64,000 nt of DNA from Roseovarius sp. (GTDB lineage Bacteria > Pseudomonadota > Alphaproteobacteria > Rhodobacterales > Rhodobacteraceae). This document shows positions 1-64,000 of the stretch, piece after piece. The notes under the pieces are model-generated. The model was not told the DNA's origin. It saw nothing but the letters and a program-made list of their open reading frames with translations, and ran no database searches. Position numbers and translations under genes: made by a program. The DNA is taken from contig NZ_JAUCYU010000001.1 of the NCBI RefSeq assembly GCF_030373445.1, forward strand, positions 372,001 through 436,000, read 5' to 3'. The stretch's first letter is position 1; each line of letters opens with the position of its first letter.

Positions 1-2776
1 AGACACCTTTGCCGGCGACGAACTACCCGAGATCTGGACCAAGCTGCGCACCCGTGTCAGCGACGCCCAGCTTCCCGACGGCAGCAGCCAGCCCTTCGTC
101 AACGACAGCTACGGCGACGTCTTCGGCATCTACTACGCCATCACCGCCCCGGGCTATTCCGACCGCGAACTCTACGAGCTCTCCCGCTTCCTCCGCCGGG
201 AACTGCTCACCGTCGACGGCGTCGCCGATGTCGACGTCTCCGGCGTCCCGCAGGAGGTGGTCTACGTCGAACCCGACCTCGTGCAATCCACCAACCAGAA
301 CGTGCCCCCCGGCGCCATTCAGCAGGCCATCGCCAACGCCGACAGCGTCACCGAGGGCGGCACGCTGGAAACCGAGACCGGCCGCATCCTGATCCAGGGG
401 CCGGAGGGCAGCGACACCGTCTCGGAAATCGCCGGCCTCACCGTGGGCGTGGGCGGCGAGGTGCTGAACCTCTTCGACTTCTCCGACGTCTACCGCGACC
501 GCGAGGAAGACCCCGACATCCTGATCCGCCACAACGGGCAGGAGGCCTTCACCCTCGGCATCGCCGGCGTCAGCTCCGAGAACATCGTCGACGTGGGCAA
601 GCGCGCCGACGCCAAGCTCGACGAGCTCGCGCCCCGCCTGCCGCTGGGCATCGCCATCCACCCGATCTACCAGCAGCACGAGGTGGTCGAGGAAGCCTCC
701 AACGACTTCCTCACCAACCTCGCCATGTCGGTCAGTATCGTGGTGATCGTGCTGGCGCTCTTCATGGGCTGGCGCGCGGCGGCCGTGGTTGGCGTGACGC
801 TCCTGCTCACCGTGGTCGGCACGCTCTTCTTCATGGGTCTCTTCTCGATCGAGATGGAACGCATCTCGCTCGGCGCGCTGATCATCGCCATGGGCATGCT
901 GGTCGACAACGCCATCGTCGTGGCCGAGGGGATGCAGATGACCATGCTGCGCGGCAAGTCCTCCCACGATGCCGCGGAAGAGGCCGCCGGCCAGACCCAG
1001 GTCCCCCTCCTCGGCGCCACCGTCATCGGCATCATGGCCTTCGCCGGCATCGGCCTCAGCCCCGACGCCACGGGCGAATTCCTGTTCTCGCTCTTCGCGG
1101 TGATCGGCATCTCGCTGCTGCTCTCGTGGGTGCTGGCCCTGACCGTCACGCCACTGCTCGGGCATTACTTCTTCAAGCGCGGCTCCGGCGAAGAGGGCGG
1201 CAGCTACGACGGTGCGATCTTCCGCGCCTATGCCGGCCTCCTGCGTGCCTGCCTGCGGCTCTGGTGGCTGGTCATCCCCGGCCTCGTCGCCATCACCGTG
1301 GTCTGCTTCATGCTCTTCGGCCAGATCAAGCAACAGTTCTTCCCCGACAGCAACACGCCGCTCTTCTTCGTCCACTACAAGCTCGAACAGGGCGCCTCGA
1401 TCCACCAGACCTCCGAAGACCTGCGCGTGCTCGAAGACTGGCTGATGCAGCAGGACGAGGTCGTCTCCACCACCTCCTATGCCGGGCAGGGCGCGATCCG
1501 CTTCATGCTCACCTACCAGGCGGAAGACCCCAACCCGTCCTACGGGCACATCATCGTCCGGACCGAGACGATCGACACCATCGCCTTCGTCATCAACCGG
1601 ATGGAGGAATTCACCGCCCAGACCCTCCCCGAGGGCGAATTCCGCGCCAAGCGCCTCGCCTTCGGCCCCGGCGGCGGCAACCCGATCGAGGCGCGCTTCT
1701 CCGGCTCCGACCCGGCGGTCCTGCGCGAGCTCGCCGACCAGGCCGCCGAACGGCTTGAGGCCGCCTCCGACAACATCGTCGCCCCCCGCATCGACTGGCG
1801 CGAACAGGAACTGGTCCTGCGGCCCGTCTACGCCAACGACCGCGCCCAGGAGGCCGGCATCAACCGCGACGACGTCACCGGCATCCTGCGCTTCGCAACC
1901 GACGGCATCCAGGCCGGCGTCTACCGCGAGGGCGAGCGCCAGATCCCCATCATCCTGCGCGCCGACCCCGAAGACGACCTCGCCCTGACCGATTTCGTCA
2001 TCTACTCCGAAAGCGCCCAGGCCTTCGTTCCCTTCGAACAGATGACCAACGGCCTGCGCTTCGACCCGCAGAACACGCTGCTCAAACGCCGCGACCGCGT
2101 GCTCACCATCACCGTCGGCGCCGACATCGCGCCCGGCCTCACCGCGGCCCAGGTGCAATCCGAAGTCACCCGGACCATCGAGGAGATGGAACTCCCCTCC
2201 GGTTACGACATGGAATGGGGCGGCGAGCTGGAAAGCTCCACCCAGGCCCAGCAAAGCCTCGGCCGCCAGCTTCCGCTCAGCCTGATCGTCATGGTCACCA
2301 TCTCGGTGCTGCTCTTCAACGCCATCCGCCAGCCGCTGATCATCTGGCTGCTGGTGCCGATGTCCGTCAACGGCGTCAGCCTCGGGCTGCTCGGCACCGG
2401 CATGCCCTTCACCTTCACCGCGCTGCTCGGCCTCCTGTCGCTCTCGGGGATGCTGATCAAGAACGGCATCGTCCTGGTCGACCAGATCGACATCGAACGC
2501 CGCGACAAGCCGGCGCAACCGCTGAAAGATTCGATTGTCGCCGCCTCGGTGTCGCGCCTCCGCCCGGTGGTCCTGGCGGCCGCCACGACCATCCTCGGCA
2601 TGATCCCGCTGATATGGGATGCGTTCTTCCAGTCGATGGCCGTCACCATCATGGGCGGGCTCGCCTTCGCCTCGATCCTGACGCTGATCGCGGCCCCGGT
2701 GTTTTATTACGTATTCTTCATCCGCGCCGACCGGAATGCGCCTGCCGCACAAAGCGAAACCGCTTCCCCGGCGTAA
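1..2776 (+). CDS. RND efflux transporter permease (AcrB/HAE1 type), 5' end outside window
   Basis: Inner-membrane, proton-driven efflux pump subunit that normally works with a periplasmic adaptor and an outer-membrane channel. 924 residues are visible and the frame opens at base 2; about 100 N-terminal residues are missing compared with the usual ~1030. Hydrophobic helices lie at about 715-1180 and 2270-2740, separated by periplasmic porter sequence. The TM4 motif GMLVDNAIVVAEG near base 895 carries Asp-Asn where AcrB has Asp-Asp. The TM10 Lys is in GMLIKNGIVLVDQ near base 2450. Drug-pump class is inferred from family resemblance and the substrate cannot be read. tamA follows after about 110 bases, and the adaptor gene is probably upstream. 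Confidence 0.93.
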   Translation, partial: DTFAGDELPEIWTKLRTRVSDAQLPDGSSQPFVNDSYGDVFGIYYAITAPGYSDRELYELSRFLRRELLTVDGVADVDVSGVPQEVVYVEPDLVQSTNQNVPPGAIQQAIANADSVTEGGTLETETGRILIQGPEGSDTVSEIAGLTVGVGGEVLNLFDFSDVYRDREEDPDILIRHNGQEAFTLGIAGVSSENIVDVGKRADAKLDELAPRLPLGIAIHPIYQQHEVVEEASNDFLTNLAMSVSIVVIVLALFMGWRAAAVVGVTLLLTVVGTLFFMGLFSIEMERISLGALIIAMGMLVDNAIVVAEGMQMTMLRGKSSHDAAEEAAGQTQVPLLGATVIGIMAFAGIGLSPDATGEFLFSLFAVIGISLLLSWVLALTVTPLLGHYFFKRGSGEEGGSYDGAIFRAYAGLLRACLRLWWLVIPGLVAITVVCFMLFGQIKQQFFPDSNTPLFFVHYKLEQGASIHQTSEDLRVLEDWLMQQDEVVSTTSYAGQGAIRFMLTYQAEDPNPSYGHIIVRTETIDTIAFVINRMEEFTAQTLPEGEFRAKRLAFGPGGGNPIEARFSGSDPAVLRELADQAAERLEAASDNIVAPRIDWREQELVLRPVYANDRAQEAGINRDDVTGILRFATDGIQAGVYREGERQIPIILRADPEDDLALTDFVIYSESAQAFVPFEQMTNGLRFDPQNTLLKRRDRVLTITVGADIAPGLTAAQVQSEVTRTIEEMELPSGYDMEWGGELESSTQAQQSLGRQLPLSLIVMVTISVLLFNAIRQPLIIWLLVPMSVNGVSLGLLGTGMPFTFTALLGLLSLSGMLIKNGIVLVDQIDIERRDKPAQPLKDSIVAASVSRLRPVVLAAATTILGMIPLIWDAFFQSMAVTIMGGLAFASILTLIAAPVFYYVFFIRADRNAPAAQSETASPA

Positions 2777-2885
2777 TTCGCCCGCAGCCGGGAAAACGAC
2801 ACGGGATTTGTGGTCGTCAACCGCATTGTGTGGTCGATCCCGGCGGAACTTGCGATATATTGAAAGCGACAGTGGAGTTTCACCC

Positions 2886-4679
2886 TTGCGTTCGACCCGA
2901 CAGATTGCACGCTGCTTTCTTTTCCTGGCACTTCTCGGCGTGGCCCGCCTCGCCGCCGCGGCCGAGGTCTTCATCCAGCTTCCCGCCGATGCGCAGGGCC
3001 TCAATGGCCAGCTGCGCGATGCCTCCCTCAGCGTCCAGACCGCCGGGGAAGAGGACGTCACCGCCCAGGATCTCATGGCCGCCGCCCGCGCCGATTATGC
3101 CCGCATGCTCGGCGCCCTCTACGAGGTCGGGCGCTATGGCGGCGTGGTCAGCGTCAAGGTCGACGGGCGCGAGGTGGCCGACATCTCGCCCCTCGCCACG
3201 CCGCGCCAGGTGCGCCAGATCGTCATCCAGGTCCAGCCCGGCCCGCTCTTCCGCTTCTCCACCACCCGCATCGCCCCCCTCGCCCCGGAAACCGAGCTGC
3301 CCGAGGGCTTCCGCCCCGGCGCCCCGGCCTATTCCGCCGTCATCGGCGAATCGATCGACATCGCCGGCGACACGTGGCGCAACCGTGGCCATGCCAAGGT
3401 CGCCATCGCCGACCAGCGCATCACCGCCAACCACCGCGGCGCCCGCCTCTCGGCCGAGGTCACCATCGCCCCCGGCCCCCGCCTCACCTTCGGCAACCTC
3501 GTCGTGACCCGCCGCGGTGCCGTCCGCCCCGAACGCATCCGCGCCATCGCCGGCCTTCCCACGGGCAAGGTCTACTCCCCCGAAGAGGTCCGCCAGGCCA
3601 GCCAGCGGCTCCGCCGCACCGGCGCCTTCTCCTCCGTCGTGCTGGAGGATGCCGAGACCATCGGCCCCGGCAACACGCTCGACATCCATGCCACGCTGGC
3701 CGACGCCAAGCCGCGCCGCTTCGGCTTCGGCGCCGAGATTTCCTCGCTCGAAGGGCTCACCCTCTCCAGCTTCTGGCTGCACCGCAACCTGTTCGGCGGC
3801 GCCGAACGCCTCCGGATCGAGGGTGAGGTCAGCGGCATCGGCGGCGATTCCGGCGGGATGGATTACATCTTCTCCACCCGCTTCGAGCGCCCCGCCACCT
3901 TCAACCCCGACACCGATTTCTTCCTCGCCGCCCGCGCACAGGAGCTGGACGAGCCCGACTTCCGCGAACGCAGCATCCGCGTCGGCGGCGGCTTCCTCCA
4001 CCGCTTCTCGGACGAGCTGACCGGCGAAATCGGCATCGCCTACCAGTTCACCGACATCAACGACGATCTCGGCTCCCGCACGCTCGAGCATTTCCTGCTC
4101 CCCGCCAGCCTCGAATACGACACCCGCGACGAAGAGCTGAACGCCAAGAAGGGTGTCTACGCCAACCTCGAACTGACCCCCTTCATCGGCCTCGACAATG
4201 ACAGCCTCGGCGCGCGCATGTATCTCGACGCCCGCAACTACCTGACCTTCGGCAAGAGCGACGGCCTCACCTTCGCCACCCGCGCCCAGCTCGGCTCGGT
4301 CAGCGGCGCCGCCATCGGCGAGGTGCCGCCCGACATGCTGTTCTACTCGGGCGGCGCGGGCACCGTGCGCGGCCAGTCCTACAAGTCGCTCGCGGTCAAC
4401 CTCGGCCCCGGCCTGCGCATCGGGGGCCGCTCCTTCGCGGCGCTCTCCGCCGAACTGCGCGCCCGCGTCAAGGACAAGTGGTCCGTCGTGGGCTTCGCCG
4501 ATGCGGGCTTCGTCGGCGCCGACAGCTGGTGGGACGACGGCTCGACCCATTACGGCGCCGGCTTCGGCGTGCGCTACGATACCGGCCTCGGCCCCATCCG
4601 CGTCGACATCGCCACCCCGCTCGGCAGCGACGCGGGCGACGACATCGAACTCTATATCGGGATAGGACAGGCATTCTGA
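2886..4679 (+). CDS. tamA: TamA, outer-membrane Omp85-family translocation protein
   Basis: Outer-membrane half of the translocation and assembly module, which inserts outer-membrane proteins and contributes to phospholipid transport with TamB. The protein is 597 aa. A TTG start at 2886 is chosen because it gives a signal peptide (hydrophobic FLFLALLGVARLAAAA) and has GGAG about 8 bases upstream; in-frame codons back to 2736 have no such features. POTRA-like repeats fill roughly residues 25-250. The C-terminal half is an Omp85 barrel with the late GAGTVRGQSYKSL motif and a terminal aromatic (IGIGQAF). Its stop overlaps the tamB start by one base, so the two are co-translated. Confidence 0.93.
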   Translation: MRSTRQIARCFLFLALLGVARLAAAAEVFIQLPADAQGLNGQLRDASLSVQTAGEEDVTAQDLMAAARADYARMLGALYEVGRYGGVVSVKVDGREVADISPLATPRQVRQIVIQVQPGPLFRFSTTRIAPLAPETELPEGFRPGAPAYSAVIGESIDIAGDTWRNRGHAKVAIADQRITANHRGARLSAEVTIAPGPRLTFGNLVVTRRGAVRPERIRAIAGLPTGKVYSPEEVRQASQRLRRTGAFSSVVLEDAETIGPGNTLDIHATLADAKPRRFGFGAEISSLEGLTLSSFWLHRNLFGGAERLRIEGEVSGIGGDSGGMDYIFSTRFERPATFNPDTDFFLAARAQELDEPDFRERSIRVGGGFLHRFSDELTGEIGIAYQFTDINDDLGSRTLEHFLLPASLEYDTRDEELNAKKGVYANLELTPFIGLDNDSLGARMYLDARNYLTFGKSDGLTFATRAQLGSVSGAAIGEVPPDMLFYSGGAGTVRGQSYKSLAVNLGPGLRIGGRSFAALSAELRARVKDKWSVVGFADAGFVGADSWWDDGSTHYGAGFGVRYDTGLGPIRVDIATPLGSDAGDDIELYIGIGQAF

Positions 4680-7600
4680 TGCGTCTTCTCCGCCTCATCG
4701 CGCTCGTCACCCTCACCGCCCTGCCCGCCGCCGCGCAGGAAGAGAACGAGGCCGACAAGACCTATCTCGAAGGCTGGATCGAGGACGCGCTCTCCGGCGC
4801 CGGCCGCGCGGTCACCATCACCGGTTTCCGCGGTGCGCTCTCCTCGAACGCCACGCTGGAACGGATGACCATTTCCGACGACGAGGGCATCTGGCTGACC
4901 ATGGAGGACGCCACGCTCGTCTGGTCCCGTGCCGCCCTCCTGCGCGGCGAGGTCGACGTGACAGAGCTCTCCGCCGCCGTCATCGACATCGCCCGCCTCC
5001 CCGAGGGCGGCGAACAGGTCACCCCCGACGATGCCGAGGCCACGGCCTTCGCCCTGCCCGAACTGCCCGTCTCGGTCTCCATCGACGATCTCCGCGCCGA
5101 CGAGGTCCGCCTCGGCCCCTCGATCCTCGGCGAAGCCGCCACCATGACGGTCGAGGCCACCGTGCAGCTCGCCGGCGGCGCGGGCGAGGCGCAGCTTGCC
5201 ATCGAACGCACCGACCGGCCCGACCAGATCACCCTCGACGCCGCCTTCGACAATGAATCCCGCGTGCTCGCCATCGATCTCGACTTCGACGAGGCCGAGG
5301 GCGGCATGGTCTCCAAGGCCCTCAACATCCCCGGCGAACCCGCCATGCGCCTCCAGGTCCAGGGCGAGGCACCGCTCTCCGACTTCCAGGCGCAGGTGGC
5401 ACTCTCCTCCGACGGCACACGCCGCTTCGGCGGCGCCATCAGCATCGCCGCCCTCGACGCCGACAACGAGGACGCGGGTTACGCCTTCTCAACCGACCTC
5501 TCCGGCGACCTCCGCCAGCTCTTCACCCCCGACCTGCACCCGTTCTTCGGCGAAAACGCCGCGCTGCGCGTCTCGGGCCAGACCTATGCCGACGGCCGCC
5601 TCACCCTCGATACGCTCGCCCTAGAAGCGGGCGGGATCGAGCTGACCGGCGACCTCGCCCTCGATGCCGACGGCTGGCCGAGCGAATTCAACCTCGACGG
5701 CCGCGTCGGCGGCGAGGGCCGCCTGCGCCTGCCCGTCTCCGAGCCGATCACCTCGATCGAGGCCGGCCGCATCACCGCGCGCTACAACGCCGCCGAGGGC
5801 GACGCCTGGAACGCGAACATCTCGGTCGACGGCCTCACCCGCGACGGGCTCGAGATCGACGGCGCCCGGGTCGAGGGCACCGGCACCATCACCCGCGGCG
5901 ACAACGAAAGCTTCCTCGCCGACCTTACCTTCAGCACCCAGGGCGTCACCCACCGCGACGAGGCGCTTGCCCGCGCCATCGGCGGCGCGCCGAACGGCAA
6001 GCTCCGCCTCACCTACCAGCCCGAGCGCCCGACCCAGATCGAAACCCTCGAAGTGGCCAGCGGCGACGCCACCCTCACCGCGCAGGGCACCCTCGACGGG
6101 CTGGCCGACGGCTTCCCCGTCTCCGGCCGCGCCACCCTGAAAAGCGACGACCTGCGCCGCTTCGCCGGTGTCGCCCGGCGCGACCTTGCCGGCTCCGCCA
6201 ACCTCACCGTGCTGGGCGAGGGCAACCTCCTCGGCGGCGCCTTCGACGTCGAGATCGAGGCCGCCACGCAGGATCTCGAAACCGGCACCGACCGGCTCGA
6301 TCCCCTGCTCACCGGCCGCAGCACGCTGGAAATCGACGCCCGCCGCACCGAGGACGGCACCTTCATCGACCGACTCGTCATCGACAACGCCTCCGTCGAC
6401 GCCACCGCCGAGGCCCGGCTGAACGCCGAAAGCGGCGCGCTCACCCTCCAGGGCCGGCTCGAGGACCTCTCGCTCGTCGAGCCCCGCATCGCCGGCCCGG
6501 CCACCATCGACACCGCCCTGGGCTGGCAGGCCGACGGTCAGGTCACGATCGACCGCCTCCTCGTCGAAGCGGTCGACACCACCCTCACCGCCGAAGGCTC
6601 GCTCAACACGCAGGCCCGTACCCTGCCCTTCAACGGCCGCCTCAACCTCCAGGCCGCCGACCTCTCGCGCCTCGCCGGCTTGGCCGACCGCCCGCTCGAC
6701 GGTGCCATCGACCTCGACGTCACCGGCAACGGCACGATCCGCAAATCCGAAGAGACGGACGAACCCGAAACCCTGCCCGACGGCATCGATTCCATCGTCG
6801 CCCAGATCGAGAACCTCCTCGGCGACAGCTTCGAAATCGACCTCGCCGCCACCTCGCAGAACCTGCAAACCGGCATCGAGCGACTCGACCCGATCCTCCG
6901 CGGCAATGCCCGTATCGAGATCGAGACCAGCCGCACCGACGAGGGCACCGCCATCGAACGGCTGATGATCGACAGCGACGCCGTCACCGCCGAGGCCGAC
7001 GCCCGGCTGACCTCGGAAACCGTCGCCCTCGCCCTCAAGGCCCGGCTCGACAACCTCGGCCGGGTCGAGCCAACGCTCTCCGGCCCCGCCGATATCGACA
7101 CCGCCCTCACGTGGCGGGCCGAGGACGGGCAGGTCACCGTCTCCCGCCTGTCCCTCGACGCGCTCGACGCCAGCCTGAACACCGAGGGCACCATCGGCAC
7201 CGGCGATCCCGACCTCCCCGTCAACGGCCAGCTCTCCCTCGACGCCGCCGACCTCTCCCGCCTCGCGGGCCTCGCCGGGCGGCCGCTCGCGGGCACCATC
7301 GACCTCGACCTCGCCGGCACGGGCAAGATCAACGGCCGTAGCGTCGACGCCGAGGTCTCGCTCGACGCCACCGGCTTCCGCTCCGGCATCGCCCAGGTCG
7401 ACCGCATCTTCGGCTCCGACATCACCCTCGACACCAAGCTCGCCTACGGCGACAGCACCCCCTTCGTCGAAACCCTCGAACTCGCCGCCGCGCGCCTCTC
7501 CGCCTCGGCCTCCAGCGCGGCCCCGGGCGAGCCCATCACCATCTCCGCCAACCTCGCCGATCTCGGCCTGCTCGCCCCCGGCATCAACGGGCCCGCCACG

Positions 7601-9010
7601 CTGAACGGGCGCGTCACCATCCTCGACAGCCGCGGCGAAGACCTCGACGTCAACCTCAACTTCGACGGGCCCGGCGGCGTCGGCGCCCGCATCTCCGGGC
7701 GCATCAACGACCTCGGCCAGACCGTCGCGCTCGCCATCAACGGCAATGCGCCCCTCGCGCTGGCCAACAGCTTCATCCAGCCACGCTCGATCGAGGGGCC
7801 CGCCCGCTTCGACCTCCGCGTCGATGGCAAGCCCGGCCTCTCCGCCCTCTCCGGCCAGGCCTCGATCAACAACGCCCGCGTTTCGATCCCCGGCATCGCC
7901 ACCGCCATCGAGGGGCTCACTGGTACCGTCAACCTCTCCGGCGGACAGGCCAATGCCGACATCACCGGCAACACCGGGACGGGGGGCAATTTCCGCATCA
8001 CCGGCCCGATCACCCTCTCCGCGCCCTACAACGCCTCGCTCGAGGCCCGCCTCAACGCCCTCCGCGTGATCGACCCCTCGCTGTTCGAGACCATCGTCAA
8101 CGGCCGCGTCACCGTCACCGGGCCGCTCACCGGCGGCGCCCGCATCGGCGGCGCGATCATGCTGGGCCGCACCGAGATCCAGGTGCCCTCCGGCGGAAGC
8201 TCCGCCCCCGGCACCATCCCCAACCTGCGCCACGTCAACGAACCCGCCGCCGTCCGCCGCACCCGCCAGCGCGCCGGCATGATCGAGACCGGCAAGCGCG
8301 GCGGCCCCGCCGCGGCCTTCCCCATCGACCTCGTGATCAACGCCCCCAACCAGGTCTTCGTGCGCGGCCGCGGTCTCGACGCCGAACTGGGCGGCGCCAT
8401 CCGCCTTGGCGGCACCACCGCCGACGTCAACGCCAGCGGCACGTTCGAGCTGATCCGCGGCCGGATGGACATCCTCACCAAGCGCCTCGACCTGACCGAG
8501 GGGCTCATCGACCTGCGCGGCGCGCTCGACCCCTACCTGCGATTCGTCGCCCGCACCGAAACCGACGAGCTGACCATCGACATCATCCTCGAAGGCCTCG
8601 CCAGCGACCCCAACATCACCTTCACCTCCTCCCCCGACCTCCCGCAGGAGGAGATCCTCGCCCAACTCCTCTTCGGGCGCAGCTTCACCTCCATGTCGGC
8701 CTTCCAGGCGGCCCAGCTCGTCAGCGCCGTCGCCACCCTCTCGGGGCGGGGCTCGGGCGGCCTGACGGGGCGGCTCCGCGGCGCACTGGGGCTCAGCGAT
8801 TTCGACGTCACCACATCCGAGTCCGGCGCCACCCAGTTCAGCGCGGGCGCCTACCTGTCCGAGAACATCTATTCCGAATTCACCGCCGACAGCGACGGCA
8901 ACAACGAGATCAACCTGAACCTTGATCTCAGCTCCTCGGTCACGGTGAAAGGCAGCGCCAGCAGCGACGGCGACACCGGCCTCGGCATCTTCTACGAAAA
9001 GGATTACTGA
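4679..9010 (+). CDS. tamB: TamB, translocation and assembly module inner-membrane anchored protein
   Basis: Very long periplasm-spanning AsmA/DUF490-family partner of TamA, 1443 aa. The ATG at 4679 shares its A with the tamA stop (TGATG). An N-terminal hydrophobic segment (RLLRLIALVTLTALPAAAA-like) anchors or exports the protein. It continues as repetitive beta-rich sequence with recurring blocks such as SGPADIDTALTW, LSRLAGLAxRPL and TAEARL, consistent with the long hydrophobic groove of the family. The C-terminal DUF490 region carries the diagnostic LPQEEILAQLLFGRS. The internal repeats come from expansion of the groove and are not a frameshift. The gene ends 33 bases before the convergent Hint gene. 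Confidence 0.92.
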   Translation: MRLLRLIALVTLTALPAAAQEENEADKTYLEGWIEDALSGAGRAVTITGFRGALSSNATLERMTISDDEGIWLTMEDATLVWSRAALLRGEVDVTELSAAVIDIARLPEGGEQVTPDDAEATAFALPELPVSVSIDDLRADEVRLGPSILGEAATMTVEATVQLAGGAGEAQLAIERTDRPDQITLDAAFDNESRVLAIDLDFDEAEGGMVSKALNIPGEPAMRLQVQGEAPLSDFQAQVALSSDGTRRFGGAISIAALDADNEDAGYAFSTDLSGDLRQLFTPDLHPFFGENAALRVSGQTYADGRLTLDTLALEAGGIELTGDLALDADGWPSEFNLDGRVGGEGRLRLPVSEPITSIEAGRITARYNAAEGDAWNANISVDGLTRDGLEIDGARVEGTGTITRGDNESFLADLTFSTQGVTHRDEALARAIGGAPNGKLRLTYQPERPTQIETLEVASGDATLTAQGTLDGLADGFPVSGRATLKSDDLRRFAGVARRDLAGSANLTVLGEGNLLGGAFDVEIEAATQDLETGTDRLDPLLTGRSTLEIDARRTEDGTFIDRLVIDNASVDATAEARLNAESGALTLQGRLEDLSLVEPRIAGPATIDTALGWQADGQVTIDRLLVEAVDTTLTAEGSLNTQARTLPFNGRLNLQAADLSRLAGLADRPLDGAIDLDVTGNGTIRKSEETDEPETLPDGIDSIVAQIENLLGDSFEIDLAATSQNLQTGIERLDPILRGNARIEIETSRTDEGTAIERLMIDSDAVTAEADARLTSETVALALKARLDNLGRVEPTLSGPADIDTALTWRAEDGQVTVSRLSLDALDASLNTEGTIGTGDPDLPVNGQLSLDAADLSRLAGLAGRPLAGTIDLDLAGTGKINGRSVDAEVSLDATGFRSGIAQVDRIFGSDITLDTKLAYGDSTPFVETLELAAARLSASASSAAPGEPITISANLADLGLLAPGINGPATLNGRVTILDSRGEDLDVNLNFDGPGGVGARISGRINDLGQTVALAINGNAPLALANSFIQPRSIEGPARFDLRVDGKPGLSALSGQASINNARVSIPGIATAIEGLTGTVNLSGGQANADITGNTGTGGNFRITGPITLSAPYNASLEARLNALRVIDPSLFETIVNGRVTVTGPLTGGARIGGAIMLGRTEIQVPSGGSSAPGTIPNLRHVNEPAAVRRTRQRAGMIETGKRGGPAAAFPIDLVINAPNQVFVRGRGLDAELGGAIRLGGTTADVNASGTFELIRGRMDILTKRLDLTEGLIDLRGALDPYLRFVARTETDELTIDIILEGLASDPNITFTSSPDLPQEEILAQLLFGRSFTSMSAFQAAQLVSAVATLSGRGSGGLTGRLRGALGLSDFDVTTSESGATQFSAGAYLSENIYSEFTADSDGNNEINLNLDLSSSVTVKGSASSDGDTGLGIFYEKDY

Positions 9011-9043
9011 GGCGCGCCGCCCCGCCCCCCGGCCGAACCCGGA

Positions 9044-11668
9044 TCAGGCAACCCCGACCCGCTTCCGCTGCATCGTGTCGTAATCCCGCAGAAGCCGCGC
9101 CTCGTAGCGCTTCAGGCAATGCCGCGCCGTATCGCCCATGTGCCGCGGTGCGCTCCGTAGCTCCGGGAACAGCCCGAACAGCTCCTCCCGCGCCTCCTCG
9201 CAGATCGCGCTCAGGCCCACGTCCCCGGCATGGAAACTCTCCGTGGCGATGCCCTCGGCATAGATCACCTCGTGATGGTCGAACATCACGTGGATATAGG
9301 TCACCTCCGGCATCTCCCTGACCTTCACGTCGGCATCGTCGACAAGATGCTTGGCCGCCACCAGCACCTCGTCCTGCCCGAACAGCAGCTGCGCCTGGTA
9401 GCCCGCGAACAGGATCCGGTGCTGCGGCGACACCAGCAGCCCGGTGCGCGAGCCGTCCATCACGTTCGGCGCCACCATCACCGGGGCGAACCGGCCCCGC
9501 CCCGGCACCGTGCGCCGGCCGATCCACCGGATCGGCCGCAAGCCGCTGTCCCGCGTCACCACCCGGTCGCCGATCTTCAGGCTCTCGATCGGCCGCTCGC
9601 CGACCTCCGTCAGGATCATCGTGCCCGGCGTGAAACAGATGATGTTCTCGATCTCCGAGAACTCCACGAACGTCCCGTCGGCCATCGTGAAGTTGCCCGA
9701 CAGCCCGGCCGCGTTGTCATCGGTGTTGGTGAAGGTGATGTCGTCATAGGTCACGTCCGGCGTCAGAACCAGCGTGTCGCCGCCCGTCTCGTCCCCCTCG
9801 CCGCCGGTGATGGAAATCGAATCGTTGCCCGTGCCCGTGGTATCAAGGTCGGCCAGCTCGAACCGGTCGTCGCCGTCGCCGCCCTCCACCGTGTCGCCCT
9901 GGTCGACGGTGATCGTGTCGTTCCCGGCCCCGCCAAGGACAAGGTCCGCCCCGTCGCCCCCGTCAAGGATATCGCCGCCCGTGTCGGTATCCGGGCCGCC
10001 GGCGATCCCCGTCACCGTGCCGCTCACGTTATCGACCAGAAGGTCGGTGCCCCCGGTATTGACGATCTCGATGGTGATCGGCTCGCCGTTCAGGCTCGGG
10101 TCGGAATACCCCTCGCTGCTGACCGTCACGGTCTGCAGCCCGTCGATATCCCCGGTCGTCCCGCTCTGCGTCCCGATCAGCGTGTCGCCGGCATAGATGT
10201 TGACCGTGTAGCTCACCGACCCGGCATAGGTCGCGTCACCGAGATCGACCTCGAACTCGTAGGTCTCGCCGTCGGTATACTCCTGCGTCAGCGTCTGGCT
10301 CAGCGTGTCGCCGTTGGCATACAGGAAGGCGACGTTGCTGCCGTCGATATCGCTTTCGTCGATCTGCCCCGAGGTCGGGTTGAAATCGCCCACCTCCGTG
10401 CCGCTCGTCTCCCAGCCGGGCGTGCCCTCCGACCAGCCGCCATCGCCGTGGCTCGTCTGCTCGAAACTGCTGTTGACGATATCGATCGGCGCCGAACCGG
10501 TGGTCAGCGTATCGTCCCCGCCAAGGATCGTGTCGTTCCCCGCCCCGCCGTGGATCTCGTCCGAACCGAGGTTGCCGACAAGGTAATCGTTCCCCTCGCC
10601 GCCCTCGATCGTGTCGTCGCCATCGCTCCGGCCCTGCGCGGTGAAATGCACGTCGGTGACCCAGATCACCTGCCCGCTGCCGCCAAGCTGGTCGTAATCC
10701 ACCTCGACATAGGCCACCGGCCCCTCGATCTCGACCAGCAGCGAACCGTTGGCCCCGGTCGAGCTCTGCGACCCCTCGCCATCGACGAATGGCGACGTGC
10801 CCGTCTCGGTCACGCCCTGGTAGGTGACCGTCACGTCAAGCTCGTTGCCCTCCTCGTCATAGGCCCGAACGGTGATCCCGTCCTCCCAGCCGCCGCTGCT
10901 GCCCGACTGGTCGACATCGTTGATCCGGAAGCTGACATCGGTGACCTCGTCCTCGAAGCCCGACCCCTCGACCGCCGAGAAATCCATCCGCAGCGTCGCG
11001 GTATCCCCCGCCGTGCCACCCCCGCGCAGTTCGACCGAGGAATTGCCGTCGAACGGCTCGCCCGTGCCCACGTACTGGCCGGTCGTCGTCTCGACATTGG
11101 CGCTCTGGCCGTTGCCCTCGTCGGTATAGGTGACGGTCACGTCGATGCCGCCGGTATCCTGCGTGAAGCCGCTGCCGATGCTCTGGCCGTCACTGCCGGC
11201 CGCGCTCCAGTCGAGGAACAACTCGGTATCCTCGGCACTGACCCCGCCGGTGATCCGGTCGTCGCCCTCGCCGCCGATCAGGCTGTCGCCGCCGCCGCCG
11301 CCGCCGTCGATCGTGTCATTGCCGATGCCGCCGTCGATCGTGTCGGCGCCGTCCTCGCCATCCATCACGTCGCCCCGCGCGGTGCCGTCCAGCACGTCGC
11401 CGCCACCCCCGCCATAGGCCACCATGAAGTAATCGAGCTGCGTGCCGCCGCCGAGATTGGCATCCGTCCCGGTCACCCCGGCCTCGCCGACCGTGAAGCT
11501 GTCAGACCCGTCGCTGATGGTGATCACGCCGGTCGCGGCGTCGACATCCACCGAATACCCCGGCGGCAACGCCGAGAAATCCAGCCCGTGCCCGGCCGCG
11601 CCTTCGCTGATCCCCGACCAGAAAGCGGCGCTGTCCCAATTCTCTGTCGTGACCACGTAGACGGTCAT
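9044..11668 (-). CDS. RTX-like calcium-binding repeat protein with C-terminal Hint domain
   Basis: Predicted secreted or surface protein of 874 aa. The ATG at 11668 is chosen because GAGG lies 6 bases upstream and it matches the usual N-terminus (MTVYVVTTENW). Glycine/aspartate nonapeptide repeats of the hemolysin type (for example DGEDGADTIDGGIGNDT) lie near residues 85-140, 350-390 and 565-610, separated by beta-sandwich-like regions. From Cys678 (ICFTPGTMI) a Hint domain follows: KIGDRVVTRDSGLRPIRWIGRR, then PQHRILF. This Hint module is common in Rhodobacteraceae. Autoprocessing and type I secretion are inferences, since no ABC exporter is adjacent. The ligand or target is unknown. Confidence 0.85.
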   Translation of the reverse strand: MTVYVVTTENWDSAAFWSGISEGAAGHGLDFSALPPGYSVDVDAATGVITISDGSDSFTVGEAGVTGTDANLGGGTQLDYFMVAYGGGGGDVLDGTARGDVMDGEDGADTIDGGIGNDTIDGGGGGGDSLIGGEGDDRITGGVSAEDTELFLDWSAAGSDGQSIGSGFTQDTGGIDVTVTYTDEGNGQSANVETTTGQYVGTGEPFDGNSSVELRGGGTAGDTATLRMDFSAVEGSGFEDEVTDVSFRINDVDQSGSSGGWEDGITVRAYDEEGNELDVTVTYQGVTETGTSPFVDGEGSQSSTGANGSLLVEIEGPVAYVEVDYDQLGGSGQVIWVTDVHFTAQGRSDGDDTIEGGEGNDYLVGNLGSDEIHGGAGNDTILGGDDTLTTGSAPIDIVNSSFEQTSHGDGGWSEGTPGWETSGTEVGDFNPTSGQIDESDIDGSNVAFLYANGDTLSQTLTQEYTDGETYEFEVDLGDATYAGSVSYTVNIYAGDTLIGTQSGTTGDIDGLQTVTVSSEGYSDPSLNGEPITIEIVNTGGTDLLVDNVSGTVTGIAGGPDTDTGGDILDGGDGADLVLGGAGNDTITVDQGDTVEGGDGDDRFELADLDTTGTGNDSISITGGEGDETGGDTLVLTPDVTYDDITFTNTDDNAAGLSGNFTMADGTFVEFSEIENIICFTPGTMILTEVGERPIESLKIGDRVVTRDSGLRPIRWIGRRTVPGRGRFAPVMVAPNVMDGSRTGLLVSPQHRILFAGYQAQLLFGQDEVLVAAKHLVDDADVKVREMPEVTYIHVMFDHHEVIYAEGIATESFHAGDVGLSAICEEAREELFGLFPELRSAPRHMGDTARHCLKRYEARLLRDYDTMQRKRVGVA

Positions 11669-11872
11669 GGCGGTCCTCGAATACGTCTGTACCACCCCGG
11701 CGCCGGTGTCCCGGCATCGGGCCGACGGGCAAAACCCGCCTGTTTCAAAGGCTCGGGGCTGCTCGCTCCTGCCTCGGTCCGGCGGCGTTCAAACGACAAC
11801 GGGGCATGGCCCCGGCGCCGCGGTCCGGCCGGTTCTCTCCATCATCGGAACTAGAGACGAATTTGGGGTAGA

Positions 11873-12814
11873 TTATGGATCAATCTGGGAGAAACTATGG
11901 TCCGCCGCCGCCTGTGCCTTTTTCTGCTCCTCCCCGGCCCGGCCAACCACCTCGGCGATCCGCTGCAATTGCGGCGCCAGCGGGCTCGACCGCCGCCAGA
12001 TCATCCCCACCGTCCGCGACGGCTCCGGCTTGCCGAACCGCGCCACCGACACGTCGGCCGAGCGTGTCTCCACCGGCACCGCCATCTCGGGGATCAGCGT
12101 CACCCCGATGCCCGAGCCCACCATCTGCACCAGCGTCGACAGCGACGACCCGTCCAGCCCGTCTCCCGGCACCGCCGGCCGGATATTGCAGAACGACAGC
12201 GCCTGGTCGCGGAAACAATGCCCCTCCTCCAGCAGCAGAAGCCGCATACGCGCCAGGTCCTCGGCCCTCGGCACCGGCTGCCCCGCCTCGGCACCGGGCC
12301 GCACCAGCATGAACGCCTCGTCGAACAGCGCCACCTCCGCCAGCCCCGGCTCGGAAATCGGCAGCGCCACGATGGCGGTGTCCAGCCGCCCGTCCAGCAA
12401 CTCCCTGATCAGCCGCTCGGTCAGCGTCTCGCGCACGTGGATGTCGATCCCCCGATGCGTCTCCGACAACGCCCTTATCACCCGCGGCAGCAGGTAGGGC
12501 GCGATCGTGGGAATCACCCCGATCCGCAGCCGCCCGATCAGCTTGTCCTCGCTCGCCCGCGCCAGGTCCTCCAGCTCGTCCACCGACCGCAGGATATCCT
12601 GCACCCGGTCCGCGAACCGCTCCCCCAGCCCCGTCAGCCGCACCTGTCGCGCCCCCCGCTCGAACAGCTGCGCGCCGATATCCTCCTCGAGATCGCGAAT
12701 CTGCACCGACAATGCCGGCTGCGACACCGCGCAGGCCTCCGCCGCCCGCCCGAAATGCCCGTGCCGCGCCAGCGCCTCGAAATATTTCAACTGTCTCAGG
12801 GTGATGTTCGCCAT
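11873..12814 (-). CDS. oxyR: OxyR, LysR-type hydrogen-peroxide sensing regulator
   Basis: Redox-sensing LysR-family transcription factor of 313 aa. The winged helix-turn-helix occupies residues 1-60 (ITLRQLKYFEALARHGHFG). The effector domain contains LEEGHCFRDQALSFC, which places Cys200 and Cys209 where E. coli OxyR has Cys199 and Cys208, the pair that forms the activating disulfide. Divergent transcription from katG, the classical OxyR target, supports the name over other LysR members. The start codon sits beside an AT-rich dyad (ATAAT-n5-ATTAT, 12813-12827), a plausible site for autoregulation. Confidence 0.95.
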   Translation of the reverse strand: MANITLRQLKYFEALARHGHFGRAAEACAVSQPALSVQIRDLEEDIGAQLFERGARQVRLTGLGERFADRVQDILRSVDELEDLARASEDKLIGRLRIGVIPTIAPYLLPRVIRALSETHRGIDIHVRETLTERLIRELLDGRLDTAIVALPISEPGLAEVALFDEAFMLVRPGAEAGQPVPRAEDLARMRLLLLEEGHCFRDQALSFCNIRPAVPGDGLDGSSLSTLVQMVGSGIGVTLIPEMAVPVETRSADVSVARFGKPEPSRTVGMIWRRSSPLAPQLQRIAEVVGRAGEEQKKAQAAADHSFSQIDP

Positions 12815-15223
<2,409 letters not shown>

Positions 15224-15252
15224 TCCGTCACCGGATCGTCAGAAACAACAGG

Positions 15253-15281
15253 CGCGGCCGGGGAACCCCGGCCGCGTTTTT
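15253..15281 (+). terminator. Rho-independent terminator of katG
   Basis: Perfect 11-bp arms CGCGGCCGGGG / CCCCGGCCGCG with an AA loop, followed directly by five T, 30 bases after the katG stop. Confidence 0.92.
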
Positions 15282-15321
15282 CGTTTGCCCGATGCAATCT
15301 TGGGATACCTGAGACCCATCC

Positions 15322-15343
15322 GTCCCGGCCCCCGCGCCGGGAC
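15322..15343. repeat. dispersed hairpin repeat B, copy 1
   Basis: GTCCCGGC / GCCGGGAC arms (8 bp) with a C-rich loop. Copies 2 and 3 are at 48956-48977 and 59938-59959. In each case a GTAG-headed repeat follows within about 65 bases. Confidence 0.75.
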
Positions 15344-15358
15344 CTCGCGCCACCAGAG

Positions 15359-15379
15359 GCCCCGGGTCAAGCCCGGGGC
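15359..15379. repeat. dispersed hairpin repeat D, copy 1
   Basis: GCCCCGGG-TCAAG-CCCGGGGC, a perfect 8-bp hairpin. The identical hairpin is at 59975-59995, again between a B repeat and a GTAG-headed repeat. Confidence 0.75.
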
Positions 15380-15394
15380 GGGCAGCCACACCCC

Positions 15395-15416
15395 GTGGGG
15401 TGGGTGCGAACCCACC
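15395..15416. repeat. REP-like hairpin repeat A, copy 1 (GTGG head)
   Basis: GGTGGGT-GCGA-ACCCACC hairpin with a GTGG head where most copies have GTAG. Confidence 0.75.
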
Positions 15417-15452
15417 TCGTACACCACCGCCACCATCGCGGCAGCCATTCCC

Positions 15453-15474
15453 GTAGGGTGGGTGCGAACCCACC
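15453..15474. repeat. REP-like hairpin repeat A, copy 2
   Basis: GTAG head followed by GGTGGGT-GCGA-ACCCACC. It lies 58 bases after copy 1 in the same orientation. Confidence 0.8.
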
Positions 15475-15509
15475 TCCTCACACCGACGATACGCATACCC
15501 GCCCGGCGG

Positions 15510-15860
15510 TCACACCACCATCCGAAGGTCTTTTGCCGTCCACCCGGCCTCTCCGGCCAGGGCCTCGAAATCCTCGTGGTCCCCGTCCCTGGCCTGGACC
15601 AGGATGAAGCGGACCCGCTCTAGGAAATCCCGCTCCCGCCCCGGCTCGCACACGTCCACGGCACTCAACCTGTCGAATATCCCTCTCACCTCCGCCCACC
15701 TGCCGCGATCCAGAACCACGTCGACCTCCCGGATCAACGCCTCCAGCTCTCCCGCCTGCGCAAGCCTCGTCCCCTCGACGAATACAATCTCCTCGAGACT
15801 GTCCCCAAGTATCTCGAGGTCCTCATGAAAACAGCCAACGAGGCTTTTCAACCGCTCCAT
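15510..15860 (-). CDS. small acidic protein resembling CdiI-type immunity proteins
   Basis: 116 aa, cytoplasmic, with no signal or membrane segment. The ATG at 15860 (MERLKSLVGCFHEDLEI) is preferred over codons up to 15980 because a GGAAAGG-like ribosome site precedes it and the upstream sequence is low-complexity. The opening L-x2-L-x-G-x-FHED pattern followed by an acidic helix (SLEEIV) and a later C-E-P...FL..VR segment resembles the CdiI_2 group of contact-dependent-inhibition immunity proteins as I remember it. That link is inference and no toxin or CdiA-like gene adjoins. It would be an orphan immunity gene if the assignment is right. It lies in repeat-rich DNA downstream of katG. Confidence 0.55.
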   Translation of the reverse strand: MERLKSLVGCFHEDLEILGDSLEEIVFVEGTRLAQAGELEALIREVDVVLDRGRWAEVRGIFDRLSAVDVCEPGRERDFLERVRFILVQARDGDHEDFEALAGEAGWTAKDLRMVV

Positions 15861-15948
15861 CCGTCCCGCCTTTCCCGTCAGAACCGCACCGGAACCAACT
15901 TTGCCCGCTCGCGTTACCCCTTCAACCCCCCGCCAAAGGAGCCACCCC

Positions 15949-16200
15949 ATGCCCAACCCGAGCATCAAGGACGAAGACACGTACCAGGAACTCCGCGATC
16001 AGGGCTACTCCAAGGAAAAATCCGCCCGCATCGCCAACGCCCAGGCCAACGACAAGCAGAAACCCTCGAAGAAAGGCGGCAAGAACCCGCCCTACGAGGA
16101 CTGGACCAAGGACGAGCTCTACGACAAGGCCCAGGAAATCGGCGTCGAGGGCCGCAGCGACATGACCAAGGACGAGCTTATTAAGGCCCTCCGCGGCTGA
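15949..16200 (+). CDS. small Rho-N/SAP-like domain protein (DUF7218-like)
   Basis: 83 aa, highly charged. AAAGGAG lies about 8 bases before the ATG at 15949. The N-terminal half (DEDTYQELRDQGYSKEKSARI) matches a widespread small family in which Lys/Arg-rich sequence is followed by a C-terminal helix-extended-helix module: YEDWTKDELYDKAQEIGVEG, then SDMTKDELIKALRG. That module is the one found at the N-terminus of Rho factor and in SAP domains, so nucleic-acid binding is plausible. The biological role is not known. It stands alone between a divergent immunity-like gene and a repeat cluster. Confidence 0.8.
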   Translation: MPNPSIKDEDTYQELRDQGYSKEKSARIANAQANDKQKPSKKGGKNPPYEDWTKDELYDKAQEIGVEGRSDMTKDELIKALRG

Positions 16201-16245
16201 CCCTCACCCGCGCCGGGGCCAGGGCCGGGGCGCGTCCGCGCCACC

Positions 16246-16280
16246 GCCCCCCGGTTTTATCTTTCTGGAAATACTCGATC
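16246..16280. repeat. dispersed repeat C, copy 1
   Basis: Variant of the CCCCGGCTTTCATCTTTCC-AGAAATACTC family: here CCGGTTTTATCTTTCTGGAA then ATACTC. Other copies are at 16366, 50207, 53409 and 61660, with a diverged inverse copy at 29384. Confidence 0.7.
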
Positions 16281-16293
16281 TTTCGCCCGCCCA

Positions 16294-16314
16294 GTAGGGT
16301 GGGTGAAACCCACC
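16294..16314. repeat. REP-like hairpin repeat A, copy 3
   Basis: GTAG head, then GGTGGGT-GAA-ACCCACC. It lies between two C repeats. Confidence 0.8.
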
Positions 16315-16365
16315 ACCGGGCCACCCGAAACCACCCGCCCCGGCCTCTCTACACCCGGGCGACAA

Positions 16366-16398
16366 CCCCGGCTTTCATCTTTCCAAAAATACTCACTC
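16366..16398. repeat. dispersed repeat C, copy 2
   Basis: CCCCGGCTTTCATCTTTCC followed by AAAAATACTCACTC. Best match to copy 3 at 50207. Confidence 0.75.
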
Positions 16399-16430
16399 GC
16401 GACGCCCGCCAAAAGCGCCACGCCCGACCC

Positions 16431-16452
16431 GTGGGGTGGGTGCAAACCCACC
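16431..16452. repeat. REP-like hairpin repeat A, copy 4 (GTGG head)
   Basis: GGTGGGT-GCAA-ACCCACC hairpin just after the stop of the minus-strand quinone reductase. Confidence 0.75.
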
Positions 16453-16457
16453 ACCAC

Positions 16458-17453
16458 CTACCCGATCCGCAGCGTGACCTTCCCCACCGCCTGCCCGCTC
16501 TCGAGCAAGCCATGCGCCTCCCCGGCCCGGTCCAGGTCGAACGTCTCGGCATGCTGAACCCGCAGCCTGCCATCGGCCACCAGCCCCAGCGCCTCCCGCA
16601 CGATCCCCGCCTGCCGCCGCAGGGCCCCCTCCAGCCCCAGCCACATCGGCGTCAGCATCATCACGTTCAGGATATCGAGGTTCATGTTATAGGCGGCCAC
16701 ATCCGCATCATCCGGCGCCACCCCCATCAGCGTGACCACCCGGCCATAAGGCGCCATCGCCCCGTAGGTCCGCGTCATCACCTCTTCGCCCACGTTGTCC
16801 AGCGCCACGTTCACACCGCCCGACCAGTCCCGCGCGGCCGCCACGAAATCCGTCTCGCGGTAATTGATCGCCAGCTCCGCCCCCAACCCCTCGACAAGCT
16901 TCGCCTTCTCCGGCCCGCTCACCGTCGCCGCAACCTTCGCCCCGCGCAGCGCGGCCAGCTGCACCGCCATGTGCCCCGTGCCGCCCGCACCGGCATGGAT
17001 CAGCACATGCTCGCCCTCGGCCAGCCTTGCCCGCTCATAAAGCGCTTCCGACCCGGTGATCGCCACCAGCGGCAGCGCGGCGGCGGTCAGGTCATCCACC
17101 CCCTCGGGCACCTTCGCCAACTGCCACTCCGGCACCACGGCGGCCTCCGCATAGGTCCCCGGCACGCCCCCGATCCCGCCATTGCAGAAACACACCCGGT
17201 CGCCCACGGCGAACTCCGTCACCTCCGGCCCGACCTCGGCCACAACGCCCATCCCGTCATGCCCCGGCACGAACGGCCCGGCGTCGATATACCCGCCCAG
17301 CTGCCGGAAAAACGTATCCGCCGGGTTCAGCGCCGCGGCCCTCAGCTCCACCAGCACATCCCGCGGCCCCCCGGGCCACGCCAGCGCCACGTCCTGCAAT
17401 TTCATGACCTCCGGCCCGCCCTTGCCGGTGATGACGACAGCCTTGACCTTCAT
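16458..17453 (-). CDS. zinc-free MDR-family NADPH:quinone reductase / alcohol dehydrogenase-like protein
   Basis: 331-aa medium-chain dehydrogenase/reductase of the quinone oxidoreductase type, expected to reduce quinones or enals with NADPH in the cytoplasm. The GroES-like N-terminal domain spans residues 1-125. The Rossmann fold carries the nucleotide motif HAGAGGTGHMAVQLA near residue 150, followed by NYRET, the usual place for cofactor discrimination. The Cys/His pattern of a catalytic zinc site is absent. The ATG at 17453 has GGAG 8 bases upstream; a GTG 9 bases earlier overlaps the desaturase stop. It is transcribed directly behind the fatty acid desaturase, probably as one unit. Confidence 0.85.
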   Translation of the reverse strand: MKVKAVVITGKGGPEVMKLQDVALAWPGGPRDVLVELRAAALNPADTFFRQLGGYIDAGPFVPGHDGMGVVAEVGPEVTEFAVGDRVCFCNGGIGGVPGTYAEAAVVPEWQLAKVPEGVDDLTAAALPLVAITGSEALYERARLAEGEHVLIHAGAGGTGHMAVQLAALRGAKVAATVSGPEKAKLVEGLGAELAINYRETDFVAAARDWSGGVNVALDNVGEEVMTRTYGAMAPYGRVVTLMGVAPDDADVAAYNMNLDILNVMMLTPMWLGLEGALRRQAGIVREALGLVADGRLRVQHAETFDLDRAGEAHGLLESGQAVGKVTLRIG

Positions 17454-17458
17454 GACAT

Positions 17459-18340
17459 TCACTCCGCCGGATGCGCGCCCGGCGGATGCTCGTTCGCCGG
17501 GTCGGGCCAGATCCCCTCGATCCGCACGTTGTTCCGCTCCAGCAGCGGCCGCATCTCGTCGAAGACCGGCTTGTAGCGGTAATACGGCACGCTCGGCGCC
17601 ATGTGGTGGATCAGGTGGTAATTCTGGCCCTGCAACAACACATTGGCCCCGGGAAACAGCGAAACCCGCGTGTTCCGATACCGCCCCGTCTCCGAATGGT
17701 CATGATGCGGCGTCCAGGTGAAGAAGGTCAGCATAACCGTCTGCCCCACCCACCACGGCACGAACCACAGCAACAGCACCTCTTTCCAGTACCCGGCCAC
17801 CACCGCCCCGATCAGCGCGGCACTGTAGATCGCGAAGGTCACGAAGGTATAGACCACCTCCCGCTCGGTACAGCCGAACCGCTTGCACTCCCGGTACTGC
17901 GCCACCGGGTTGAAATAGTTGATCAGCGCGGCGGGAAGCTTCACGAAGATCCACACCGGGAACGACCCCTTGGCATAAAGATCCGGATCGCTCGCCTCGT
18001 TCGTATGCGCATGATGCGCCATGTGCTGTCGCCGGTGCTGGTGATAGAACAGCCACAACGGCGCACAGGCCAGCGTCCCGGCCACCGTATCGACCCAGCG
18101 CAACCCCTTCCGGCGCGAGCTGATATTGGCATGCACCGCCTCGTGCGCCACCGTGTAGATCCCGTAGATAAACACGGTGTTCGCCACCATCCCGGCCCAA
18201 ATCGGGATATGCCCGGCCAGCGTCAGCCACGTGGCGGCAATGGCAAAGGCGAACATCCCCGCCTCCAGCAACAAGGTCCGCCCGCCGAACTCCGGCGTGT
18301 GCTTGCGGGCAATCTCGAATTCCTCGCGTACGGTCGACAT
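17459..18340 (-). CDS. fatty acid desaturase family membrane protein
   Basis: Integral-membrane di-iron desaturase/hydroxylase, 293 aa. The three histidine boxes are present: HEAVH, HRRQHMAHH and, near the C-terminus, HLIHHMAP. Four hydrophobic segments are placed as in the family (about residues 27-65, 90-130 and 165-215). The ATG at 18340 has GGAGG 6 bases upstream; the GTG two codons earlier is less well placed. The substrate could be an acyl lipid, or a carotenoid as for related hydroxylases, and cannot be decided from the motifs. The quinone-reductase gene follows within 6 bases. Confidence 0.88.
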   Translation of the reverse strand: MSTVREEFEIARKHTPEFGGRTLLLEAGMFAFAIAATWLTLAGHIPIWAGMVANTVFIYGIYTVAHEAVHANISSRRKGLRWVDTVAGTLACAPLWLFYHQHRRQHMAHHAHTNEASDPDLYAKGSFPVWIFVKLPAALINYFNPVAQYRECKRFGCTEREVVYTFVTFAIYSAALIGAVVAGYWKEVLLLWFVPWWVGQTVMLTFFTWTPHHDHSETGRYRNTRVSLFPGANVLLQGQNYHLIHHMAPSVPYYRYKPVFDEMRPLLERNNVRIEGIWPDPANEHPPGAHPAE

Positions 18341-18493
18341 GCTCACCCTCCGATTGACGCGCCATCCTGCGTCCCCGGGGCCGCCTCCGCATTGATCGCG
18401 ATCAAACCGCCCGCGCCGCGCGCCCGGTTCAGGTTATCCCAACCCCCGCCGCTCCTGTAAGGAAAAGTTTATTCACGCGCTCAAATAACGCAG

Positions 18494-18515
18494 GCAGGGT
18501 GGGTGCCAACCCACC
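18494..18515. repeat. REP-like hairpin repeat A, copy 5 (GCAG head)
   Basis: GGTGGGT-GCCA-ACCCACC hairpin, 12 bases beyond the stop of the minus-strand helicase gene. Confidence 0.75.
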
Positions 18516-18527
18516 ACACGCCACCCC

Positions 18528-20873
18528 TCAAAACGGAATATCGTCCGCCCCGGTGACGAACTTGGCGACCACCTTCTTCACCCCCGCCTTCTCGAAATCG
18601 ATCTCCAGCTTGTCGCCCTCGATCGCGATGATGGCCCCGTATCCGAACTTCTGGTGAAACACCCGCTCGCCCACCGTGTGGCTGCTCACCGCCTGCGCAT
18701 CGATCACGCTCGCCTTCGATTCCCGCGGCTGGCTCAGCGGCCTCTGCCCGGCCCGCGCCTGCAACCTTCGCCAGCCGGGCGAGTTGTACCCGTCCGCCTC
18801 CGCCGCCCGCGTCTCGATCCCGCTGCCCCCCAGCCCGGCGGCGCCATAGCCCCCGCCATAAAGCCCCGGCGGCGTCAGTACGTCGACATGATCCTCCGGC
18901 AATTCGTCGATGAACCGCGACGGCATCTGGCTCTGCCACTGCCCATAGACCCGCCGGTTCCCGGCAAAGGAAATCGTGCACAACTCCTCGGCCCGCGTGA
19001 TCCCCACATAGGCCAGCCGCCGCTCCTCCTCGACGCCCTTCAACCCGCTCTCGTCCATCGACCTTTGAGATGGAAACAGCCCGTCCTCCCAGCCCGGCAG
19101 GAACACGGCCGGAAACTCCAAACCCTTGGCGGCGTGCAGCGTCATGATCGACACCTTCTCGCCCTGCTCCTCGCTCTCGTTGTCCATGATGAGGCTGACA
19201 TGCTCCAGGAACCCCTGCAGGTTCTCGAACCCCTCCAGCGCCTTCACCAGCTCCTTGAGGTTCTCCAGCCGCCCCGGCGCCTCCGGCGTCTTGTCGTTCT
19301 GCCACATCTCGGTATAGCCGCTCTCGTCCAGCACGACCTCGGCCAGCTCGATATGGCTCATGCTCGGGTCGCCCGCCATCCGGCCCCAGCGCCGCAAGCC
19401 CTCGATCAGTTTCGACAGCTCCGCCGCCCCCTTGCCGGAAATCCCCTTCTCCTCCAGCAGGATCGCCGCGCCCTCCACCAGCGACACGCCATTCTGCCGT
19501 GCCGTCACCTGGATCTTCTGCTGCGCCTTGTCGCCCAGCCCCCGCTTCGGCGTGTTCACCACCCGCTCGAAGGCCAGGTCATCCGCCGGGGAAACCACCA
19601 GCCGGAAATAGGCCATCGCATCGCGGATCTCCATCCGCTCGTAGAACCGCGGCCCCCCGATCACCCGGTAGGGCAACCCGATCGTCAGGAACCGGTCCTC
19701 GAACGCCCGCATCTGGTGGCTCGCCCGCACGAGAATCGCCATCTCATCGAGGGAAAACCCACGCATCCCCCGCGTCCCGCCCTGCATCGACTCGATCTCC
19801 TCGCCGATCCAGCGCGCCTCTTCCTCACCATCCCAGTGACCGATCAGCCGAACCTTCTCACCCTCGTCGACCTCGGTCCAAAGCTCCTTGCCAAGCCGCC
19901 CCTTGTTGCCGGAAATCACGCCCCCCGCGGCGGCCAGGATATGCGGCGTCGAGCGGTAATTCTGCTCCAGCCGCACCACGGTGGCACCGGGAAAATCCTT
20001 CTCGAAGCGCAGGATGTTGCCCACCTCGGCCCCGCGCCAGCCATAGATCGACTGGTCGTCATCGCCGACGCAGCAGATATTCTTGTGGCCCCCCGCCAAC
20101 AGCCGCAGCCACAGGTACTGCGCCACGTTGGTATCCTGGTACTCGTCCACGAGAATATACCGGAACCACCGCTGGTACTGCTTCAGCACATCCTCGTGGG
20201 CCTGAAAGATCACCACCATGTGCAACAGCAGGTCGCCGAAATCGACCGCGTTCAGCTCGCGCAGCCGCTCCTGGTACTGCCGGTACAGCGCCACGCCCTT
20301 CCCGTCATAGGCCGAAGCCTCCCCGGCCGGCACCTTCTCCGGCGTCCACGCCCGGTTCTTCCAGTGGTCGATCACCCCGGCCAGCTGCCTTGCCGGCCAG
20401 CGCTTGTCATCGATCCCCGCCGCCTGCACCAGCTGCTTGAGCAGCCGCAGCTGGTCATCCGTATCGAGAATCGTGAAGTTCGACTTCAGGTCGACCAACT
20501 CGGCATGCCGCCGCAAAAGCTTCACGCAGATCGAGTGGAACGTGCCCAGCCACGGCATCCCCTCCACCGTCTCGCCCAGCAACCGGCCCACGCGCAGCTT
20601 CATCTCCCGCGCCGCCTTGTTGGTGAAGGTCACCGACAATATCTCGTTCGGCCGCGCCCGCCCGGTGTTCAACAGATGCACCAGCCGTGTCGTCAGCGCC
20701 TTGGTCTTCCCCGTCCCGGCGCCCGCCAGCATCAGCACCGGGCCATCCAGCGCCTCCACCGCTTCCCGCTGGGCAGGGTTCAGGTCATCCAGGTACGGCG
20801 CAGGCCGCGCCGCCATCGCCCGGGCGGCCAGCGAAGCGCCCTCGAAGGCGTCGGACTCGTCGAAACTGCTCAT
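18528..20873 (-). CDS. uvrD: UvrD/PcrA-type superfamily 1 DNA helicase
   Basis: ATP-dependent 3'-5' DNA helicase acting in nucleotide-excision and mismatch repair and in fork clearance. It is 781 aa from the ATG at 20873. Motif I is LAGAGTGKTKAL near residue 45. It also has the Q-motif region LNPAQREAV, motif II LVDEYQDTN, motif III GDDDQSIYGWRGAE, and motif VI YVGITRAEEL. The C-terminal tail ends with the Tudor-like segment GERVFHQKFGYGAI that binds RNA polymerase in PcrA/UvrD. The gene stands alone, facing a long palindromic gap upstream. Confidence 0.95.
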   Translation of the reverse strand: MSSFDESDAFEGASLAARAMAARPAPYLDDLNPAQREAVEALDGPVLMLAGAGTGKTKALTTRLVHLLNTGRARPNEILSVTFTNKAAREMKLRVGRLLGETVEGMPWLGTFHSICVKLLRRHAELVDLKSNFTILDTDDQLRLLKQLVQAAGIDDKRWPARQLAGVIDHWKNRAWTPEKVPAGEASAYDGKGVALYRQYQERLRELNAVDFGDLLLHMVVIFQAHEDVLKQYQRWFRYILVDEYQDTNVAQYLWLRLLAGGHKNICCVGDDDQSIYGWRGAEVGNILRFEKDFPGATVVRLEQNYRSTPHILAAAGGVISGNKGRLGKELWTEVDEGEKVRLIGHWDGEEEARWIGEEIESMQGGTRGMRGFSLDEMAILVRASHQMRAFEDRFLTIGLPYRVIGGPRFYERMEIRDAMAYFRLVVSPADDLAFERVVNTPKRGLGDKAQQKIQVTARQNGVSLVEGAAILLEEKGISGKGAAELSKLIEGLRRWGRMAGDPSMSHIELAEVVLDESGYTEMWQNDKTPEAPGRLENLKELVKALEGFENLQGFLEHVSLIMDNESEEQGEKVSIMTLHAAKGLEFPAVFLPGWEDGLFPSQRSMDESGLKGVEEERRLAYVGITRAEELCTISFAGNRRVYGQWQSQMPSRFIDELPEDHVDVLTPPGLYGGGYGAAGLGGSGIETRAAEADGYNSPGWRRLQARAGQRPLSQPRESKASVIDAQAVSSHTVGERVFHQKFGYGAIIAIEGDKLEIDFEKAGVKKVVAKFVTGADDIPF

Positions 20874-21085
20874 GACCTCAGAATAGCGTGCATTGCCACC
20901 AAGGGAAAGCCGATGTTCTCCAAGTGTTCCCCGCTCCGCCGATGATTTTTCCCGTCGCTGCACTAGCCCATAGAACAACCCAACGCCAACCTCTCCAACC
21001 CTCACTCCGCAACCGCTTCTTCTTGGCAACAATATCCAATCCTACGCCCACCAAATGCGCCACCCCGCCGGCATCCACCAACCTC

Positions 21086-21107
21086 CCGTTTTCCGCGCGG
21101 AAAACGG
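21086..21107. repeat. perfect 22-bp palindrome P1
   Basis: Half-site CCGTTTTCCGC followed by its exact reverse complement, with no loop. Confidence 0.95.
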
Positions 21108-21109
21108 TA

Positions 21110-21129
21110 TGGAAAATGCGCATTTTCCA
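21110..21129. repeat. perfect 20-bp palindrome P2
   Basis: TGGAAAATGC followed by its exact reverse complement, 2 bases after P1. Confidence 0.95.
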
Positions 21130-21133
21130 GCCC

Positions 21134-21153
21134 CGGAATTTGCGCAAATTCCG
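21134..21153. repeat. perfect 20-bp palindrome P3
   Basis: CGGAATTTGC followed by its exact reverse complement. Confidence 0.95.
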
Positions 21154-21178
21154 CGCCACCCCACCTCTCCACCCGCGC

Positions 21179-21198
21179 CGGAAAATTCGAATTTTCCG
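21179..21198. repeat. perfect 20-bp palindrome P4
   Basis: CGGAAAATTC followed by its exact reverse complement. Confidence 0.95.
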
Positions 21199-21201
21199 AC
21201 C

Positions 21202-21221
21202 CGGAATTTTCCAAAATCCCG
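21202..21221. repeat. near-perfect palindrome P5
   Basis: CGGAATTTT-CC-AAAATCCCG: 9-bp arms with one mismatch, 3 bases after P4. Confidence 0.8.
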
Positions 21222-21304
21222 CCCGCCCCCCGTTGCGCCCGACACAACATCTCGCATGTTGCGCCCGGAACGCCACATCAACCATCGCCCTCACAGCCCC
21301 CCGC

Positions 21305-21332
21305 ACCGACGCGATACCGACAAGATACCGAC
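21305..21332. repeat. three ACCGAC units with 11-bp period
   Basis: ACCGAC at 21305, 21316 and 21327, the last two as GATACCGAC. The array at 55929-55979 has the same unit and period. Confidence 0.85.
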
Positions 21333-21447
21333 GTCCCCTCCCCTTCAAAACAACGCCGTTAACCATGATTCGCGCCGCATCGCAGAATCCGCCGCCGTCA
21401 CCATTCCCTCTTCCGCCCCCCGCCGCCGCTTGCTATCGCTCTCTCCC

Positions 21448-22629
21448 ATGAGCCTCGACACCGCATATCCCGCCCTCTCCGACCTGCGCGCCCGCGCCCG
21501 CCGCCGCCTGCCGCATTTCGTCTGGGAATTCCTCGACAGCGGCACCGGAACCGAGGCCACGACCCGCCGCAACCGCACCGGCCTCGACGCGGTGCAGCTC
21601 ATGCCCTCCATCCTCCATGGCGAGATCGAGTGCTCCACCGAAATCCCTTTCCTCGGAACCACTTACGGCCTCCCCGTCGGCATCTCACCGGTGGGCATGT
21701 CCGGCCTCGTCTGGCCCGATGCCGAACGCCACCTCGCCCGCGCCGCGGCCGCCGCGAACATCCCCTACGGCCTCTCCACCGTGGCCAGCCAGACCCCCGA
21801 GGATGTCCAACCGGTGCTGGGCGATCACGGCTGGTTCCAGATGTACCCGCCCCGCGACCCCGAGATCCGCACCGACATGCTCAAGCGGGCGAAAGCCGCC
21901 GGCTTCCGCACCCTTATCCTCACCGTCGACGTCCCCGTCGGCTCCCGCCGCGAACGCCAGGTCCGCTCCGGCCTGACCCAGCCGCCCCGCATCACCCCCC
22001 GCCTTCTGGCCCATATCGCCACCAGCCCCGCCTGGGCCCTCGGCATGGCCAAACGCGGTATGCCCCGGATGCGGATGATCGACGATTATGCCCCCAATAC
22101 CAAGGGCTTGCCCTCGAACAAGCACGCGGGCTACCTGCTGCGCACCTCGCCTGACTGGGACTACCTGCGCTGGCTCCGCGATGCCTGGGATGGGCCTTTC
22201 CTCGTCAAGGGCGTGATGAACCCCGACGATGCCAAACGGCTCGAAAAGGAAGGCGCCGACGCGATCTGGATCTCGAACCACGCCGGCCGCCAGTTCGACG
22301 CGGCCCCGGCCACCATCGACGCGCTGCCCGCGATCCGCGCCGCCACCTCCCTGCCGATCATCTTCGACGGCGGCATCGAGGGCGGGCTCGACATCCTCCG
22401 CGCCATCGCGCTCGGGGCCGATTTCACCATGATGGGCCGCGGCTGGCACTACGCCCTCGCCGCCCTCGGGCCCGCCGGCCCCGGCCACCTCGCCCATATC
22501 CTCAAGGCCGATCTCGAAGCCAATATGGGCCAGCTCGGCATCCGCACCCTGACAGAGGTGCGCAACCGGGTAGTCCCCGCCACCCGCACCCCCCAAGGCA
22601 CGCCCTATGGCGACCCGCCAACCCCCTGA
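21448..22629 (+). CDS. FMN-dependent alpha-hydroxy-acid oxidase/dehydrogenase
   Basis: 393-aa TIM-barrel flavoenzyme of the L-lactate dehydrogenase / glycolate oxidase family, which oxidises 2-hydroxy acids to 2-oxo acids. Family signatures are the opening DLRARARRRLPHFVWEFLDSG-type region, the FMN-binding QMYPPRD and TVDVPV strands, the catalytic lysine in FLVKGVMNP, and the active-site base in ISNHAGRQFDAAPATIDALP. That last motif usually reads SNHGGR, so one residue beside the catalytic His differs. The phosphate-binding DGGIEGGLDILRAIALGA is intact. The exact substrate is unknown and no permease adjoins. The ATG at 21448 is the first plausible start after the palindromic region. Confidence 0.88.
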   Translation: MSLDTAYPALSDLRARARRRLPHFVWEFLDSGTGTEATTRRNRTGLDAVQLMPSILHGEIECSTEIPFLGTTYGLPVGISPVGMSGLVWPDAERHLARAAAAANIPYGLSTVASQTPEDVQPVLGDHGWFQMYPPRDPEIRTDMLKRAKAAGFRTLILTVDVPVGSRRERQVRSGLTQPPRITPRLLAHIATSPAWALGMAKRGMPRMRMIDDYAPNTKGLPSNKHAGYLLRTSPDWDYLRWLRDAWDGPFLVKGVMNPDDAKRLEKEGADAIWISNHAGRQFDAAPATIDALPAIRAATSLPIIFDGGIEGGLDILRAIALGADFTMMGRGWHYALAALGPAGPGHLAHILKADLEANMGQLGIRTLTEVRNRVVPATRTPQGTPYGDPPTP

Positions 22630-22828
22630 TATCGTGGCACTTCCCCGCCTCCAATCCGGGTAATCCCGCCTCCCCGATCGGGCAGAATCTCTCGCGAAAG
22701 GGTGAATCGGCCACCGCCGCCATTGCGCAAATCATTCACAAATCCTACAAGTTCCGCAGCAATGGCGCTGCACTGCGGCAATTCCGCGGTGTGACGCTTC
22801 AAGGACTGCATGTCAGGAGGGCGGGCCG

Positions 22829-25800
22829 GTGGCTGACTTCAAGAAAATCCTCATCGCCAACCGCGGCGAGATCGCCATTCGCGTCATGCGGGCGGCCAAT
22901 GAAATGGGCAAGCGCACGGTCGCCGTCTTCGCCGAGGAAGACAAGCTCTCCCTCCACCGCTTCAAGGCCGACGAAGCCTATCGCATCGGCGAGGGAATGG
23001 GCCCGGTTCAGGCCTATCTCTCCATCGACGAGATCATCCGCGTCGCCAAGCTGTCGGGCGCCGACGCCATCCACCCGGGCTATGGCCTGCTGTCGGAAAA
23101 CCCCGATTTCGTCGATGCCTGCGCCGCCAACGGCATCACCTTCATCGGCCCCCGCGCCGAGACCATGCGCGCTCTGGGCGACAAGGCCTCCGCCCGCCGC
23201 GTCGCGGTCGAGGCCGGCGTGCCCGTCATCCCCGCCACCGAGGTGCTGGGCGAGGACATGGACCTCATCCGCAAACAGGCCGACGAGATCGGCTACCCGA
23301 TGATGCTCAAGGCCTCCTGGGGCGGCGGCGGCCGCGGCATGCGGCCCGTCACCAAGCCCGAAGAGCTTGAGGAAAAGGTGCTCGAAGGCCGCCGCGAGGC
23401 GCTCGCCGCCTTCGGCAACGGTGAGGGTTATCTCGAAAAGATGATCACCCGCGCCCGCCATGTCGAGGTGCAGATCCTCGGCGACAAGCACGGCCACATG
23501 TACCACCTGTTCGAGCGCGACTGCTCGGTCCAGCGCCGCAACCAGAAAGTCGTCGAACGCGCCCCCGCCCCCTATCTCACCGACCTCCAGCGCTCGGAAA
23601 TCTGCGAGCTCGGCTACAAGATCTGCAAGCACGTCGATTACGAATGCGCCGGCACGGTCGAGTTCCTGATGGATATGGACACCAACCAGTTCTACTTCAT
23701 CGAGGTGAACCCCCGCGTACAGGTCGAACACACCGTCACCGAAGAGGTGACCGGCATCGACATCGTGCAGGCCCAGATCATGATCGCCGAGGGCAAGACC
23801 CTGGCCGAGGCCACGCGCAAGAAGACGCAGGAAGACATCACCCTGAACGGCCACGCCCTTCAAACCCGGATCACCACCGAGGATCCGCTCAACAACTTCA
23901 TCCCCGACTATGGCCGCATCACCGCCTATCGCTCGGCCACCGGCATGGGCATCCGTCTCGACGGCGGCACCGCCTATTCCGGCGGGGTCATCACCCGCTA
24001 TTACGATTCGCTGCTCACCAAGGTCACGGCGCATGCCCAGACCCCCGAAGCCGCCATCGCAAGGATGGACCGTGCGTTGCGTGAATTCCGTATTAGGGGT
24101 GTGTCGACCAATATCGCCTTCGTCGAGAATCTGCTGAAGCACCCGACCTTCCTGTCGAACGAATACACCACCAAGTTCATCGACACGACACCGGAGCTTT
24201 TCCAGTTCGCCAAGCGGCGCGACCGGGGCACCAAGGTGCTGACCTACATCGCCGACATCACGGTGAACGGTCACCCGGAAACCCAGGGACGGGCCAAACC
24301 CAAGGCCGACGCGCCGGTGCCGAAAGCGCCGAAACTCGACGCCAAGGAACCGCCCGCCGGCACCAAGACCCTGCTCGAAGAGCAGGGCGCCAAGGCGGTC
24401 GCCGACTGGATGCTGGCGCAGGATCGCCTGCTGCTGACCGACACCACCATGCGTGACGGTCACCAATCGCTTCTGGCCACGCGGATGCGCTCGATCGACA
24501 TGATCCGGGTGGCGCCCGCCTATGCCCATAACGTGCCGCAGCTCTTCTCGGTCGAATGCTGGGGCGGGGCGACCTTCGACGTGGCCTACCGCTTCCTGCA
24601 GGAATGCCCGTGGCAGCGCCTGCGCGAGTTGCGCGCCGCCATGCCCAACCTGCTGACCCAGATGCTGCTCCGCGCCTCCAACGGGGTGGGCTACACCAAC
24701 TACCCCGACAACGTGGTGCAGGAATTCGTCCGGCAAGCCGCCGAAACCGGCGTCGACGTCTTCCGCGTCTTCGACAGCCTTAATTGGGTCGAGAACATGC
24801 GCGTCGCGATGGACGCCGTCATCGACACCGGCAAGATCTGCGAGGGCACGATCTGCTACACCGGCAACATCCTCGACCCCGACCGCGCCAAGTACGACCT
24901 CAAGTACTACGTCTCGATGGCGAAAGAGATGGAGAACGCCGGCGCCCACGTGCTGGGTCTCAAGGACATGGCGGGCCTCCTGAAACCCGCCGCCGCCCGT
25001 CAGCTCATCACCGCGCTGAAAAACGAGGTCTCGATCCCCATCCACTTCCACACCCATGACACCTCCGGCATCGCCGGCGGCACCATCCTCGCCGCCGCCA
25101 ATGCCGGCGTCGATGCGGTCGATGCGGCGATGGATGCCTTCTCGGGCGGCACCTCCCAGCCCTGCCTCGGCTCCATCGTCGAGGCCATGGCCCATACCGA
25201 GCGCGACACCGGCCTCGACATCGCCCATGTAAGGGCTTTGTCGAACTACTGGGAACACGTCCGCGCCCAGTACGTGGCCTTCGAGGCCGGGCTTCAGGCC
25301 CCGGCATCGGAAGTCTACCTCCACGAAATGCCCGGCGGCCAGTTCACCAACCTCAAGGCCCAGGCCCGTTCGCTGGGGCTGGAAGAACGCTGGCACGAGG
25401 TCGCCCAGACCTATGCCGACGTGAACAAGATGTTCGGCGATATCGTCAAGGTCACGCCGTCCTCCAAGGTCGTCGGCGACATGGCCCTGATGATGGTCAG
25501 CCAGGGCCTCACCCGCGAGCAGGTCGAAGACCCCGACACCGACGTGGCCTTCCCCGATTCGGTCATCGACATGATGCGCGGCAATCTCGGCCAGCCCCCG
25601 GGCGGCTTCCCCGAAAAGATCGTCAACAAGGTCCTCAAGGGCGAGAAACCCAACACCGAACGCCCAGGCAAGCACCTCGAACCCGTCGATTTCGAGGAAA
25701 CCCGCGACAAGCTGGTCAAGGAGCTGGAAGGCAAGTCCGTCGACAGCGAGGACCTCAACGGATACCTCATGTATCCCAAGGTCTTCCTCGATTACATGGG

Positions 25801-26272
25801 CCGCCACCGCACCTATGGCCCGGTCCGCACCCTGCCCACCAAGACCTTCTTCTACGGCATGGAACCGGGCGAGGAGATCAGCGTCGAGATCGACCCGGGC
25901 AAGACCATGGAAATCCTGCTCCAGGCCGTGGGCGAAACCAACGAAGACGGCGACGTGCGCGTCTTCTTCGAACTCAACGGCCAGCCCCGCGTCATCCGCG
26001 TGCCCAACCGCATGGTCAAGTCGCAGACCACCCAGCGCCCCAAGGCCGAGGCGGGCAACGCCAACCATGTCGGCGCACCGATGCCGGGCGTCGTGGCCTC
26101 AGTCTCGGTGCAGGTCGGCCAGAAGGTCAAGGATGGCGACCCGCTCCTGACCATCGAGGCGATGAAGATGGAAACCGGCATCTATGCCGAGCATGACGCG
26201 ACGGTAAAGGCCATCCACGTCCAGCCCGGCAGCCAGATCGACGCCAAGGACCTGATGATCGAGCTGGAATAA
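22829..26272 (+). CDS. pyc: pyruvate carboxylase
   Basis: Anaplerotic, biotin-dependent enzyme that carboxylates pyruvate to oxaloacetate. 1147 aa in one chain, the normal alphaproteobacterial length. The biotin carboxylase / ATP-grasp domain spans residues 1-450 (KILIANRGEIAIRVMRAA at the start, glycine loop SWGGGGRGMR). The carboxyltransferase domain begins at about residue 535 (LTDTTMRDGHQSLLATRMR). The C-terminal biotinyl domain has the modified Lys in IEAMKMETG. It starts with GTG preceded by AGGAGG. A 9-bp inverted repeat (22718-22726 / 22759-22767) lies in the leader. Confidence 0.98.
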   Translation: MADFKKILIANRGEIAIRVMRAANEMGKRTVAVFAEEDKLSLHRFKADEAYRIGEGMGPVQAYLSIDEIIRVAKLSGADAIHPGYGLLSENPDFVDACAANGITFIGPRAETMRALGDKASARRVAVEAGVPVIPATEVLGEDMDLIRKQADEIGYPMMLKASWGGGGRGMRPVTKPEELEEKVLEGRREALAAFGNGEGYLEKMITRARHVEVQILGDKHGHMYHLFERDCSVQRRNQKVVERAPAPYLTDLQRSEICELGYKICKHVDYECAGTVEFLMDMDTNQFYFIEVNPRVQVEHTVTEEVTGIDIVQAQIMIAEGKTLAEATRKKTQEDITLNGHALQTRITTEDPLNNFIPDYGRITAYRSATGMGIRLDGGTAYSGGVITRYYDSLLTKVTAHAQTPEAAIARMDRALREFRIRGVSTNIAFVENLLKHPTFLSNEYTTKFIDTTPELFQFAKRRDRGTKVLTYIADITVNGHPETQGRAKPKADAPVPKAPKLDAKEPPAGTKTLLEEQGAKAVADWMLAQDRLLLTDTTMRDGHQSLLATRMRSIDMIRVAPAYAHNVPQLFSVECWGGATFDVAYRFLQECPWQRLRELRAAMPNLLTQMLLRASNGVGYTNYPDNVVQEFVRQAAETGVDVFRVFDSLNWVENMRVAMDAVIDTGKICEGTICYTGNILDPDRAKYDLKYYVSMAKEMENAGAHVLGLKDMAGLLKPAAARQLITALKNEVSIPIHFHTHDTSGIAGGTILAAANAGVDAVDAAMDAFSGGTSQPCLGSIVEAMAHTERDTGLDIAHVRALSNYWEHVRAQYVAFEAGLQAPASEVYLHEMPGGQFTNLKAQARSLGLEERWHEVAQTYADVNKMFGDIVKVTPSSKVVGDMALMMVSQGLTREQVEDPDTDVAFPDSVIDMMRGNLGQPPGGFPEKIVNKVLKGEKPNTERPGKHLEPVDFEETRDKLVKELEGKSVDSEDLNGYLMYPKVFLDYMGRHRTYGPVRTLPTKTFFYGMEPGEEISVEIDPGKTMEILLQAVGETNEDGDVRVFFELNGQPRVIRVPNRMVKSQTTQRPKAEAGNANHVGAPMPGVVASVSVQVGQKVKDGDPLLTIEAMKMETGIYAEHDATVKAIHVQPGSQIDAKDLMIELE

Positions 26273-26342
26273 CCAAGCTCCGCTTGCACCTGCGCAGGGG
26301 CGCGCTACCCTCGGCCCGAAACCGAGACAGGAGACCGCGCCC

Positions 26343-26732
26343 TTGCCCCTCACCGCCACCCCCCTCTACGCCGGCCTCCTCGCCCTCCTGCTGGTCTTCC
26401 TCAGCTTCCGGGTCATCTTCTACCGCTTCTCCGCGCGCATCTCCCTCGGCGACGGCGAGGACAAGGCCCTCCAGAAACGCATCCGCGTGCAGGCCAACTG
26501 CGTCGAGTACGCGCCCTTCGGCGCCCTGCTCCTGCTGCTGGCCGAGCTTCAGGGCGCCCCTCTCTGGGCCCTGCACCTCCTCGGCCTCACCCTGCTCGCC
26601 GGCCGCCTCCTCCACGCCTACGGGCTGGGCGCCACGCCCCAGGTCCCGCGCCTGCGCCAGGCCGGCATGGTCCTCACCTTCACCATGTTCATGGCCACGG
26701 CCCTCGGCCTGATCGGCCACGCGCTCTTCTGA
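26343..26732 (+). CDS. MAPEG-family membrane protein
   Basis: 129-aa integral-membrane protein with four predicted helices. The MAPEG pattern is recognisable: R-x3-N early in the protein (RIRVQANCVEYAPFGALLLLL) and a hydrophobic second half with GRLLHAYGL. Bacterial members are glutathione-dependent peroxidase/transferase-like or of unknown function, so no specific activity is claimed. It starts at TTG with AGGAGA about 9 bases upstream. The gene lies 70 bases behind pyc, possibly in its transcript, and ends before tRNA-Gly. Confidence 0.85.
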   Translation: MPLTATPLYAGLLALLLVFLSFRVIFYRFSARISLGDGEDKALQKRIRVQANCVEYAPFGALLLLLAELQGAPLWALHLLGLTLLAGRLLHAYGLGATPQVPRLRQAGMVLTFTMFMATALGLIGHALF

Positions 26733-26827
26733 AGCCTGCCGCTTTCCGCCGAAAAATCCTGCACCCGGCTGCATTTTCCCCTTGCAGCGCCGCCCGAGTC
26801 TTTATATCTCACGCCTCACCCAAGGAT

Positions 26828-26902
26828 GCGGGTGTAGCTCAGGGGTAGAGCGTTACCTTGCCAAGGTAAATGTCGTGAGTTCGAATCTCATCACCCGCTC
26901 CA
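26828..26902 (+). tRNA. tRNA-Gly (anticodon GCC)
   Basis: 75-base cloverleaf with encoded CCA. Acceptor GCGGGTG pairs with CACCCGC. The anticodon arm is TTACC-TTGCCAA-GGTAA with anticodon GCC, reading GGC/GGU codons. The T-arm contains GTTCGAATC. Confidence 0.97.
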
Positions 26903-27033
26903 ATTCTTCTTCCCACAAATCAGACTAGCCCCACCGCGGCCCGTGTGCCGTGGGGTCGCTGCATTTCTCCCCACCTCCACCCTTGGCCTCTCCCCCCGCG
27001 ATGATTAGCTTCACCGGGAACGGAGGCCCTCCC

Positions 27034-28041
27034 ATGCAGAATTTCTCGCTCCTCGACCTCTCCCCCATCGCCGAGGGGAAAACCGCCGCCGACGCGCTGG
27101 CCGGAACGGTCGATCTCGCCCAGCACGCCGAGCGCTTCGGCTACCACCGCTACTGGCTGGCCGAGCATCACAACATGCCCGGCATCGCCAGCGCCGCCAC
27201 CTCCCTCGTGATCGGCCACGTCGCCGCCGCCACCAGCACCATGCGCATCGGCGCGGGCGGCATCATGCTGCCCAACCACGCGCCGCTGGTGATCGCCGAG
27301 CAGTTCGGCACGCTCGCCACCCTCTATCCGGGCCGCATCGACCTCGGCCTCGGCCGCGCGCCGGGCACCGACATGGCCACCGCCCGGGCGCTCCGCCGTC
27401 ACATGGCCCCCGAAGACAGCTTCCCGCAGGACGTACAGGAACTCATCGCCTATCTCGGCGACATGCCCGACGGCTCAGCGGTCCGCGCCATCCCCGGCAC
27501 CGGCACCCATGTCCCGGTCTGGATCCTCGGCTCCAGCCTCTACGGCGCACAACTCGCGGCCTACCTGGGCCTGCCCTATGCCTTCGCCTCCCATTTCGCC
27601 CCCGCCATGCTGGAACAGGCGATCGAGACCTACCGCCAAACCTTCCGCCCCTCCGCGTTCCTCGACAAACCCCACGTGATGATGGCCGCTGGCGTCTGCG
27701 CCGCCGACACCGACGAGGAGGCGACCTTCCACCGCTCCTCGCAACTCCTCGCCTTCGCCCGCCTCAGAACCGGCAAGCCGGGCAAGCTGCCTTACCCGGT
27801 CGAGGACATCGAACAGGAAATCCCCGCCCCCGTCCTTGCCCAGGTACGCGAGGCGCTCGCCTGCTCCGCCACAGGCTCCCCCGACCGCGTGCGGCAACAG
27901 CTCGGCACCCTGGTCGACACCTTCCAGCCCGACGAGCTGATGATCACCGGCATGATCCACGATCACACCGCCCGCCTCCGCTCCTTCGAGATCGCCGCCG
28001 AGATCCTGACCGAGATGCGCAGCCAGGCCGCCGCCGCCTGA
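27034..28041 (+). CDS. luciferase-like (LLM class) flavin-dependent monooxygenase, MsnO8 type
   Basis: 335-aa bacterial-luciferase-fold oxidoreductase that uses reduced flavin or F420 for oxygenation of an unknown substrate. The family is recognised from [59 protein letters not shown] and [15 protein letters not shown], typical of the MsnO8 subgroup. The start at 27034 has CGGAGG 7 bases upstream; the 28 codons open before it contain no domain sequence. It stands between tRNA-Gly and hisB, with only 78 bases to hisB. Confidence 0.9.
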
Positions 28042-28119
28042 CCTCCGCTGCCCGAACTCGCCCTTGGCCTGCGCCCCGCGCGCCCCTATAAGGGCGCGAA
28101 ACCACTGACGGATTCAACG

Positions 28120-28707
28120 ATGCGCACAAGCCAGATCACCCGGAAGACGGCGGAAACCGAGATCGACGTCACCGTCGATCTCGACGGCACCGGCCAGTAT
28201 GACAACGAAACGGGCGTGGGCTTCTTCGACCACATGCTCGACCAGCTCGCGCGCCACTCGCTCATCGACATGAAGATCCGCTGCACCGGCGACCTGCATA
28301 TCGATGACCACCACACCGTCGAGGACGTGGGAATTGCCCTCGGCCAGGCCCTGCGCGAGGCGGTGGGCGACAAGAAAGGCATCACCCGCTACGGCGCCTG
28401 CCTCCTGCCGATGGACGACGCCCTCGTGCGCGCCGCGCTCGACCTCTCGGGCCGGCCCTTCCTCGTCTGGAACGTCGACCTGCCCACGCCCAAGATCGGC
28501 ACCTTCGACACGGAGCTCGTCCGCGAATTCTTCCAGGCACTCAGCACCCATGGCGGCATCACGCTGCATGTCGACGCGCTGCACGGCTTCAACAGTCACC
28601 ACATCGCCGAGGCGGCCTTCAAGGCCGTCGCCCGTGCCCTGCGCGACGCGGTCGAGACCGACCCGCGCAAGGCCGACGCGATCCCCTCGACCAAGGGCGC
28701 GCTGTAG
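28120..28707 (+). CDS. hisB: imidazoleglycerol-phosphate dehydratase
   Basis: Sixth step of histidine biosynthesis: dehydrates imidazole glycerol phosphate to imidazole acetol phosphate using manganese. 195 aa, the monofunctional length without the phosphatase domain of the E. coli enzyme. Metal-binding duplicated His motifs are visible: [13 protein letters not shown] and [19 protein letters not shown] in the first half, [18 protein letters not shown]-type sequence in the second. hisH starts 4 bases after the stop, so the two are an operon. Confidence 0.97.
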
Positions 28708-28711
28708 CCCC

Positions 28712-29350
28712 ATGACCACCGTCATTGTCGATTACGAAAGCGGCAACCTGCACTCGGCCGAGAAGGCGTTCCAGCGCATGGCGACCGAGACCGGCGCAGG
28801 TGCGGTCGCCGTCACCTCCGACCCCGACACCGTGCGCCGCGCCTCCCGCGTGGTCCTGCCCGGCGATGGCGCCTTCCCGGCCTGCCAGAAGGAACTCTAC
28901 GACCACCGCGGCCTGTTCGAAGCCATCGAGGAAGCCGTCATCAAGGGCGGTCGCCCCTTCATGGGCATCTGCATCGGGATGCAGATGATGGCGACGCGCG
29001 GGCTGGAATACACCGAGACCGCCGGCTTCGACTGGATCCCCGGCACCGTCGCCGCCATCGCGCCCTCGGACCCGTCGCTCAAGATCCCCCACATGGGCTG
29101 GAACGACCTCGTGATCGACCACCCCCACCCGATCTTCGAGGGCATCGACACCGGCCACCACGCCTATTTCGTCCACTCCTACCAGTTCGAGGTCACCGAC
29201 CCGGCCCACCGCCTCGCCCATTGCGACTATGGCGGCGACGTCACCGCCGTCGTCGGCCGCGACAACATCGTCGGCACCCAGTTCCACCCCGAGAAAAGCC
29301 AGTCCACCGGCCTGCGCATGATCGCGAACTTCCTCCGCTGGGCCCCCTGA
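28712..29350 (+). CDS. hisH: imidazole glycerol phosphate synthase, glutaminase subunit
   Basis: Class I glutamine amidotransferase that supplies ammonia to HisF in histidine biosynthesis. 212 aa. The opening VIVDYESGNLHSAEKAF is the normal HisH N-terminus. The nucleophile Cys87 lies in FMGICIGMQMM. The His and Glu of the triad are in GTQFHPEKSQSTGL. The start at 28712 is the first ATG after hisB. hisA and hisF do not follow; convergent petC is next, so the rest of the pathway is encoded elsewhere. Confidence 0.97.
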   Translation: MTTVIVDYESGNLHSAEKAFQRMATETGAGAVAVTSDPDTVRRASRVVLPGDGAFPACQKELYDHRGLFEAIEEAVIKGGRPFMGICIGMQMMATRGLEYTETAGFDWIPGTVAAIAPSDPSLKIPHMGWNDLVIDHPHPIFEGIDTGHHAYFVHSYQFEVTDPAHRLAHCDYGGDVTAVVGRDNIVGTQFHPEKSQSTGLRMIANFLRWAP

Positions 29351-29383
29351 CCGAGCTGTCGGGCCAAAAGAGACGAATGCCTC

Positions 29384-29420
29384 CGGCGGGAATATTTCCG
29401 GCAAGATGAAGCCGGGAGCC
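29384..29420. repeat. dispersed repeat C, diverged inverse copy
   Basis: Read on the minus strand: CCGGCTTCATCTTGCCGGAA then ATATTC. It keeps the CCCGGCTT-CATCTT-GGAAATA order of repeat C with several changes. Confidence 0.5.
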
Positions 29421-29524
29421 CGGCCCCGGCGTCTTCCCGGGCCAAATGCGCCCGGGGTCGACGTTGACCGTCGCGAAGGACGTCGGCGCCAGGCACAGCG
29501 CCCCATTCAACGCCGCCAAATGAA

Positions 29525-29550
29525 AACCCCCGCCGGAATGGGCGGGGGTT
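29525..29550 (-). terminator. intrinsic terminator of petABC
   Basis: Arms AACCCCCGCC / GGCGGGGGTT with a 6-base loop. On the minus strand the stem is followed by a short T-rich run, 25 bases after the petC stop. It may also serve hisH from the other side. Confidence 0.85.
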
Positions 29551-29574
29551 CTCTCGAGTCTCTGGCCTTGCGGA

Positions 29575-30363
29575 TCAGGCGGTCTTCTTGCCCTTGATCG
29601 GCGCCCAGAGCCGCTTGTTCGTCAGGTACAGCAGCACCGACAGGACCGTCAGGAAGATCACCCCGGCCAGCCCGGCCTGCTTGCGCGCCATCATCTTGGG
29701 CTCGGCGGCCCATGTCAGGAAGGCGGCCACGTCCTCGGCCTCGTGGTGCAGCTCGTTGGAATGGTCGTCGTCGAACTCCACGTCCTCGCCGTAAAGCGGC
29801 GGCGCCATCGCGATCCAGCCGCCGGGGAAGGCCGTGTTCTCGTAAAGCGTGGTGCCCGCCTCTTCCTTGGTCTCGCCGGTATAGCCGGTCAGGATCGACA
29901 CGATGTATTCCGGCCCGCCCATGCCCTTGAACAGCTGGTTCATGCCCGTCCCGTAGGGCCCGTGGAACCCGGCCCGCGCCTTGGCCATCAGGCTCAGGTC
30001 CGGCGCGTTTTCCAGGTTCGATTGGGGGAAGTGGTCAGTCGGCTTCGCGGTGCGGAAATCGTCGAGCTCGGGGTCGAAGACCTCGAAATTCGCCGTGTAG
30101 GCCCGCATCTGGTCCTCGGGCAGGTGCGGCCCGCCCTCGTCCGACAGCGTCCGGAACGGCACGTATTGCATGCCGTGGCAGGACGAGCAGACCTCGGTAT
30201 AGACCTTGAGCCCGCGCTGAAGCTGGTTCTGGTCGAACGAGCCGAACGGCCCCTCGAACGAGAAGTCGACGTCATGCACGTGGCTTTCGCCCTCGGCCGC
30301 CAGCGCCCCCGAGCCCGAAAGGGCCAGGGCGGCAACTGCGGAGATCGCAATCTTTTTCAACAT
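29575..30363 (-). CDS. petC: cytochrome c1 of the bc1 complex
   Basis: Membrane-anchored c-type cytochrome of respiratory complex III that passes electrons from the Rieske centre to soluble cytochrome c. 262 aa. The signal peptide is residues 1-22 (cleavage near ALA-AEG). The heme-binding CSSCH gives Cys59, Cys62 and His63. The methionine ligand is probably in the WIAMAPPL segment. A C-terminal transmembrane helix (about 233-250) is followed by a basic tail, [11 protein letters not shown]. It is the last gene of petABC and begins 17 bases after petB. Confidence 0.97.
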
Positions 30364-30380
30364 TGTCCCTTGTCCTCTCT

Positions 30381-31703
30381 TCACTCGGCCGGCGTTTCGG
30401 CTTTGCCGTAATGGGCCTTGAAATCGTCCTCGATGGTCTCGGGCTGCGCCTCTGGTTTCTCGACCACGCCAAGCAGCGGCAGGATCACGAGGAAATAGGC
30501 GAACCAGTAGGCCGACCCGATCAGCGAGATCGTCGAATAGGGCGGCTCTGCCGGCATGGCCCCGGCCCACATCAGCACGACGAAGTCGATCACCAGAAGC
30601 CAGAACCACCACTTGAACATCGGCCGGTAGCGGCCCGAGCGCACCGACGAGGTGTCGAGCCACGGCACTAGCGCCATCACCGCGATCGCACCGAACATCG
30701 CCAGCACGCCGAAGAACTTGGCGTTGACGATGCCGCCGGTGATCCAGCTTGCCAGCATCACCACCCACACGTCCGAGGTAAAGGCCCGCAGGATCGCGTA
30801 GAACGGCAGGAAGTACCATTCCGGCACGATATGCGCGGGCGTCACCAGCGCGTTGGCCTCGATATAGTTGTCGGGGTGGCCAAGGTAGTTCGGCATGAAG
30901 CCCACGATGGCGAAGAACACCACCATGATCACCGCCAGCGCGAAGACGTCCTTGATGACGAAATAGGGCCAGAACGGAACCGTGTCCTTCTCGGCCTCGG
31001 CCTTCGACCCGCGGCGCACGTCGACACCGGTGGGGTTGTTGTTGCCCGTGGTATGGAAGGCCCAGATGTGAACGGCGACCAGCGCGGCGATCACGAAGGG
31101 CAGCAGGTAGTGCAGGCTGAAGAAGCGGTTCAGCGTGGCGTTGTCCACCGCCGGTCCGCCCAGCAGCCAGGTCTGGATCGATTCGCCGATGAACGGGATC
31201 GCGCCAAAGAGGCCGGTGATCACCGTGGCGCCCCAGAACGACATCTGCCCCCAGGGCAGCACGTAGCCCATGAAGGCCGTGCCCATCATCGCCAGGTAGA
31301 TCAGCATGCCGACGATCCACGTGATCTCGCGCGGGGCCTTGTACGAGCCGTAGTAGAGGCCGCGGAAGATGTGGATGTAGACGGCGAAGAAGAACAGCGA
31401 GGCGCCGTTCATGTGCAGGTAGCGGATCATGTAGCCGCCGTTCACGTTGCGCATGATGTGCTCGATCGAGGCGAAGGCCAGGTCGACATGCGGCGTGTAA
31501 TGCATCACCAGGACGATGCCGGTGACGATCTGCAGCACCAGGCAGAAGGTCAGGACGATCCCCCAGATCCACATCCAGTTGAGATTCTTGGGCGTGGGGA
31601 TCATCAGCGTGTCATACATCAGGCTGACGATGGGAAGCCGCTTGTGCAGCCACTTCTCGGCGCCCGATTTCGGTTCGTAGTGATCGTGCGGAATTCCGGA
31701 CAT
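30381..31703 (-). CDS. petB: cytochrome b of the bc1 complex
   Basis: Core quinol-oxidising, two-heme membrane subunit of complex III. 440 aa, the usual length for the undivided proteobacterial protein. At least eight transmembrane helices are visible. The Qo-site PEWY motif is present ([14 protein letters not shown]), as are heme-ligating histidines in [21 protein letters not shown]-type and [12 protein letters not shown] segments. Residues 1-20 carry the normal amphipathic start. It sits between petA (12 bases upstream) and petC in one minus-strand operon. Confidence 0.98.
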
Positions 31704-31715
31704 GAGCGCGCTTCC

Positions 31716-32276
31716 TTATCCGAGTTGGATCGTGGTTTCGTCGACGAATTCCGCGATCGGAACCGGCAGGTTCTCGGGCGCGGGGCCTTTGCGGATGCGG
31801 CCGGCCGTGTCGTAGTGCGACCCGTGGCAGGGGCAGAACCAGCCGCCGAAATCGCCGGCATTGCCCAGCGGCACGCAACCGAGGTGCGTGCAGACGCCCA
31901 TTTCCACCAGCCATTCGCCGGTCTCGCCGAACGAGCGGTTCTCGTCGGTCGCGGGGGCGTCGGGCGGCAGGTTGTCGTTGCGCGCCAGCCCGTCGGGCAG
32001 CGACGAGACGTCGGTCTCGCGGGCCGCGGTGATCTCTTCCTCGGTGCGGCGGCGAATGAAGACCGGCTTGCCCAGCCATTTCACCGTCAGCTGCGTCCCG
32101 GCCGAGACGCCGGAAACGTCCACCCGGATCGAGCTCAGCGCCTGGACGTCGGCAGACGGGTTCATCTGGTTCACCAGCGGCCAGACGACCGCCCCCGTCG
32201 TGACGATACCTGCGCCTGCGGTGGCATAGTAGAGGAAATCCCTACGGGTGCCTGCGTGATCTTCTTCGTGGGACAC
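31716..32276 (-). CDS. petA: Rieske iron-sulfur subunit of the bc1 complex
   Basis: 2Fe-2S subunit of complex III. 186 aa from a GTG start at 32276, chosen because GGAG lies 8 bases upstream and the protein then begins like known Rieske N-termini. A twin-arginine-type signal anchor ([14 protein letters not shown]) keeps the helix uncleaved in the membrane. Cluster ligands are Cys129 and His131 in CTHLGC and Cys148 and His151 in CPCHGS; Cys134 and Cys150 form the stabilising disulfide. It is the first gene of petABC, so the promoter lies in 32277-32511. Confidence 0.97.
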
Positions 32277-32511
32277 GAGGTTTACTCCATATCTCAAGCC
32301 GGAACCGGCCAAGTTCATCATCTCAATGACATGACCACGGCGCAAGAGCGCCGGGCACGTTTCCGATCCGCTGTTTAGCGGGGCTTTGGCGAGGCGTCCA
32401 GTGCACATTCGCCACGATTTGACCGGGGTGCTCATCTGTCGCGCTTGTGGCGCGGGGCGGTGGCGTGTAAGCAGAAACCGAAATCGCGCCCCGGAAAAAG
32501 AGTCCCCCTTC

Positions 32512-33198
32512 ATGTTGCGTTACGCCAGATCCGCCCTCGCCGCCCTCGTCCTGCTGGCCAGCCCGGCCGCAGCGGAAATCGAGCTCAGCCTCTATCTCGG
32601 CTGGCAGGGCGTATCCGACAGCCGCGGCAGCGGCACCCTGCCCGGCGGCGCGGCGTTCAGCCGCAAGTTCAACTGGGACGGCAAGCCGTTCGAGGCGCCG
32701 ATCTACTACGGCGGCCGCGCCATGTGGTGGAACACCAACAACATCGGCTTCGGCGTCGAGGGCACGCACACCAAGGCCTATGCCTCGGCCGGCGATCTCG
32801 CCGCGCTCGGTCTCGGCCGGTTCGAGCTGTCCGACGGGCACAACATCATCACCGCCAACGTGATGAAACGCTGGCCCGGCTTCTTCAAGGGCTCGAACTT
32901 CACGCCCTATCTGGGCGCGGGTGTCGGCCTTGCCATCCCGCATGTCGACGCGCAGGTGATCGGCGCCACCAACCGCACCTTCGATTACGAGCAGACCGGC
33001 ATCGCGCTGCGCGGGATCGCGGGCATGAAATACGAGCTGAACGACCGCTGGGCGCTTTTCGGCGAGTACCAGATCACCTGGTCCGACAACGACATCACGC
33101 TCGACGCCGACCCGGCGGTGCCCGGCCAGCTTCCCGGCCGCCTCAGCACCGAGCTGACCACCCACGCCATCAACTTCGGCGTCAGCTACAGCTTCTGA
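32512..33198 (+). CDS. outer-membrane beta-barrel protein, possibly lipid A oxidase-like
   Basis: 228 aa with a signal peptide ([17 protein letters not shown], cleaved near residue 21) and alternating-hydrophobic strands ending in an aromatic (NFGVSYSF), as in 8-stranded outer-membrane barrels. Blocks such as [18 protein letters not shown] and [13 protein letters not shown] are typical of small OmpA/OmpW-like porin-fold proteins. Some alphaproteobacterial members of this type are named lipid A oxidases (LpxQ), and I cannot confirm that. It is divergent from petA with about 235 bases between, and a small secreted-protein gene follows. Confidence 0.7.
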
Positions 33199-33235
33199 TC
33201 CGGGGCCCGGCCATGCACATGCAAGGGCCCAAGAA

Positions 33236-33610
33236 ATGACAGGCGGCCGCCGGCACCGCCGGCGCCTGCGCCTTCCCGGGGCCTGTCTCGTCCTGCTTTT
33301 CGCCTTCTATGCCGGCCTCGCCCCCGGGACCATGCCCGCCTGGATGAACGGGGCGCTGACTCTGGTCCTGTGTACCGGCGGCGAAACCGTCACCGTCACG
33401 CTCGACGAGAACGGCAACCCGGTCGAGCGCACCCACCAGCGCTGCGACTGGTCGGTACAGCTCCTGGCCGCCGATACCGCCGCGCCGGCCCCCGCCCTGC
33501 CGCGCCCCGCCACGGCCCACCCGGCCGAGGCCGAGATCCGCGCCTTCGCCGCCCGCGTGGCACCCCCCTTCCTGCTGCAATCCCCGCGCGCCCCGCCGCG
33601 CCTCCTTTGA
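33236..33610 (+). CDS. small hypothetical protein with N-terminal membrane anchor (DUF2946-like)
   Basis: 124 aa. A strongly basic start (GGRRHRRRLRLPG) leads into one hydrophobic segment (ACLVLLFAFYAGLAPG), then a short periplasmic part with two cysteines (LVLCTGG and QRCDW) and a proline/alanine-rich tail. The layout, and its place 39 bases upstream of a PepSY membrane protein, recall DUF2946 proteins that often accompany metal-uptake or copper genes. The similarity is weak and the function unassigned. Confidence 0.6.
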   Translation: MTGGRRHRRRLRLPGACLVLLFAFYAGLAPGTMPAWMNGALTLVLCTGGETVTVTLDENGNPVERTHQRCDWSVQLLAADTAAPAPALPRPATAHPAEAEIRAFAARVAPPFLLQSPRAPPRLL

Positions 33611-33649
33611 TCCGAAGACACTTCCCTTCCCCTTCAGAGGACTATTCCC

Positions 33650-35056
33650 ATGGTTTCGACCGACCTGACCGGCACGCCCGCGCGTGACCGCTCCGCCGCC
33701 GCGGCGGCCTCCCCGTTCTATCGCGCCGCCTGGCGCTGGCACTTCTACGCGGGGCTCTACATCATCCCCTTCTTCATCATGCTGGCGCTGACCGGCATGG
33801 CCATGCTCTGGATCGCCTGGATCGACGGGCGCGATGGCGAGCGCCTGCCCGTCACCCCGCAGGAGGCCCCGCTCGCCGTCTCGGTGCAGGCCGAGGCGGC
33901 GCTGACCGCCATACCCGGCAGCCACCTCGTGCAATACATCGCCCCCCGCGCCCCCGACCTCGCCGCCATCTTCCGCGTCGATCAGGGCGAGACCGCCACC
34001 ATGGTCGCCCTCGCCCCCTACACCGCCGAAATACTCGCCACCTTCCCGCGCCGCAGCGGCTGGTACGACCTGATGGACAACATCCACGGCGACCTGCTGC
34101 TGGGCGTCACCGGCGACCGGATGATCGAGATCGCGGCCTCCCTCGGCATGGTGCTGATCGCCACCGGCCTCTACCTCTGGTGGCCGCGCGGCACCGGCTT
34201 TGCCCGGGCGCTCCTGCCCCGCATCGGCCGCGGCCGCGCGGGATGGCGAGCGCTGCACGGGGCCGTGGGCCTCTGGGTCTCGGTCATCCTGGTCTTCTTC
34301 CTCGTCTCGGGCCTGTCATGGTCCGGCGTCTGGGGCGAGAAGATCGTACAGGCCTGGAACCAGTTCCCGGCCGGCAAATGGGGCGTCGACGTGCCGCTTT
34401 CGGACAGCACCCATGCCAGCATGAACCACGGGCCCAAGGAAGTGCCCTGGGCGCTCGAACAGACCCCGATGCCCGCCTCTGGCAGCGACGCCGGCACCGA
34501 GGGGCTCGCCGCGCCGCTCACCGTCGATACCGTCGATGCCTTCGCCCGCCGGATCGGCTTCGACGGGCGCTACCAGATGAACGTGCCGCGGGGCGACACC
34601 GGCGTCTGGACGCTCAGCCGCGATTCGATGAACACCGACAGCACCGATCCCACGGCCGACCGCACCACCCATATCGACCGGTACACCGGCCGAATCCTCG
34701 CCGATGTGCGCTACGAGGATTACTCGCTGTTCGGCAAGGCCATGGCGGTGGGCATCGCCCTGCACATGGGCACGCTCGGTCTCTGGAGCGTCCTGGCCAA
34801 CACCGCCTTCTGCCTGTCGGTGCTGTTCCTCTGCATCAGCGGCGTGATCATGTGGTGGAAACGCCGCCCGCGCGGCCAGCTTCGACTGTCGCCGCCGCCC
34901 CTTCCCGCCGACCTGCCGCTCTGGCGCGGCGCGGTGCTGACGGGGCTGGTCGTATCGCTGGCCTTCCCGCTGGCGGGGCTCACCCTGATCGCGGTGCTGC
35001 TCTTCGACCTCGTGCTGCTCTCGCGCCTGCCACGGCTGCGGGCCCGCCTCGCCTGA
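33650..35056 (+). CDS. PepSY-associated transmembrane helix protein
   Basis: 468-aa membrane protein of the PepSY_TM (PiuB-like) family. An N-terminal helix (FYAGLYIIPFFIMLALTG, about residues 33-55) is followed by a large periplasmic PepSY portion (TVDTVDAFARRIGF). Further helices lie near residues 165-190, 200-225, 360-400 and 420-460. These proteins are often linked to ferric-siderophore uptake and reductive iron release, but no TonB receptor is adjacent here, so iron is inference. It probably forms a transcription unit with the preceding small gene. Confidence 0.85.
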   Translation: MVSTDLTGTPARDRSAAAAASPFYRAAWRWHFYAGLYIIPFFIMLALTGMAMLWIAWIDGRDGERLPVTPQEAPLAVSVQAEAALTAIPGSHLVQYIAPRAPDLAAIFRVDQGETATMVALAPYTAEILATFPRRSGWYDLMDNIHGDLLLGVTGDRMIEIAASLGMVLIATGLYLWWPRGTGFARALLPRIGRGRAGWRALHGAVGLWVSVILVFFLVSGLSWSGVWGEKIVQAWNQFPAGKWGVDVPLSDSTHASMNHGPKEVPWALEQTPMPASGSDAGTEGLAAPLTVDTVDAFARRIGFDGRYQMNVPRGDTGVWTLSRDSMNTDSTDPTADRTTHIDRYTGRILADVRYEDYSLFGKAMAVGIALHMGTLGLWSVLANTAFCLSVLFLCISGVIMWWKRRPRGQLRLSPPPLPADLPLWRGAVLTGLVVSLAFPLAGLTLIAVLLFDLVLLSRLPRLRARLA

Positions 35057-35075
35057 CGGCCCTGCACCGCGCCGG

Positions 35076-35678
35076 TCACTCCGGCGCGGTCGCCTTCATG
35101 CTCTCGCGCGCGCTGAACACCGCGTACCAGTCATCCAGCGCCCCGGCCCCCTCGCGCCAGTTCCGGTCGGGGTGGCGGAAATCCAGGTACCCCAGCGCAC
35201 AGCCGATGGCGACATGACTCATGTCCAGCGGCCCGTTCAGGTGGCTCATCCAGCGCCCGTTCACGGCCTCGACACAGCGCGCCACCTTGGCCCATTGCGC
35301 GTCGATCCAGCCATCGAATACCTTCTCGGGCGGGCGCACCCGGTGCTCGTAGACCATCAGCACCGCCGCCTCCATCATCGCGTCCGCCGTCGCCTCCAGC
35401 GTCAGCGTCTCCCACACCCGCGCCTGCGGGTAGAGCCCCGCGCCGAACCGGTCGTCGAGATAGCGGCAGATCACCCGGCTGTCATAGATCGCCGGCCCGT
35501 CCTCGCGCACCAGCGCCGGGATCTTGCCCACCGGGTTGGCGGCGGCGGCCTGCGCGTCGGTATTCATCGGCGTGGTCGAGATTTCCACCAGCTCGACCGC
35601 ATCGGTCTGGCCGGTCTCGTGCAGAAGCACCCGCACCTTGCGGACGAAGGGCGAGGGCAATGCGGCGATCAGTTTCAT
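35076..35678 (-). CDS. glutathione S-transferase family protein
   Basis: 200-aa cytosolic GST-fold protein. The thioredoxin-like N-terminal domain (KLIAALPSPFVRKVRVLLHE) carries Ser-Pro-Phe where catalytic Ser/Cys residues lie in beta/theta-like members. The glutathione-contact loop NPVGKIPALV and DSRVICRYLDD are intact. The all-helical C-terminal domain begins at about residue 85. The ATG at 35678 is chosen for AGGGAGG about 9 bases upstream and the exact domain start. Substrate unknown. It precedes no co-directional gene closely. Confidence 0.88.
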   Translation of the reverse strand: MKLIAALPSPFVRKVRVLLHETGQTDAVELVEISTTPMNTDAQAAAANPVGKIPALVREDGPAIYDSRVICRYLDDRFGAGLYPQARVWETLTLEATADAMMEAAVLMVYEHRVRPPEKVFDGWIDAQWAKVARCVEAVNGRWMSHLNGPLDMSHVAIGCALGYLDFRHPDRNWREGAGALDDWYAVFSARESMKATAPE

Positions 35679-35742
35679 GTTGGCGGGCCTCCCTTGAGCA
35701 TTCGAGCGGCAGGCTAGGGCCGTGCCGCCGCCCTGTCCATCG

Positions 35743-36363
35743 CTATCCGTCCGGGGCACGCATATGGGCGGCCAGTGCCGCGGCCTCCTGCCCCGGCCCC
35801 TGCGCCTCCACCTCGCCGGCAGCCCGCAGGCGCACCTCCTCCGGCTTGTTCTGGTTCAGCTTCCACGTCCCCTGGATCTCCGCCACCGCCATGACGCAGG
35901 GCACGATCTGCCGCATCATCTTCTCCATCACCCCATCGCTCATCTTCCCGGAGGTCCATGGCCGCTTGGGCGCAAGCCTTTCCTCGTACACCGCCGACTG
36001 CCGGTCGAGCAGGTCGCGCAGGCGGTCCTGCGGCTGCAGGCTCACCTCGCCCACCAGGTGCACGGCGATGTAATTCCACGTCGGCACCTGGTCCTCGACC
36101 CCGTACCAGTCGGGCGAGACATAGGAATGCGGCCCCTGCACCGCGAGACGCGCCTGCAAGGGCGCGGCGAGCATGCGCGCGATCGGGTTTGACCGGACAA
36201 GGTGAAACTCCGCGCGCCTGCCATCCTCGGACAACAGGAAGGGGATATGGCTCACCAGCGGCGCGTCCCCGGTCCCCACGCAGAGCAGGCCGAACCCCTG
36301 CTCGCGGGCAAAACCGATATTGCGCGCCTCGGGCGTCTGACGAAAGGCCGGGTTCGGGTGCAT
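35743..36363 (-). CDS. FMN-binding split-barrel protein, PaiB family
   Basis: 206-aa protein of the PaiB / FMN-binding negative regulator family. Signatures are FAREQGFGLLCVG, PLVSHIPFLL, FHLVRSNPIARML, GPHSYVSPDWYG and PTWNYIAVHLVGEV, in order across the first 130 residues. The acidic Gly/Ala-rich tail is variable. B. subtilis PaiB represses sporulation and protease genes, but most proteobacterial members are uncharacterised, so a regulatory role is only inferred. The start at 36363 has a weak ribosome site. A GTAG-headed hairpin repeat lies directly in its leader (36375-36396), which is unusual. Confidence 0.85.
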   Translation of the reverse strand: MHPNPAFRQTPEARNIGFAREQGFGLLCVGTGDAPLVSHIPFLLSEDGRRAEFHLVRSNPIARMLAAPLQARLAVQGPHSYVSPDWYGVEDQVPTWNYIAVHLVGEVSLQPQDRLRDLLDRQSAVYEERLAPKRPWTSGKMSDGVMEKMMRQIVPCVMAVAEIQGTWKLNQNKPEEVRLRAAGEVEAQGPGQEAAALAAHMRAPDG

Positions 36364-36374
36364 GGGCAAGGTCC

Positions 36375-36396
36375 GTAGGGTGGGTGCCAACCCACC
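36375..36396. repeat. REP-like hairpin repeat A, copy 6
   Basis: GTAG head, GGTGGGT-GCCA-ACCCACC. It sits 12 bases upstream of the PaiB-like start codon. Confidence 0.8.
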
Positions 36397-36440
36397 ATAG
36401 CCTCCACGTCTACCGGCGCAACGGCGGGTTCACACGCGCC

Positions 36441-37697
36441 CTACGCCGCCGTCAGCCGTTGCCCTTCCACGCCCGTCACCGTCGCCTCGACGATGGCGCC
36501 TTCCTCCCGGTCCTCGCCGAACACCACCTCGGTGAACTGCTCGGTCCGGCCCATCCGCGCATTCTCCATCAACACCCGATGCGCCCGGCCCTGCTGTTCT
36601 TCAAGGTGCGCCGCCACGCGCGCCTCCCCCGCTGCCCGCAACCTTGCCGCCCGCGCCTTGATGTCCTTGCCGTTCACCTGCGGCATCCGCGCCGCCGGCG
36701 TGCCGGGCCTCGGGCTGTAGGGGAAGACATGCAACCAGGTCAGGTGGCACTCCTCCACCAGCTTCAGCGAGTTCTCGAAGGCCTCGGCACTCTCCGTCGG
36801 AAAGCCTGCAATAATATCGGCGCCAAACGTCATCTCCGGCCTGAGCCGCCTTGCCTCCTCGGCAAACCTTATCGCGTCGTCCCGCAAATGCCGCCGCTTC
36901 ATCCGTTTCAGGATCAGGTCGTCGCCATGCTGCAACGACAGATGCAGATGCGGCATCAGCCGCGGCTCCGTCGCAATCGCCTGCATCAGGTTCTCGTCCA
37001 CCTCGATCGAATCGATCGAGGAGATCCGCAACCGCGGCAGGTCCGGCACCAGCTTCAAAATCCGCATCACCAGGTCGCCCAGCTTCGGCGCCACCGGCAA
37101 ATCGGCCCCCCAGCTCGTCAGGTCCACGCCGGTCAGCACGACCTCGTTGAACCCCTTGCCCACCAGCCGCTTGATCTGCTCCACCACGACGCCGGCGGGC
37201 ACAGACCGCGAATTGCCCCGGCCATAGGGGATGATGCAGAAGGTGCAGCGATGATCGCACCCGTTCTGCACCTGCACGTAGGCGCGGCTCCGCGTCCCGA
37301 ACCCGTCGATCAGGTGCCCGGCCGTCTCGGTCACCGACATGATGTCATCGACCTGCACGGCCTCCGTCTGCCCGATGAAATCGGCGGCCATCCCGCGCCA
37401 CGTCTCGGGCTGCATCTTCTCGGTATTGCCGATGACCGCGTCGACCTCGTCCATCGCCGAAAACGTTTCCGGCTCCGTCTGCGCCGCACAGCCCGTCACG
37501 ATCAGCCGCGCGCCCGGGTTCTCCCGCCGCAAGCGCCGGATCTCCTGCCGCGCCTTGCGCACCGCCTCGGCCGTCACCGCGCAGGTGTTCACCACCACCG
37601 CGTTATCGAGGCCCACCGACCCCGCCAGCTCCTTCATCGCCTCGGTCTCGTAGGCGTTCAGCCGGCAGCCCAGCGTGGAAAACACAGGCGCGCTCAT
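36441..37697 (-). CDS. mtaB: tRNA N6-threonylcarbamoyladenosine(37) methylthiotransferase
   Basis: Radical-SAM enzyme that converts t6A37 to ms2t6A in ANN-decoding tRNAs. 418 aa. The N-terminal UPF0004 domain binds one 4Fe-4S cluster (Cys in [20 protein letters not shown] and VTGCAAQ). The radical-SAM cluster motif is [15 protein letters not shown]. The C-terminal TRAM domain region follows [11 protein letters not shown] and supplies RNA contacts. It overlaps the dapF stop by 4 bases (ATGA), a coupling common in alphaproteobacteria. Confidence 0.96.
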
Positions 37698-38533
37698 GCC
37701 ACGCCCCCAAGGAAATCCGCCGTGATCACCCCGTCACACACATGCGTGGTCGGCCCGGTCATCCAGACGCCGTCCTCGCGCCAGTCGATCCACAGCGTCC
37801 CGCCATCCAGGTCAACCTGCACCTTGCGCCCCGTCAGCCCCCGCCGTGCCGCCGCAACGGCCGCGGCGCAAGATGACGACCCCGACGCCAGCGTCAGCCC
37901 CGCACCCCGTTCCCACACCCGCATCCGCAGGTGATCGGGGCCGATGACACTCGCCACCTGCACATTGGTGCGCTCGGGGTACAACGGATGATGCTCATAG
38001 CGCGGCCCGAACTGCTCCAGCGGCACCGCCTCGGCGTTTTCCACGAAGAAAGTACAATGCGGGTTGCCCATGCCCGTGGCGGTCGGCCCCCCCTCGATCG
38101 GCAGTTCCAGCGTGTCCATCTCCTCGGCCAGCGGGATCTCCTGCCAGTCAAGCTGCGGCTGGCCCATGTTGACCGAGGTCAGCCCGTCGCCCGCATCGAC
38201 CGCGTACAGATCCCCCCGCGCCGTCACCAGGTGCAGCCGGTCCCGCCCCGTCTCGTCCATCAGGAACCGCGCAATGCACCGCGTCGCATTGCCACACGCC
38301 GCCGACAATGACCCGTCCGCGTTCCAGAACGTCAGCCGCGCATCCGCCCCGCCCTCGCCCGTCTCGATCAACGCCAGCTGGTCGAACCCGATCCCCGTCC
38401 GCCGGTTCCCCAGCGCCACGGCCAGCCCCGCCGACACGGCAATCCCCCGCGCACGCCCGTCGAGCACGACAAAGTCGTTCCCCAACCCGTGCATCTTCAT
38501 GAAGGGCAATCCGCTATGCTGATCCGTGCTCAT
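37694..38533 (-). CDS. dapF: diaminopimelate epimerase
   Basis: Converts LL- to meso-diaminopimelate for lysine and peptidoglycan synthesis, without a cofactor. 279 aa. The opening [17 protein letters not shown] is diagnostic. The two catalytic cysteines are Cys80 in [10 protein letters not shown] and Cys222 in [13 protein letters not shown], on mirror-image halves of the fold. It is translated just ahead of mtaB and its promoter lies upstream of 38533. tRNA-Lys follows on the other strand. Confidence 0.97.
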
Positions 38534-38639
38534 GCGCCGGCATATAACGGCCCGCCCGCAACGAATCCAGCGGGCGCGTGAAATTCCCCAAATTATGGGT
38601 TGACCGCCCCCCCGCCACTTTCTAGATAGGCCGCCTAGT

Positions 38640-38715
38640 GGGCCGTTAGCTCAGTTGGTAGAGCAACTGACTTTTAATCAGTGGGTCGCAGGTTCGAATC
38701 CTGCACGGCTCACCA
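38640..38715 (+). tRNA. tRNA-Lys (anticodon TTT)
   Basis: 76 bases with encoded CCA. Acceptor GGGCCGT pairs with ACGGCTC (one G-U pair). The anticodon arm is ACTGA-CTTTTAA-TCAGT with anticodon TTT, and the T-arm has GGTTCGAATCC. A small hairpin (GACGC-n6-GCGTC, 38724-38739) follows without a T run. The remaining bases to 38919 show nothing recognisable. Confidence 0.97.
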
Positions 38716-38919
38716 CTGTTACCGACGCTTCAAGGCGTCTGCCGATCCCCCGTATCGCCACAACCGCGTCCAGGCCGGTCCGACTCGCCAGGCGACGGCG
38801 CCGGCAGGCCGCGTGACCTCGCCCCGCGGTTTTCTGTCTCCGAATCGCGCTTTCTCCCGTAGGACCCTCCCGAGCTTGCCGAGACCCGGCGGCCCGGATA
38901 CGCCGACAGGAGGACCCCC

Positions 38920-39735
38920 ATGCACCTGCAAGACAAGACCGTCATCGTCACCGGCGGGGCAAGCGGCATCGGCGCGGCGATGGCCCGGCGCTTCGCGGCC
39001 GAGGGTGCGCGCGTCGTCGTGGCCGATCTCGAGGGTGACGCCGCCCGCACCGTGGCCGCGACCTTCGGCGGCCTCGGCCTTGCCTGCGATGTCACGAGGG
39101 AGGCCGACATCCAGGACCTCGTCCGCGACACCGAAGCCGCATTCGGCCCGGTCGACCTGTTCTGTTCCAATGCCGGGCTGGCCCTGGGCGAGCCCACCCA
39201 TGCCGCCTCGGCCAGCAACGCCGACTGGACCCGCGCCTGGGAGGTGCATGTCATGGCCCATGTCTATGCCGCCCGCGCGCTGCTCCCCGGCATGATCGAC
39301 CGCGGCACGGGCTACCTGCTGCAGATGGCCTCCGCCGCGGGCCTGCTGAACCAGATCGGCGACGCCGCCTATTCCGCCACCAAGCACGCCGCTGTCAGCT
39401 TCGCCGAATCCCTCGCCATCACCCATGGCCGCGACGGCATCCGGGTCTCGGTCATCTGCCCGCAATACGTGGCGACGCCCCTGCTCGGCTACGAGGATGC
39501 GGAAGCCGCCGCCGATCAGCCGGGCCTGCTCTCGCCCGCCGCCGTGGCCGACGCCGTCGTCGAGGGCATCGCCAGGGAAAGCTTCCTGATCCTGCCCCAT
39601 CCCGAGGTCGCCCGCTTCGTCGCCTTCAAATCCGCCGACCACGACAAGTGGCTCGAGGCGATGCGAAGCCTGCGCGGCCGGGTGCTGGACGAGCTCGGCA
39701 CGACCGCGCTGGGAAAGATGCACACCCTCCTCTGA
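38920..39735 (+). CDS. short-chain dehydrogenase/reductase
   Basis: 271-aa classical SDR. NAD(P)-binding TGGASGIGAAMARRF lies at residues 11-25. The acidic Asp in VVADLEGD after strand 2 suggests NAD preference. NAG is in CSNAGLALGE. The catalytic Ser is in MASAAG, and Tyr/Lys are in YSATKHA. The ribosome site is AGGAGG 6 bases upstream of the ATG. The substrate is unknown, and no co-transcribed gene identifies a pathway. Confidence 0.9.
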   Translation: MHLQDKTVIVTGGASGIGAAMARRFAAEGARVVVADLEGDAARTVAATFGGLGLACDVTREADIQDLVRDTEAAFGPVDLFCSNAGLALGEPTHAASASNADWTRAWEVHVMAHVYAARALLPGMIDRGTGYLLQMASAAGLLNQIGDAAYSATKHAAVSFAESLAITHGRDGIRVSVICPQYVATPLLGYEDAEAAADQPGLLSPAAVADAVVEGIARESFLILPHPEVARFVAFKSADHDKWLEAMRSLRGRVLDELGTTALGKMHTLL

Positions 39736-39884
39736 CCGGCCCGCACCCGCGACAATCTGCCTGCCTTTTCAACACCTTGCCGGCCGGACGAGAATCACGG
39801 GCCTGCTTCGGCGCACGCCTTTGCCGCAGATCGGCACGGCCGCCGCATCGAGGACGAAGACCGGGCTTTCCCTGGCGTCCGGGC

Positions 39885-40676
39885 TCAGCCCCGCCGCGCC
39901 CGCTCCAGGAAGGCCTGCAACATCCGCCCGAACGCCTCCGGCCGCTCCAGCAGGCCGAGATGCTTCACCTCCGGCACGATCTCCAGAACCGACCCTGCGA
40001 TCTCCCCCTGCATCGCACGCGCCATGCCCGGCGTGCTGCCGGTGTCGTTCTCCGACGTGGCGATCAGCGTCGGGCAGGTGATCGGCGGCTCCGGCGCGAT
40101 CAGCTCCGTCACCCCCCGCGCCAGCACCGCCCGCGCCCCGGCATAGCTCTGCGGGTCGCAGGACAGCACCTGCGCCCGAACGGCCTCGACCACCTCGCCA
40201 TGCGTCTCGCGGAATCCCTCGGTGAACCACCGCGCCAGCGCCGCGTCGATCGTCGCGCCCGGGCCACCCTGCGCGCTCTGGCCGGCGAAGGCCTCCATCT
40301 GCGCCTGCGCCTCCGGCGTCCGCTCATGCGGCGAATTCAGGATGGCCAGCGCCCGAACCCGCTCCGGCGCCGTCATCGCCAGCTTCCGGTTGATCATCCC
40401 GCCCAGCGAAAACCCGATCACCGTCGCGCTCTCGATCCTGGCGTGATCCATCAGCCCGCGAAGCTGCACCGCGTAGCGCTCCAGCGTCATTTCCTCCAGC
40501 GCCGGCCCGCTCTGCCCGTGGCCCGGCAGGTCGTATGACAGCACCCGGTGCTCCGCCGCCAGCAGGGGCAGGTATCCCGACCAGATCGCCCGGCTCAGCC
40601 CCAGCCCGTGGATCAGGACCACCGGCGCGCCATCCTCTGGCCCGTCAAGGTCGAACGCTATGCCACCATGTTCCAT
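39885..40676 (-). CDS. alpha/beta hydrolase
   Basis: 263-aa serine hydrolase resembling 3-oxoadipate enol-lactonases and related esterases. The oxyanion region is VLIHGLGLSRAIW. The nucleophile elbow is GFSLGG (Ser near residue 110), the acid is in LIATSENDTGS, and the His is in VPEVKHLGLLERP. The strand order is canonical. The PcaD role is possible, but no other protocatechuate genes are nearby. A strong terminator separates it from the upstream LuxI-like gene. Confidence 0.88.
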   Translation of the reverse strand: MEHGGIAFDLDGPEDGAPVVLIHGLGLSRAIWSGYLPLLAAEHRVLSYDLPGHGQSGPALEEMTLERYAVQLRGLMDHARIESATVIGFSLGGMINRKLAMTAPERVRALAILNSPHERTPEAQAQMEAFAGQSAQGGPGATIDAALARWFTEGFRETHGEVVEAVRAQVLSCDPQSYAGARAVLARGVTELIAPEPPITCPTLIATSENDTGSTPGMARAMQGEIAGSVLEIVPEVKHLGLLERPEAFGRMLQAFLERARRG

Positions 40677-40740
40677 GTCGTCCCCGCCCCTTCACGCTCC
40701 CGCCGGCTCGCCTGCCTTACAACCCGGCCCGGCACCTGTC

Positions 40741-40770
40741 AAAAGGCCCGCCGTCACAAGACGGCGGGCC
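40741..40770 (-). terminator. intrinsic terminator of the LuxI-family gene
   Basis: Arms GGCCCGCCGT / ACGGCGGGCC (10 bp) with a 6-base loop. On the minus strand the stem is followed by TTTT, 29 bases after the stop at 40799. Confidence 0.9.
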
Positions 40771-40798
40771 CTTGTTCGAACCTGGAAGACAAACGGGG

Positions 40799-41563
40799 CT
40801 ACCCCTCGTTGGTCAGCCCCTCGACCAGCGCGCGCACGTTCATCATCGCGGCCTGCGTGCGGTCCCCGTCGATCTCCATCCGCGGGCCGATGGGCAGGGC
40901 GCTCATCCCGATCCGCGCCATCCAGCGCTGGAAGACCGCCGGCACGATGCCGATCACCTGCGTCGCCCCCACCTCGACGGCCGACCGCGCCATCGACAGA
41001 AGCAGCGTCTTCTGCAACAGCGACCGCCGGCTCGCCGGCTGCCCGTCCGACACGAAAAGCCGGGCGGCCTCCCATATCTTGTCCGACACCGGGGCGCGGT
41101 AATGCAGCACCGTCGCGGGAATATCCTTCAACAGCCCCCGCTGGGCATCCCGCAGCATGTAGCTGTAGATCCCGCACTGCGCCGTCGACGGCGTCAGCCT
41201 GATGCCCGCCAGCACCTCGCCGAACTCGTGCACCACGATCCAGCGGCTCAGCGGCGTGTCGTACTGGTCGAACTCCATACCCTCGGTCGAGGGCAGGTCC
41301 CACCCCTTGCCATCGATGAACACCCGCTTCCGGGCCTTCAGGAACTCGGCATACAACTCGCCATGCTGGTGGAAATTGCTCACCGACAGGGTCGTCGCCC
41401 GAAGCGTCGGCGGCTTGGCAAAATTGGCCCGCCCCGCCTGTTCCGAGACAGGGGGCGGTTCGGCATCGCTGTGCCATACCATTTGCCGGCCGCCAGCCGG
41501 CTCAAGCTCAGGGAAAACGCGTTTCGCGCGTCCCTGCAAATTGGTTACAGATTGATAGCCCAC
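40799..41563 (-). CDS. LuxI-family acyl-homoserine-lactone synthase-like protein
   Basis: 254 aa. The LuxI invariant pattern is present in the right order and spacing: Arg78-x3-Phe82-x5-Trp88-x8-Glu97-x-Asp99-x2-Asp102, then Arg122, and Glu165-x2-Arg168 in WEAARLF. These residues build the S-adenosylmethionine/acyl-ACP site, so an acyl-homoserine-lactone-type signal is the family expectation. The start is GTG with GAGG 11 bases upstream; an ATG at 41482 would shorten it by 27 residues. Either way about 25-50 residues precede the conserved core, longer than LuxI. No luxR gene is in the window. A sensor kinase is divergent, 162 bases away. Confidence 0.82.
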   Translation of the reverse strand: MGYQSVTNLQGRAKRVFPELEPAGGRQMVWHSDAEPPPVSEQAGRANFAKPPTLRATTLSVSNFHQHGELYAEFLKARKRVFIDGKGWDLPSTEGMEFDQYDTPLSRWIVVHEFGEVLAGIRLTPSTAQCGIYSYMLRDAQRGLLKDIPATVLHYRAPVSDKIWEAARLFVSDGQPASRRSLLQKTLLLSMARSAVEVGATQVIGIVPAVFQRWMARIGMSALPIGPRMEIDGDRTQAAMMNVRALVEGLTNEG

Positions 41564-41725
41564 CTTATTACTGCCTCAGAGCTGCGAGATTTTCTTATTT
41601 TCGCCTACTTTAGGCCGTGAAGCCCGGATATTACCCTCCTGAAACCACACTCCCCGTCGATACAGCCAAAGTTGTGCCATTATTGCCCGTTAACGCTTTG
41701 GTTGCAACTGATTTGGCTAGGAAAA
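41564..41725. promoter_or_regulatory. divergent promoter region, LuxI-like gene and histidine kinase
   Basis: 162 bases, markedly more AT-rich than the surroundings. It contains GTTAAC (41689-41694), the palindrome GTTGCAAC, and the dyad CCAAAG-n24-CTTTGG. No convincing lux box (20-bp dyad) is visible. Confidence 0.55.
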
Positions 41726-43132
41726 ATGACCCCAGGACTTGAAGCGATACGATCCTCCATTGCAGGACCGGCGGACATCGTTTCCCTGAAGCGGCGCTTG
41801 CGGGATTATTCAGCCGTCGGCCGTCAGCTTTTTCTTCAGCGAATCATAATCTACAGTGCCGCGATTTTGCTAGCCGGGTATTATTACGACGCTTCGACAG
41901 CGTTGTTTTTCTACGCCATGGTCTGGCTTGGCGAGGCGTTCGATGGTCACGTGTTCAACCAGGTCCTGCGCTGGCGCGACCGCGACTGGGCCAAGGCCCG
42001 GCATTTCGTGCGGATGATCAATGTCGGCACGCTGTTCAGCGCCACGGTCATTGCCTTCTTCTCGATCTCGCTCGCCGCCCAGCAGGGGCATTCGATGCAC
42101 TTCCTGGCGCTCTTCATGCTGTTCTCGGCATCGATCTTCGCCTGCATCAACAACCACCAGATCCTGTCGGCGCTGATGATACGGTTGTCGGTCTACTTCG
42201 TCGCGCTGCTCTACATCCCGATCCGCGACCTCGTGGCCGTCAAGCCCGAGCTGACCTCGCCGCTCTGGCTCCAGTTCTTCACCGTGCTCTTCGTGCTGTC
42301 CTTCATCATCGAATGCAGCCGGAACTTCCTCGTCGGCTACGTCAAGAACCTGCGCTACATCAACGCGCTGGTCGCCGAGCATGAAAAGACCAAGGCCGCC
42401 TACAACGCCAAGCAGGAATTCCTCGCCACCGTCAGCCACGAGCTGCGCACGCCGCTGACCGCCATCAAGGGCTCGCTCCAGCTGATCAACTCGGGCGCGC
42501 TCGGCACCGTGCCGCCGAAGATGCAGCACCTCTTCAACATGGCCAGCAGCAACAGCGAAAGCCTCGCCAACCTCGTCAACGACCTGCTCGACCTGCAGCG
42601 CGCCGAGACCGGCAAGCTCGAGCTTCACGTCGAACCGATCGAGCTCGGCGCCGTGGCCGCCGCCACGGTCGACCGCACCCGGCCCTATGCGGCACGCTTC
42701 GACGTGACCCTGCACATGGAGCCGCCCAAGCGCGAATACTGGGTCAACGCCGACCGCCATCGCCTCGAACAGGTGCTGGTCAACATGCTCTCCAACGCCG
42801 CCAAGTTCTCCGAAACCGGTGGCCGGGTCGAGATCAGCCTCTACGCCCATGACGACCAGATCAGCCTTGCCGTGAAGGATTACGGCATCGGCATCCCCAA
42901 GGACGCCTCCGACAAGGTCTTCGAACAGTTCAGCCAGGTGAACTCTTCCGACATCCGGCGCCATGGCGGCACCGGGCTCGGCATGAACATCTCGCGCCAC
43001 ATCATGCAGGCCCATGGCGGCCAGATCGACTTCGAAAGCGTCGAGGGCGTCGGCTCGACCTTCTACGTCACCCTCGCCGAGGACAAGACGATCCGGCCCC
43101 AGCCCATCCCCGACATGCGCAAATCCGCCTGA
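41726..43132 (+). CDS. orphan membrane sensor histidine kinase
   Basis: 468-aa HisKA-type sensor. The ATG at 41726 is chosen for AGGAAAA immediately upstream. Six hydrophobic helices lie at about residues 40-54, 58-72, 99-117, 126-140, 146-166 and 181-196 and form an integral sensor domain with almost no periplasmic loop, suggesting a membrane or lipophilic cue. A short coiled linker leads to the DHp helix with phospho-acceptor His238 (ATVSHELRTPL). The ATPase domain has N box NMLSNAAKFS, G1 DYGIGIP and G2 GGTGLGMNIS. No response regulator gene adjoins. It is divergent from the LuxI-family gene. Confidence 0.93.
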   Translation: MTPGLEAIRSSIAGPADIVSLKRRLRDYSAVGRQLFLQRIIIYSAAILLAGYYYDASTALFFYAMVWLGEAFDGHVFNQVLRWRDRDWAKARHFVRMINVGTLFSATVIAFFSISLAAQQGHSMHFLALFMLFSASIFACINNHQILSALMIRLSVYFVALLYIPIRDLVAVKPELTSPLWLQFFTVLFVLSFIIECSRNFLVGYVKNLRYINALVAEHEKTKAAYNAKQEFLATVSHELRTPLTAIKGSLQLINSGALGTVPPKMQHLFNMASSNSESLANLVNDLLDLQRAETGKLELHVEPIELGAVAAATVDRTRPYAARFDVTLHMEPPKREYWVNADRHRLEQVLVNMLSNAAKFSETGGRVEISLYAHDDQISLAVKDYGIGIPKDASDKVFEQFSQVNSSDIRRHGGTGLGMNISRHIMQAHGGQIDFESVEGVGSTFYVTLAEDKTIRPQPIPDMRKSA

Positions 43133-43212
43133 CACGGGCATTGCATCGGCCCCCGGCATGCGCTCAGATACCCTGACCCGGCGCCGACCCCGCGCCGGTC
43201 AAGGGAGGACGC

Positions 43213-44358
43213 ATGACACAACACCTGTTCCTGACAGAGGAACACGAAATGCTGCGCGACCAGCTGCGCCGCTTCGTGGCCGAGAAGGTGCAACCCCACG
43301 CCGACCAATGGGAGGTTGACGGCGCCGTCCCCCGCGACGTGCTCCGCGAAATGGGCGCGCTCGGCTTCCTCGGCATCCGCTACCCCGAGGAATACGGCGG
43401 CTCGGCGATGGACACCCGCGCCACCGCCGTCCTGGCCGAGGAACTCGGCCGCTCCACCTACGCCGGCTTCGCCATCACCGTGCTGGTCCATACCGACATG
43501 GCCTCCGTCCACCTCTTCAACGCGGGCTCCGACGCCCAGAAGGCCGCCCACATGCCGGGCATCATCTCGGGCGACACCATCACCGCCGTCGGCGTCACCG
43601 AACCCGACGCCGGCTCCGACGTGAAGGGCATCCGCACCACCGCCCGCCGCGACGGCGACGATTTCATCCTCAACGGCGCCAAGATGTTCATCACCAACGG
43701 CGTCCACGCCAACCTCTACTGCGTCGCCGCCAAGACCGATGCGCAAGGCCCCGCCAGCCAGTCGGTCACCATGTTCCTCGTCGAGAAAGGCACCCCCGGC
43801 TTCACCGTCTCCCGCGCCCTCGACAAGCATGGCTGGCGCTCCTCCGACACGGCGGAACTCGCCTTCGACAATTGCCGCATCCCCGCCGAGAATATGCTCG
43901 GCGAGGAAGGCCGCGGCTTCTACTCGATCATGAAGAATTTCCAGAACGAGCGTATCGTCCTCGGCGCCATGGCCATGGGCGAAGCCCAGGCCGCCCTCGA
44001 CCTCACCCTCGACTACGTGAAGAACCGCAAGGCCTTCGGCGCCCCCCTCTGGGACAAGCAGGCCATCCGCCAGCGCCTCGCCATGCTCGCCGCCCGCGTC
44101 GCCGCCGCCCGCCAATTCGTCTACGCCACCGCCGCCCGTGACGCGAATGGCGAGGAGGTCACGCGCGAGGTCTCGATGATCAAGGCGTTGTGCGGTGAAC
44201 TGGTCAACGAAGTGATGTATGATTGCCTGCAATTCCACGGCGGCTTCGGCTACATGCGCGAAGCCACCATAGAACGAATGACCCGCGACGCCCGCGTTCA
44301 GGCAATCGGCGGCGGCGCGACCGAAGTGATGCTCGAGGAAGTGGCCAAGCGGCTCTGA
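43213..44358 (+). CDS. acyl-CoA dehydrogenase
   Basis: 381-aa FAD enzyme that introduces a 2,3-double bond in an acyl-CoA and passes electrons to ETF. The FAD/substrate loop AVGVTEPDAGSDVKGIRTTA lies near residue 130. The C-terminal signature is LQFHGGFGYMREATIERMTRDAR, and its Glu is in the position of the usual base in short-chain enzymes. GGGAGGA precedes the ATG. It lies upstream of paaA in the same direction but is separated by a 137-base gap with its own operator, so it may be a separate unit. Substrate chain length cannot be inferred. Confidence 0.92.
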   Translation: MTQHLFLTEEHEMLRDQLRRFVAEKVQPHADQWEVDGAVPRDVLREMGALGFLGIRYPEEYGGSAMDTRATAVLAEELGRSTYAGFAITVLVHTDMASVHLFNAGSDAQKAAHMPGIISGDTITAVGVTEPDAGSDVKGIRTTARRDGDDFILNGAKMFITNGVHANLYCVAAKTDAQGPASQSVTMFLVEKGTPGFTVSRALDKHGWRSSDTAELAFDNCRIPAENMLGEEGRGFYSIMKNFQNERIVLGAMAMGEAQAALDLTLDYVKNRKAFGAPLWDKQAIRQRLAMLAARVAAARQFVYATAARDANGEEVTREVSMIKALCGELVNEVMYDCLQFHGGFGYMREATIERMTRDARVQAIGGGATEVMLEEVAKRL

Positions 44359-44447
44359 CCGGTGCGGCCTGAACTGTTACAGGATTCTGCCGGAACGGCA
44401 CAATCCGTAACATTTCCCTTGAAGCGAATCGATGATTGCCCTACTTC

Positions 44448-44459
44448 GACCGCACGGTC
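44448..44459. promoter_or_regulatory. candidate operator of the paa operon
   Basis: GACCG-CA-CGGTC, a perfect 5-bp-arm dyad followed by GGTTAA, 36 bases ahead of the paaA ATG. This size and shape fits TetR-type PaaR operators of phenylacetate genes. The regulator gene is not in the window. Confidence 0.5.
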
Positions 44460-44495
44460 GGTTAATTCAGCGCGACGAACGGGAGGACCGAACTC

Positions 44496-45488
44496 ATGTA
44501 TGCACAGATGGTCAAGAGCACCGGCAAAGGCGTCACTCCGCGCGAGGAGATGTCGGACGAGGAACGCGCCTTCCAGGACCGCGTCGATGCCGACATCAAG
44601 ATCGAACCCCGCGACTGGATGCCCGAGGGCTACCGCAAGACCCTGATCCGCCAGATCGGCCAGCACGCCCATTCCGAGATCGTCGGCCAATTGCCCGAGG
44701 GCAACTGGATCACCCGCGCCCCCACGCTGGAACGCAAGATGATCCTCCTGGCCAAGGTGCAGGACGAGGCCGGCCACGGCCTCTACCTCTACGCCGCCGC
44801 CGAAACACTCGGCATCACCCGCGACGACATGACCGAACAGCTCCTGTCGGGGAAGATGAAATACTCCTCGATCTTCAACTACCCCACCCTCACCTGGGCC
44901 GACATGGGCGCGGTGGGCTGGCTGGTCGACGGCGCCGCCATCATGAACCAGGTCCCGCTGCAGCGCACCTCCTACGGCCCCTATTCCCGCGCGATGATCC
45001 GCATCTGCAAGGAGGAAAGCTTCCACCAGCGGCAGGGCTACGACATCATGATGAAGATGGCGCAAGGCTCCGAGGCCCAAAAACGCATGGCCCAGGATGC
45101 GCTCAACCGCTTCTGGTACCCCTCGCTGATGATGTTCGGGCCCTCCGACGCTGAAAGCGTCCACTCGGCCCAGTCGATGGCGTGGAAGATCAAGATGAAC
45201 ACCAATGACGAGCTGCGCCAGAAATTCGTCGACCAGACCGTGCCACAGGCCGAATTCCTCGGCCTCACCGTTCCCGACGAGAACCTCAAGTGGAACGAGG
45301 ATCGCGGCCATTACGACTTCTCCCAGCCCGACTGGGACGAGTTCTTCAACGTCCTCAAGGGCAACGGCCCCTGCAACGCCGAGCGCCTGTCCGCCCGCCA
45401 GAAAGCCTGGGACGAGGGGCAATGGGTCCGCGACGGCCTGCTCGCCCACGCCCGCAAATCCGCCGCCCGCAAGGTCGCAGCGGAATAG
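44496..45488 (+). CDS. paaA: phenylacetyl-CoA 1,2-epoxidase catalytic subunit
   Basis: Di-iron subunit of the multicomponent oxygenase that epoxidises phenylacetyl-CoA, the first ring-attacking step of aerobic phenylacetate degradation. 330 aa. Ferritin-like helices carry the metal ligands: E-x2-H in [11 protein letters not shown] and the second pair in [11 protein letters not shown]. The ribosome site is GGGAGG. It is first in the paaABCDE order and likely controlled by the dyad at 44448. Confidence 0.96.
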
Positions 45489-45500
45489 GAGACCACGCAC

Positions 45501-45839
45501 ATGAGTTCCGTCACCCCCGGCGAACTGCCCGACAGCGAGGGCAAAGGCAAATCCCCCCGCCACGAATGGCCCCTGTGGGAGGTGTTCATCCGCGGCCAGC
45601 ACGGCCTGAACCACCGGCACGTGGGCTCCCTCCACGCGCCCGACGCCGAGATGGCCATCAAGAACGCCCGCGACGTCTATACCCGCCGCAACGAGGGCGT
45701 CTCGATCTGGGTCGTGGAAAGCCGCCACATCTCGGCCACCGCGCCGGGCGAGAAGGGCCCGCTCTTCGAGCCCTCCGAAAGCAAGATCTACCGCCACCCG
45801 ACCTTCTACGACATTCCCGACGACGTGGGGCACATGTAA
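45501..45839 (+). CDS. paaB: phenylacetyl-CoA epoxidase subunit B
   Basis: Small structural/regulatory subunit of the epoxidase. 112 aa, slightly longer than the ~95 aa usual because of a charged N-terminal tail (TPGELPDSEGKGKSPRHEW). The core WEVFIRGQHGLNHRHVGSLH and the segment SIWVVESRHI match PaaB. It begins 12 bases after paaA and its stop overlaps the paaC start by one base, which keeps subunits in register. Confidence 0.95.
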   Translation: MSSVTPGELPDSEGKGKSPRHEWPLWEVFIRGQHGLNHRHVGSLHAPDAEMAIKNARDVYTRRNEGVSIWVVESRHISATAPGEKGPLFEPSESKIYRHPTFYDIPDDVGHM

Positions 45840-46606
45840 TGGCCGATATCGACCAGACCGCGCTGCTGCAATTCCTGCTGCGGATGGGGGACAACACCCT
45901 CATCCTCGGCCACCGCGTGTCGGAATGGTGCGGCAAGGCCCCCGTGCTGGAAGAGGATATCGCGCTCGCCAACACCGCGCTCGACCTGATCGGCCAGACC
46001 CAGCTCTGGCTCGGCTACGCGGCCGAGGTGCAGGGGGAAGGCAAGTCGGCCGACGATCTCGCCTTCCTCCGCGACGCGTGGGATTTCCGCAATGTCCTGC
46101 TGGTCGAACTCCCCAACGGCGATTTCGGCCAGACCCTCATGCGGCAATTCTTCTTCGACGCGTGGTCGTCGATCCTCATGCCGCGCCTCGCCAACTCCGC
46201 CGATCCCCGCATCGCCGAGATCGCCGAGAAGGCCACCAAGGAGGTGGCCTACCACGTCGAACGCTCCGCCGACACGGTCGTGGGCCTCGGCGACGGCACC
46301 GAGGAAAGCCACACCCGCATGCAGGCCGCCCTCGACTACCTCTACCCTTACGTGGGCGAATTCTTCCTCTCGGATGAAGGCGACGCCGCCCTGGCCGCCG
46401 CCGGCATCGCCCCCGACCCGGCCAGCCTGCGCTCCGAATACGACACCTTCGTCGAGCGCGTCATGGCCCGCGCCACCCTCACCCTGCCCGAAGACCGCTT
46501 CGCCCATTCCGGCGGCCGCAACGGCCGGATGCATACCGAGCACCTGGGCCACATCCTGACCCAGATGCAGTGGCTCCAGCGCGCCTACCCGGGCAACACA
46601 TGGTGA
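45839..46606 (+). CDS. paaC: phenylacetyl-CoA epoxidase structural subunit C
   Basis: Ferritin-like partner of PaaA that lacks a full metal site and stabilises the PaaAC heterodimer. 255 aa. The family is recognised from LLRMGDNTLILGHRVSEW, DLIGQTQLWLGYAAE and RNVLLVELPNGDFGQTL near the N-terminus and the tail EHLGHILTQMQWLQRAYPG. The ATG shares a base with the paaB stop (TAATG). Confidence 0.95.
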   Translation: MADIDQTALLQFLLRMGDNTLILGHRVSEWCGKAPVLEEDIALANTALDLIGQTQLWLGYAAEVQGEGKSADDLAFLRDAWDFRNVLLVELPNGDFGQTLMRQFFFDAWSSILMPRLANSADPRIAEIAEKATKEVAYHVERSADTVVGLGDGTEESHTRMQAALDYLYPYVGEFFLSDEGDAALAAAGIAPDPASLRSEYDTFVERVMARATLTLPEDRFAHSGGRNGRMHTEHLGHILTQMQWLQRAYPGNTW

Positions 46607-47073
46607 CCGCCATGCAACGGCCAAGCACCGAACAGGTCTGGCACTGGCTGAATGAGATCCCCGACCCGGAGATCCCGGCGATCTCGCTCACCGACCTCGG
46701 CATCATCCGCGATGTCGCTTGGGCCGACGACACCCTCACCGTCACCGTCACGCCCACCTATTCCGGCTGCCCGGCCACCTCGCTTATCAACATGGAGATC
46801 GAGGCCGCCCTGCGCGCCCACGGCATCGACAAGCTGACCCTCAAGCGCCAGCTCAGCCCGGCCTGGACAACCGACTGGATGACCGAGGAAGGCCGCGCCA
46901 AGCTCGAAGCCTACGGCATCGCGCCCCCGCAACCGGCCGGCGGCCCCAAGGCCTGCCCCCGCTGCCAAAGCGACAACCTCGAACGGCTCAGCCAGTTCGG
47001 CTCCACCCCCTGCAAAGCCCAGTGGCGCTGCCGCGACTGCCTCGAACCCTTCGACTATTTCAAGTGCATCTGA
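46600..47073 (+). CDS. paaD: phenylacetate degradation protein PaaD (Fe-S maturation)
   Basis: MIP18/DUF59-family protein thought to help assemble the iron-sulfur centre of the epoxidase system. 157 aa. The DUF59 core has IPDPEIPAISLTDLGIIRDV and the conserved Cys in TPTYSGCPATSL. The C-terminal zinc-ribbon has CPRC, then TPCKAQWRCRDC, and ends FDYFKCI. The start is ambiguous: ATG 46600 overlaps paaC by 7 bases, GTG 46603 by 4, and ATG 46612 not at all. Confidence 0.93.
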   Translation: MVTAMQRPSTEQVWHWLNEIPDPEIPAISLTDLGIIRDVAWADDTLTVTVTPTYSGCPATSLINMEIEAALRAHGIDKLTLKRQLSPAWTTDWMTEEGRAKLEAYGIAPPQPAGGPKACPRCQSDNLERLSQFGSTPCKAQWRCRDCLEPFDYFKCI

Positions 47074-47081
47074 GAAACGCC

Positions 47082-48158
47082 ATGTCCCGGTTCCACGATC
47101 TCGAAGTCACCGATATCCGCAAGACCATCCGCGACGCCGTGGTGGTCACCCTCAGGCCCGTCAACGGCGCGGCCGAGCATTTCGACTTCACCCAGGGCCA
47201 GTACCTGACCTTCCGCCGCGATTTCGACGGCGAGGAACTGCGCCGCTCCTACTCGATCTGCGCCGGCAAGGAAGACGGCGTGCTTCAGGTCGGCATCAAG
47301 CGCGTCGACGGCGGCGCCTTCTCGACCTGGGCCAACGAAGACCTGCAACCGGGCGAGGTGCTGCAGGCCATGCCCCCGATGGGCGGCTTCTTCACCCAAC
47401 TCGACCCCGCGAACCGCAACAACTACCTCGGCTTCGCCGGCGGCTCGGGCATCACGCCCGTCCTCTCGATCATCAAGACCACGCTGGCGCAGGAACCCAA
47501 CTCCACCTTCACGCTGGTCTACGCCAACAAGGGCGTGAACACGATCATGTTCCGCGAGGAGCTCGACGACCTCAAGAACCTCCATCTCGGCCGCTTCAAC
47601 GTCATCCACGTGCTGGAAACCGACGCGCAGGAAATCGACCTTTTCACCGGCCTCGTGACGGAAGAAAAATGCGCCCAGCTGTTCGACAGCGGCTGGATCG
47701 ACGCCGCCTCCATCGACACCGCCTTCATCTGCGGGCCGGAGCCGATGATGCTCGGCATCGCCTCGGCGCTGCGCAAGGCGGGGCTCGACGACGCCAACAT
47801 CAAGTTCGAGCTCTTCGCCTCCGCCCAGCCCGGCCGCCTCAAGCGCGCCACCCTGCCCAAATCCTCCGACAGCAAGGCCGACACCACCACCGTCGCCATC
47901 ACGCTCGACGGCGCCACCCGCACCGTCACCGCCGACAAGGACCAGAGCATTCTCGAAGCCGCCCTCGCCAGCGACCTCGACGCCCCCTTCGCCTGCAAGG
48001 CCGGCGTCTGCTCCACCTGCCGCTGCCGGGTGATCGAGGGCGAGGTCGAAATGCTCACCAACCACGCGCTCGAGGATTACGAGGTCGAAAAGGGCTACGT
48101 GCTCTCCTGCCAGTCCTACGCCCTCACCGACCGCGTCACCGTCGACTACGACCAGTAG
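47082..48158 (+). CDS. paaE: phenylacetyl-CoA epoxidase reductase subunit
   Basis: FAD/2Fe-2S reductase that feeds electrons from NADPH to PaaA. 358 aa. The flavin-binding barrel has RRSYSICAGKEDG near residue 55. The nucleotide domain has FAGGSGITPVLSIIKTTL and ICGPEPMM. The plant-type ferredoxin domain at the C-terminus has CKAGVCSTCRCRVIEG plus a later Cys (VLSCQSY). It starts 8 bases after paaD and lies in the same operon. Confidence 0.96.
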   Translation: MSRFHDLEVTDIRKTIRDAVVVTLRPVNGAAEHFDFTQGQYLTFRRDFDGEELRRSYSICAGKEDGVLQVGIKRVDGGAFSTWANEDLQPGEVLQAMPPMGGFFTQLDPANRNNYLGFAGGSGITPVLSIIKTTLAQEPNSTFTLVYANKGVNTIMFREELDDLKNLHLGRFNVIHVLETDAQEIDLFTGLVTEEKCAQLFDSGWIDAASIDTAFICGPEPMMLGIASALRKAGLDDANIKFELFASAQPGRLKRATLPKSSDSKADTTTVAITLDGATRTVTADKDQSILEAALASDLDAPFACKAGVCSTCRCRVIEGEVEMLTNHALEDYEVEKGYVLSCQSYALTDRVTVDYDQ

Positions 48159-48172
48159 AGGAGGCCGCCCAA

Positions 48173-48931
48173 ATGGCCGAGGACATGCCCCTTTCCGACT
48201 ACCTCGCACAAGGCGGCAAGCTGACCAGCCCGGCCAACGTGCCCCCGCGCTACCGCGCCGAACTGCTCAAGATGATGGCCAGCTTCGTCGACAGCTCCCT
48301 CGCCGGTGCGGCGGGCTTCGCCGACCTCATCAACTCCGGCCCCGGCATCAAGGAACGCATCGCCGCCGCCCGGATCGTGCTGGAAAAGACCGACAACGCC
48401 GACCGCGTCCTGCGCATCATGGGCGAATTCGGCGCCGACACCGACCGCTACGCCAACCACCACCCCTGGACGGCCCGACTGGAACGCGACGCCGATATCG
48501 GCACCCGGCGGGGCGAGCACGACATGCGCCTTTCCGTCCTCAACTACCCGATCGACGGCTGGGCCGACGCCGTGGTGATGAACCTGCTGATGGGCCGTGC
48601 CGTCGTGGTGCAGTTGGGCGAGATGATCCACGTCTCCTACCAGCCCCTGTCGGAAGCCTTCCGCGCCATCCTGCCGGTCGAGGAGCACCACGCCGTCCTC
48701 GCCCGCGAAGGCATCGACCGCCTCCTCGAAACCGAGGACAAGGCCACCCTGCAAACCTCCGTCGATTACTGGTGGCCCCGCGTCGCCGCCTCCTTCGGCA
48801 CCACGACATCACAGAAATTCGACGCGCTGAAAGCCATGGGCCTCCGCCACACCCCCAACGTCGAACTCCGCGCCAGGTGGGAAACAGAAACCGACCGCAC
48901 CCTCAACAGCCTCGGCCTGGCAAGCCCCTAA
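48173..48931 (+). CDS. PaaA/PaaC-like ferritin-fold protein of the paa operon
   Basis: 252 aa, preceded by AGAGGAGG. Helices such as YPIDGWADAVVMNLLMGRAV and LSEAFRAILPVEEHHAVLAR are clearly of the phenylacetic-acid-catabolic protein family. The first metal-ligand segment reads EKTDNADRVLRIM where PaaA has [11 protein letters not shown], so an E-x2-H is missing. The second, EEHH, is kept. It may be a structural or regulatory paralogue like PaaC rather than an oxygenase; the function is not known. It starts 14 bases after paaE and ends the operon. Confidence 0.8.
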   Translation: MAEDMPLSDYLAQGGKLTSPANVPPRYRAELLKMMASFVDSSLAGAAGFADLINSGPGIKERIAAARIVLEKTDNADRVLRIMGEFGADTDRYANHHPWTARLERDADIGTRRGEHDMRLSVLNYPIDGWADAVVMNLLMGRAVVVQLGEMIHVSYQPLSEAFRAILPVEEHHAVLAREGIDRLLETEDKATLQTSVDYWWPRVAASFGTTTSQKFDALKAMGLRHTPNVELRARWETETDRTLNSLGLASP

Positions 48932-48955
48932 ACCGCCCCGCGCGCACCACCACCC

Positions 48956-48977
48956 GTCCCGGCCCCCGAGCCGGGAC
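48956..48977. repeat. dispersed hairpin repeat B, copy 2
   Basis: GTCCCGG...CCGGGAC hairpin, 24 bases after the last paa-cluster gene. It could act as its transcript end. Confidence 0.75.
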
Positions 48978-48998
48978 CTCGCGCCCCTCGCGAAACCC

Positions 48999-49020
48999 GT
49001 AGGGTGGGTGCCAACCCACC
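48999..49020. repeat. REP-like hairpin repeat A, copy 7
   Basis: GTAG head, GGTGGGT-GCCA-ACCCACC, identical to copy 6. It lies between convergent genes. Confidence 0.8.
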
Positions 49021-49027
49021 AAACCCC

Positions 49028-50173
49028 TCACATCGCCGCGCGATACAGCTCCGCCAGGTTCTCCTCGTTGAGTTCCACCGGGTTCCCCCCACAGCTCGGG
49101 TCGGTCACCGCGTCCTTCACCAGCGCCGGGATGCTCTCCTCCGTGACGCCAAGCGCCGCCAGCCCCTTCGGAATCCCCAGCCGGTCATTGAACCCGTCCA
49201 CGAAGGCCCGGAACCCGTCGAACCCGCCCTCGATCCCGAGATACGGCGCCGCCCGGTCGAACCGCTCGGCAATCACCGGCCCGTTGAACGTCAGAACCGC
49301 CGGCATGCACACCGCATTCGTCGTCCCGTGATGCGTGCCGAAATGCGCCCCCACCGGGTGGCTCAGCGCATGGATCGCCCCCAGACCCTTCTGAAAGCCC
49401 ACGGCCCCCATCGCGGCGGCGCTCATCATGTGCGCCCGCGCCTCGATATCCCCGCCATCGTCATAGGCCCGCGGCAGGTTCTCGATCACCAGCTTCATTC
49501 CCTCCAGCGCGATGCCCTGGCTCATCGGGTGGTAATGCGGGCTGCTGAACGCCTCGACGCAATGCGCGAACGCATCGAGCCCCGTGCCGGCCGTGATCGG
49601 CTTCGGCATCCCCACCGTCAGCTCCGGGTCGCAGATCACCACCGCCGGAAGCAGCTTCGGGTGGAAGATGATCTTCTTCACATGGGTGTCGGAATTCGTC
49701 AGCACCCCGGCCCGGCCCACTTCCGACCCGGTCCCGGCGGTCGTCGGCACCGCCACGATCGGCGCGATCTTTTCGGCATCGGCCCGCGTCCACCAGTCGC
49801 CGATATCCTCGAAATCCCACACCGGCCGCGTCTGGCCCGCCATGAACGCCACCAGCTTGCCAAGGTCGAGCCCCGAGCCGCCGCCGAACGCGATCACCCC
49901 GTCATGCCCGCCCTCGTGATAGGCCGCCACCCCGGCGGCAAGGTTCATCTCGTTGGGGTTCGGATCCACCTCCGAGAACATCGCCCGGCCCAGCCCGGCC
50001 GCCTCCATCCGCTCCAGCACGCCCTGCGTCACCGGCAGCCCGGCCAGCCCCCGGTCCGTCACCAGCAGCGGCCGTTTCATGCCGGCGGCGGCACAGGCCT
50101 CGCCCAGCTCCGCGATCCGCCCCGCCCCGAATTTCACCGCGGTCGGATACGACCAGTTGCCCACAAGACCCAT
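49028..50173 (-). CDS. iron-containing alcohol dehydrogenase
   Basis: 381-aa group III (Fe) dehydrogenase that interconverts alcohols and aldehydes/ketones with NAD(P)H. The nucleotide-binding GGGSGLDLGK lies near residue 95. Metal ligands are spread over DAFAHCVEAF, IHALSHPVGAHFG and THHGTTNAV. The ATG at 50173 has AAGGGG upstream; 42 further in-frame codons upstream run through repeat C and are not protein-like. Substrate unknown. The phosphatase gene lies 132 bases upstream on the same strand. Confidence 0.93.
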   Translation of the reverse strand: MGLVGNWSYPTAVKFGAGRIAELGEACAAAGMKRPLLVTDRGLAGLPVTQGVLERMEAAGLGRAMFSEVDPNPNEMNLAAGVAAYHEGGHDGVIAFGGGSGLDLGKLVAFMAGQTRPVWDFEDIGDWWTRADAEKIAPIVAVPTTAGTGSEVGRAGVLTNSDTHVKKIIFHPKLLPAVVICDPELTVGMPKPITAGTGLDAFAHCVEAFSSPHYHPMSQGIALEGMKLVIENLPRAYDDGGDIEARAHMMSAAAMGAVGFQKGLGAIHALSHPVGAHFGTHHGTTNAVCMPAVLTFNGPVIAERFDRAAPYLGIEGGFDGFRAFVDGFNDRLGIPKGLAALGVTEESIPALVKDAVTDPSCGGNPVELNEENLAELYRAAM

Positions 50174-50206
50174 GCCTGTCCCCTTGTCCCTTGCGGGGGC
50201 TTGCCG

Positions 50207-50243
50207 CCCCCGGCTTTCATCTTTCCAGAAACACTCAAATCCC
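50207..50243. repeat. dispersed repeat C, copy 3
   Basis: CCCCCGGCTTTCATCTTTCC followed by AGAAACACTCAAATCCC. An associated hairpin GGGGGC-n5-GCCCCC lies at 50194-50210. Confidence 0.75.
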
Positions 50244-50305
50244 GGCCCCGCCACCGGCGCCGTCGCCCGCCACTCTATCGGCGCCGCCGCTACATGCAAC
50301 TGGGG

Positions 50306-50797
50306 CTAGCGCTTACGGGCCCAGTCATACTGCGCCGCCGTCTCCACTGCACAAGGTCTGACCGCCCTGAGCCGTTTCAGCGCCGGCCCCGGCTTCTCGC
50401 CACAGGCCACCATCAGCTTCAGCGCGGCGGTCCCCGACCGCCCGCAGCCGCCCATGCAATGGATCAGAACCCGGCCCCCGCCCCTCAGCGCGGCACAGGC
50501 GCGCTCGCTGGCGGCCTCCCACAGCGCCTCGGCCTCGCCCGTGGGCACGCCGAAATCATGGCACGGGATATGATGCCACCGTGCCCCGGAATTGAGCAGT
50601 TCCGAGCCAAGGTCGCCTGCCCCCGCCGCCACCATCTCGACCTCCGTCACCATCGAGATCACCAGCGCCGGCTTCCAGTCCTTCATGTGGGCGATATCCT
50701 CGGCATAATGCCCCCCGCGCCCCGGCATCGGCGCGATGGCAAGGATGCCACGCGCCACCGGCAGGCCGAAGATCACGAATCCCGACATCGCCTCCAT
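50306..50797 (-). CDS. dual-specificity / tyrosine phosphatase-like protein
   Basis: 163 aa, cytoplasmic. The CX5R active-site loop is HCMGGCGRSG, with nucleophile Cys114 and phosphate-binding Arg120. A candidate general acid is Asp81 in CHDFGVP. The fold order (ALVISMVTEVEM, then HDFGVP, then the P-loop) fits the atypical dual-specificity group. Start alternatives are 50797 and 50788. The target is unknown. The metallopeptidase gene begins upstream on the same strand, with its stop 1 base from this start, so the two are likely co-transcribed. Confidence 0.85.
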   Translation of the reverse strand: MEAMSGFVIFGLPVARGILAIAPMPGRGGHYAEDIAHMKDWKPALVISMVTEVEMVAAGAGDLGSELLNSGARWHHIPCHDFGVPTGEAEALWEAASERACAALRGGGRVLIHCMGGCGRSGTAALKLMVACGEKPGPALKRLRAVRPCAVETAAQYDWARKR

Positions 50798-50798
50798 C

Positions 50799-51635
50799 TC
50801 AGATCCGGTCCGCCCCGAACGTGTCGCAGGCCCCCGGATCGCCGTTCTCGTAGCCCCGCGCGAACCACCCCGCCCGCTGCTCCGACGTGCCGTGCGTAAA
50901 GGTATGCGGCTGCGGCACCCGGCCCGCGCGTTCCTGCAGGTAATCGTCGCCGATCCGCCGCGCGGCGTTCAGCGCCTCCTCCACGTCACCGGGTTCCAGC
51001 AGGCCATCGACGTTCCGCGCCCAGACGCCGGACAGGCAATCCGCCTGCAACTCCAGCCGAACGGTCAGCGCGTTGGCCTGCGCCTTGTCACTCGCCTGCC
51101 GCATCCGGTTCACCTCCGGCAGGATGCCAAGCTCGTTCTGCACGTGATGCGCCACCTCGTGGGCGATCACGTAGGCAGCGGCGAAATCTCCCTTCACCCC
51201 AAGCTGCCGGCCCAGCGTCTCGAAGAACGCGGTGTCCAGGTACGCCTTTTCATCCGCCGGGCAATAGAACGGCCCCGTCGCCCCGGACGCCCCGCCACAG
51301 GGGCTCTGCGTCACGCCGGAAAACAGCACCAGCACCGGCGGCACGTAGTCCCGCCCGAACGCGTCGGGAAAGACCTTCGTCCAGACCTCCTCGGTCGTGG
51401 CCAGCACCTGGCTCGCGAACTGCCCCGCCTCCTGCTCTTCGGCCGACAATTCCCTCGGCGCCTCGCCCTGCGAGAACGGGTCCTGCCCCTCCAGCAGCGG
51501 GGTGATGTCCACCCCCGCGAAATAGGCGATCGCCACCACCACCAGCAGGCCGACGCCGCCGATCCCGGCACCCGCCCGGCCCGACCGCCGCCGGTCCTCG
51601 ACATTCCGGCTCCGCCGGATACCCCTCAGCCGCAT
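50799..51635 (-). CDS. neutral zinc metallopeptidase, YpfJ family
   Basis: 278 aa, membrane-anchored. A basic N-terminus (RLRGIRRSRNVEDRR) is followed by one hydrophobic helix (GVGLLVVVAIAYFAGV, about residues 28-45) and an extracytoplasmic zincin domain. The zinc motif is IAHEVAHHVQN; a later Glu ligand is likely in RLELQADCLSGVWA. The family signature CGGASGATGPFYCPAD is present. Substrates of this widespread family are unknown. The ribosome site is GGGAGAG 4 bases before the ATG at 51635. It is followed directly by the phosphatase gene. Confidence 0.92.
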   Translation of the reverse strand: MRLRGIRRSRNVEDRRRSGRAGAGIGGVGLLVVVAIAYFAGVDITPLLEGQDPFSQGEAPRELSAEEQEAGQFASQVLATTEEVWTKVFPDAFGRDYVPPVLVLFSGVTQSPCGGASGATGPFYCPADEKAYLDTAFFETLGRQLGVKGDFAAAYVIAHEVAHHVQNELGILPEVNRMRQASDKAQANALTVRLELQADCLSGVWARNVDGLLEPGDVEEALNAARRIGDDYLQERAGRVPQPHTFTHGTSEQRAGWFARGYENGDPGACDTFGADRI

Positions 51636-51718
51636 GGTCTCTCCCCCCGGGGAAAATGGAACACGACCACCACTATAAGCAGCTTTGCGGCACCCGGAAA
51701 AGCCTGTTGCGTCGCCGC

Positions 51719-53239
51719 CTATCCCGGCCCGCCCACCACCTGCCCCGGCCGCGCCTCGGCCCAGCCCCGCAGGAACGCCGCTATGTCCTCGCGCCCGCAT
51801 TGCCCGATCAGGGCCCTTGGCAGCGCCACCCCCTGCTCCAGCGCCAGCCGCGCACAGCCGATATGGTCCCGCTCGGCCCTGGCCGGGTTGTTTTCCGCCC
51901 CGTGCAGGATGGTCGACAACAGCGTGCCGCCATAGCCGTTCACATGGCCCAGGTCGGGCGACAGCGACAGGAACCACGCCAGCACCTCCGGCTTGCCCTC
52001 CCACCCGGCCGCATGGGTCGGCGTCACCTTCTCATGCGCATCCGCCGCGTCATAAGGCAGGCCCAGCGCCACCAGCCGCCGCATGTGATCCAGCCGGTCG
52101 GGCAAATGCACAAGCTCCCGCAAAAGCCCCCGGAACGCACGCGGCAACGTCTCGGGGTCGATATACTCCCCAGGGCTCTCACCCCCCTCCGCCGCACGCG
52201 CCAGCAGCGCCTCCTCCCGGCTCAACGCCCGGTCCACGCCCCGCGCCTCCAGCGCCTCCACCAGCGCCCTGTTCCCGTAAACCCGCGCCATCGCGTAGGC
52301 GCTCACCCCCTGCCAGCGCCGCGCCGTCCCGGCCCCGGCGTCCAGCAACAGCTCCACCATCCGCGCATCGTTCATCCGCCGCGCGGCATGGTGCAGCGCC
52401 GAAATCGCGCCCCCGGCTTCGCCCTCCTCCGCCTTCGCCCCATGCGCCAGCAACATCTCCACCGCCGCGTGATCGTGGAAATCCATCGCCCGGAACAGCG
52501 CGTTCGTCCCCTTCGGATCGGCCCCCGCCGCCAGCAGCATCCCCAGCGCCCGATGATGCCCCAGCTCCGTGGCGTGATAGAGCGACTCGCCGTCATCCGG
52601 ATCGGCCCCCTGCGCCAGCAGCCACTCCGCCAGCACCATGTTGTCCGCATGCCCCACCGCGCCATAAAGCGCCGACAGAACCGGCCCCCCCGGCGCCTCG
52701 GCAAACCCGTCATTCACATCCGCCCCATGCTTGCGCAACGCCTCCGCCACGCCCAGCATGTCCGCCGCCAGCTCCGGCCGCGCATGAATCCACCGCGAGA
52801 ACGCCAGGTGCAATATCGGCGTCCGCGGTCCCAGCTTCGCCACCGCCAGCCCCGGCTCCCTCGCCAGCGCCGCCTCGACGGCCTCCCGCCGGTAGAGCGC
52901 GCATTCCAACCCGAACTGCCCGTCCGCCAAATCCGGGAACCGCGCCAGCAACGCCTCCACCCGCGCCACCTGCCCCCGGAACAGCGCGACCTTCAGCTGC
53001 TGCAACGCCGCCGCCCGGTCCATCCCCATCGCCTCGGCGGCCGCCTTCAGCCGGGGCCAGCTCTCGAACCCCGCCTCCCGCGCCACCGCGTGCAGGAAAT
53101 CGGCGCGCACCAGCGCCTCCGCCGGCTTGCCCGGCCCGTACTGTTTCAGCCGCTCCACGGCCCAGGCCTCGCCCGCCGCATGGGCGCGCTGCATACGTTT
53201 GGCCGCGAATCGCAGCCCGTTAAGGGAAAGATCATCCAT
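51719..53239 (-). CDS. ankyrin-repeat protein
   Basis: 506 aa, no signal peptide or membrane helix. The N-terminal ~110 residues are helical (LKAAAEAMGMDRAAALQQL). Ankyrin repeats then run from about residue 120 to 440, with consensus pieces such as ALRKHGADVNDG, EWLLAQGADPDDGESLYHATELGH, MLLAAGADPKGTNALFRAM and TPTHAAGWEGKPEVLAWFL. Such proteins mediate protein-protein contacts; no enzymatic domain is visible. It is not obviously co-transcribed with the metallopeptidase, 83 bases downstream. Confidence 0.88.
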   Translation of the reverse strand: MDDLSLNGLRFAAKRMQRAHAAGEAWAVERLKQYGPGKPAEALVRADFLHAVAREAGFESWPRLKAAAEAMGMDRAAALQQLKVALFRGQVARVEALLARFPDLADGQFGLECALYRREAVEAALAREPGLAVAKLGPRTPILHLAFSRWIHARPELAADMLGVAEALRKHGADVNDGFAEAPGGPVLSALYGAVGHADNMVLAEWLLAQGADPDDGESLYHATELGHHRALGMLLAAGADPKGTNALFRAMDFHDHAAVEMLLAHGAKAEEGEAGGAISALHHAARRMNDARMVELLLDAGAGTARRWQGVSAYAMARVYGNRALVEALEARGVDRALSREEALLARAAEGGESPGEYIDPETLPRAFRGLLRELVHLPDRLDHMRRLVALGLPYDAADAHEKVTPTHAAGWEGKPEVLAWFLSLSPDLGHVNGYGGTLLSTILHGAENNPARAERDHIGCARLALEQGVALPRALIGQCGREDIAAFLRGWAEARPGQVVGGPG

Positions 53240-53408
53240 GATCCGGGTTCCTCTCGATCAGGGGCCCGCGATCCGCCAGTCCGGGCAAGAGAAAACCGAA
53301 ATATGTACCGGTCGTCCGTCGTAGGCAGGTGCGCACGCTTTCCGCGGATCAGGCGGCCCCCTGCAAAAGGCCGTGCCCTCATCTTACACCGCCAGCCACC
53401 CGGCGCAT

Positions 53409-53446
53409 CCCCCAACTTTCACTTTTCCAGAAATACTCAAATCCCC
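53409..53446. repeat. dispersed repeat C, copy 4
   Basis: CCCCCAACTTTCACTTTTCC followed by AGAAATACTCAAATCCCC. Almost identical to copy 5 at 61660. Confidence 0.8.
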
Positions 53447-53484
53447 ACACCAGCCCCACGCACCGCCACCCGCCATTCATCCCC

Positions 53485-53537
53485 GTCCTGCCTTGCCGGG
53501 GCGGGGCGGGCGGGCGGGAGCCCCGGCAAGGCAGGAC
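53485..53537. promoter_or_regulatory. 17-bp inverted repeat with five-G-run loop upstream of dnaX
   Basis: GTCCTGCCTTGCCGGGG (53485-53501) and its exact reverse complement (53521-53537) flank a 19-base loop. G runs at 53498-53501, 53503-53506, 53508-53510, 53512-53514 and 53516-53518, each one C apart, match the canonical quadruplex pattern. It ends 77 bases before the dnaX start. Confidence 0.75.
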
Positions 53538-53614
53538 ACCCTGCACCAATCCCCCGGTGGACGCCGGGCGCAACTCCCCTTACCTTGCCCCTCGAAGCCC
53601 AGAACAGGACCCCC

Positions 53615-55393
53615 ATGACCGACGCCGACTCCCAAGCCGCCTACCAGGTTCTGGCCCGCAAGTACCGGCCCGAGACCTTCGCCGACCTCGTCGGTCAGGA
53701 TGCCATGGTCCGCACCCTCAAGAACGCCTTCAAGGCCGACCGCATCGCCCAGGCCTTCATCATGACCGGCATCCGCGGCACCGGGAAGACCACCACCGCC
53801 CGGATCATCGCCAAGGGCATGAACTGCATCGGCCCCGACGGCCAGGGCGGCCCGACGACGGATCCCTGCGGCCAATGCGAACACTGCAAGGCGATCATGG
53901 AAGGCCGCCATGTCGACGTGCTGGAAATGGACGCGGCCTCCCGCACCGGCGTCGGCGACATCCGCGAGATCATCGACAGCGTCGCCTACCGCGCGGCCTC
54001 GGCCCGCTACAAGATCTACATCATCGACGAAGTTCACATGCTCTCGACCAGCGCCTTCAACGCGTTGCTCAAGACGCTCGAGGAACCCCCCGCCCACGTG
54101 AAGTTCATCTTCGCCACCACCGAGATCCGCAAGGTGCCGGTCACCGTGCTCTCCCGCTGCCAGCGCTTCGACCTGCGCCGCATCGACCCCGAGCAGATGA
54201 TCGCCATGCTCCGCCGCATCGCCGATGCCGAGAAAGCCCAGATCGCCGACGACGCCCTCGCGCTGATCACCCGCGCCGCCGAAGGCTCGGCGCGCGACGC
54301 CACCTCGCTCCTCGATCAGGCCATCTCCCACGGCGCGGGCGAAACCACGGCGGAACAGGTCCGCGCCATGCTGGGGCTGGCCGACCGGGGCCGCGTGCTC
54401 GACCTCTTCGACCTGATCATGAAAGGCGATGCCGCCGGCGCGCTCGGAGAGCTCTCCGGCCAGTATGCCGAGGGCGCCGACCCGATGGCGGTCCTCCGCG
54501 ACCTCGCCGAGATCGCCCACTGGGTCAGCGTCGTCAAGATCACCCCCGAGGCCGCCGAAGACCCCACCATCGGCCCCGACGAACGCGACCGCGGCCGCGC
54601 CATGGCCGAGGCCCTGCCGATGCGCGTCCTCACCCGCATGTGGCAGATGCTGCTGAAATCGCTGGAAGAGGTGGCCCAGGCGCCCAATTCGATGATGGCC
54701 GCCGAGATGGCCGTCATCCGCATGACCCATGTCGCCGAGCTTCCCGCGCCCGAAGACCTCGTTCGCCGGCTACAGGACGGCCCGCCGCCCCAGCCCCCCG
54801 CCGGCGGCCCGGCGCCCGGCGGCCCCGGCGGCGGCGGCCACGCCCCGGCCCCCACCGGCCACACATCCGCCTACAGCTCCGGCGTCTCCGCCCAGACCGG
54901 CGCCTCCGGCCCCTCCGGCCAGACCACCGCGCTCGCCGCCCAATCCGACACGGCGCTGGCGCATTACCCCACCTTCGACCACGTGGTCGAGCTGATCCGC
55001 GCCCACCGCGACGTGAAGCTCTTGGTCGAGGTCGAAACCTGCGTCCAGCTCGCCGCCTACCGCCCCGGCCGGATCGAGTTCTGCCCGACCGACGACGCCC
55101 CCGCCGACCTCTCGCAACGGCTCGGCGCCGCCCTGCAACGCTGGACAGGCAACCGCTGGGGCGTCTCGGTCGTCAGCGAGGGCGGCAAGCCCACCATCGC
55201 CGCCACCCGCGACGCCGCCCGTATCGCGCTCGAGGACGAGGCCAAGACCCACCCCATGGTACAGGCCGTCTTCTCCGCCTTCCCCGGCGCCAAGATCACC
55301 GGCATCCGCACCCCCGAGGAACAGCAGGCCGAGGCCCAGGCCGAAGCCCTGCCCGAAGTGGACGAAGAATGGGACCCCTTCGAGGAGGACTGA
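53615..55393 (+). CDS. dnaX: DNA polymerase III subunit tau/gamma
   Basis: Clamp-loader ATPase that organises the replicative polymerase. 592 aa. Walker A is GIRGTGKTTTARI near residue 50. The four-Cys zinc module is MNCIGPDG...PCGQCEHC. Walker B / DExx is YIIDEVHMLS, sensor 1 ATTEIRKVP, and the SRC motif VLSRCQRFDLRR. After residue 370 a Pro/Gly-rich linker (PPPQPPAGGPAPGGPGGGG) leads to the tau C-terminal domain that ends EEWDPFEED. It heads the dnaX-ybaB-recR replication/repair cluster. Confidence 0.97.
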   Translation: MTDADSQAAYQVLARKYRPETFADLVGQDAMVRTLKNAFKADRIAQAFIMTGIRGTGKTTTARIIAKGMNCIGPDGQGGPTTDPCGQCEHCKAIMEGRHVDVLEMDAASRTGVGDIREIIDSVAYRAASARYKIYIIDEVHMLSTSAFNALLKTLEEPPAHVKFIFATTEIRKVPVTVLSRCQRFDLRRIDPEQMIAMLRRIADAEKAQIADDALALITRAAEGSARDATSLLDQAISHGAGETTAEQVRAMLGLADRGRVLDLFDLIMKGDAAGALGELSGQYAEGADPMAVLRDLAEIAHWVSVVKITPEAAEDPTIGPDERDRGRAMAEALPMRVLTRMWQMLLKSLEEVAQAPNSMMAAEMAVIRMTHVAELPAPEDLVRRLQDGPPPQPPAGGPAPGGPGGGGHAPAPTGHTSAYSSGVSAQTGASGPSGQTTALAAQSDTALAHYPTFDHVVELIRAHRDVKLLVEVETCVQLAAYRPGRIEFCPTDDAPADLSQRLGAALQRWTGNRWGVSVVSEGGKPTIAATRDAARIALEDEAKTHPMVQAVFSAFPGAKITGIRTPEEQQAEAQAEALPEVDEEWDPFEED

Positions 55394-55761
55394 TCGCCGC
55401 CCTCCTCCTGCCCGCGCCCGCCTGGGCGCAGGTCTGCGAGGAGATGCGCCCGGGATGGGACGGCACGCCCGTCTCGGCGTGGTCCGAGGCGCTGCTCCTC
55501 TTCACCTCCCCCGCCGCCCTGATCCTGCTCGCGGGCAGCCTTCTGGCCGTCCGTTACAATAGCCAGTGGGGCACGCTGGCCGCCTGCGTCGGCTGGAGCG
55601 CGCTGGTCTCCGTCTATGCCTTCCTCGACGGCGGCCGCACCGAGGCCATGGCGCAGGGCTGCATCGGCTCACCCGTGGTCTTCATCGCCACCGCCGCCGC
55701 CCTCTGCGTGGCCATGATCCTCTACATCGGCGTCCCCGCCAAGAAAGAGGACGGCGCCTGA
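55369..55761 (+). CDS. small membrane protein overlapping the dnaX 3' end
   Basis: 130 aa. The ATG at 55369 lies inside dnaX (25-base overlap) and gives a short signal-like start (MGPLRGGLIAALLLPAPAWA). Two or three hydrophobic helices follow (ALLLFTSPAALILLAGSLLAV, TLAACVGWSALVSVYAFL, VVFIATAAALCVAMILYIGV), with two periplasmic Cys candidates (VCEEM, GCIGSP). No domain is recognised. Codon use resembles its neighbours and hydrophobicity is coherent over the whole length, so it is probably real. Confidence 0.7.
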   Translation: MGPLRGGLIAALLLPAPAWAQVCEEMRPGWDGTPVSAWSEALLLFTSPAALILLAGSLLAVRYNSQWGTLAACVGWSALVSVYAFLDGGRTEAMAQGCIGSPVVFIATAAALCVAMILYIGVPAKKEDGA

Positions 55762-55811
55762 CACCGCCTGCCCCCGGCCGGCACCCCGCACACCCGCAAC
55801 CCCGGTCCCCC

Positions 55812-55832
55812 GTAGGGTGGGTGAAACCCACC
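55812..55832. repeat. REP-like hairpin repeat A, copy 8
   Basis: GTAG head, GGTGGGT-GAA-ACCCACC, identical to copies 3 and 9. Confidence 0.8.
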
Positions 55833-55844
55833 ACCCACCCCGCC

Positions 55845-55865
55845 CGAAGTCTAGAAAAGACTTCG
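55845..55865. repeat. inverted repeat Q1
   Basis: CGAAGTCT-AGAAA-AGACTTCG, 8-bp perfect arms. Confidence 0.85.
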
Positions 55866-55868
55866 CCC

Positions 55869-55889
55869 CGATATCTTTTCAAGATATCG
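55869..55889. repeat. inverted repeat Q2
   Basis: CGATATCTT-TTC-AAGATATCG, 9-bp perfect arms, 3 bases after Q1. Confidence 0.88.
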
Positions 55890-55928
55890 CCCCCTACCGC
55901 ATCGCCCGCCACATTAACCCGGCCCGGC

Positions 55929-55979
55929 ACCGACCCGCGCACCGACAAAATACCGACGTGATACCGACGCGATACCGAC
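55929..55979. repeat. five ACCGAC units with 11-12-bp period
   Basis: ACCGAC at 55929, 55941, 55952, 55963 and 55974 (spacings 12, 11, 11, 11). The last three read TACCGAC and the last two ATACCGAC. Confidence 0.88.
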
Positions 55980-56125
55980 ACCCGGTTTTCCCGCCATTTC
56001 AGCCTGTTAACCCCGATTCGACCACCCTCTCCCCATCCCGTCCTCCGCACCGCCCTTGTCCCGGCCCGCCGGCCCTCGTATCTATGGGTCAACACGAAAC
56101 GAAACCCGAACTTCGGAGAGATCAC

Positions 56126-56470
56126 ATGTTCAAGGGACTGGGCCAGATGGGCGACATGGCCAAGATGATGAAGGCCGCGCAGGAGATGCAGCAGAAGATG
56201 GCCAGCCTTCAGGAAGAGATGCACAACATGACCGTCGAGGGCGAAAGCGGCGCCGGCCTCGTCAAGGCCACCTGCACCGTCAAGGGCGAGCTCAAGGGCC
56301 TCGATATCGACCCCTCGATCTTCAACCCCGACGACAAGGAAGCGGTCGAAGACCTCATCCTCGCCGCCATCAAGAACGCCCAGACCCGCGCCAACGACAA
56401 GGCGAAAGAGGAGATGGGCAAGATCACCGAGGGCATGGGCCTGCCCAAGGACATGGACCTGCCGTTCTGA
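56126..56470 (+). CDS. ybaB: YbaB/EbfC-family nucleoid-associated protein
   Basis: 114-aa small DNA-binding protein that forms tweezer-like dimers. A helical N-terminal arm (MAKMMKAAQEMQQKMASLQEEM) leads to the core (VKATCTVKGELKGLDIDPSIF, then EDLILAAIKNAQTRANDKAKEEM). The position between dnaX and recR is the conserved bacterial order. The promoter probably lies in the gap with the ACCGAC array. Confidence 0.95.
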   Translation: MFKGLGQMGDMAKMMKAAQEMQQKMASLQEEMHNMTVEGESGAGLVKATCTVKGELKGLDIDPSIFNPDDKEAVEDLILAAIKNAQTRANDKAKEEMGKITEGMGLPKDMDLPF

Positions 56471-56475
56471 AGCCG

Positions 56476-57516
56476 ATGCGCTGGCTCGCCCTTGGCCTCT
56501 GCTGCCTGCTCGCCGCCCCGGCGGGCGCCCAGAGCTGGGCCACGCGCGCGCTGTGCCTCGAGCCGGAACCGAAGATCCACGCCGGGGCCTTCGCGCCGGC
56601 AACATACGAAGAAATTCAACAACTTGCGGTCGACATCCCCAACGGCACCGGCCGCTTCTGGCGGATCGAGGGGGACGACGGAACCGTCTCCCACCTGTGG
56701 GGCACGATGCATTCCAACCTGCCCCGCATCCTCGACCTGCCCGACGCCGTCTCTGCCGAAATCTCCGCCGCCCGCATGGTCGCGACAGAGAGTGACTACA
56801 CCGGCCAGACCCGGCGCGACGTCTTTCGCCAGAATGCCACCGACCGCTACGTTCTGGACAACCTGACGATCGACACGGTCGATTTCGGTATCCCGCTCGA
56901 CATGGAGAACTGGATCAGGACCCGCCTTGCCGGCCTTGGCTGGGGCTACAACGCCTACGCCACGCTGCGGCCCGCGGCCATCGCCGAAATCCTCCTGTTT
57001 CACCCCTGCAACGACTTCCACGACGGCAGCTTTCCCATCCAGGATTATCACATCCAGTTGCAGGGCGCCCTCGCCGGGGCAGGCCTGATCGGTCTCGAAG
57101 ACCGCAACGCCTTCTACGACCGGCTCAACGACCCCGCAAACCTCGACCTCGCCGCCGCCATCATTGCCACCTACGGCGCCTATCTCGACCCTGAACAGAC
57201 ACAAGACGCCTACGCCACCACCGAGGCGCTCTACCTCTCCGGCCGCATCGCCGAGATGATGGCGTGGGAGACGGCCCTCTTCGACCACCGCTACCCCGAC
57301 GGACAAGGCGCCGACTGGCTCGCGCGCACCGATGCCTACCTGCTGGCCGAGCGCAACGAGACCTTCCTTGCCGCCGCCCTTCCGGAACTGGAGAAAGGCA
57401 GCCTTTTCATCGCCATAGGCGCCTTCCATCTCCCCCGCGACACCGGCATGATCGCGCTCCTGCGCCGCGAGGGCTACACCGTCACCCGCATCCCCCTGTC
57501 CGGCGAAGCCCCATGA
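56476..57516 (+). CDS. TraB/GumN-family exported protein
   Basis: 346 aa with a signal peptide ([17 protein letters not shown]). TraB-fold landmarks are [12 protein letters not shown] near residue 72, ESDYTG after it, and the C-terminal [20 protein letters not shown] then [17 protein letters not shown], whose Glu and His residues fit a proposed metallo-hydrolase site. The biochemical function of bacterial members is poorly known. It starts 5 bases after ybaB and overlaps recR by 4 bases (ATGA), so it is inserted into the otherwise conserved ybaB-recR pair. Confidence 0.88.
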
Positions 57517-58106
57517 ATTCCACCCGCGATATCGACGCCCTGATCGAGATGATGGCCAAGCTGCCCGGTCTCGGCCCCCGCTCGGCCCGGCGTGCAGTGC
57601 TGCATCTCATCCGCAAGCGAGAGCTTCTGCTGATGCCGCTCGCCGACCAGATGCAACGCGTCGCCGCCACCGCCCGCGAATGCGACAATTGCGGCAACGT
57701 GGGCACCACCGAGCTTTGCGATATCTGCACCGCCGAGAAACGCGCCAACGGCCAGATCTGCGTGGTCGAGGACGTGGCCGATCTCTGGGCGATGGAACGC
57801 GCGCAGGTCTTCAAGGGCCGCTACCACGTCCTCGGCGGCACCCTCTCCGCCCTCGACCAGATCGGCCCGGAACAGCTCCGCATCCCCAAGCTGATCGACC
57901 GCATCGACACCGAAAGCATCACCGAGGTCATCCTCGCCGTCGGCGCCACCGTCGACGGCCAGACCACCGCCCATTACATCGCCGACCAGCTTGAAGGCCG
58001 CGTCCGCCTCACCTCGCTGGCGCAGGGCGTGCCCATCGGCGGCGAGCTCGACTACCTCGACGACGGCACGATCACCGCCGCCCTCAATGCCCGCAAGGAT
58101 ATCTGA
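57513..58106 (+). CDS. recR: recombination mediator RecR
   Basis: 197 aa. Works with RecF/RecO to load RecA on gapped DNA. It has the helix-hairpin-helix [20 protein letters not shown]-type start ([13 protein letters not shown]), zinc finger [16 protein letters not shown], Toprim domain with [13 protein letters not shown] and the [15 protein letters not shown] strand, and C-terminal [20 protein letters not shown]. Its translation is coupled to the TraB-like gene. It converges with the AraC gene with only 3 bases between. Confidence 0.97.
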
Positions 58107-58109
58107 GCC

Positions 58110-58982
58110 TCACGCCCGCAGGTCATGCCGGGGCGAGGCCCCGAACTTCCGCGCGTATTCCCGGCTGAACTGCGTCGGGCTCTCGTAGCCCACCTCGAAC
58201 GCCACCGCCGACACGCTCTGCCCGCCCGCCTGCAACCGCTCCCGCGCCTGCAACAGCCGCAACTCCTTCTGGTATTGCAGCGGCGTCGTCGCCGTCACCG
58301 TCCGGAAATGCTCGTGAAAACTCGACCGGCTCATGCCTGCCAGCCGCGCCAGCTCCTCGGTCGCCAGCGGGTCGGCCACATGGGCGCGCAGATGCGCGAT
58401 CACCTGCCCGATCCGCCCGGCATGCCCGTCCGTCTGCAACAGCGCCCTGAGGTTCGCCCCCTGCGGTGACGTCAGCAGCCGGTAATGGATCTCCTTCTGC
58501 ACCAGCGGCCCCAGCACCCCGGCCTCCCCGGGCCGCTCAACCAGCTCCAGCAACCGCCCGAACGCCTCCCGCAAAGGCGCCTCCGCCTCGTGCACCGAAA
58601 GCGCCCGGCTCACGGCGCCACCCCCGGCCCCGCCGATCTCTTCCTCGAGCCCCCGCAAAACCGACAGGTCCAGCGGCAGGATCAGCGCCAGGTAGGGCCG
58701 CTCGCGCGTCGCCTCGACGATGCGCGACACGATCGGAATGTCATGGCTCACCAGCAGCAAACGCCCCGCCGACGCCCTCACCGACCCGGCCTTAGTGCCG
58801 GTGTCCTTAGCCCCCTGCACCACGAAACACACCAGCGGCTCGTAGACCATCGCCTCCAGCGCCGACGGCTCCGGCCGCCGCGCGATCATCAGCCCGGCCA
58901 CCCCGGTCTTCAGCGTCCCGTCCCGCACGCCCTCGACCGCACAGATCCGCTCCGCCGCCGCCACCAGCCTGTCATCCACCAT
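58110..58982 (-). CDS. AraC-family transcriptional regulator (AraC_N type)
   Basis: 290 aa. The N-terminal effector domain of the PF06719 kind runs to about residue 170 (GLMIARRPEPSALEAMVYEP, VVQGAKDTG, LLVSHDIPIVSRI). Two C-terminal helix-turn-helix motifs follow (ELARLAGMSRSSFHEHFRTV and AVAFEVGYESPTQFSREYARKFG). GGAGG lies 5 bases before the ATG at 58982; the ATG one codon earlier is possible. It is divergent from an SDR gene, the likely regulated target. Confidence 0.92.
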   Translation of the reverse strand: MVDDRLVAAAERICAVEGVRDGTLKTGVAGLMIARRPEPSALEAMVYEPLVCFVVQGAKDTGTKAGSVRASAGRLLLVSHDIPIVSRIVEATRERPYLALILPLDLSVLRGLEEEIGGAGGGAVSRALSVHEAEAPLREAFGRLLELVERPGEAGVLGPLVQKEIHYRLLTSPQGANLRALLQTDGHAGRIGQVIAHLRAHVADPLATEELARLAGMSRSSFHEHFRTVTATTPLQYQKELRLLQARERLQAGGQSVSAVAFEVGYESPTQFSREYARKFGASPRHDLRA

Positions 58983-59152
58983 CATCGCCTCCACGCACGC
59001 GTCCGGAGTTTTATGCCATGCCCGCGCCGCTCTGCCACGCCTTTCCCCGCCACTGCCGGAGGATCGGGCAAGTCTTCCGGACAATCCGGCAGGCACCGCG
59101 CCCCGCCCTCCGCCATATCCGGTCACAGGCAAACACCGCGAAAGGACATACC
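58983..59152. promoter_or_regulatory. divergent promoter region, AraC regulator and SDR
   Basis: 170 bases with no open frame of its own. The typical arrangement is an AraC_N regulator controlling the facing oxidoreductase. No operator can be singled out by eye. Confidence 0.5.
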
Positions 59153-59911
59153 ATGACCGACAAGATCACCTTCATCACCGGCGGCAGCCGTGGCCTCGGC
59201 CGCAGCATGGCGCTCAAACTGGCACAACAGGGCATCGGCGTCATCTTCACCTATGCCGGCAACGCCCGGGCTGCCGAGGAAACCCTGGCCGAAATCGCGG
59301 CGCAAAGCGGCGGCGCCGCCGCCCTCCAGCTCGACCAGACCGACCCGGCCCAGATCGCGTCGCTCCCCGACCGCCTCCGCACCACCCTGCGCGAGACCTT
59401 CGGCCGCGACACGATCGACCATATCGTCAACAACGCCGGCACCGGCCACTGGGCGCTCTTCGCCGACACCACCGGGGACCAGCTCGACGACCTCTACGCC
59501 GTCCACGTCAAGGGTCCGTTCCTGCTGACCCAGGCGCTCCTGCCGATGATCGAGGATGGCGGCAAGATCGTGATGATCTCCTCTGGCCTCGCCCGCTTCG
59601 CCCTGCCGGGTTACGCGGCCTACGCGGCGATGAAAGGCGCGGTCGAGGTGCTCACCCGCTACCTCGCCAGGGAACTGGGCGAACGCCGCATCTCGGTCAA
59701 CACCGTGGCGCCGGGCGCCGTCGAGACCGATTTCGGCGGCGGCACCGTCCGCGACAACCCCGAGGTCAACCGTATGATCGCCGACGCCACCGCCCTAGGC
59801 CGCGCCGGCCTGCCCGACGACATCGGCGGCGCCGTGGCGGCGCTGCTGGCGGGCGAAACCCACTGGATCACCGCCCAGCGCATCGAGGTCTCGGGCGGGC
59901 AGAGCATCTGA
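59153..59911 (+). CDS. short-chain dehydrogenase/reductase
   Basis: 252-aa classical SDR. The nucleotide motif is TGGSRGLGRSMALKLA at residues 8-23. Tyr-Ala rather than an acidic residue ends strand 2 (VIFTYAGN), suggesting NADP. It has NNAG, catalytic Ser in MISSGLA, and Tyr/Lys in YAAMKGA. AAAGGA precedes the ATG. Substrate unknown. Regulation by the facing AraC protein is inferred from gene order. Confidence 0.92.
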   Translation: MTDKITFITGGSRGLGRSMALKLAQQGIGVIFTYAGNARAAEETLAEIAAQSGGAAALQLDQTDPAQIASLPDRLRTTLRETFGRDTIDHIVNNAGTGHWALFADTTGDQLDDLYAVHVKGPFLLTQALLPMIEDGGKIVMISSGLARFALPGYAAYAAMKGAVEVLTRYLARELGERRISVNTVAPGAVETDFGGGTVRDNPEVNRMIADATALGRAGLPDDIGGAVAALLAGETHWITAQRIEVSGGQSI

Positions 59912-59937
59912 GGCCGAGGCGCCGGGGCCACCGCCCC

Positions 59938-59959
59938 GTCCCGGCCCCCGAGCCGGGAC
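59938..59959. repeat. dispersed hairpin repeat B, copy 3
   Basis: GTCCCGGC...GCCGGGAC hairpin directly after the SDR stop. It begins a B-D-A composite. Confidence 0.78.
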
Positions 59960-59974
59960 CCCGAGCGACCAAGG

Positions 59975-59995
59975 GCCCCGGGTCAAGCCCGGGGC
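59975..59995. repeat. dispersed hairpin repeat D, copy 2
   Basis: GCCCCGGG-TCAAG-CCCGGGGC, identical to 15359-15379. Confidence 0.78.
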
Positions 59996-60022
59996 GGGGC
60001 AATCGCAACGTCCCGGATTTCC

Positions 60023-60043
60023 GTAGGGTGGGTGAAACCCACC
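60023..60043. repeat. REP-like hairpin repeat A, copy 9
   Basis: GTAG head, GGTGGGT-GAA-ACCCACC. Last member of the composite between convergent genes. Confidence 0.8.
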
Positions 60044-60062
60044 TCAACCGCCTGAAAACAAA

Positions 60063-60092
60063 AGCGCCCGCCGAAATCCCCCGGCGGGCGCT
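60063..60092 (-). terminator. intrinsic terminator of the TrcR gene
   Basis: Arms AGCGCCCGCCG / CGGCGGGCGCT (11 bp) with an 8-base loop. On the minus strand the stem runs into TTTGTTTTC, 28 bases after the stop. Confidence 0.9.
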
Positions 60093-60120
60093 CCCCAATT
60101 CTCACTTCACGAGAAAACCC

Positions 60121-60894
60121 TCAGCGGCGCGGATCGTCGCTGTCGTCCTCCTCGTCGTCATCGTCGTCCGAACTGTCCGGCAGGTTGAAGAAGCTGTCCG
60201 CGTCGTATTTCTTGTCCTCGTCGCTCTCGTCCTCGTCGTCGCCCGACAGGCTGAACGTCTCCAGCCCTTCGATGGCGGTGGGCATCTTCGGCTCCGGGTC
60301 CATCTCGAGGCTCTGCTCGGTGCTCAGCAGGCGGCGGCGCGCCTCGTCGTCCATCGGCTCGCCTTCCTTGGCCTTCTTGGCGGCGGCCTTCTGCACGGCG
60401 GCGTCCAGCTCCGACTGCTTGCACAGGCCCAGTGCCACCGGGTCGATCGGCTGCATGTTCGAGATGTTCCAGTGCGTCCGCTCGCGAATCGTCTGGATCG
60501 TCGGCTTCGTCGTGCCCACCAGCTTGGCGATCTGCGCATCGGCCAGCTCGGGGTGGAACTTCACCAGCCACAGGATGGCGTTCGGCCGGTCCTGCCGCTT
60601 CGACAGCGGCGTATAGCGCGGCCCGCGGCGCTTTTCCTCGCCCACGGCGGCCGGGTTGAACTTCAGCTTCAGCTTGTGCAGCGGGTCCTTCTCGGCCTTG
60701 TCGATCTCTTCCTGCGTCAGCTGGTTGTTGGCAATCGGGTCGAACCCCTTCACGCCGGCGGCCACGTCGCCATCGGCGATGCCCTGGATCTCGAGCTCGT
60801 GCATCCCCGTGAAATCGGCGATCTGCTTGAAGCTCATCGTCGTGTTGTCCACCAGCCAGACGGCGGTAGCCTTGGCCATAAGCGGTCCTGACAT
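60121..60894 (-). CDS. trcR: TrcR/DUF1013 cell-cycle transcriptional regulator
   Basis: 257 aa. The alphaproteobacteria-specific DUF1013 family; the Rhodobacter-type protein is reported as a cell-cycle regulator. Recognised from PLMAKATAVWLVDNTTMSF, QIADFTGMHELEIQGIADG, GPRYTPLSKRQDRPNAILWL and VGTTKPTIQTIRERTHWN, which contains a helix-turn-helix-like segment. The C-terminus is an extremely acidic tail (SSDDDDDEEDDSDD). The ATG at 60894 fits the family N-terminus better than the one 5 codons later. Confidence 0.93.
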   Translation of the reverse strand: MSGPLMAKATAVWLVDNTTMSFKQIADFTGMHELEIQGIADGDVAAGVKGFDPIANNQLTQEEIDKAEKDPLHKLKLKFNPAAVGEEKRRGPRYTPLSKRQDRPNAILWLVKFHPELADAQIAKLVGTTKPTIQTIRERTHWNISNMQPIDPVALGLCKQSELDAAVQKAAAKKAKEGEPMDDEARRRLLSTEQSLEMDPEPKMPTAIEGLETFSLSGDDEDESDEDKKYDADSFFNLPDSSDDDDDEEDDSDDPRR

Positions 60895-61009
60895 TTCCTT
60901 ACGTCTCCTTCACGCATATCTTCCCCGTCGCCTGAAATGGCTGTCCCGCTGGGGGACGAGTTTCCGTTGTCGGGGAACTGACGGGCTATATAGTCCCCAT
61001 GCGAATAAA

Positions 61010-61654
61010 ATGAAAGTCCGAATAATGCGTGTGCTCCTCGTGCTCCTCCTCTGGGCCTCCACGGCCCTGGCCGACGGCGAAAAGGCGGGAAAGTTCGACT
61101 ATTACGTCCTGGCGCTCAGCTGGTCGCCCACCTGGTGCGCGCTCGAGGGCGACGCGCGGAACTCCCCCCAATGCGACGCCTCGGCCGATTACGGCTGGGT
61201 CCTCCACGGGCTCTGGCCGCAATACCACCGCGGCTGGCCCGCCCATTGCCCCACCGCCGAACGCCCGCCCACGCGATCCATGACCGAAGCCATGACCGAT
61301 ATCATGGGCTCCTCCGGCCTCGCCTGGTACCAGTGGAAGAAACACGGGTCCTGCTCGGGCCTCTCGGCGCCCGCCTATTACGCGCTCGCCCGCGACGCCT
61401 ACAGCAACCTCGCCCGGCCGGATGTCTTCCGCAAACTGAAAGACCCCGTCAAGCTCCCGGCCTCCGTCGTCGAGCAAGCCTTCCTCAAGGCCAACCCCGG
61501 CCTCGAGCCGGACATGCTCACCATCACCTGCCGCTCGGGCCGCATCCAGGAAGCCCGCCTCTGCCTCTCGAAATCCCTCGATCCGGTCCCCTGCGGCCGC
61601 GACGTGGTGAAGGACTGCCAGATGGAAAACGCCCTCTTCGCGCCAATAAAATAA
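61010..61654 (+). CDS. ribonuclease T2 family protein
   Basis: Secreted endoribonuclease cleaving RNA through a 2',3'-cyclic phosphate. 214 aa with a signal peptide (VLLVLLLWASTALA). Both conserved active-site segments are intact: HGLWPQY (CAS1) and WKKHGSC (CAS2) supply the catalytic histidines. Cysteines in WCALEG, HCPTAE, GSCSG and ITCRSG fit the disulfides. Starts at 61010 or 61025 are both possible. It is divergent from trcR across 115 bases. Confidence 0.93.
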   Translation: MKVRIMRVLLVLLLWASTALADGEKAGKFDYYVLALSWSPTWCALEGDARNSPQCDASADYGWVLHGLWPQYHRGWPAHCPTAERPPTRSMTEAMTDIMGSSGLAWYQWKKHGSCSGLSAPAYYALARDAYSNLARPDVFRKLKDPVKLPASVVEQAFLKANPGLEPDMLTITCRSGRIQEARLCLSKSLDPVPCGRDVVKDCQMENALFAPIK

Positions 61655-61659
61655 CGCGA

Positions 61660-61695
61660 CCCCCAACTTTCACTTTTCCAGAAATACTCAAATCC
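61660..61695. repeat. dispersed repeat C, copy 5
   Basis: CCCCCAACTTTCACTTTTCC followed by AGAAATACTCAAATCC, just beyond the RNase T2 stop. Confidence 0.8.
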
Positions 61696-61718
61696 GACGC
61701 CCGCCAAACCAGCCAGCG

Positions 61719-62270
61719 TCAGAAAATCCGCCCCACCAGCACCACCAGCGCCACCGGCCACATCACCACGTGCAGCACGTAATCGAACCAGTTGCTGCTG
61801 CCCCAGCCCATGACCCACGCCGCCTGCCCCAGCACCGCCACCAGCGGCAGGAACCAGTTGCCGGTCACGAACCCGTAGGCGCACACCGCCAGCACCATCA
61901 CCGCCACCGGCACCGGCGCAAAGCCGAACCGGTAAAGGTCCACCGGCACCACTCCGAACGCCGCCGCCAGGAACACGGCGTAGAGCACCAGGAACCCCAC
62001 CAGCTCCCACGTGCCGAACCCCGCCATCGGCACGCCGAGCGATACCGCCACGTGCCGGACAGCCAGCGCCGGCAGCATCACCCCGAACGGCGCCAGCAGC
62101 GCCACGGCGCCGCCCACCGCCAGGCTCTCCCGGAACATCGCCACGACCAGCACGCCGACAACCGCGCCGAGACCGGCCGAAAGGCCGGGCGAGGCCACCC
62201 AGCCCAGCAGGGCGAACACGACCCACCCCACCAGGACGGCCAACGCCGCCGACGCGCCCAGCCCGGTCAT
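61719..62270 (-). CDS. multi-spanning membrane protein of unknown function
   Basis: 183 aa, almost entirely hydrophobic, with five or six helices (for example ALAVLVGWVVFALLGWVA, ELVGFLVLYAVFLAAAFGVV, PVAVMVLAVCAYGFVTGNWF). The signature-like NWFDYVLHVVMWPVALVVLV lies at the C-terminus. No family is recognised. Its ATG overlaps the stop of the sialidase-like gene (ATGA), so the two are coupled and may act together at the membrane. Confidence 0.8.
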   Translation of the reverse strand: MTGLGASAALAVLVGWVVFALLGWVASPGLSAGLGAVVGVLVVAMFRESLAVGGAVALLAPFGVMLPALAVRHVAVSLGVPMAGFGTWELVGFLVLYAVFLAAAFGVVPVDLYRFGFAPVPVAVMVLAVCAYGFVTGNWFLPLVAVLGQAAWVMGWGSSNWFDYVLHVVMWPVALVVLVGRIF

Positions 62271-63382
62271 TGCGCCGCCACCCAGGCCTGGTTGAACACA
62301 TGCGCTACCAGCCCCCGCTTTGTGCCCTTGGAATAGGCCAGCACGATCTCGCCGGATGTCAGCCGCCGCAGCATCGGATAACGCAACGCGCCCTCGCCCT
62401 CGAACGCCCGCAGCACCCGCCAGCTTTCGCCCTCGTCCTCGCTCAGCACCAGCCGAAGCACCTCCGGCCGGTCCCCGTCATCGTTCACCGCCAGCAATAT
62501 CCGCCCCTCGCCCAACCCCAGCGCCGCCACCGGGGAGCTCGGGTTCTCCACCGCCATCGGCTCGACGCGCGACCAGCTCTGGCCGCCATCCTCCGTCCGG
62601 CTGACAAGCAATTTCCGGCTCGGGTCGAAATCCCGCAGGAACGCCACGGCGCGCGTTTCGCTCAGCGGCACCACCATCGGCTGGATCGGCTTGCCGAACC
62701 CGTCCATCCGCCGCGTGTCCCGGGCCCGGCCCTGTTTATCCAGCCGCACCAGAACCCCGAACGTGCTGCCCATCTCGAAATAGGCCGGCAGGCCATGACT
62801 CCCGTCCGCGTATTCCACCATCGGCGATTTCACCAGGTTCGACCGCCCGAAGACCGGCGACAGGTTCAGCTTCCGCCCGCGCACGGCCTGCCCCCCCGGC
62901 GCCCGCACATCGACGACCGAGGCCATCGCCCAGCCGCCCACCGACGCCACCGTCGCGTACAAGCCGTCCCGCACAGCCTCGTTCTCGATCGTGTTGCCCA
63001 GCGTCACCACGATCTGCCGCGGCTCCATCACGCGCGCCAGCCCGCCGCGCGTCACCAGCAGCCCGGTCGTGCCCCGAAGCCACCCCTCGGTGTCCCGCTC
63101 GAAGCCGGTATAGTGAATGTCCACATCCGCCTGCGCCTCTTCCGAACCCTCGAACCAGGTGATCGTGAACCCCTCCTCGCGCACGAGGATGCCGGGCGAA
63201 TGCGCCTGCCCGGTCTCGGCGGTATAGTCAAACACCGTCTCGAAGACGGGCTCCCCCTCCGGCGCCACCGCCTCCGGCACCACGAACCGCCAGCTCAGGC
63301 CCGCATCCGCGCGGATCGCCCAGATACTCAGGCACAGGCTGACCAGCCCCAGCCCGAGTATCACCAGTTGAACCGCGCCCAA
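62267..63382 (-). CDS. sialidase-like Asp-box (BNR) repeat protein with N-terminal membrane anchor
   Basis: About 371 aa. An N-terminal helix (VILGLGLVSLCLSIWAI) anchors a periplasmic six-bladed-propeller-like domain. Two clear Asp boxes are present, SRTEDGGQSW and SEDEGESW, and a weaker VSRT/RILLAVNDDGD region. The start is uncertain: TTG 63382 avoids overlap with the upstream gene, GTG 63364 also fits, while ATG 63442 would overlap by 56 bases. The arginine triad of true sialidases cannot be confirmed, so enzymatic activity is not claimed. Confidence 0.75.
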   Translation of the reverse strand: MGAVQLVILGLGLVSLCLSIWAIRADAGLSWRFVVPEAVAPEGEPVFETVFDYTAETGQAHSPGILVREEGFTITWFEGSEEAQADVDIHYTGFERDTEGWLRGTTGLLVTRGGLARVMEPRQIVVTLGNTIENEAVRDGLYATVASVGGWAMASVVDVRAPGGQAVRGRKLNLSPVFGRSNLVKSPMVEYADGSHGLPAYFEMGSTFGVLVRLDKQGRARDTRRMDGFGKPIQPMVVPLSETRAVAFLRDFDPSRKLLVSRTEDGGQSWSRVEPMAVENPSSPVAALGLGEGRILLAVNDDGDRPEVLRLVLSEDEGESWRVLRAFEGEGALRYPMLRRLTSGEIVLAYSKGTKRGLVAHVFNQAWVAAQ

Positions 63383-63386
63383 ATCC

Positions 63387-64000
63387 CTACCCGACCTTGA
63401 GGACGATCTTGCCGATATGCCCGCTCGATTCCAGCCGCGCATGGGCCTTCGACGCGTCGGCCAGCGGGAACTCCGAATCCATCACCGGCGCGACCTTCCC
63501 GGCCTCCAGCAGCGGCCAGACATGTTCCCGCAGCCCCTCGGCGATCTTCGCCTTCGCCTCGTCGCTCTGCGGGCGCAGGGTGCTGCCGGTGATCGTCAGC
63601 CGCCGCACCATCACCTGCGCGAGGTTCATCTCCACCTTCGGCCCCTGCATGACGGCGATCTGCACCAGCCGGCCGTCATCGGCCAGGCATTTCAGGTTCC
63701 GCGGCAGGTAATCGCCCGCCACCATGTCGAGGATCAGGTTCGCCCCGCCCTCGGGCTTCAGCACCTCGACGAAATCCTCGTCCTTGTAATTGATCGCCCG
63801 CTCGGCGCCGAGGTCGAGGCAGGTCTGGCACTTCTCGTCCGACCCGGCTGTCGTGAACACCCTTGCCCCGAATTCCCGCGCCAACTGGATCGCCGTCGTC
63901 CCGATCCCGGAAGAGCCGCCATGCACCAGGAACCGCTCGCCGGCCTTGAGCCCGCCGCGCATGAACACGTTGGTCCACACGGTAAAGAACGTCTCCGGCA
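63387..64000 (-). CDS. NAD(P)H-quinone oxidoreductase, PIG3 type, 5' end outside window
   Basis: The C-terminal ~203 residues of a medium-chain quinone reductase. The visible part starts inside the substrate domain (PETFFTVWTNVF), followed by the Rossmann motif VHGGSSGIGTTAIQLAREFG, cofactor-selecting NYKDEDF, and the terminal HIGKIVLKVG. SGIG after the glycine loop and TLRPQSDEAKAKI are typical of the PIG3 group. It is a separate paralogue of the reductase at 16458. The sialidase-like gene follows within a few bases on the same strand. Confidence 0.9.
   Translation of the reverse strand, partial: PETFFTVWTNVFMRGGLKAGERFLVHGGSSGIGTTAIQLAREFGARVFTTAGSDEKCQTCLDLGAERAINYKDEDFVEVLKPEGGANLILDMVAGDYLPRNLKCLADDGRLVQIAVMQGPKVEMNLAQVMVRRLTITGSTLRPQSDEAKAKIAEGLREHVWPLLEAGKVAPVMDSEFPLADASKAHARLESSGHIGKIVLKVG

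Follow-up and report, generated by a model that had tools for sequence, protein, structure and literature searches.

Two intergenic gaps of the window (the whole 64,000-nucleotide stretch of Roseovarius DNA analysed here) carry similar sets of short repeats. We asked what kind of element they form and whether the neighbouring genes explain it. A sequence-only reading had described both gaps as one three-part architecture of inverted repeats, a phased ACCGAC array and GTTAACC-nn-GATTCG. All of these parts are present in both gaps, beyond what chance would give. In locus 1, ACCGAC occurs at 21305, 21316 and 21327 (an 11-bp phase), with GTTAACC at 21358 and GATTCG at 21367. In locus 2, it occurs at 55929, 55941, 55952, 55963 and 55974 (steps of 12, 11, 11 and 11), with GTTAACC at 56006 and GATTCG at 56015. 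The pattern ACCGAC-n5-ACCGAC has five overlapping matches in the window, all inside the two arrays and none on the other strand. A profile search of the window returned the two arrays as strong matches, the third-ranked match having an E of 0.14; Rfam at gathering scores gave two tRNA matches and nothing else. The features are as follows.

21086-21107, 21110-21129, 21134-21153 and 21179-21198, no strand: four perfect palindromes of locus 1, neighbours and not element parts; three also occur at L009
21232..21255, + strand: GTTGCGC...CAACATCTCGC module of locus 1, also in L001, L009, L011 and overlapping loci, common to some other long host copies
21303..21334, + strand: core array of locus 1, first three repeats only (profile R1, positions 1-32 of 52, 34.7 bits, E 5.5e-10)
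21358..21372, + strand: optional right flank of locus 1, GTTAACC-at-GATTCG (motif counts and positional enrichment)
55845-55865 and 55869-55889, no strand: two inverted repeats of locus 2, neighbours and not element parts, absent from the relative G016 at the same site; the second also occurs at L035
55914..55919, + strand: optional left flank of locus 2, TTAACC (from the sequence; arrays of the named set have an excess of TTAA at 1-50 bp upstream)
55929..55934, + strand: extra ACCGAC of locus 2, 12 bp upstream of the array (from the sequence)
55939..55989, + strand: core array of locus 2, four 11-bp repeats GCACCGAC/ATACCGAC and a TTTT tail (profile R1, 55.9 bits, E 1.3e-16; this array, L003, is one of the 65 sequences in the profile, so the score is partly by construction)
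56006..56020, + strand: optional right flank of locus 2, GTTAACC-cc-GATTCG (11 exact host-genome copies versus 0 in the control; positional enrichment)

We wondered which of these parts define the element. When eight GTTAACC-nn-GATTCG copies of the host genome were compared, the part they had in common was the ACCGAC array. We aligned 65 arrays, taken from 81 filter-passing copies of the host genome and Roseobacter-group records. The repeated core spans 44 bp and consists of four direct repeats of 11 bp each, GCACCGAC-n3-(ATACCGAC-n3)x3, often followed by a T-rich tail, with which the element is roughly 50 bases long. The third repeat is the least variable (ATACCGAC, 0.98-1.00 per column), a constancy that is partly by construction because the search pattern for copies consisted of two such repeats. 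The aligned copies form no palindromic recognition site but four direct repeats, set head to tail every 11 bp as in OmpR/PhoB-type boxes. Some long host-genome copies share further sequence. The inverted repeats differ between the two loci, and some reappear elsewhere. At the ybaB site of G016, the closest relative examined, the array is kept and the inverted repeats are missing. A composite of inverted repeats, array and flank was rejected because the inverted repeats are not common to the copies compared and are missing from G016 at ybaB. Thus, the array is the constant part of the architecture, the GTTAACC/GATTC flank is real but optional, and the inverted repeats do not belong to it. The palindromes of both loci look like a separate dispersed family, three recurring at L009 and one at L035.

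The sequence-only reading had suggested a search for further copies. The host genome (4.80 Mb in 18 contigs) contains 171 matches to the pair ATACCGAC-n3-ATACCGA versus 0 in the control, which merge into at least 87 elements, and 11 matches to GTTAACC-nn-GATTCG versus 0 for the reversed control. Profile searches gave 142 matches in Pseudooceanicola spongiae and at least 150 in Roseovarius nubinhibens. We used 137 of the 142 matches in the former and 125 among the at least 150 in the latter. The Pseudohalocynthiibacter genome (G196, 4.6 Mb) has 26 matches; the 25 listed are all on C1, which was taken as its 3.83-Mb chromosome.

Carriers are unevenly distributed. Exact pair matches were found in 41 of 84 genomes of the host genus (host included); the same scan covered 110 genomes from other genera and gave no match there. 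In one genome of the host genus, G061, arrays occur at the coordinates that they have in R. nubinhibens ISM (G195), and the genus was accordingly taken to include R. nubinhibens. Under strict filters, 50 of the 84 had a profile match at E 0.001 or less and 34 had none, so the system is dispensable or replaceable. Counts per genome in the genus include many of 20 to at least 70 and many zeros, the latter also among one- or two-contig assemblies. A survey of the family with one genome per genus found matches at E 1e-4 or less in 15 of 199 genomes (host included; strict filters, 29 candidates scored per genome). Named records contributed at least 117 loci, mainly from Roseovarius, Pseudooceanicola, Shimia, Salinihabitans, Sulfitobacter, Thalassovita, Boseongicola and Pseudohalocynthiibacter, with a few chance matches elsewhere. 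These loci are not independent, several records having supplied many. Eleven of the 117 were left out as chance matches before the skew, gene-context and orthology counts. Among these, L044, L118, L124, L134 and L153 come from Roseobacter-group or alphaproteobacterial records and four of the five lie inside called genes; L124 is a true P. spongiae copy.

We surveyed six host-genome sites in ten genomes of the genus, where 53 of the 60 possible places could be located. The array was present at all six sites in the close relative G016, at 6 of 21 sites in four other carriers, showing turnover between species, and at none of 26 orthologous places in five zero-copy genomes. A species nevertheless seems to have either the set of arrays or none of it, the pattern that a dependence on a trans-acting factor would produce.

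Copies are spaced more evenly than random (CV 0.55-0.71 versus 0.85-0.99 where a null was run), at intervals of ~25-60 kb in carriers; some of the position lists behind these values are incomplete (matches listed, exact patterns). For the 87 host elements the CV was 0.55 versus 0.85, with 2 gaps under 10 kb versus 11.0 expected. P. spongiae (137 elements) gave a CV of 0.71 versus 0.99 and 15 such gaps versus 36.7 expected, and R. nubinhibens (125 among at least 150 matches) a CV of 0.62 versus 0.97-0.99 and 16 gaps versus 36.6. The 25 listed Pseudohalocynthiibacter copies had a CV of 0.57 versus 0.97, their short gaps being at chance level (1 versus 1.5). Contig 1 of G007 (44 elements, CV 0.74) was measured with no null.

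We then scored the orientation of the arrays relative to replication, placing the origin by parS and the terminus at half a turn. The ACCGAC strand ran against the fork in a ratio of 95:30 among the 125 listed R. nubinhibens copies (p=5e-9). The ori-ter polarity was weaker elsewhere: 84:53 for the 137 P. spongiae copies (p=0.01), where a test with free breakpoints was not significant (37 versus a null mean of 27.6 and maximum of 53); 33:11 for the 44 elements of G007 contig 1 (p=0.001); and 17:8, not significant, for the 25 listed Pseudohalocynthiibacter copies (p=0.11). An R. nubinhibens sample that included weak matches gave 34:19 (p=0.05; 53 of 55 matches used). Restricting the count to the ter half left 70 listed copies in R. 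nubinhibens, 59 of them following the rule, and 63 in P. spongiae, 42 of them doing so.

GC skew gave the same polarity locally, and more sharply. The array strand had negative skew (C-rich, lagging) in 95 of 105 named loci. The five left-out loci named above had values of +0.022 (L044), -0.046 (L118), -0.076 (L124), -0.010 (L134) and about 0 (L153), and the inclusive count is 98 of 110 with L153 not counted. By set, the array strand was C-rich in 23 of 23 host loci, 29 of 30 P. spongiae loci and 37 of 46 loci of the R. nubinhibens sample. The rule holds regardless of genes: it applies to 46 of 52 loci that code mostly on the array strand, to 40 of 43 that code mostly on the opposite one, and to 94 of 106 when third codon positions are scored. 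The skew extends widely to either side of the array and is no local feature of the gap. Agreement from the octamer GGGNAGGG is weaker than from skew: across the named loci the array strand carries 65 copies and its complement 121. Its strand ratio in the R. nubinhibens sample was 253:28, and that of the KOPS GGGCAGGG was 202:16, the highest strand fraction among octamers occurring at least 30 times (L234-L293). In the window, the + strand has a skew of -0.169 and carries 3 copies of GGGNAGGG versus 15 on the - strand, so the + strand is probably lagging; both arrays lie on it. In R. nubinhibens, the region G195:C2 at ~1.61-1.75 Mb has skew and arrays opposite to the present replichore and mixed KOPS (3/0, 1/4, 3/0). 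This block looks like an old inversion, and arrays and skew thus seem slow to follow rearrangements.

In our view, the array most likely represents a chromosome-wide system of polar sites that has not been described before. The earlier suspicion of a replication-linked composite element that the neighbouring genes do not explain is supported by the genome-wide recurrence, the strand polarity and the even spacing. There is, in our judgement, an even chance that the array is a direction-sensing protein-binding anchor site spread over the chromosome. A hypothetical DNA-binding protein would occupy the four repeats head-to-tail, about one DNA turn each; with an 11-bp period each repeat would face about the same side of the helix, and four sites would build a nucleoprotein with a direction. 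Such an anchor every ~25-60 kb might organise, segregate or mark the chromosome relative to fork movement, or follow up replication, and in some copies the optional TTAAC and GANTC flanks could feed in cell-cycle or promoter signals. More tentatively, and with somewhat less confidence than for the anchor itself, we propose a previously undescribed chromosome-polarity system of the Roseobacter group, in which a trans-acting protein would act on tens to over 150 evenly spaced, oriented four-iteron arrays. From the arrays, DNA-bound machinery would be able to tell the direction from ori to ter without recourse to FtsK/KOPS or ParABS, and the set would be gained or lost whole between species. Counting against an anchor are the moderate replichore polarity in P. 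spongiae, the non-significant one in Pseudohalocynthiibacter and the 34:19 ratio of the R. nubinhibens sample with weak matches, the chance-level short gaps in Pseudohalocynthiibacter, the turnover of sites in other carriers, the genus members without a match, the R. nubinhibens matches inside called genes, the divergent and gene-preceding copies of the host sample and some hairpin-capable copies.

We compared the array with known systems. The sites of MatP (matS), Noc (NBS) and SlmA (SBS) number tens to about a hundred sequence-specific sites per chromosome, much like the array. They are palindromic and either confined to or depleted from the ter region, whereas the array consists of direct repeats, is polar and keeps a similar density including ter. 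Its density in P. spongiae is 2.3-3.5 per 100 kb in all bins, and the quartile counts from ori to ter among the 125 listed R. nubinhibens copies are 26, 29, 37 and 33, with neither restriction to ter nor depletion from it in the two species. OmpR/PhoB-family boxes resemble the array in being direct repeats of a 7-bp motif with a 4-bp spacer. These boxes sit in promoters, whereas the arrays of the named records lie mostly between convergent or tandem genes, evenly spaced and polar to replication. For PhoP, a member of this family, PMC4832192 gives direct repeats of 7-bp motifs with 4-bp spacers, an 11-bp period. An OmpR/PhoB-type winged-helix protein would thus fit the array geometry, which is a lead, not an identification. 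A literature search by words and motif letters returned no description of such arrays in the portions of text that it covered. If the proposal is true, an abundant marine group has an unnoticed layer of chromosome organisation, a further polar or architectural site system beside ParABS and FtsK/KOPS whose binding protein could be fished for directly. Because some species of the genus carry the arrays densely and others gave no match, comparing the two would amount to a natural experiment on site function.

The main rival, which is alive, holds that the array is a domesticated mobile short repeat (MITE, REP or an IS200-like substrate) that inserted between genes with a lagging-strand bias and some form of target immunity and is now mostly fixed. 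Biased insertion with immunity could produce the intergenic placement, strand bias, even spacing and patchy distribution, and the long host copies L002 and L009 have 286 bp in common at 84% identity. REP/BIME and MITE-type repeats are intergenic and multi-copy and favour the 3' ends of genes, as the array does. The array differs from them in having no conserved palindrome, in its even spacing and in keeping some of its positions between genera. We compared orthologous places of fetched loci from different genomes. Same-orientation arrays were found in 22 pairs (14 groups) and flipped arrays in 5 pairs (4 groups). In aligned cross-genus pairs, the array was held in place amid diverged intergenic DNA, which argues against mobility. 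The array had changed orientation independently in four cases, and in three of them the sign of the local skew had changed with it, which suggests maintenance and again speaks against a mobile repeat. No clean insertion junction or target duplication was seen at four aligned sites, although the intergenic DNA there is too diverged for such traces to show clearly, and the copies have no common hairpin, folding z-scores being mostly near 0. We consider this explanation unlikely, while ranking it ahead of those that follow. If it were true, the array would illustrate with unusual clarity how a repeat can spread with a replication bias while avoiding its own copies and then be retained for a long time.

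An origin from plasmids or phages was rejected because the plasmid and phage collections gave no credible array match: searches returned either nothing or weak matches of 24-25 bases (E about 1) to unrelated organisms, and their short queries and BLAST filtering may hide weak copies. The plasmid collection includes one Pseudohalocynthiibacter plasmid. In IMG/VR, 48 loci had the pair pattern and nine scored above 10 by weight matrix. The contigs L172 (~7478), L183 (~7970) and perhaps L166 (~8355) carry true-looking arrays with matrix scores of 72, 53 and 42, which may be host DNA or prophage flanks. In the viral contigs L163 (~9999-10050) and L171, TACCGAC is repeated four times at an 11-bp period; the spacers vary, and the repeats overlap a small ORF at its end.

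The array could also be a polar replication or repair site, such as a site of fork pausing or restart or a Chi-type recombination hot spot, instead of an architectural anchor. A polarity independent of genes and a similar density from ori to ter are what such a site might display. However, the 30 of 125 listed R. nubinhibens copies that oppose the rule are awkward for a fork barrier, and Chi-type motifs are 5-8 bp long and far more numerous than the array. We regard this reading as rather improbable.

The sequence-only reading had taken GTTAACC and GATTC as CtrA-type and CcrM signals, which would make the element a cell-cycle promoter. We determined the position of these motifs in 109 named-record loci (the P. 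spongiae loci L204-L233 were left out of the flank-position and folding counts). TTAAC occurred 34 times at 50-74 bp after the array start versus 0-7 in the other downstream bins, and GANTC 32 times at 75-99 bp versus 1-8. TTAAC was also raised upstream of the arrays. The flanks thus stand at a fixed distance from part of the arrays, in line with the exact motif copies of the host genome; they are missing from many copies, however, and R. nubinhibens has few, with 5 TTAAC and 3 GANTC in the peak bins over 33 copies. TTAA(C) half-sites and GANTC do not accompany every copy, as they would in a CtrA/CcrM promoter element. Gene context differed between sets. In the host sample of 23 loci, 8 of which were retrieved via the GTTAACC-GATTCG motif, 13 copies with both flanks could be classified; 10 of them stand upstream of a gene on the array strand, at a median of 123 bp, as the sequence-only reading would lead one to expect. 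In the named records, such a gene follows 34 of 86 copies overall; the share is 5 of 21 for copies with both flanks and 25 of 49 for those with neither. A promoter role is thus unlikely for most copies and open for the flank-bearing host copies, where a lineage-specific promoter use is possible. As a general role, a promoter was rejected by the gene context of the named records and R. nubinhibens; it also leaves the even spacing and the replication polarity unexplained. A flank acting as a control element is conceivable for part of the host copies but not supported as a general role, and a CtrA/CcrM-type promoter appears a distinctly improbable account of the array.

Slightly less probable still is a transcription terminator or other RNA element at gene 3' ends. 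Copies are mostly intergenic, and convergent gaps are favoured. The 86 named copies with two classifiable neighbours comprised 31 convergent, 49 tandem (28 with the array strand and 21 against it) and 6 divergent cases, versus 20% convergent, 52% tandem and 28% divergent of the intergenic length in the same loci; in this set, scored with a codon-based gene caller, 2 further copies lay inside called genes and 19 at locus edges. Of 40 classified copies in 1.2 Mb of R. nubinhibens sequence, 24 were convergent and 2 divergent, with convergent gaps accounting for 18% of intergenic length (gaps at least 60 bp long). Called genes contained 11 of the 53 matches in this sample, 86% of the DNA being coding. 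Of 21 classified copies in the host sample, 6 were divergent and 13 had a gene downstream on their own strand, though the named copies as a whole do not take the promoter position of OmpR/PhoB-type boxes. A few copies do form terminator-like hairpins (L024 and L281, z about -4), but most fold no clearly better than shuffles: z fell below -2 in 0.05 of 105 named, 0.13 of 23 host and 0.27 of 33 R. nubinhibens copies, and was +1.07 at locus 2 of the window. A stable hairpin with a U-tract is therefore not a property of every copy, and the folding z-scores led us to reject an RNA element or terminator as the general reading. The 21 named copies with both neighbours on the other strand and the 6 divergent ones also argue against a terminator, which leaves spacing and replication polarity unexplained.

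Least probable is that the array guides FtsK as a KOPS equivalent: KOPS (FtsK orienting polar sequences, GGGNAGGG) are, like the array, dispersed over the chromosome and strand-polar to replication, and the ter-half counts would suit such a role, but KOPS are 8-mers and more frequent, the far rarer array is unrelated to them in sequence and its consensus contains no GGGNAGGG motif, and the canonical GGGCAGGG is separately present in R. nubinhibens at higher polarity (with GGGNAGGG also biased in the window as expected), so FtsK is unlikely to read the array and this candidate was rejected.

Besides the two loci, the window contains three near-identical hairpins, GTCCCGGCCCCCG(C/A)GCCGGGAC, at 15322-15343, 48956-48977 and 59938-59959. 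Two of them are followed by GCCCCGGGTCAAGCCCGGGGC, at 15359-15379 and 59975-59995.
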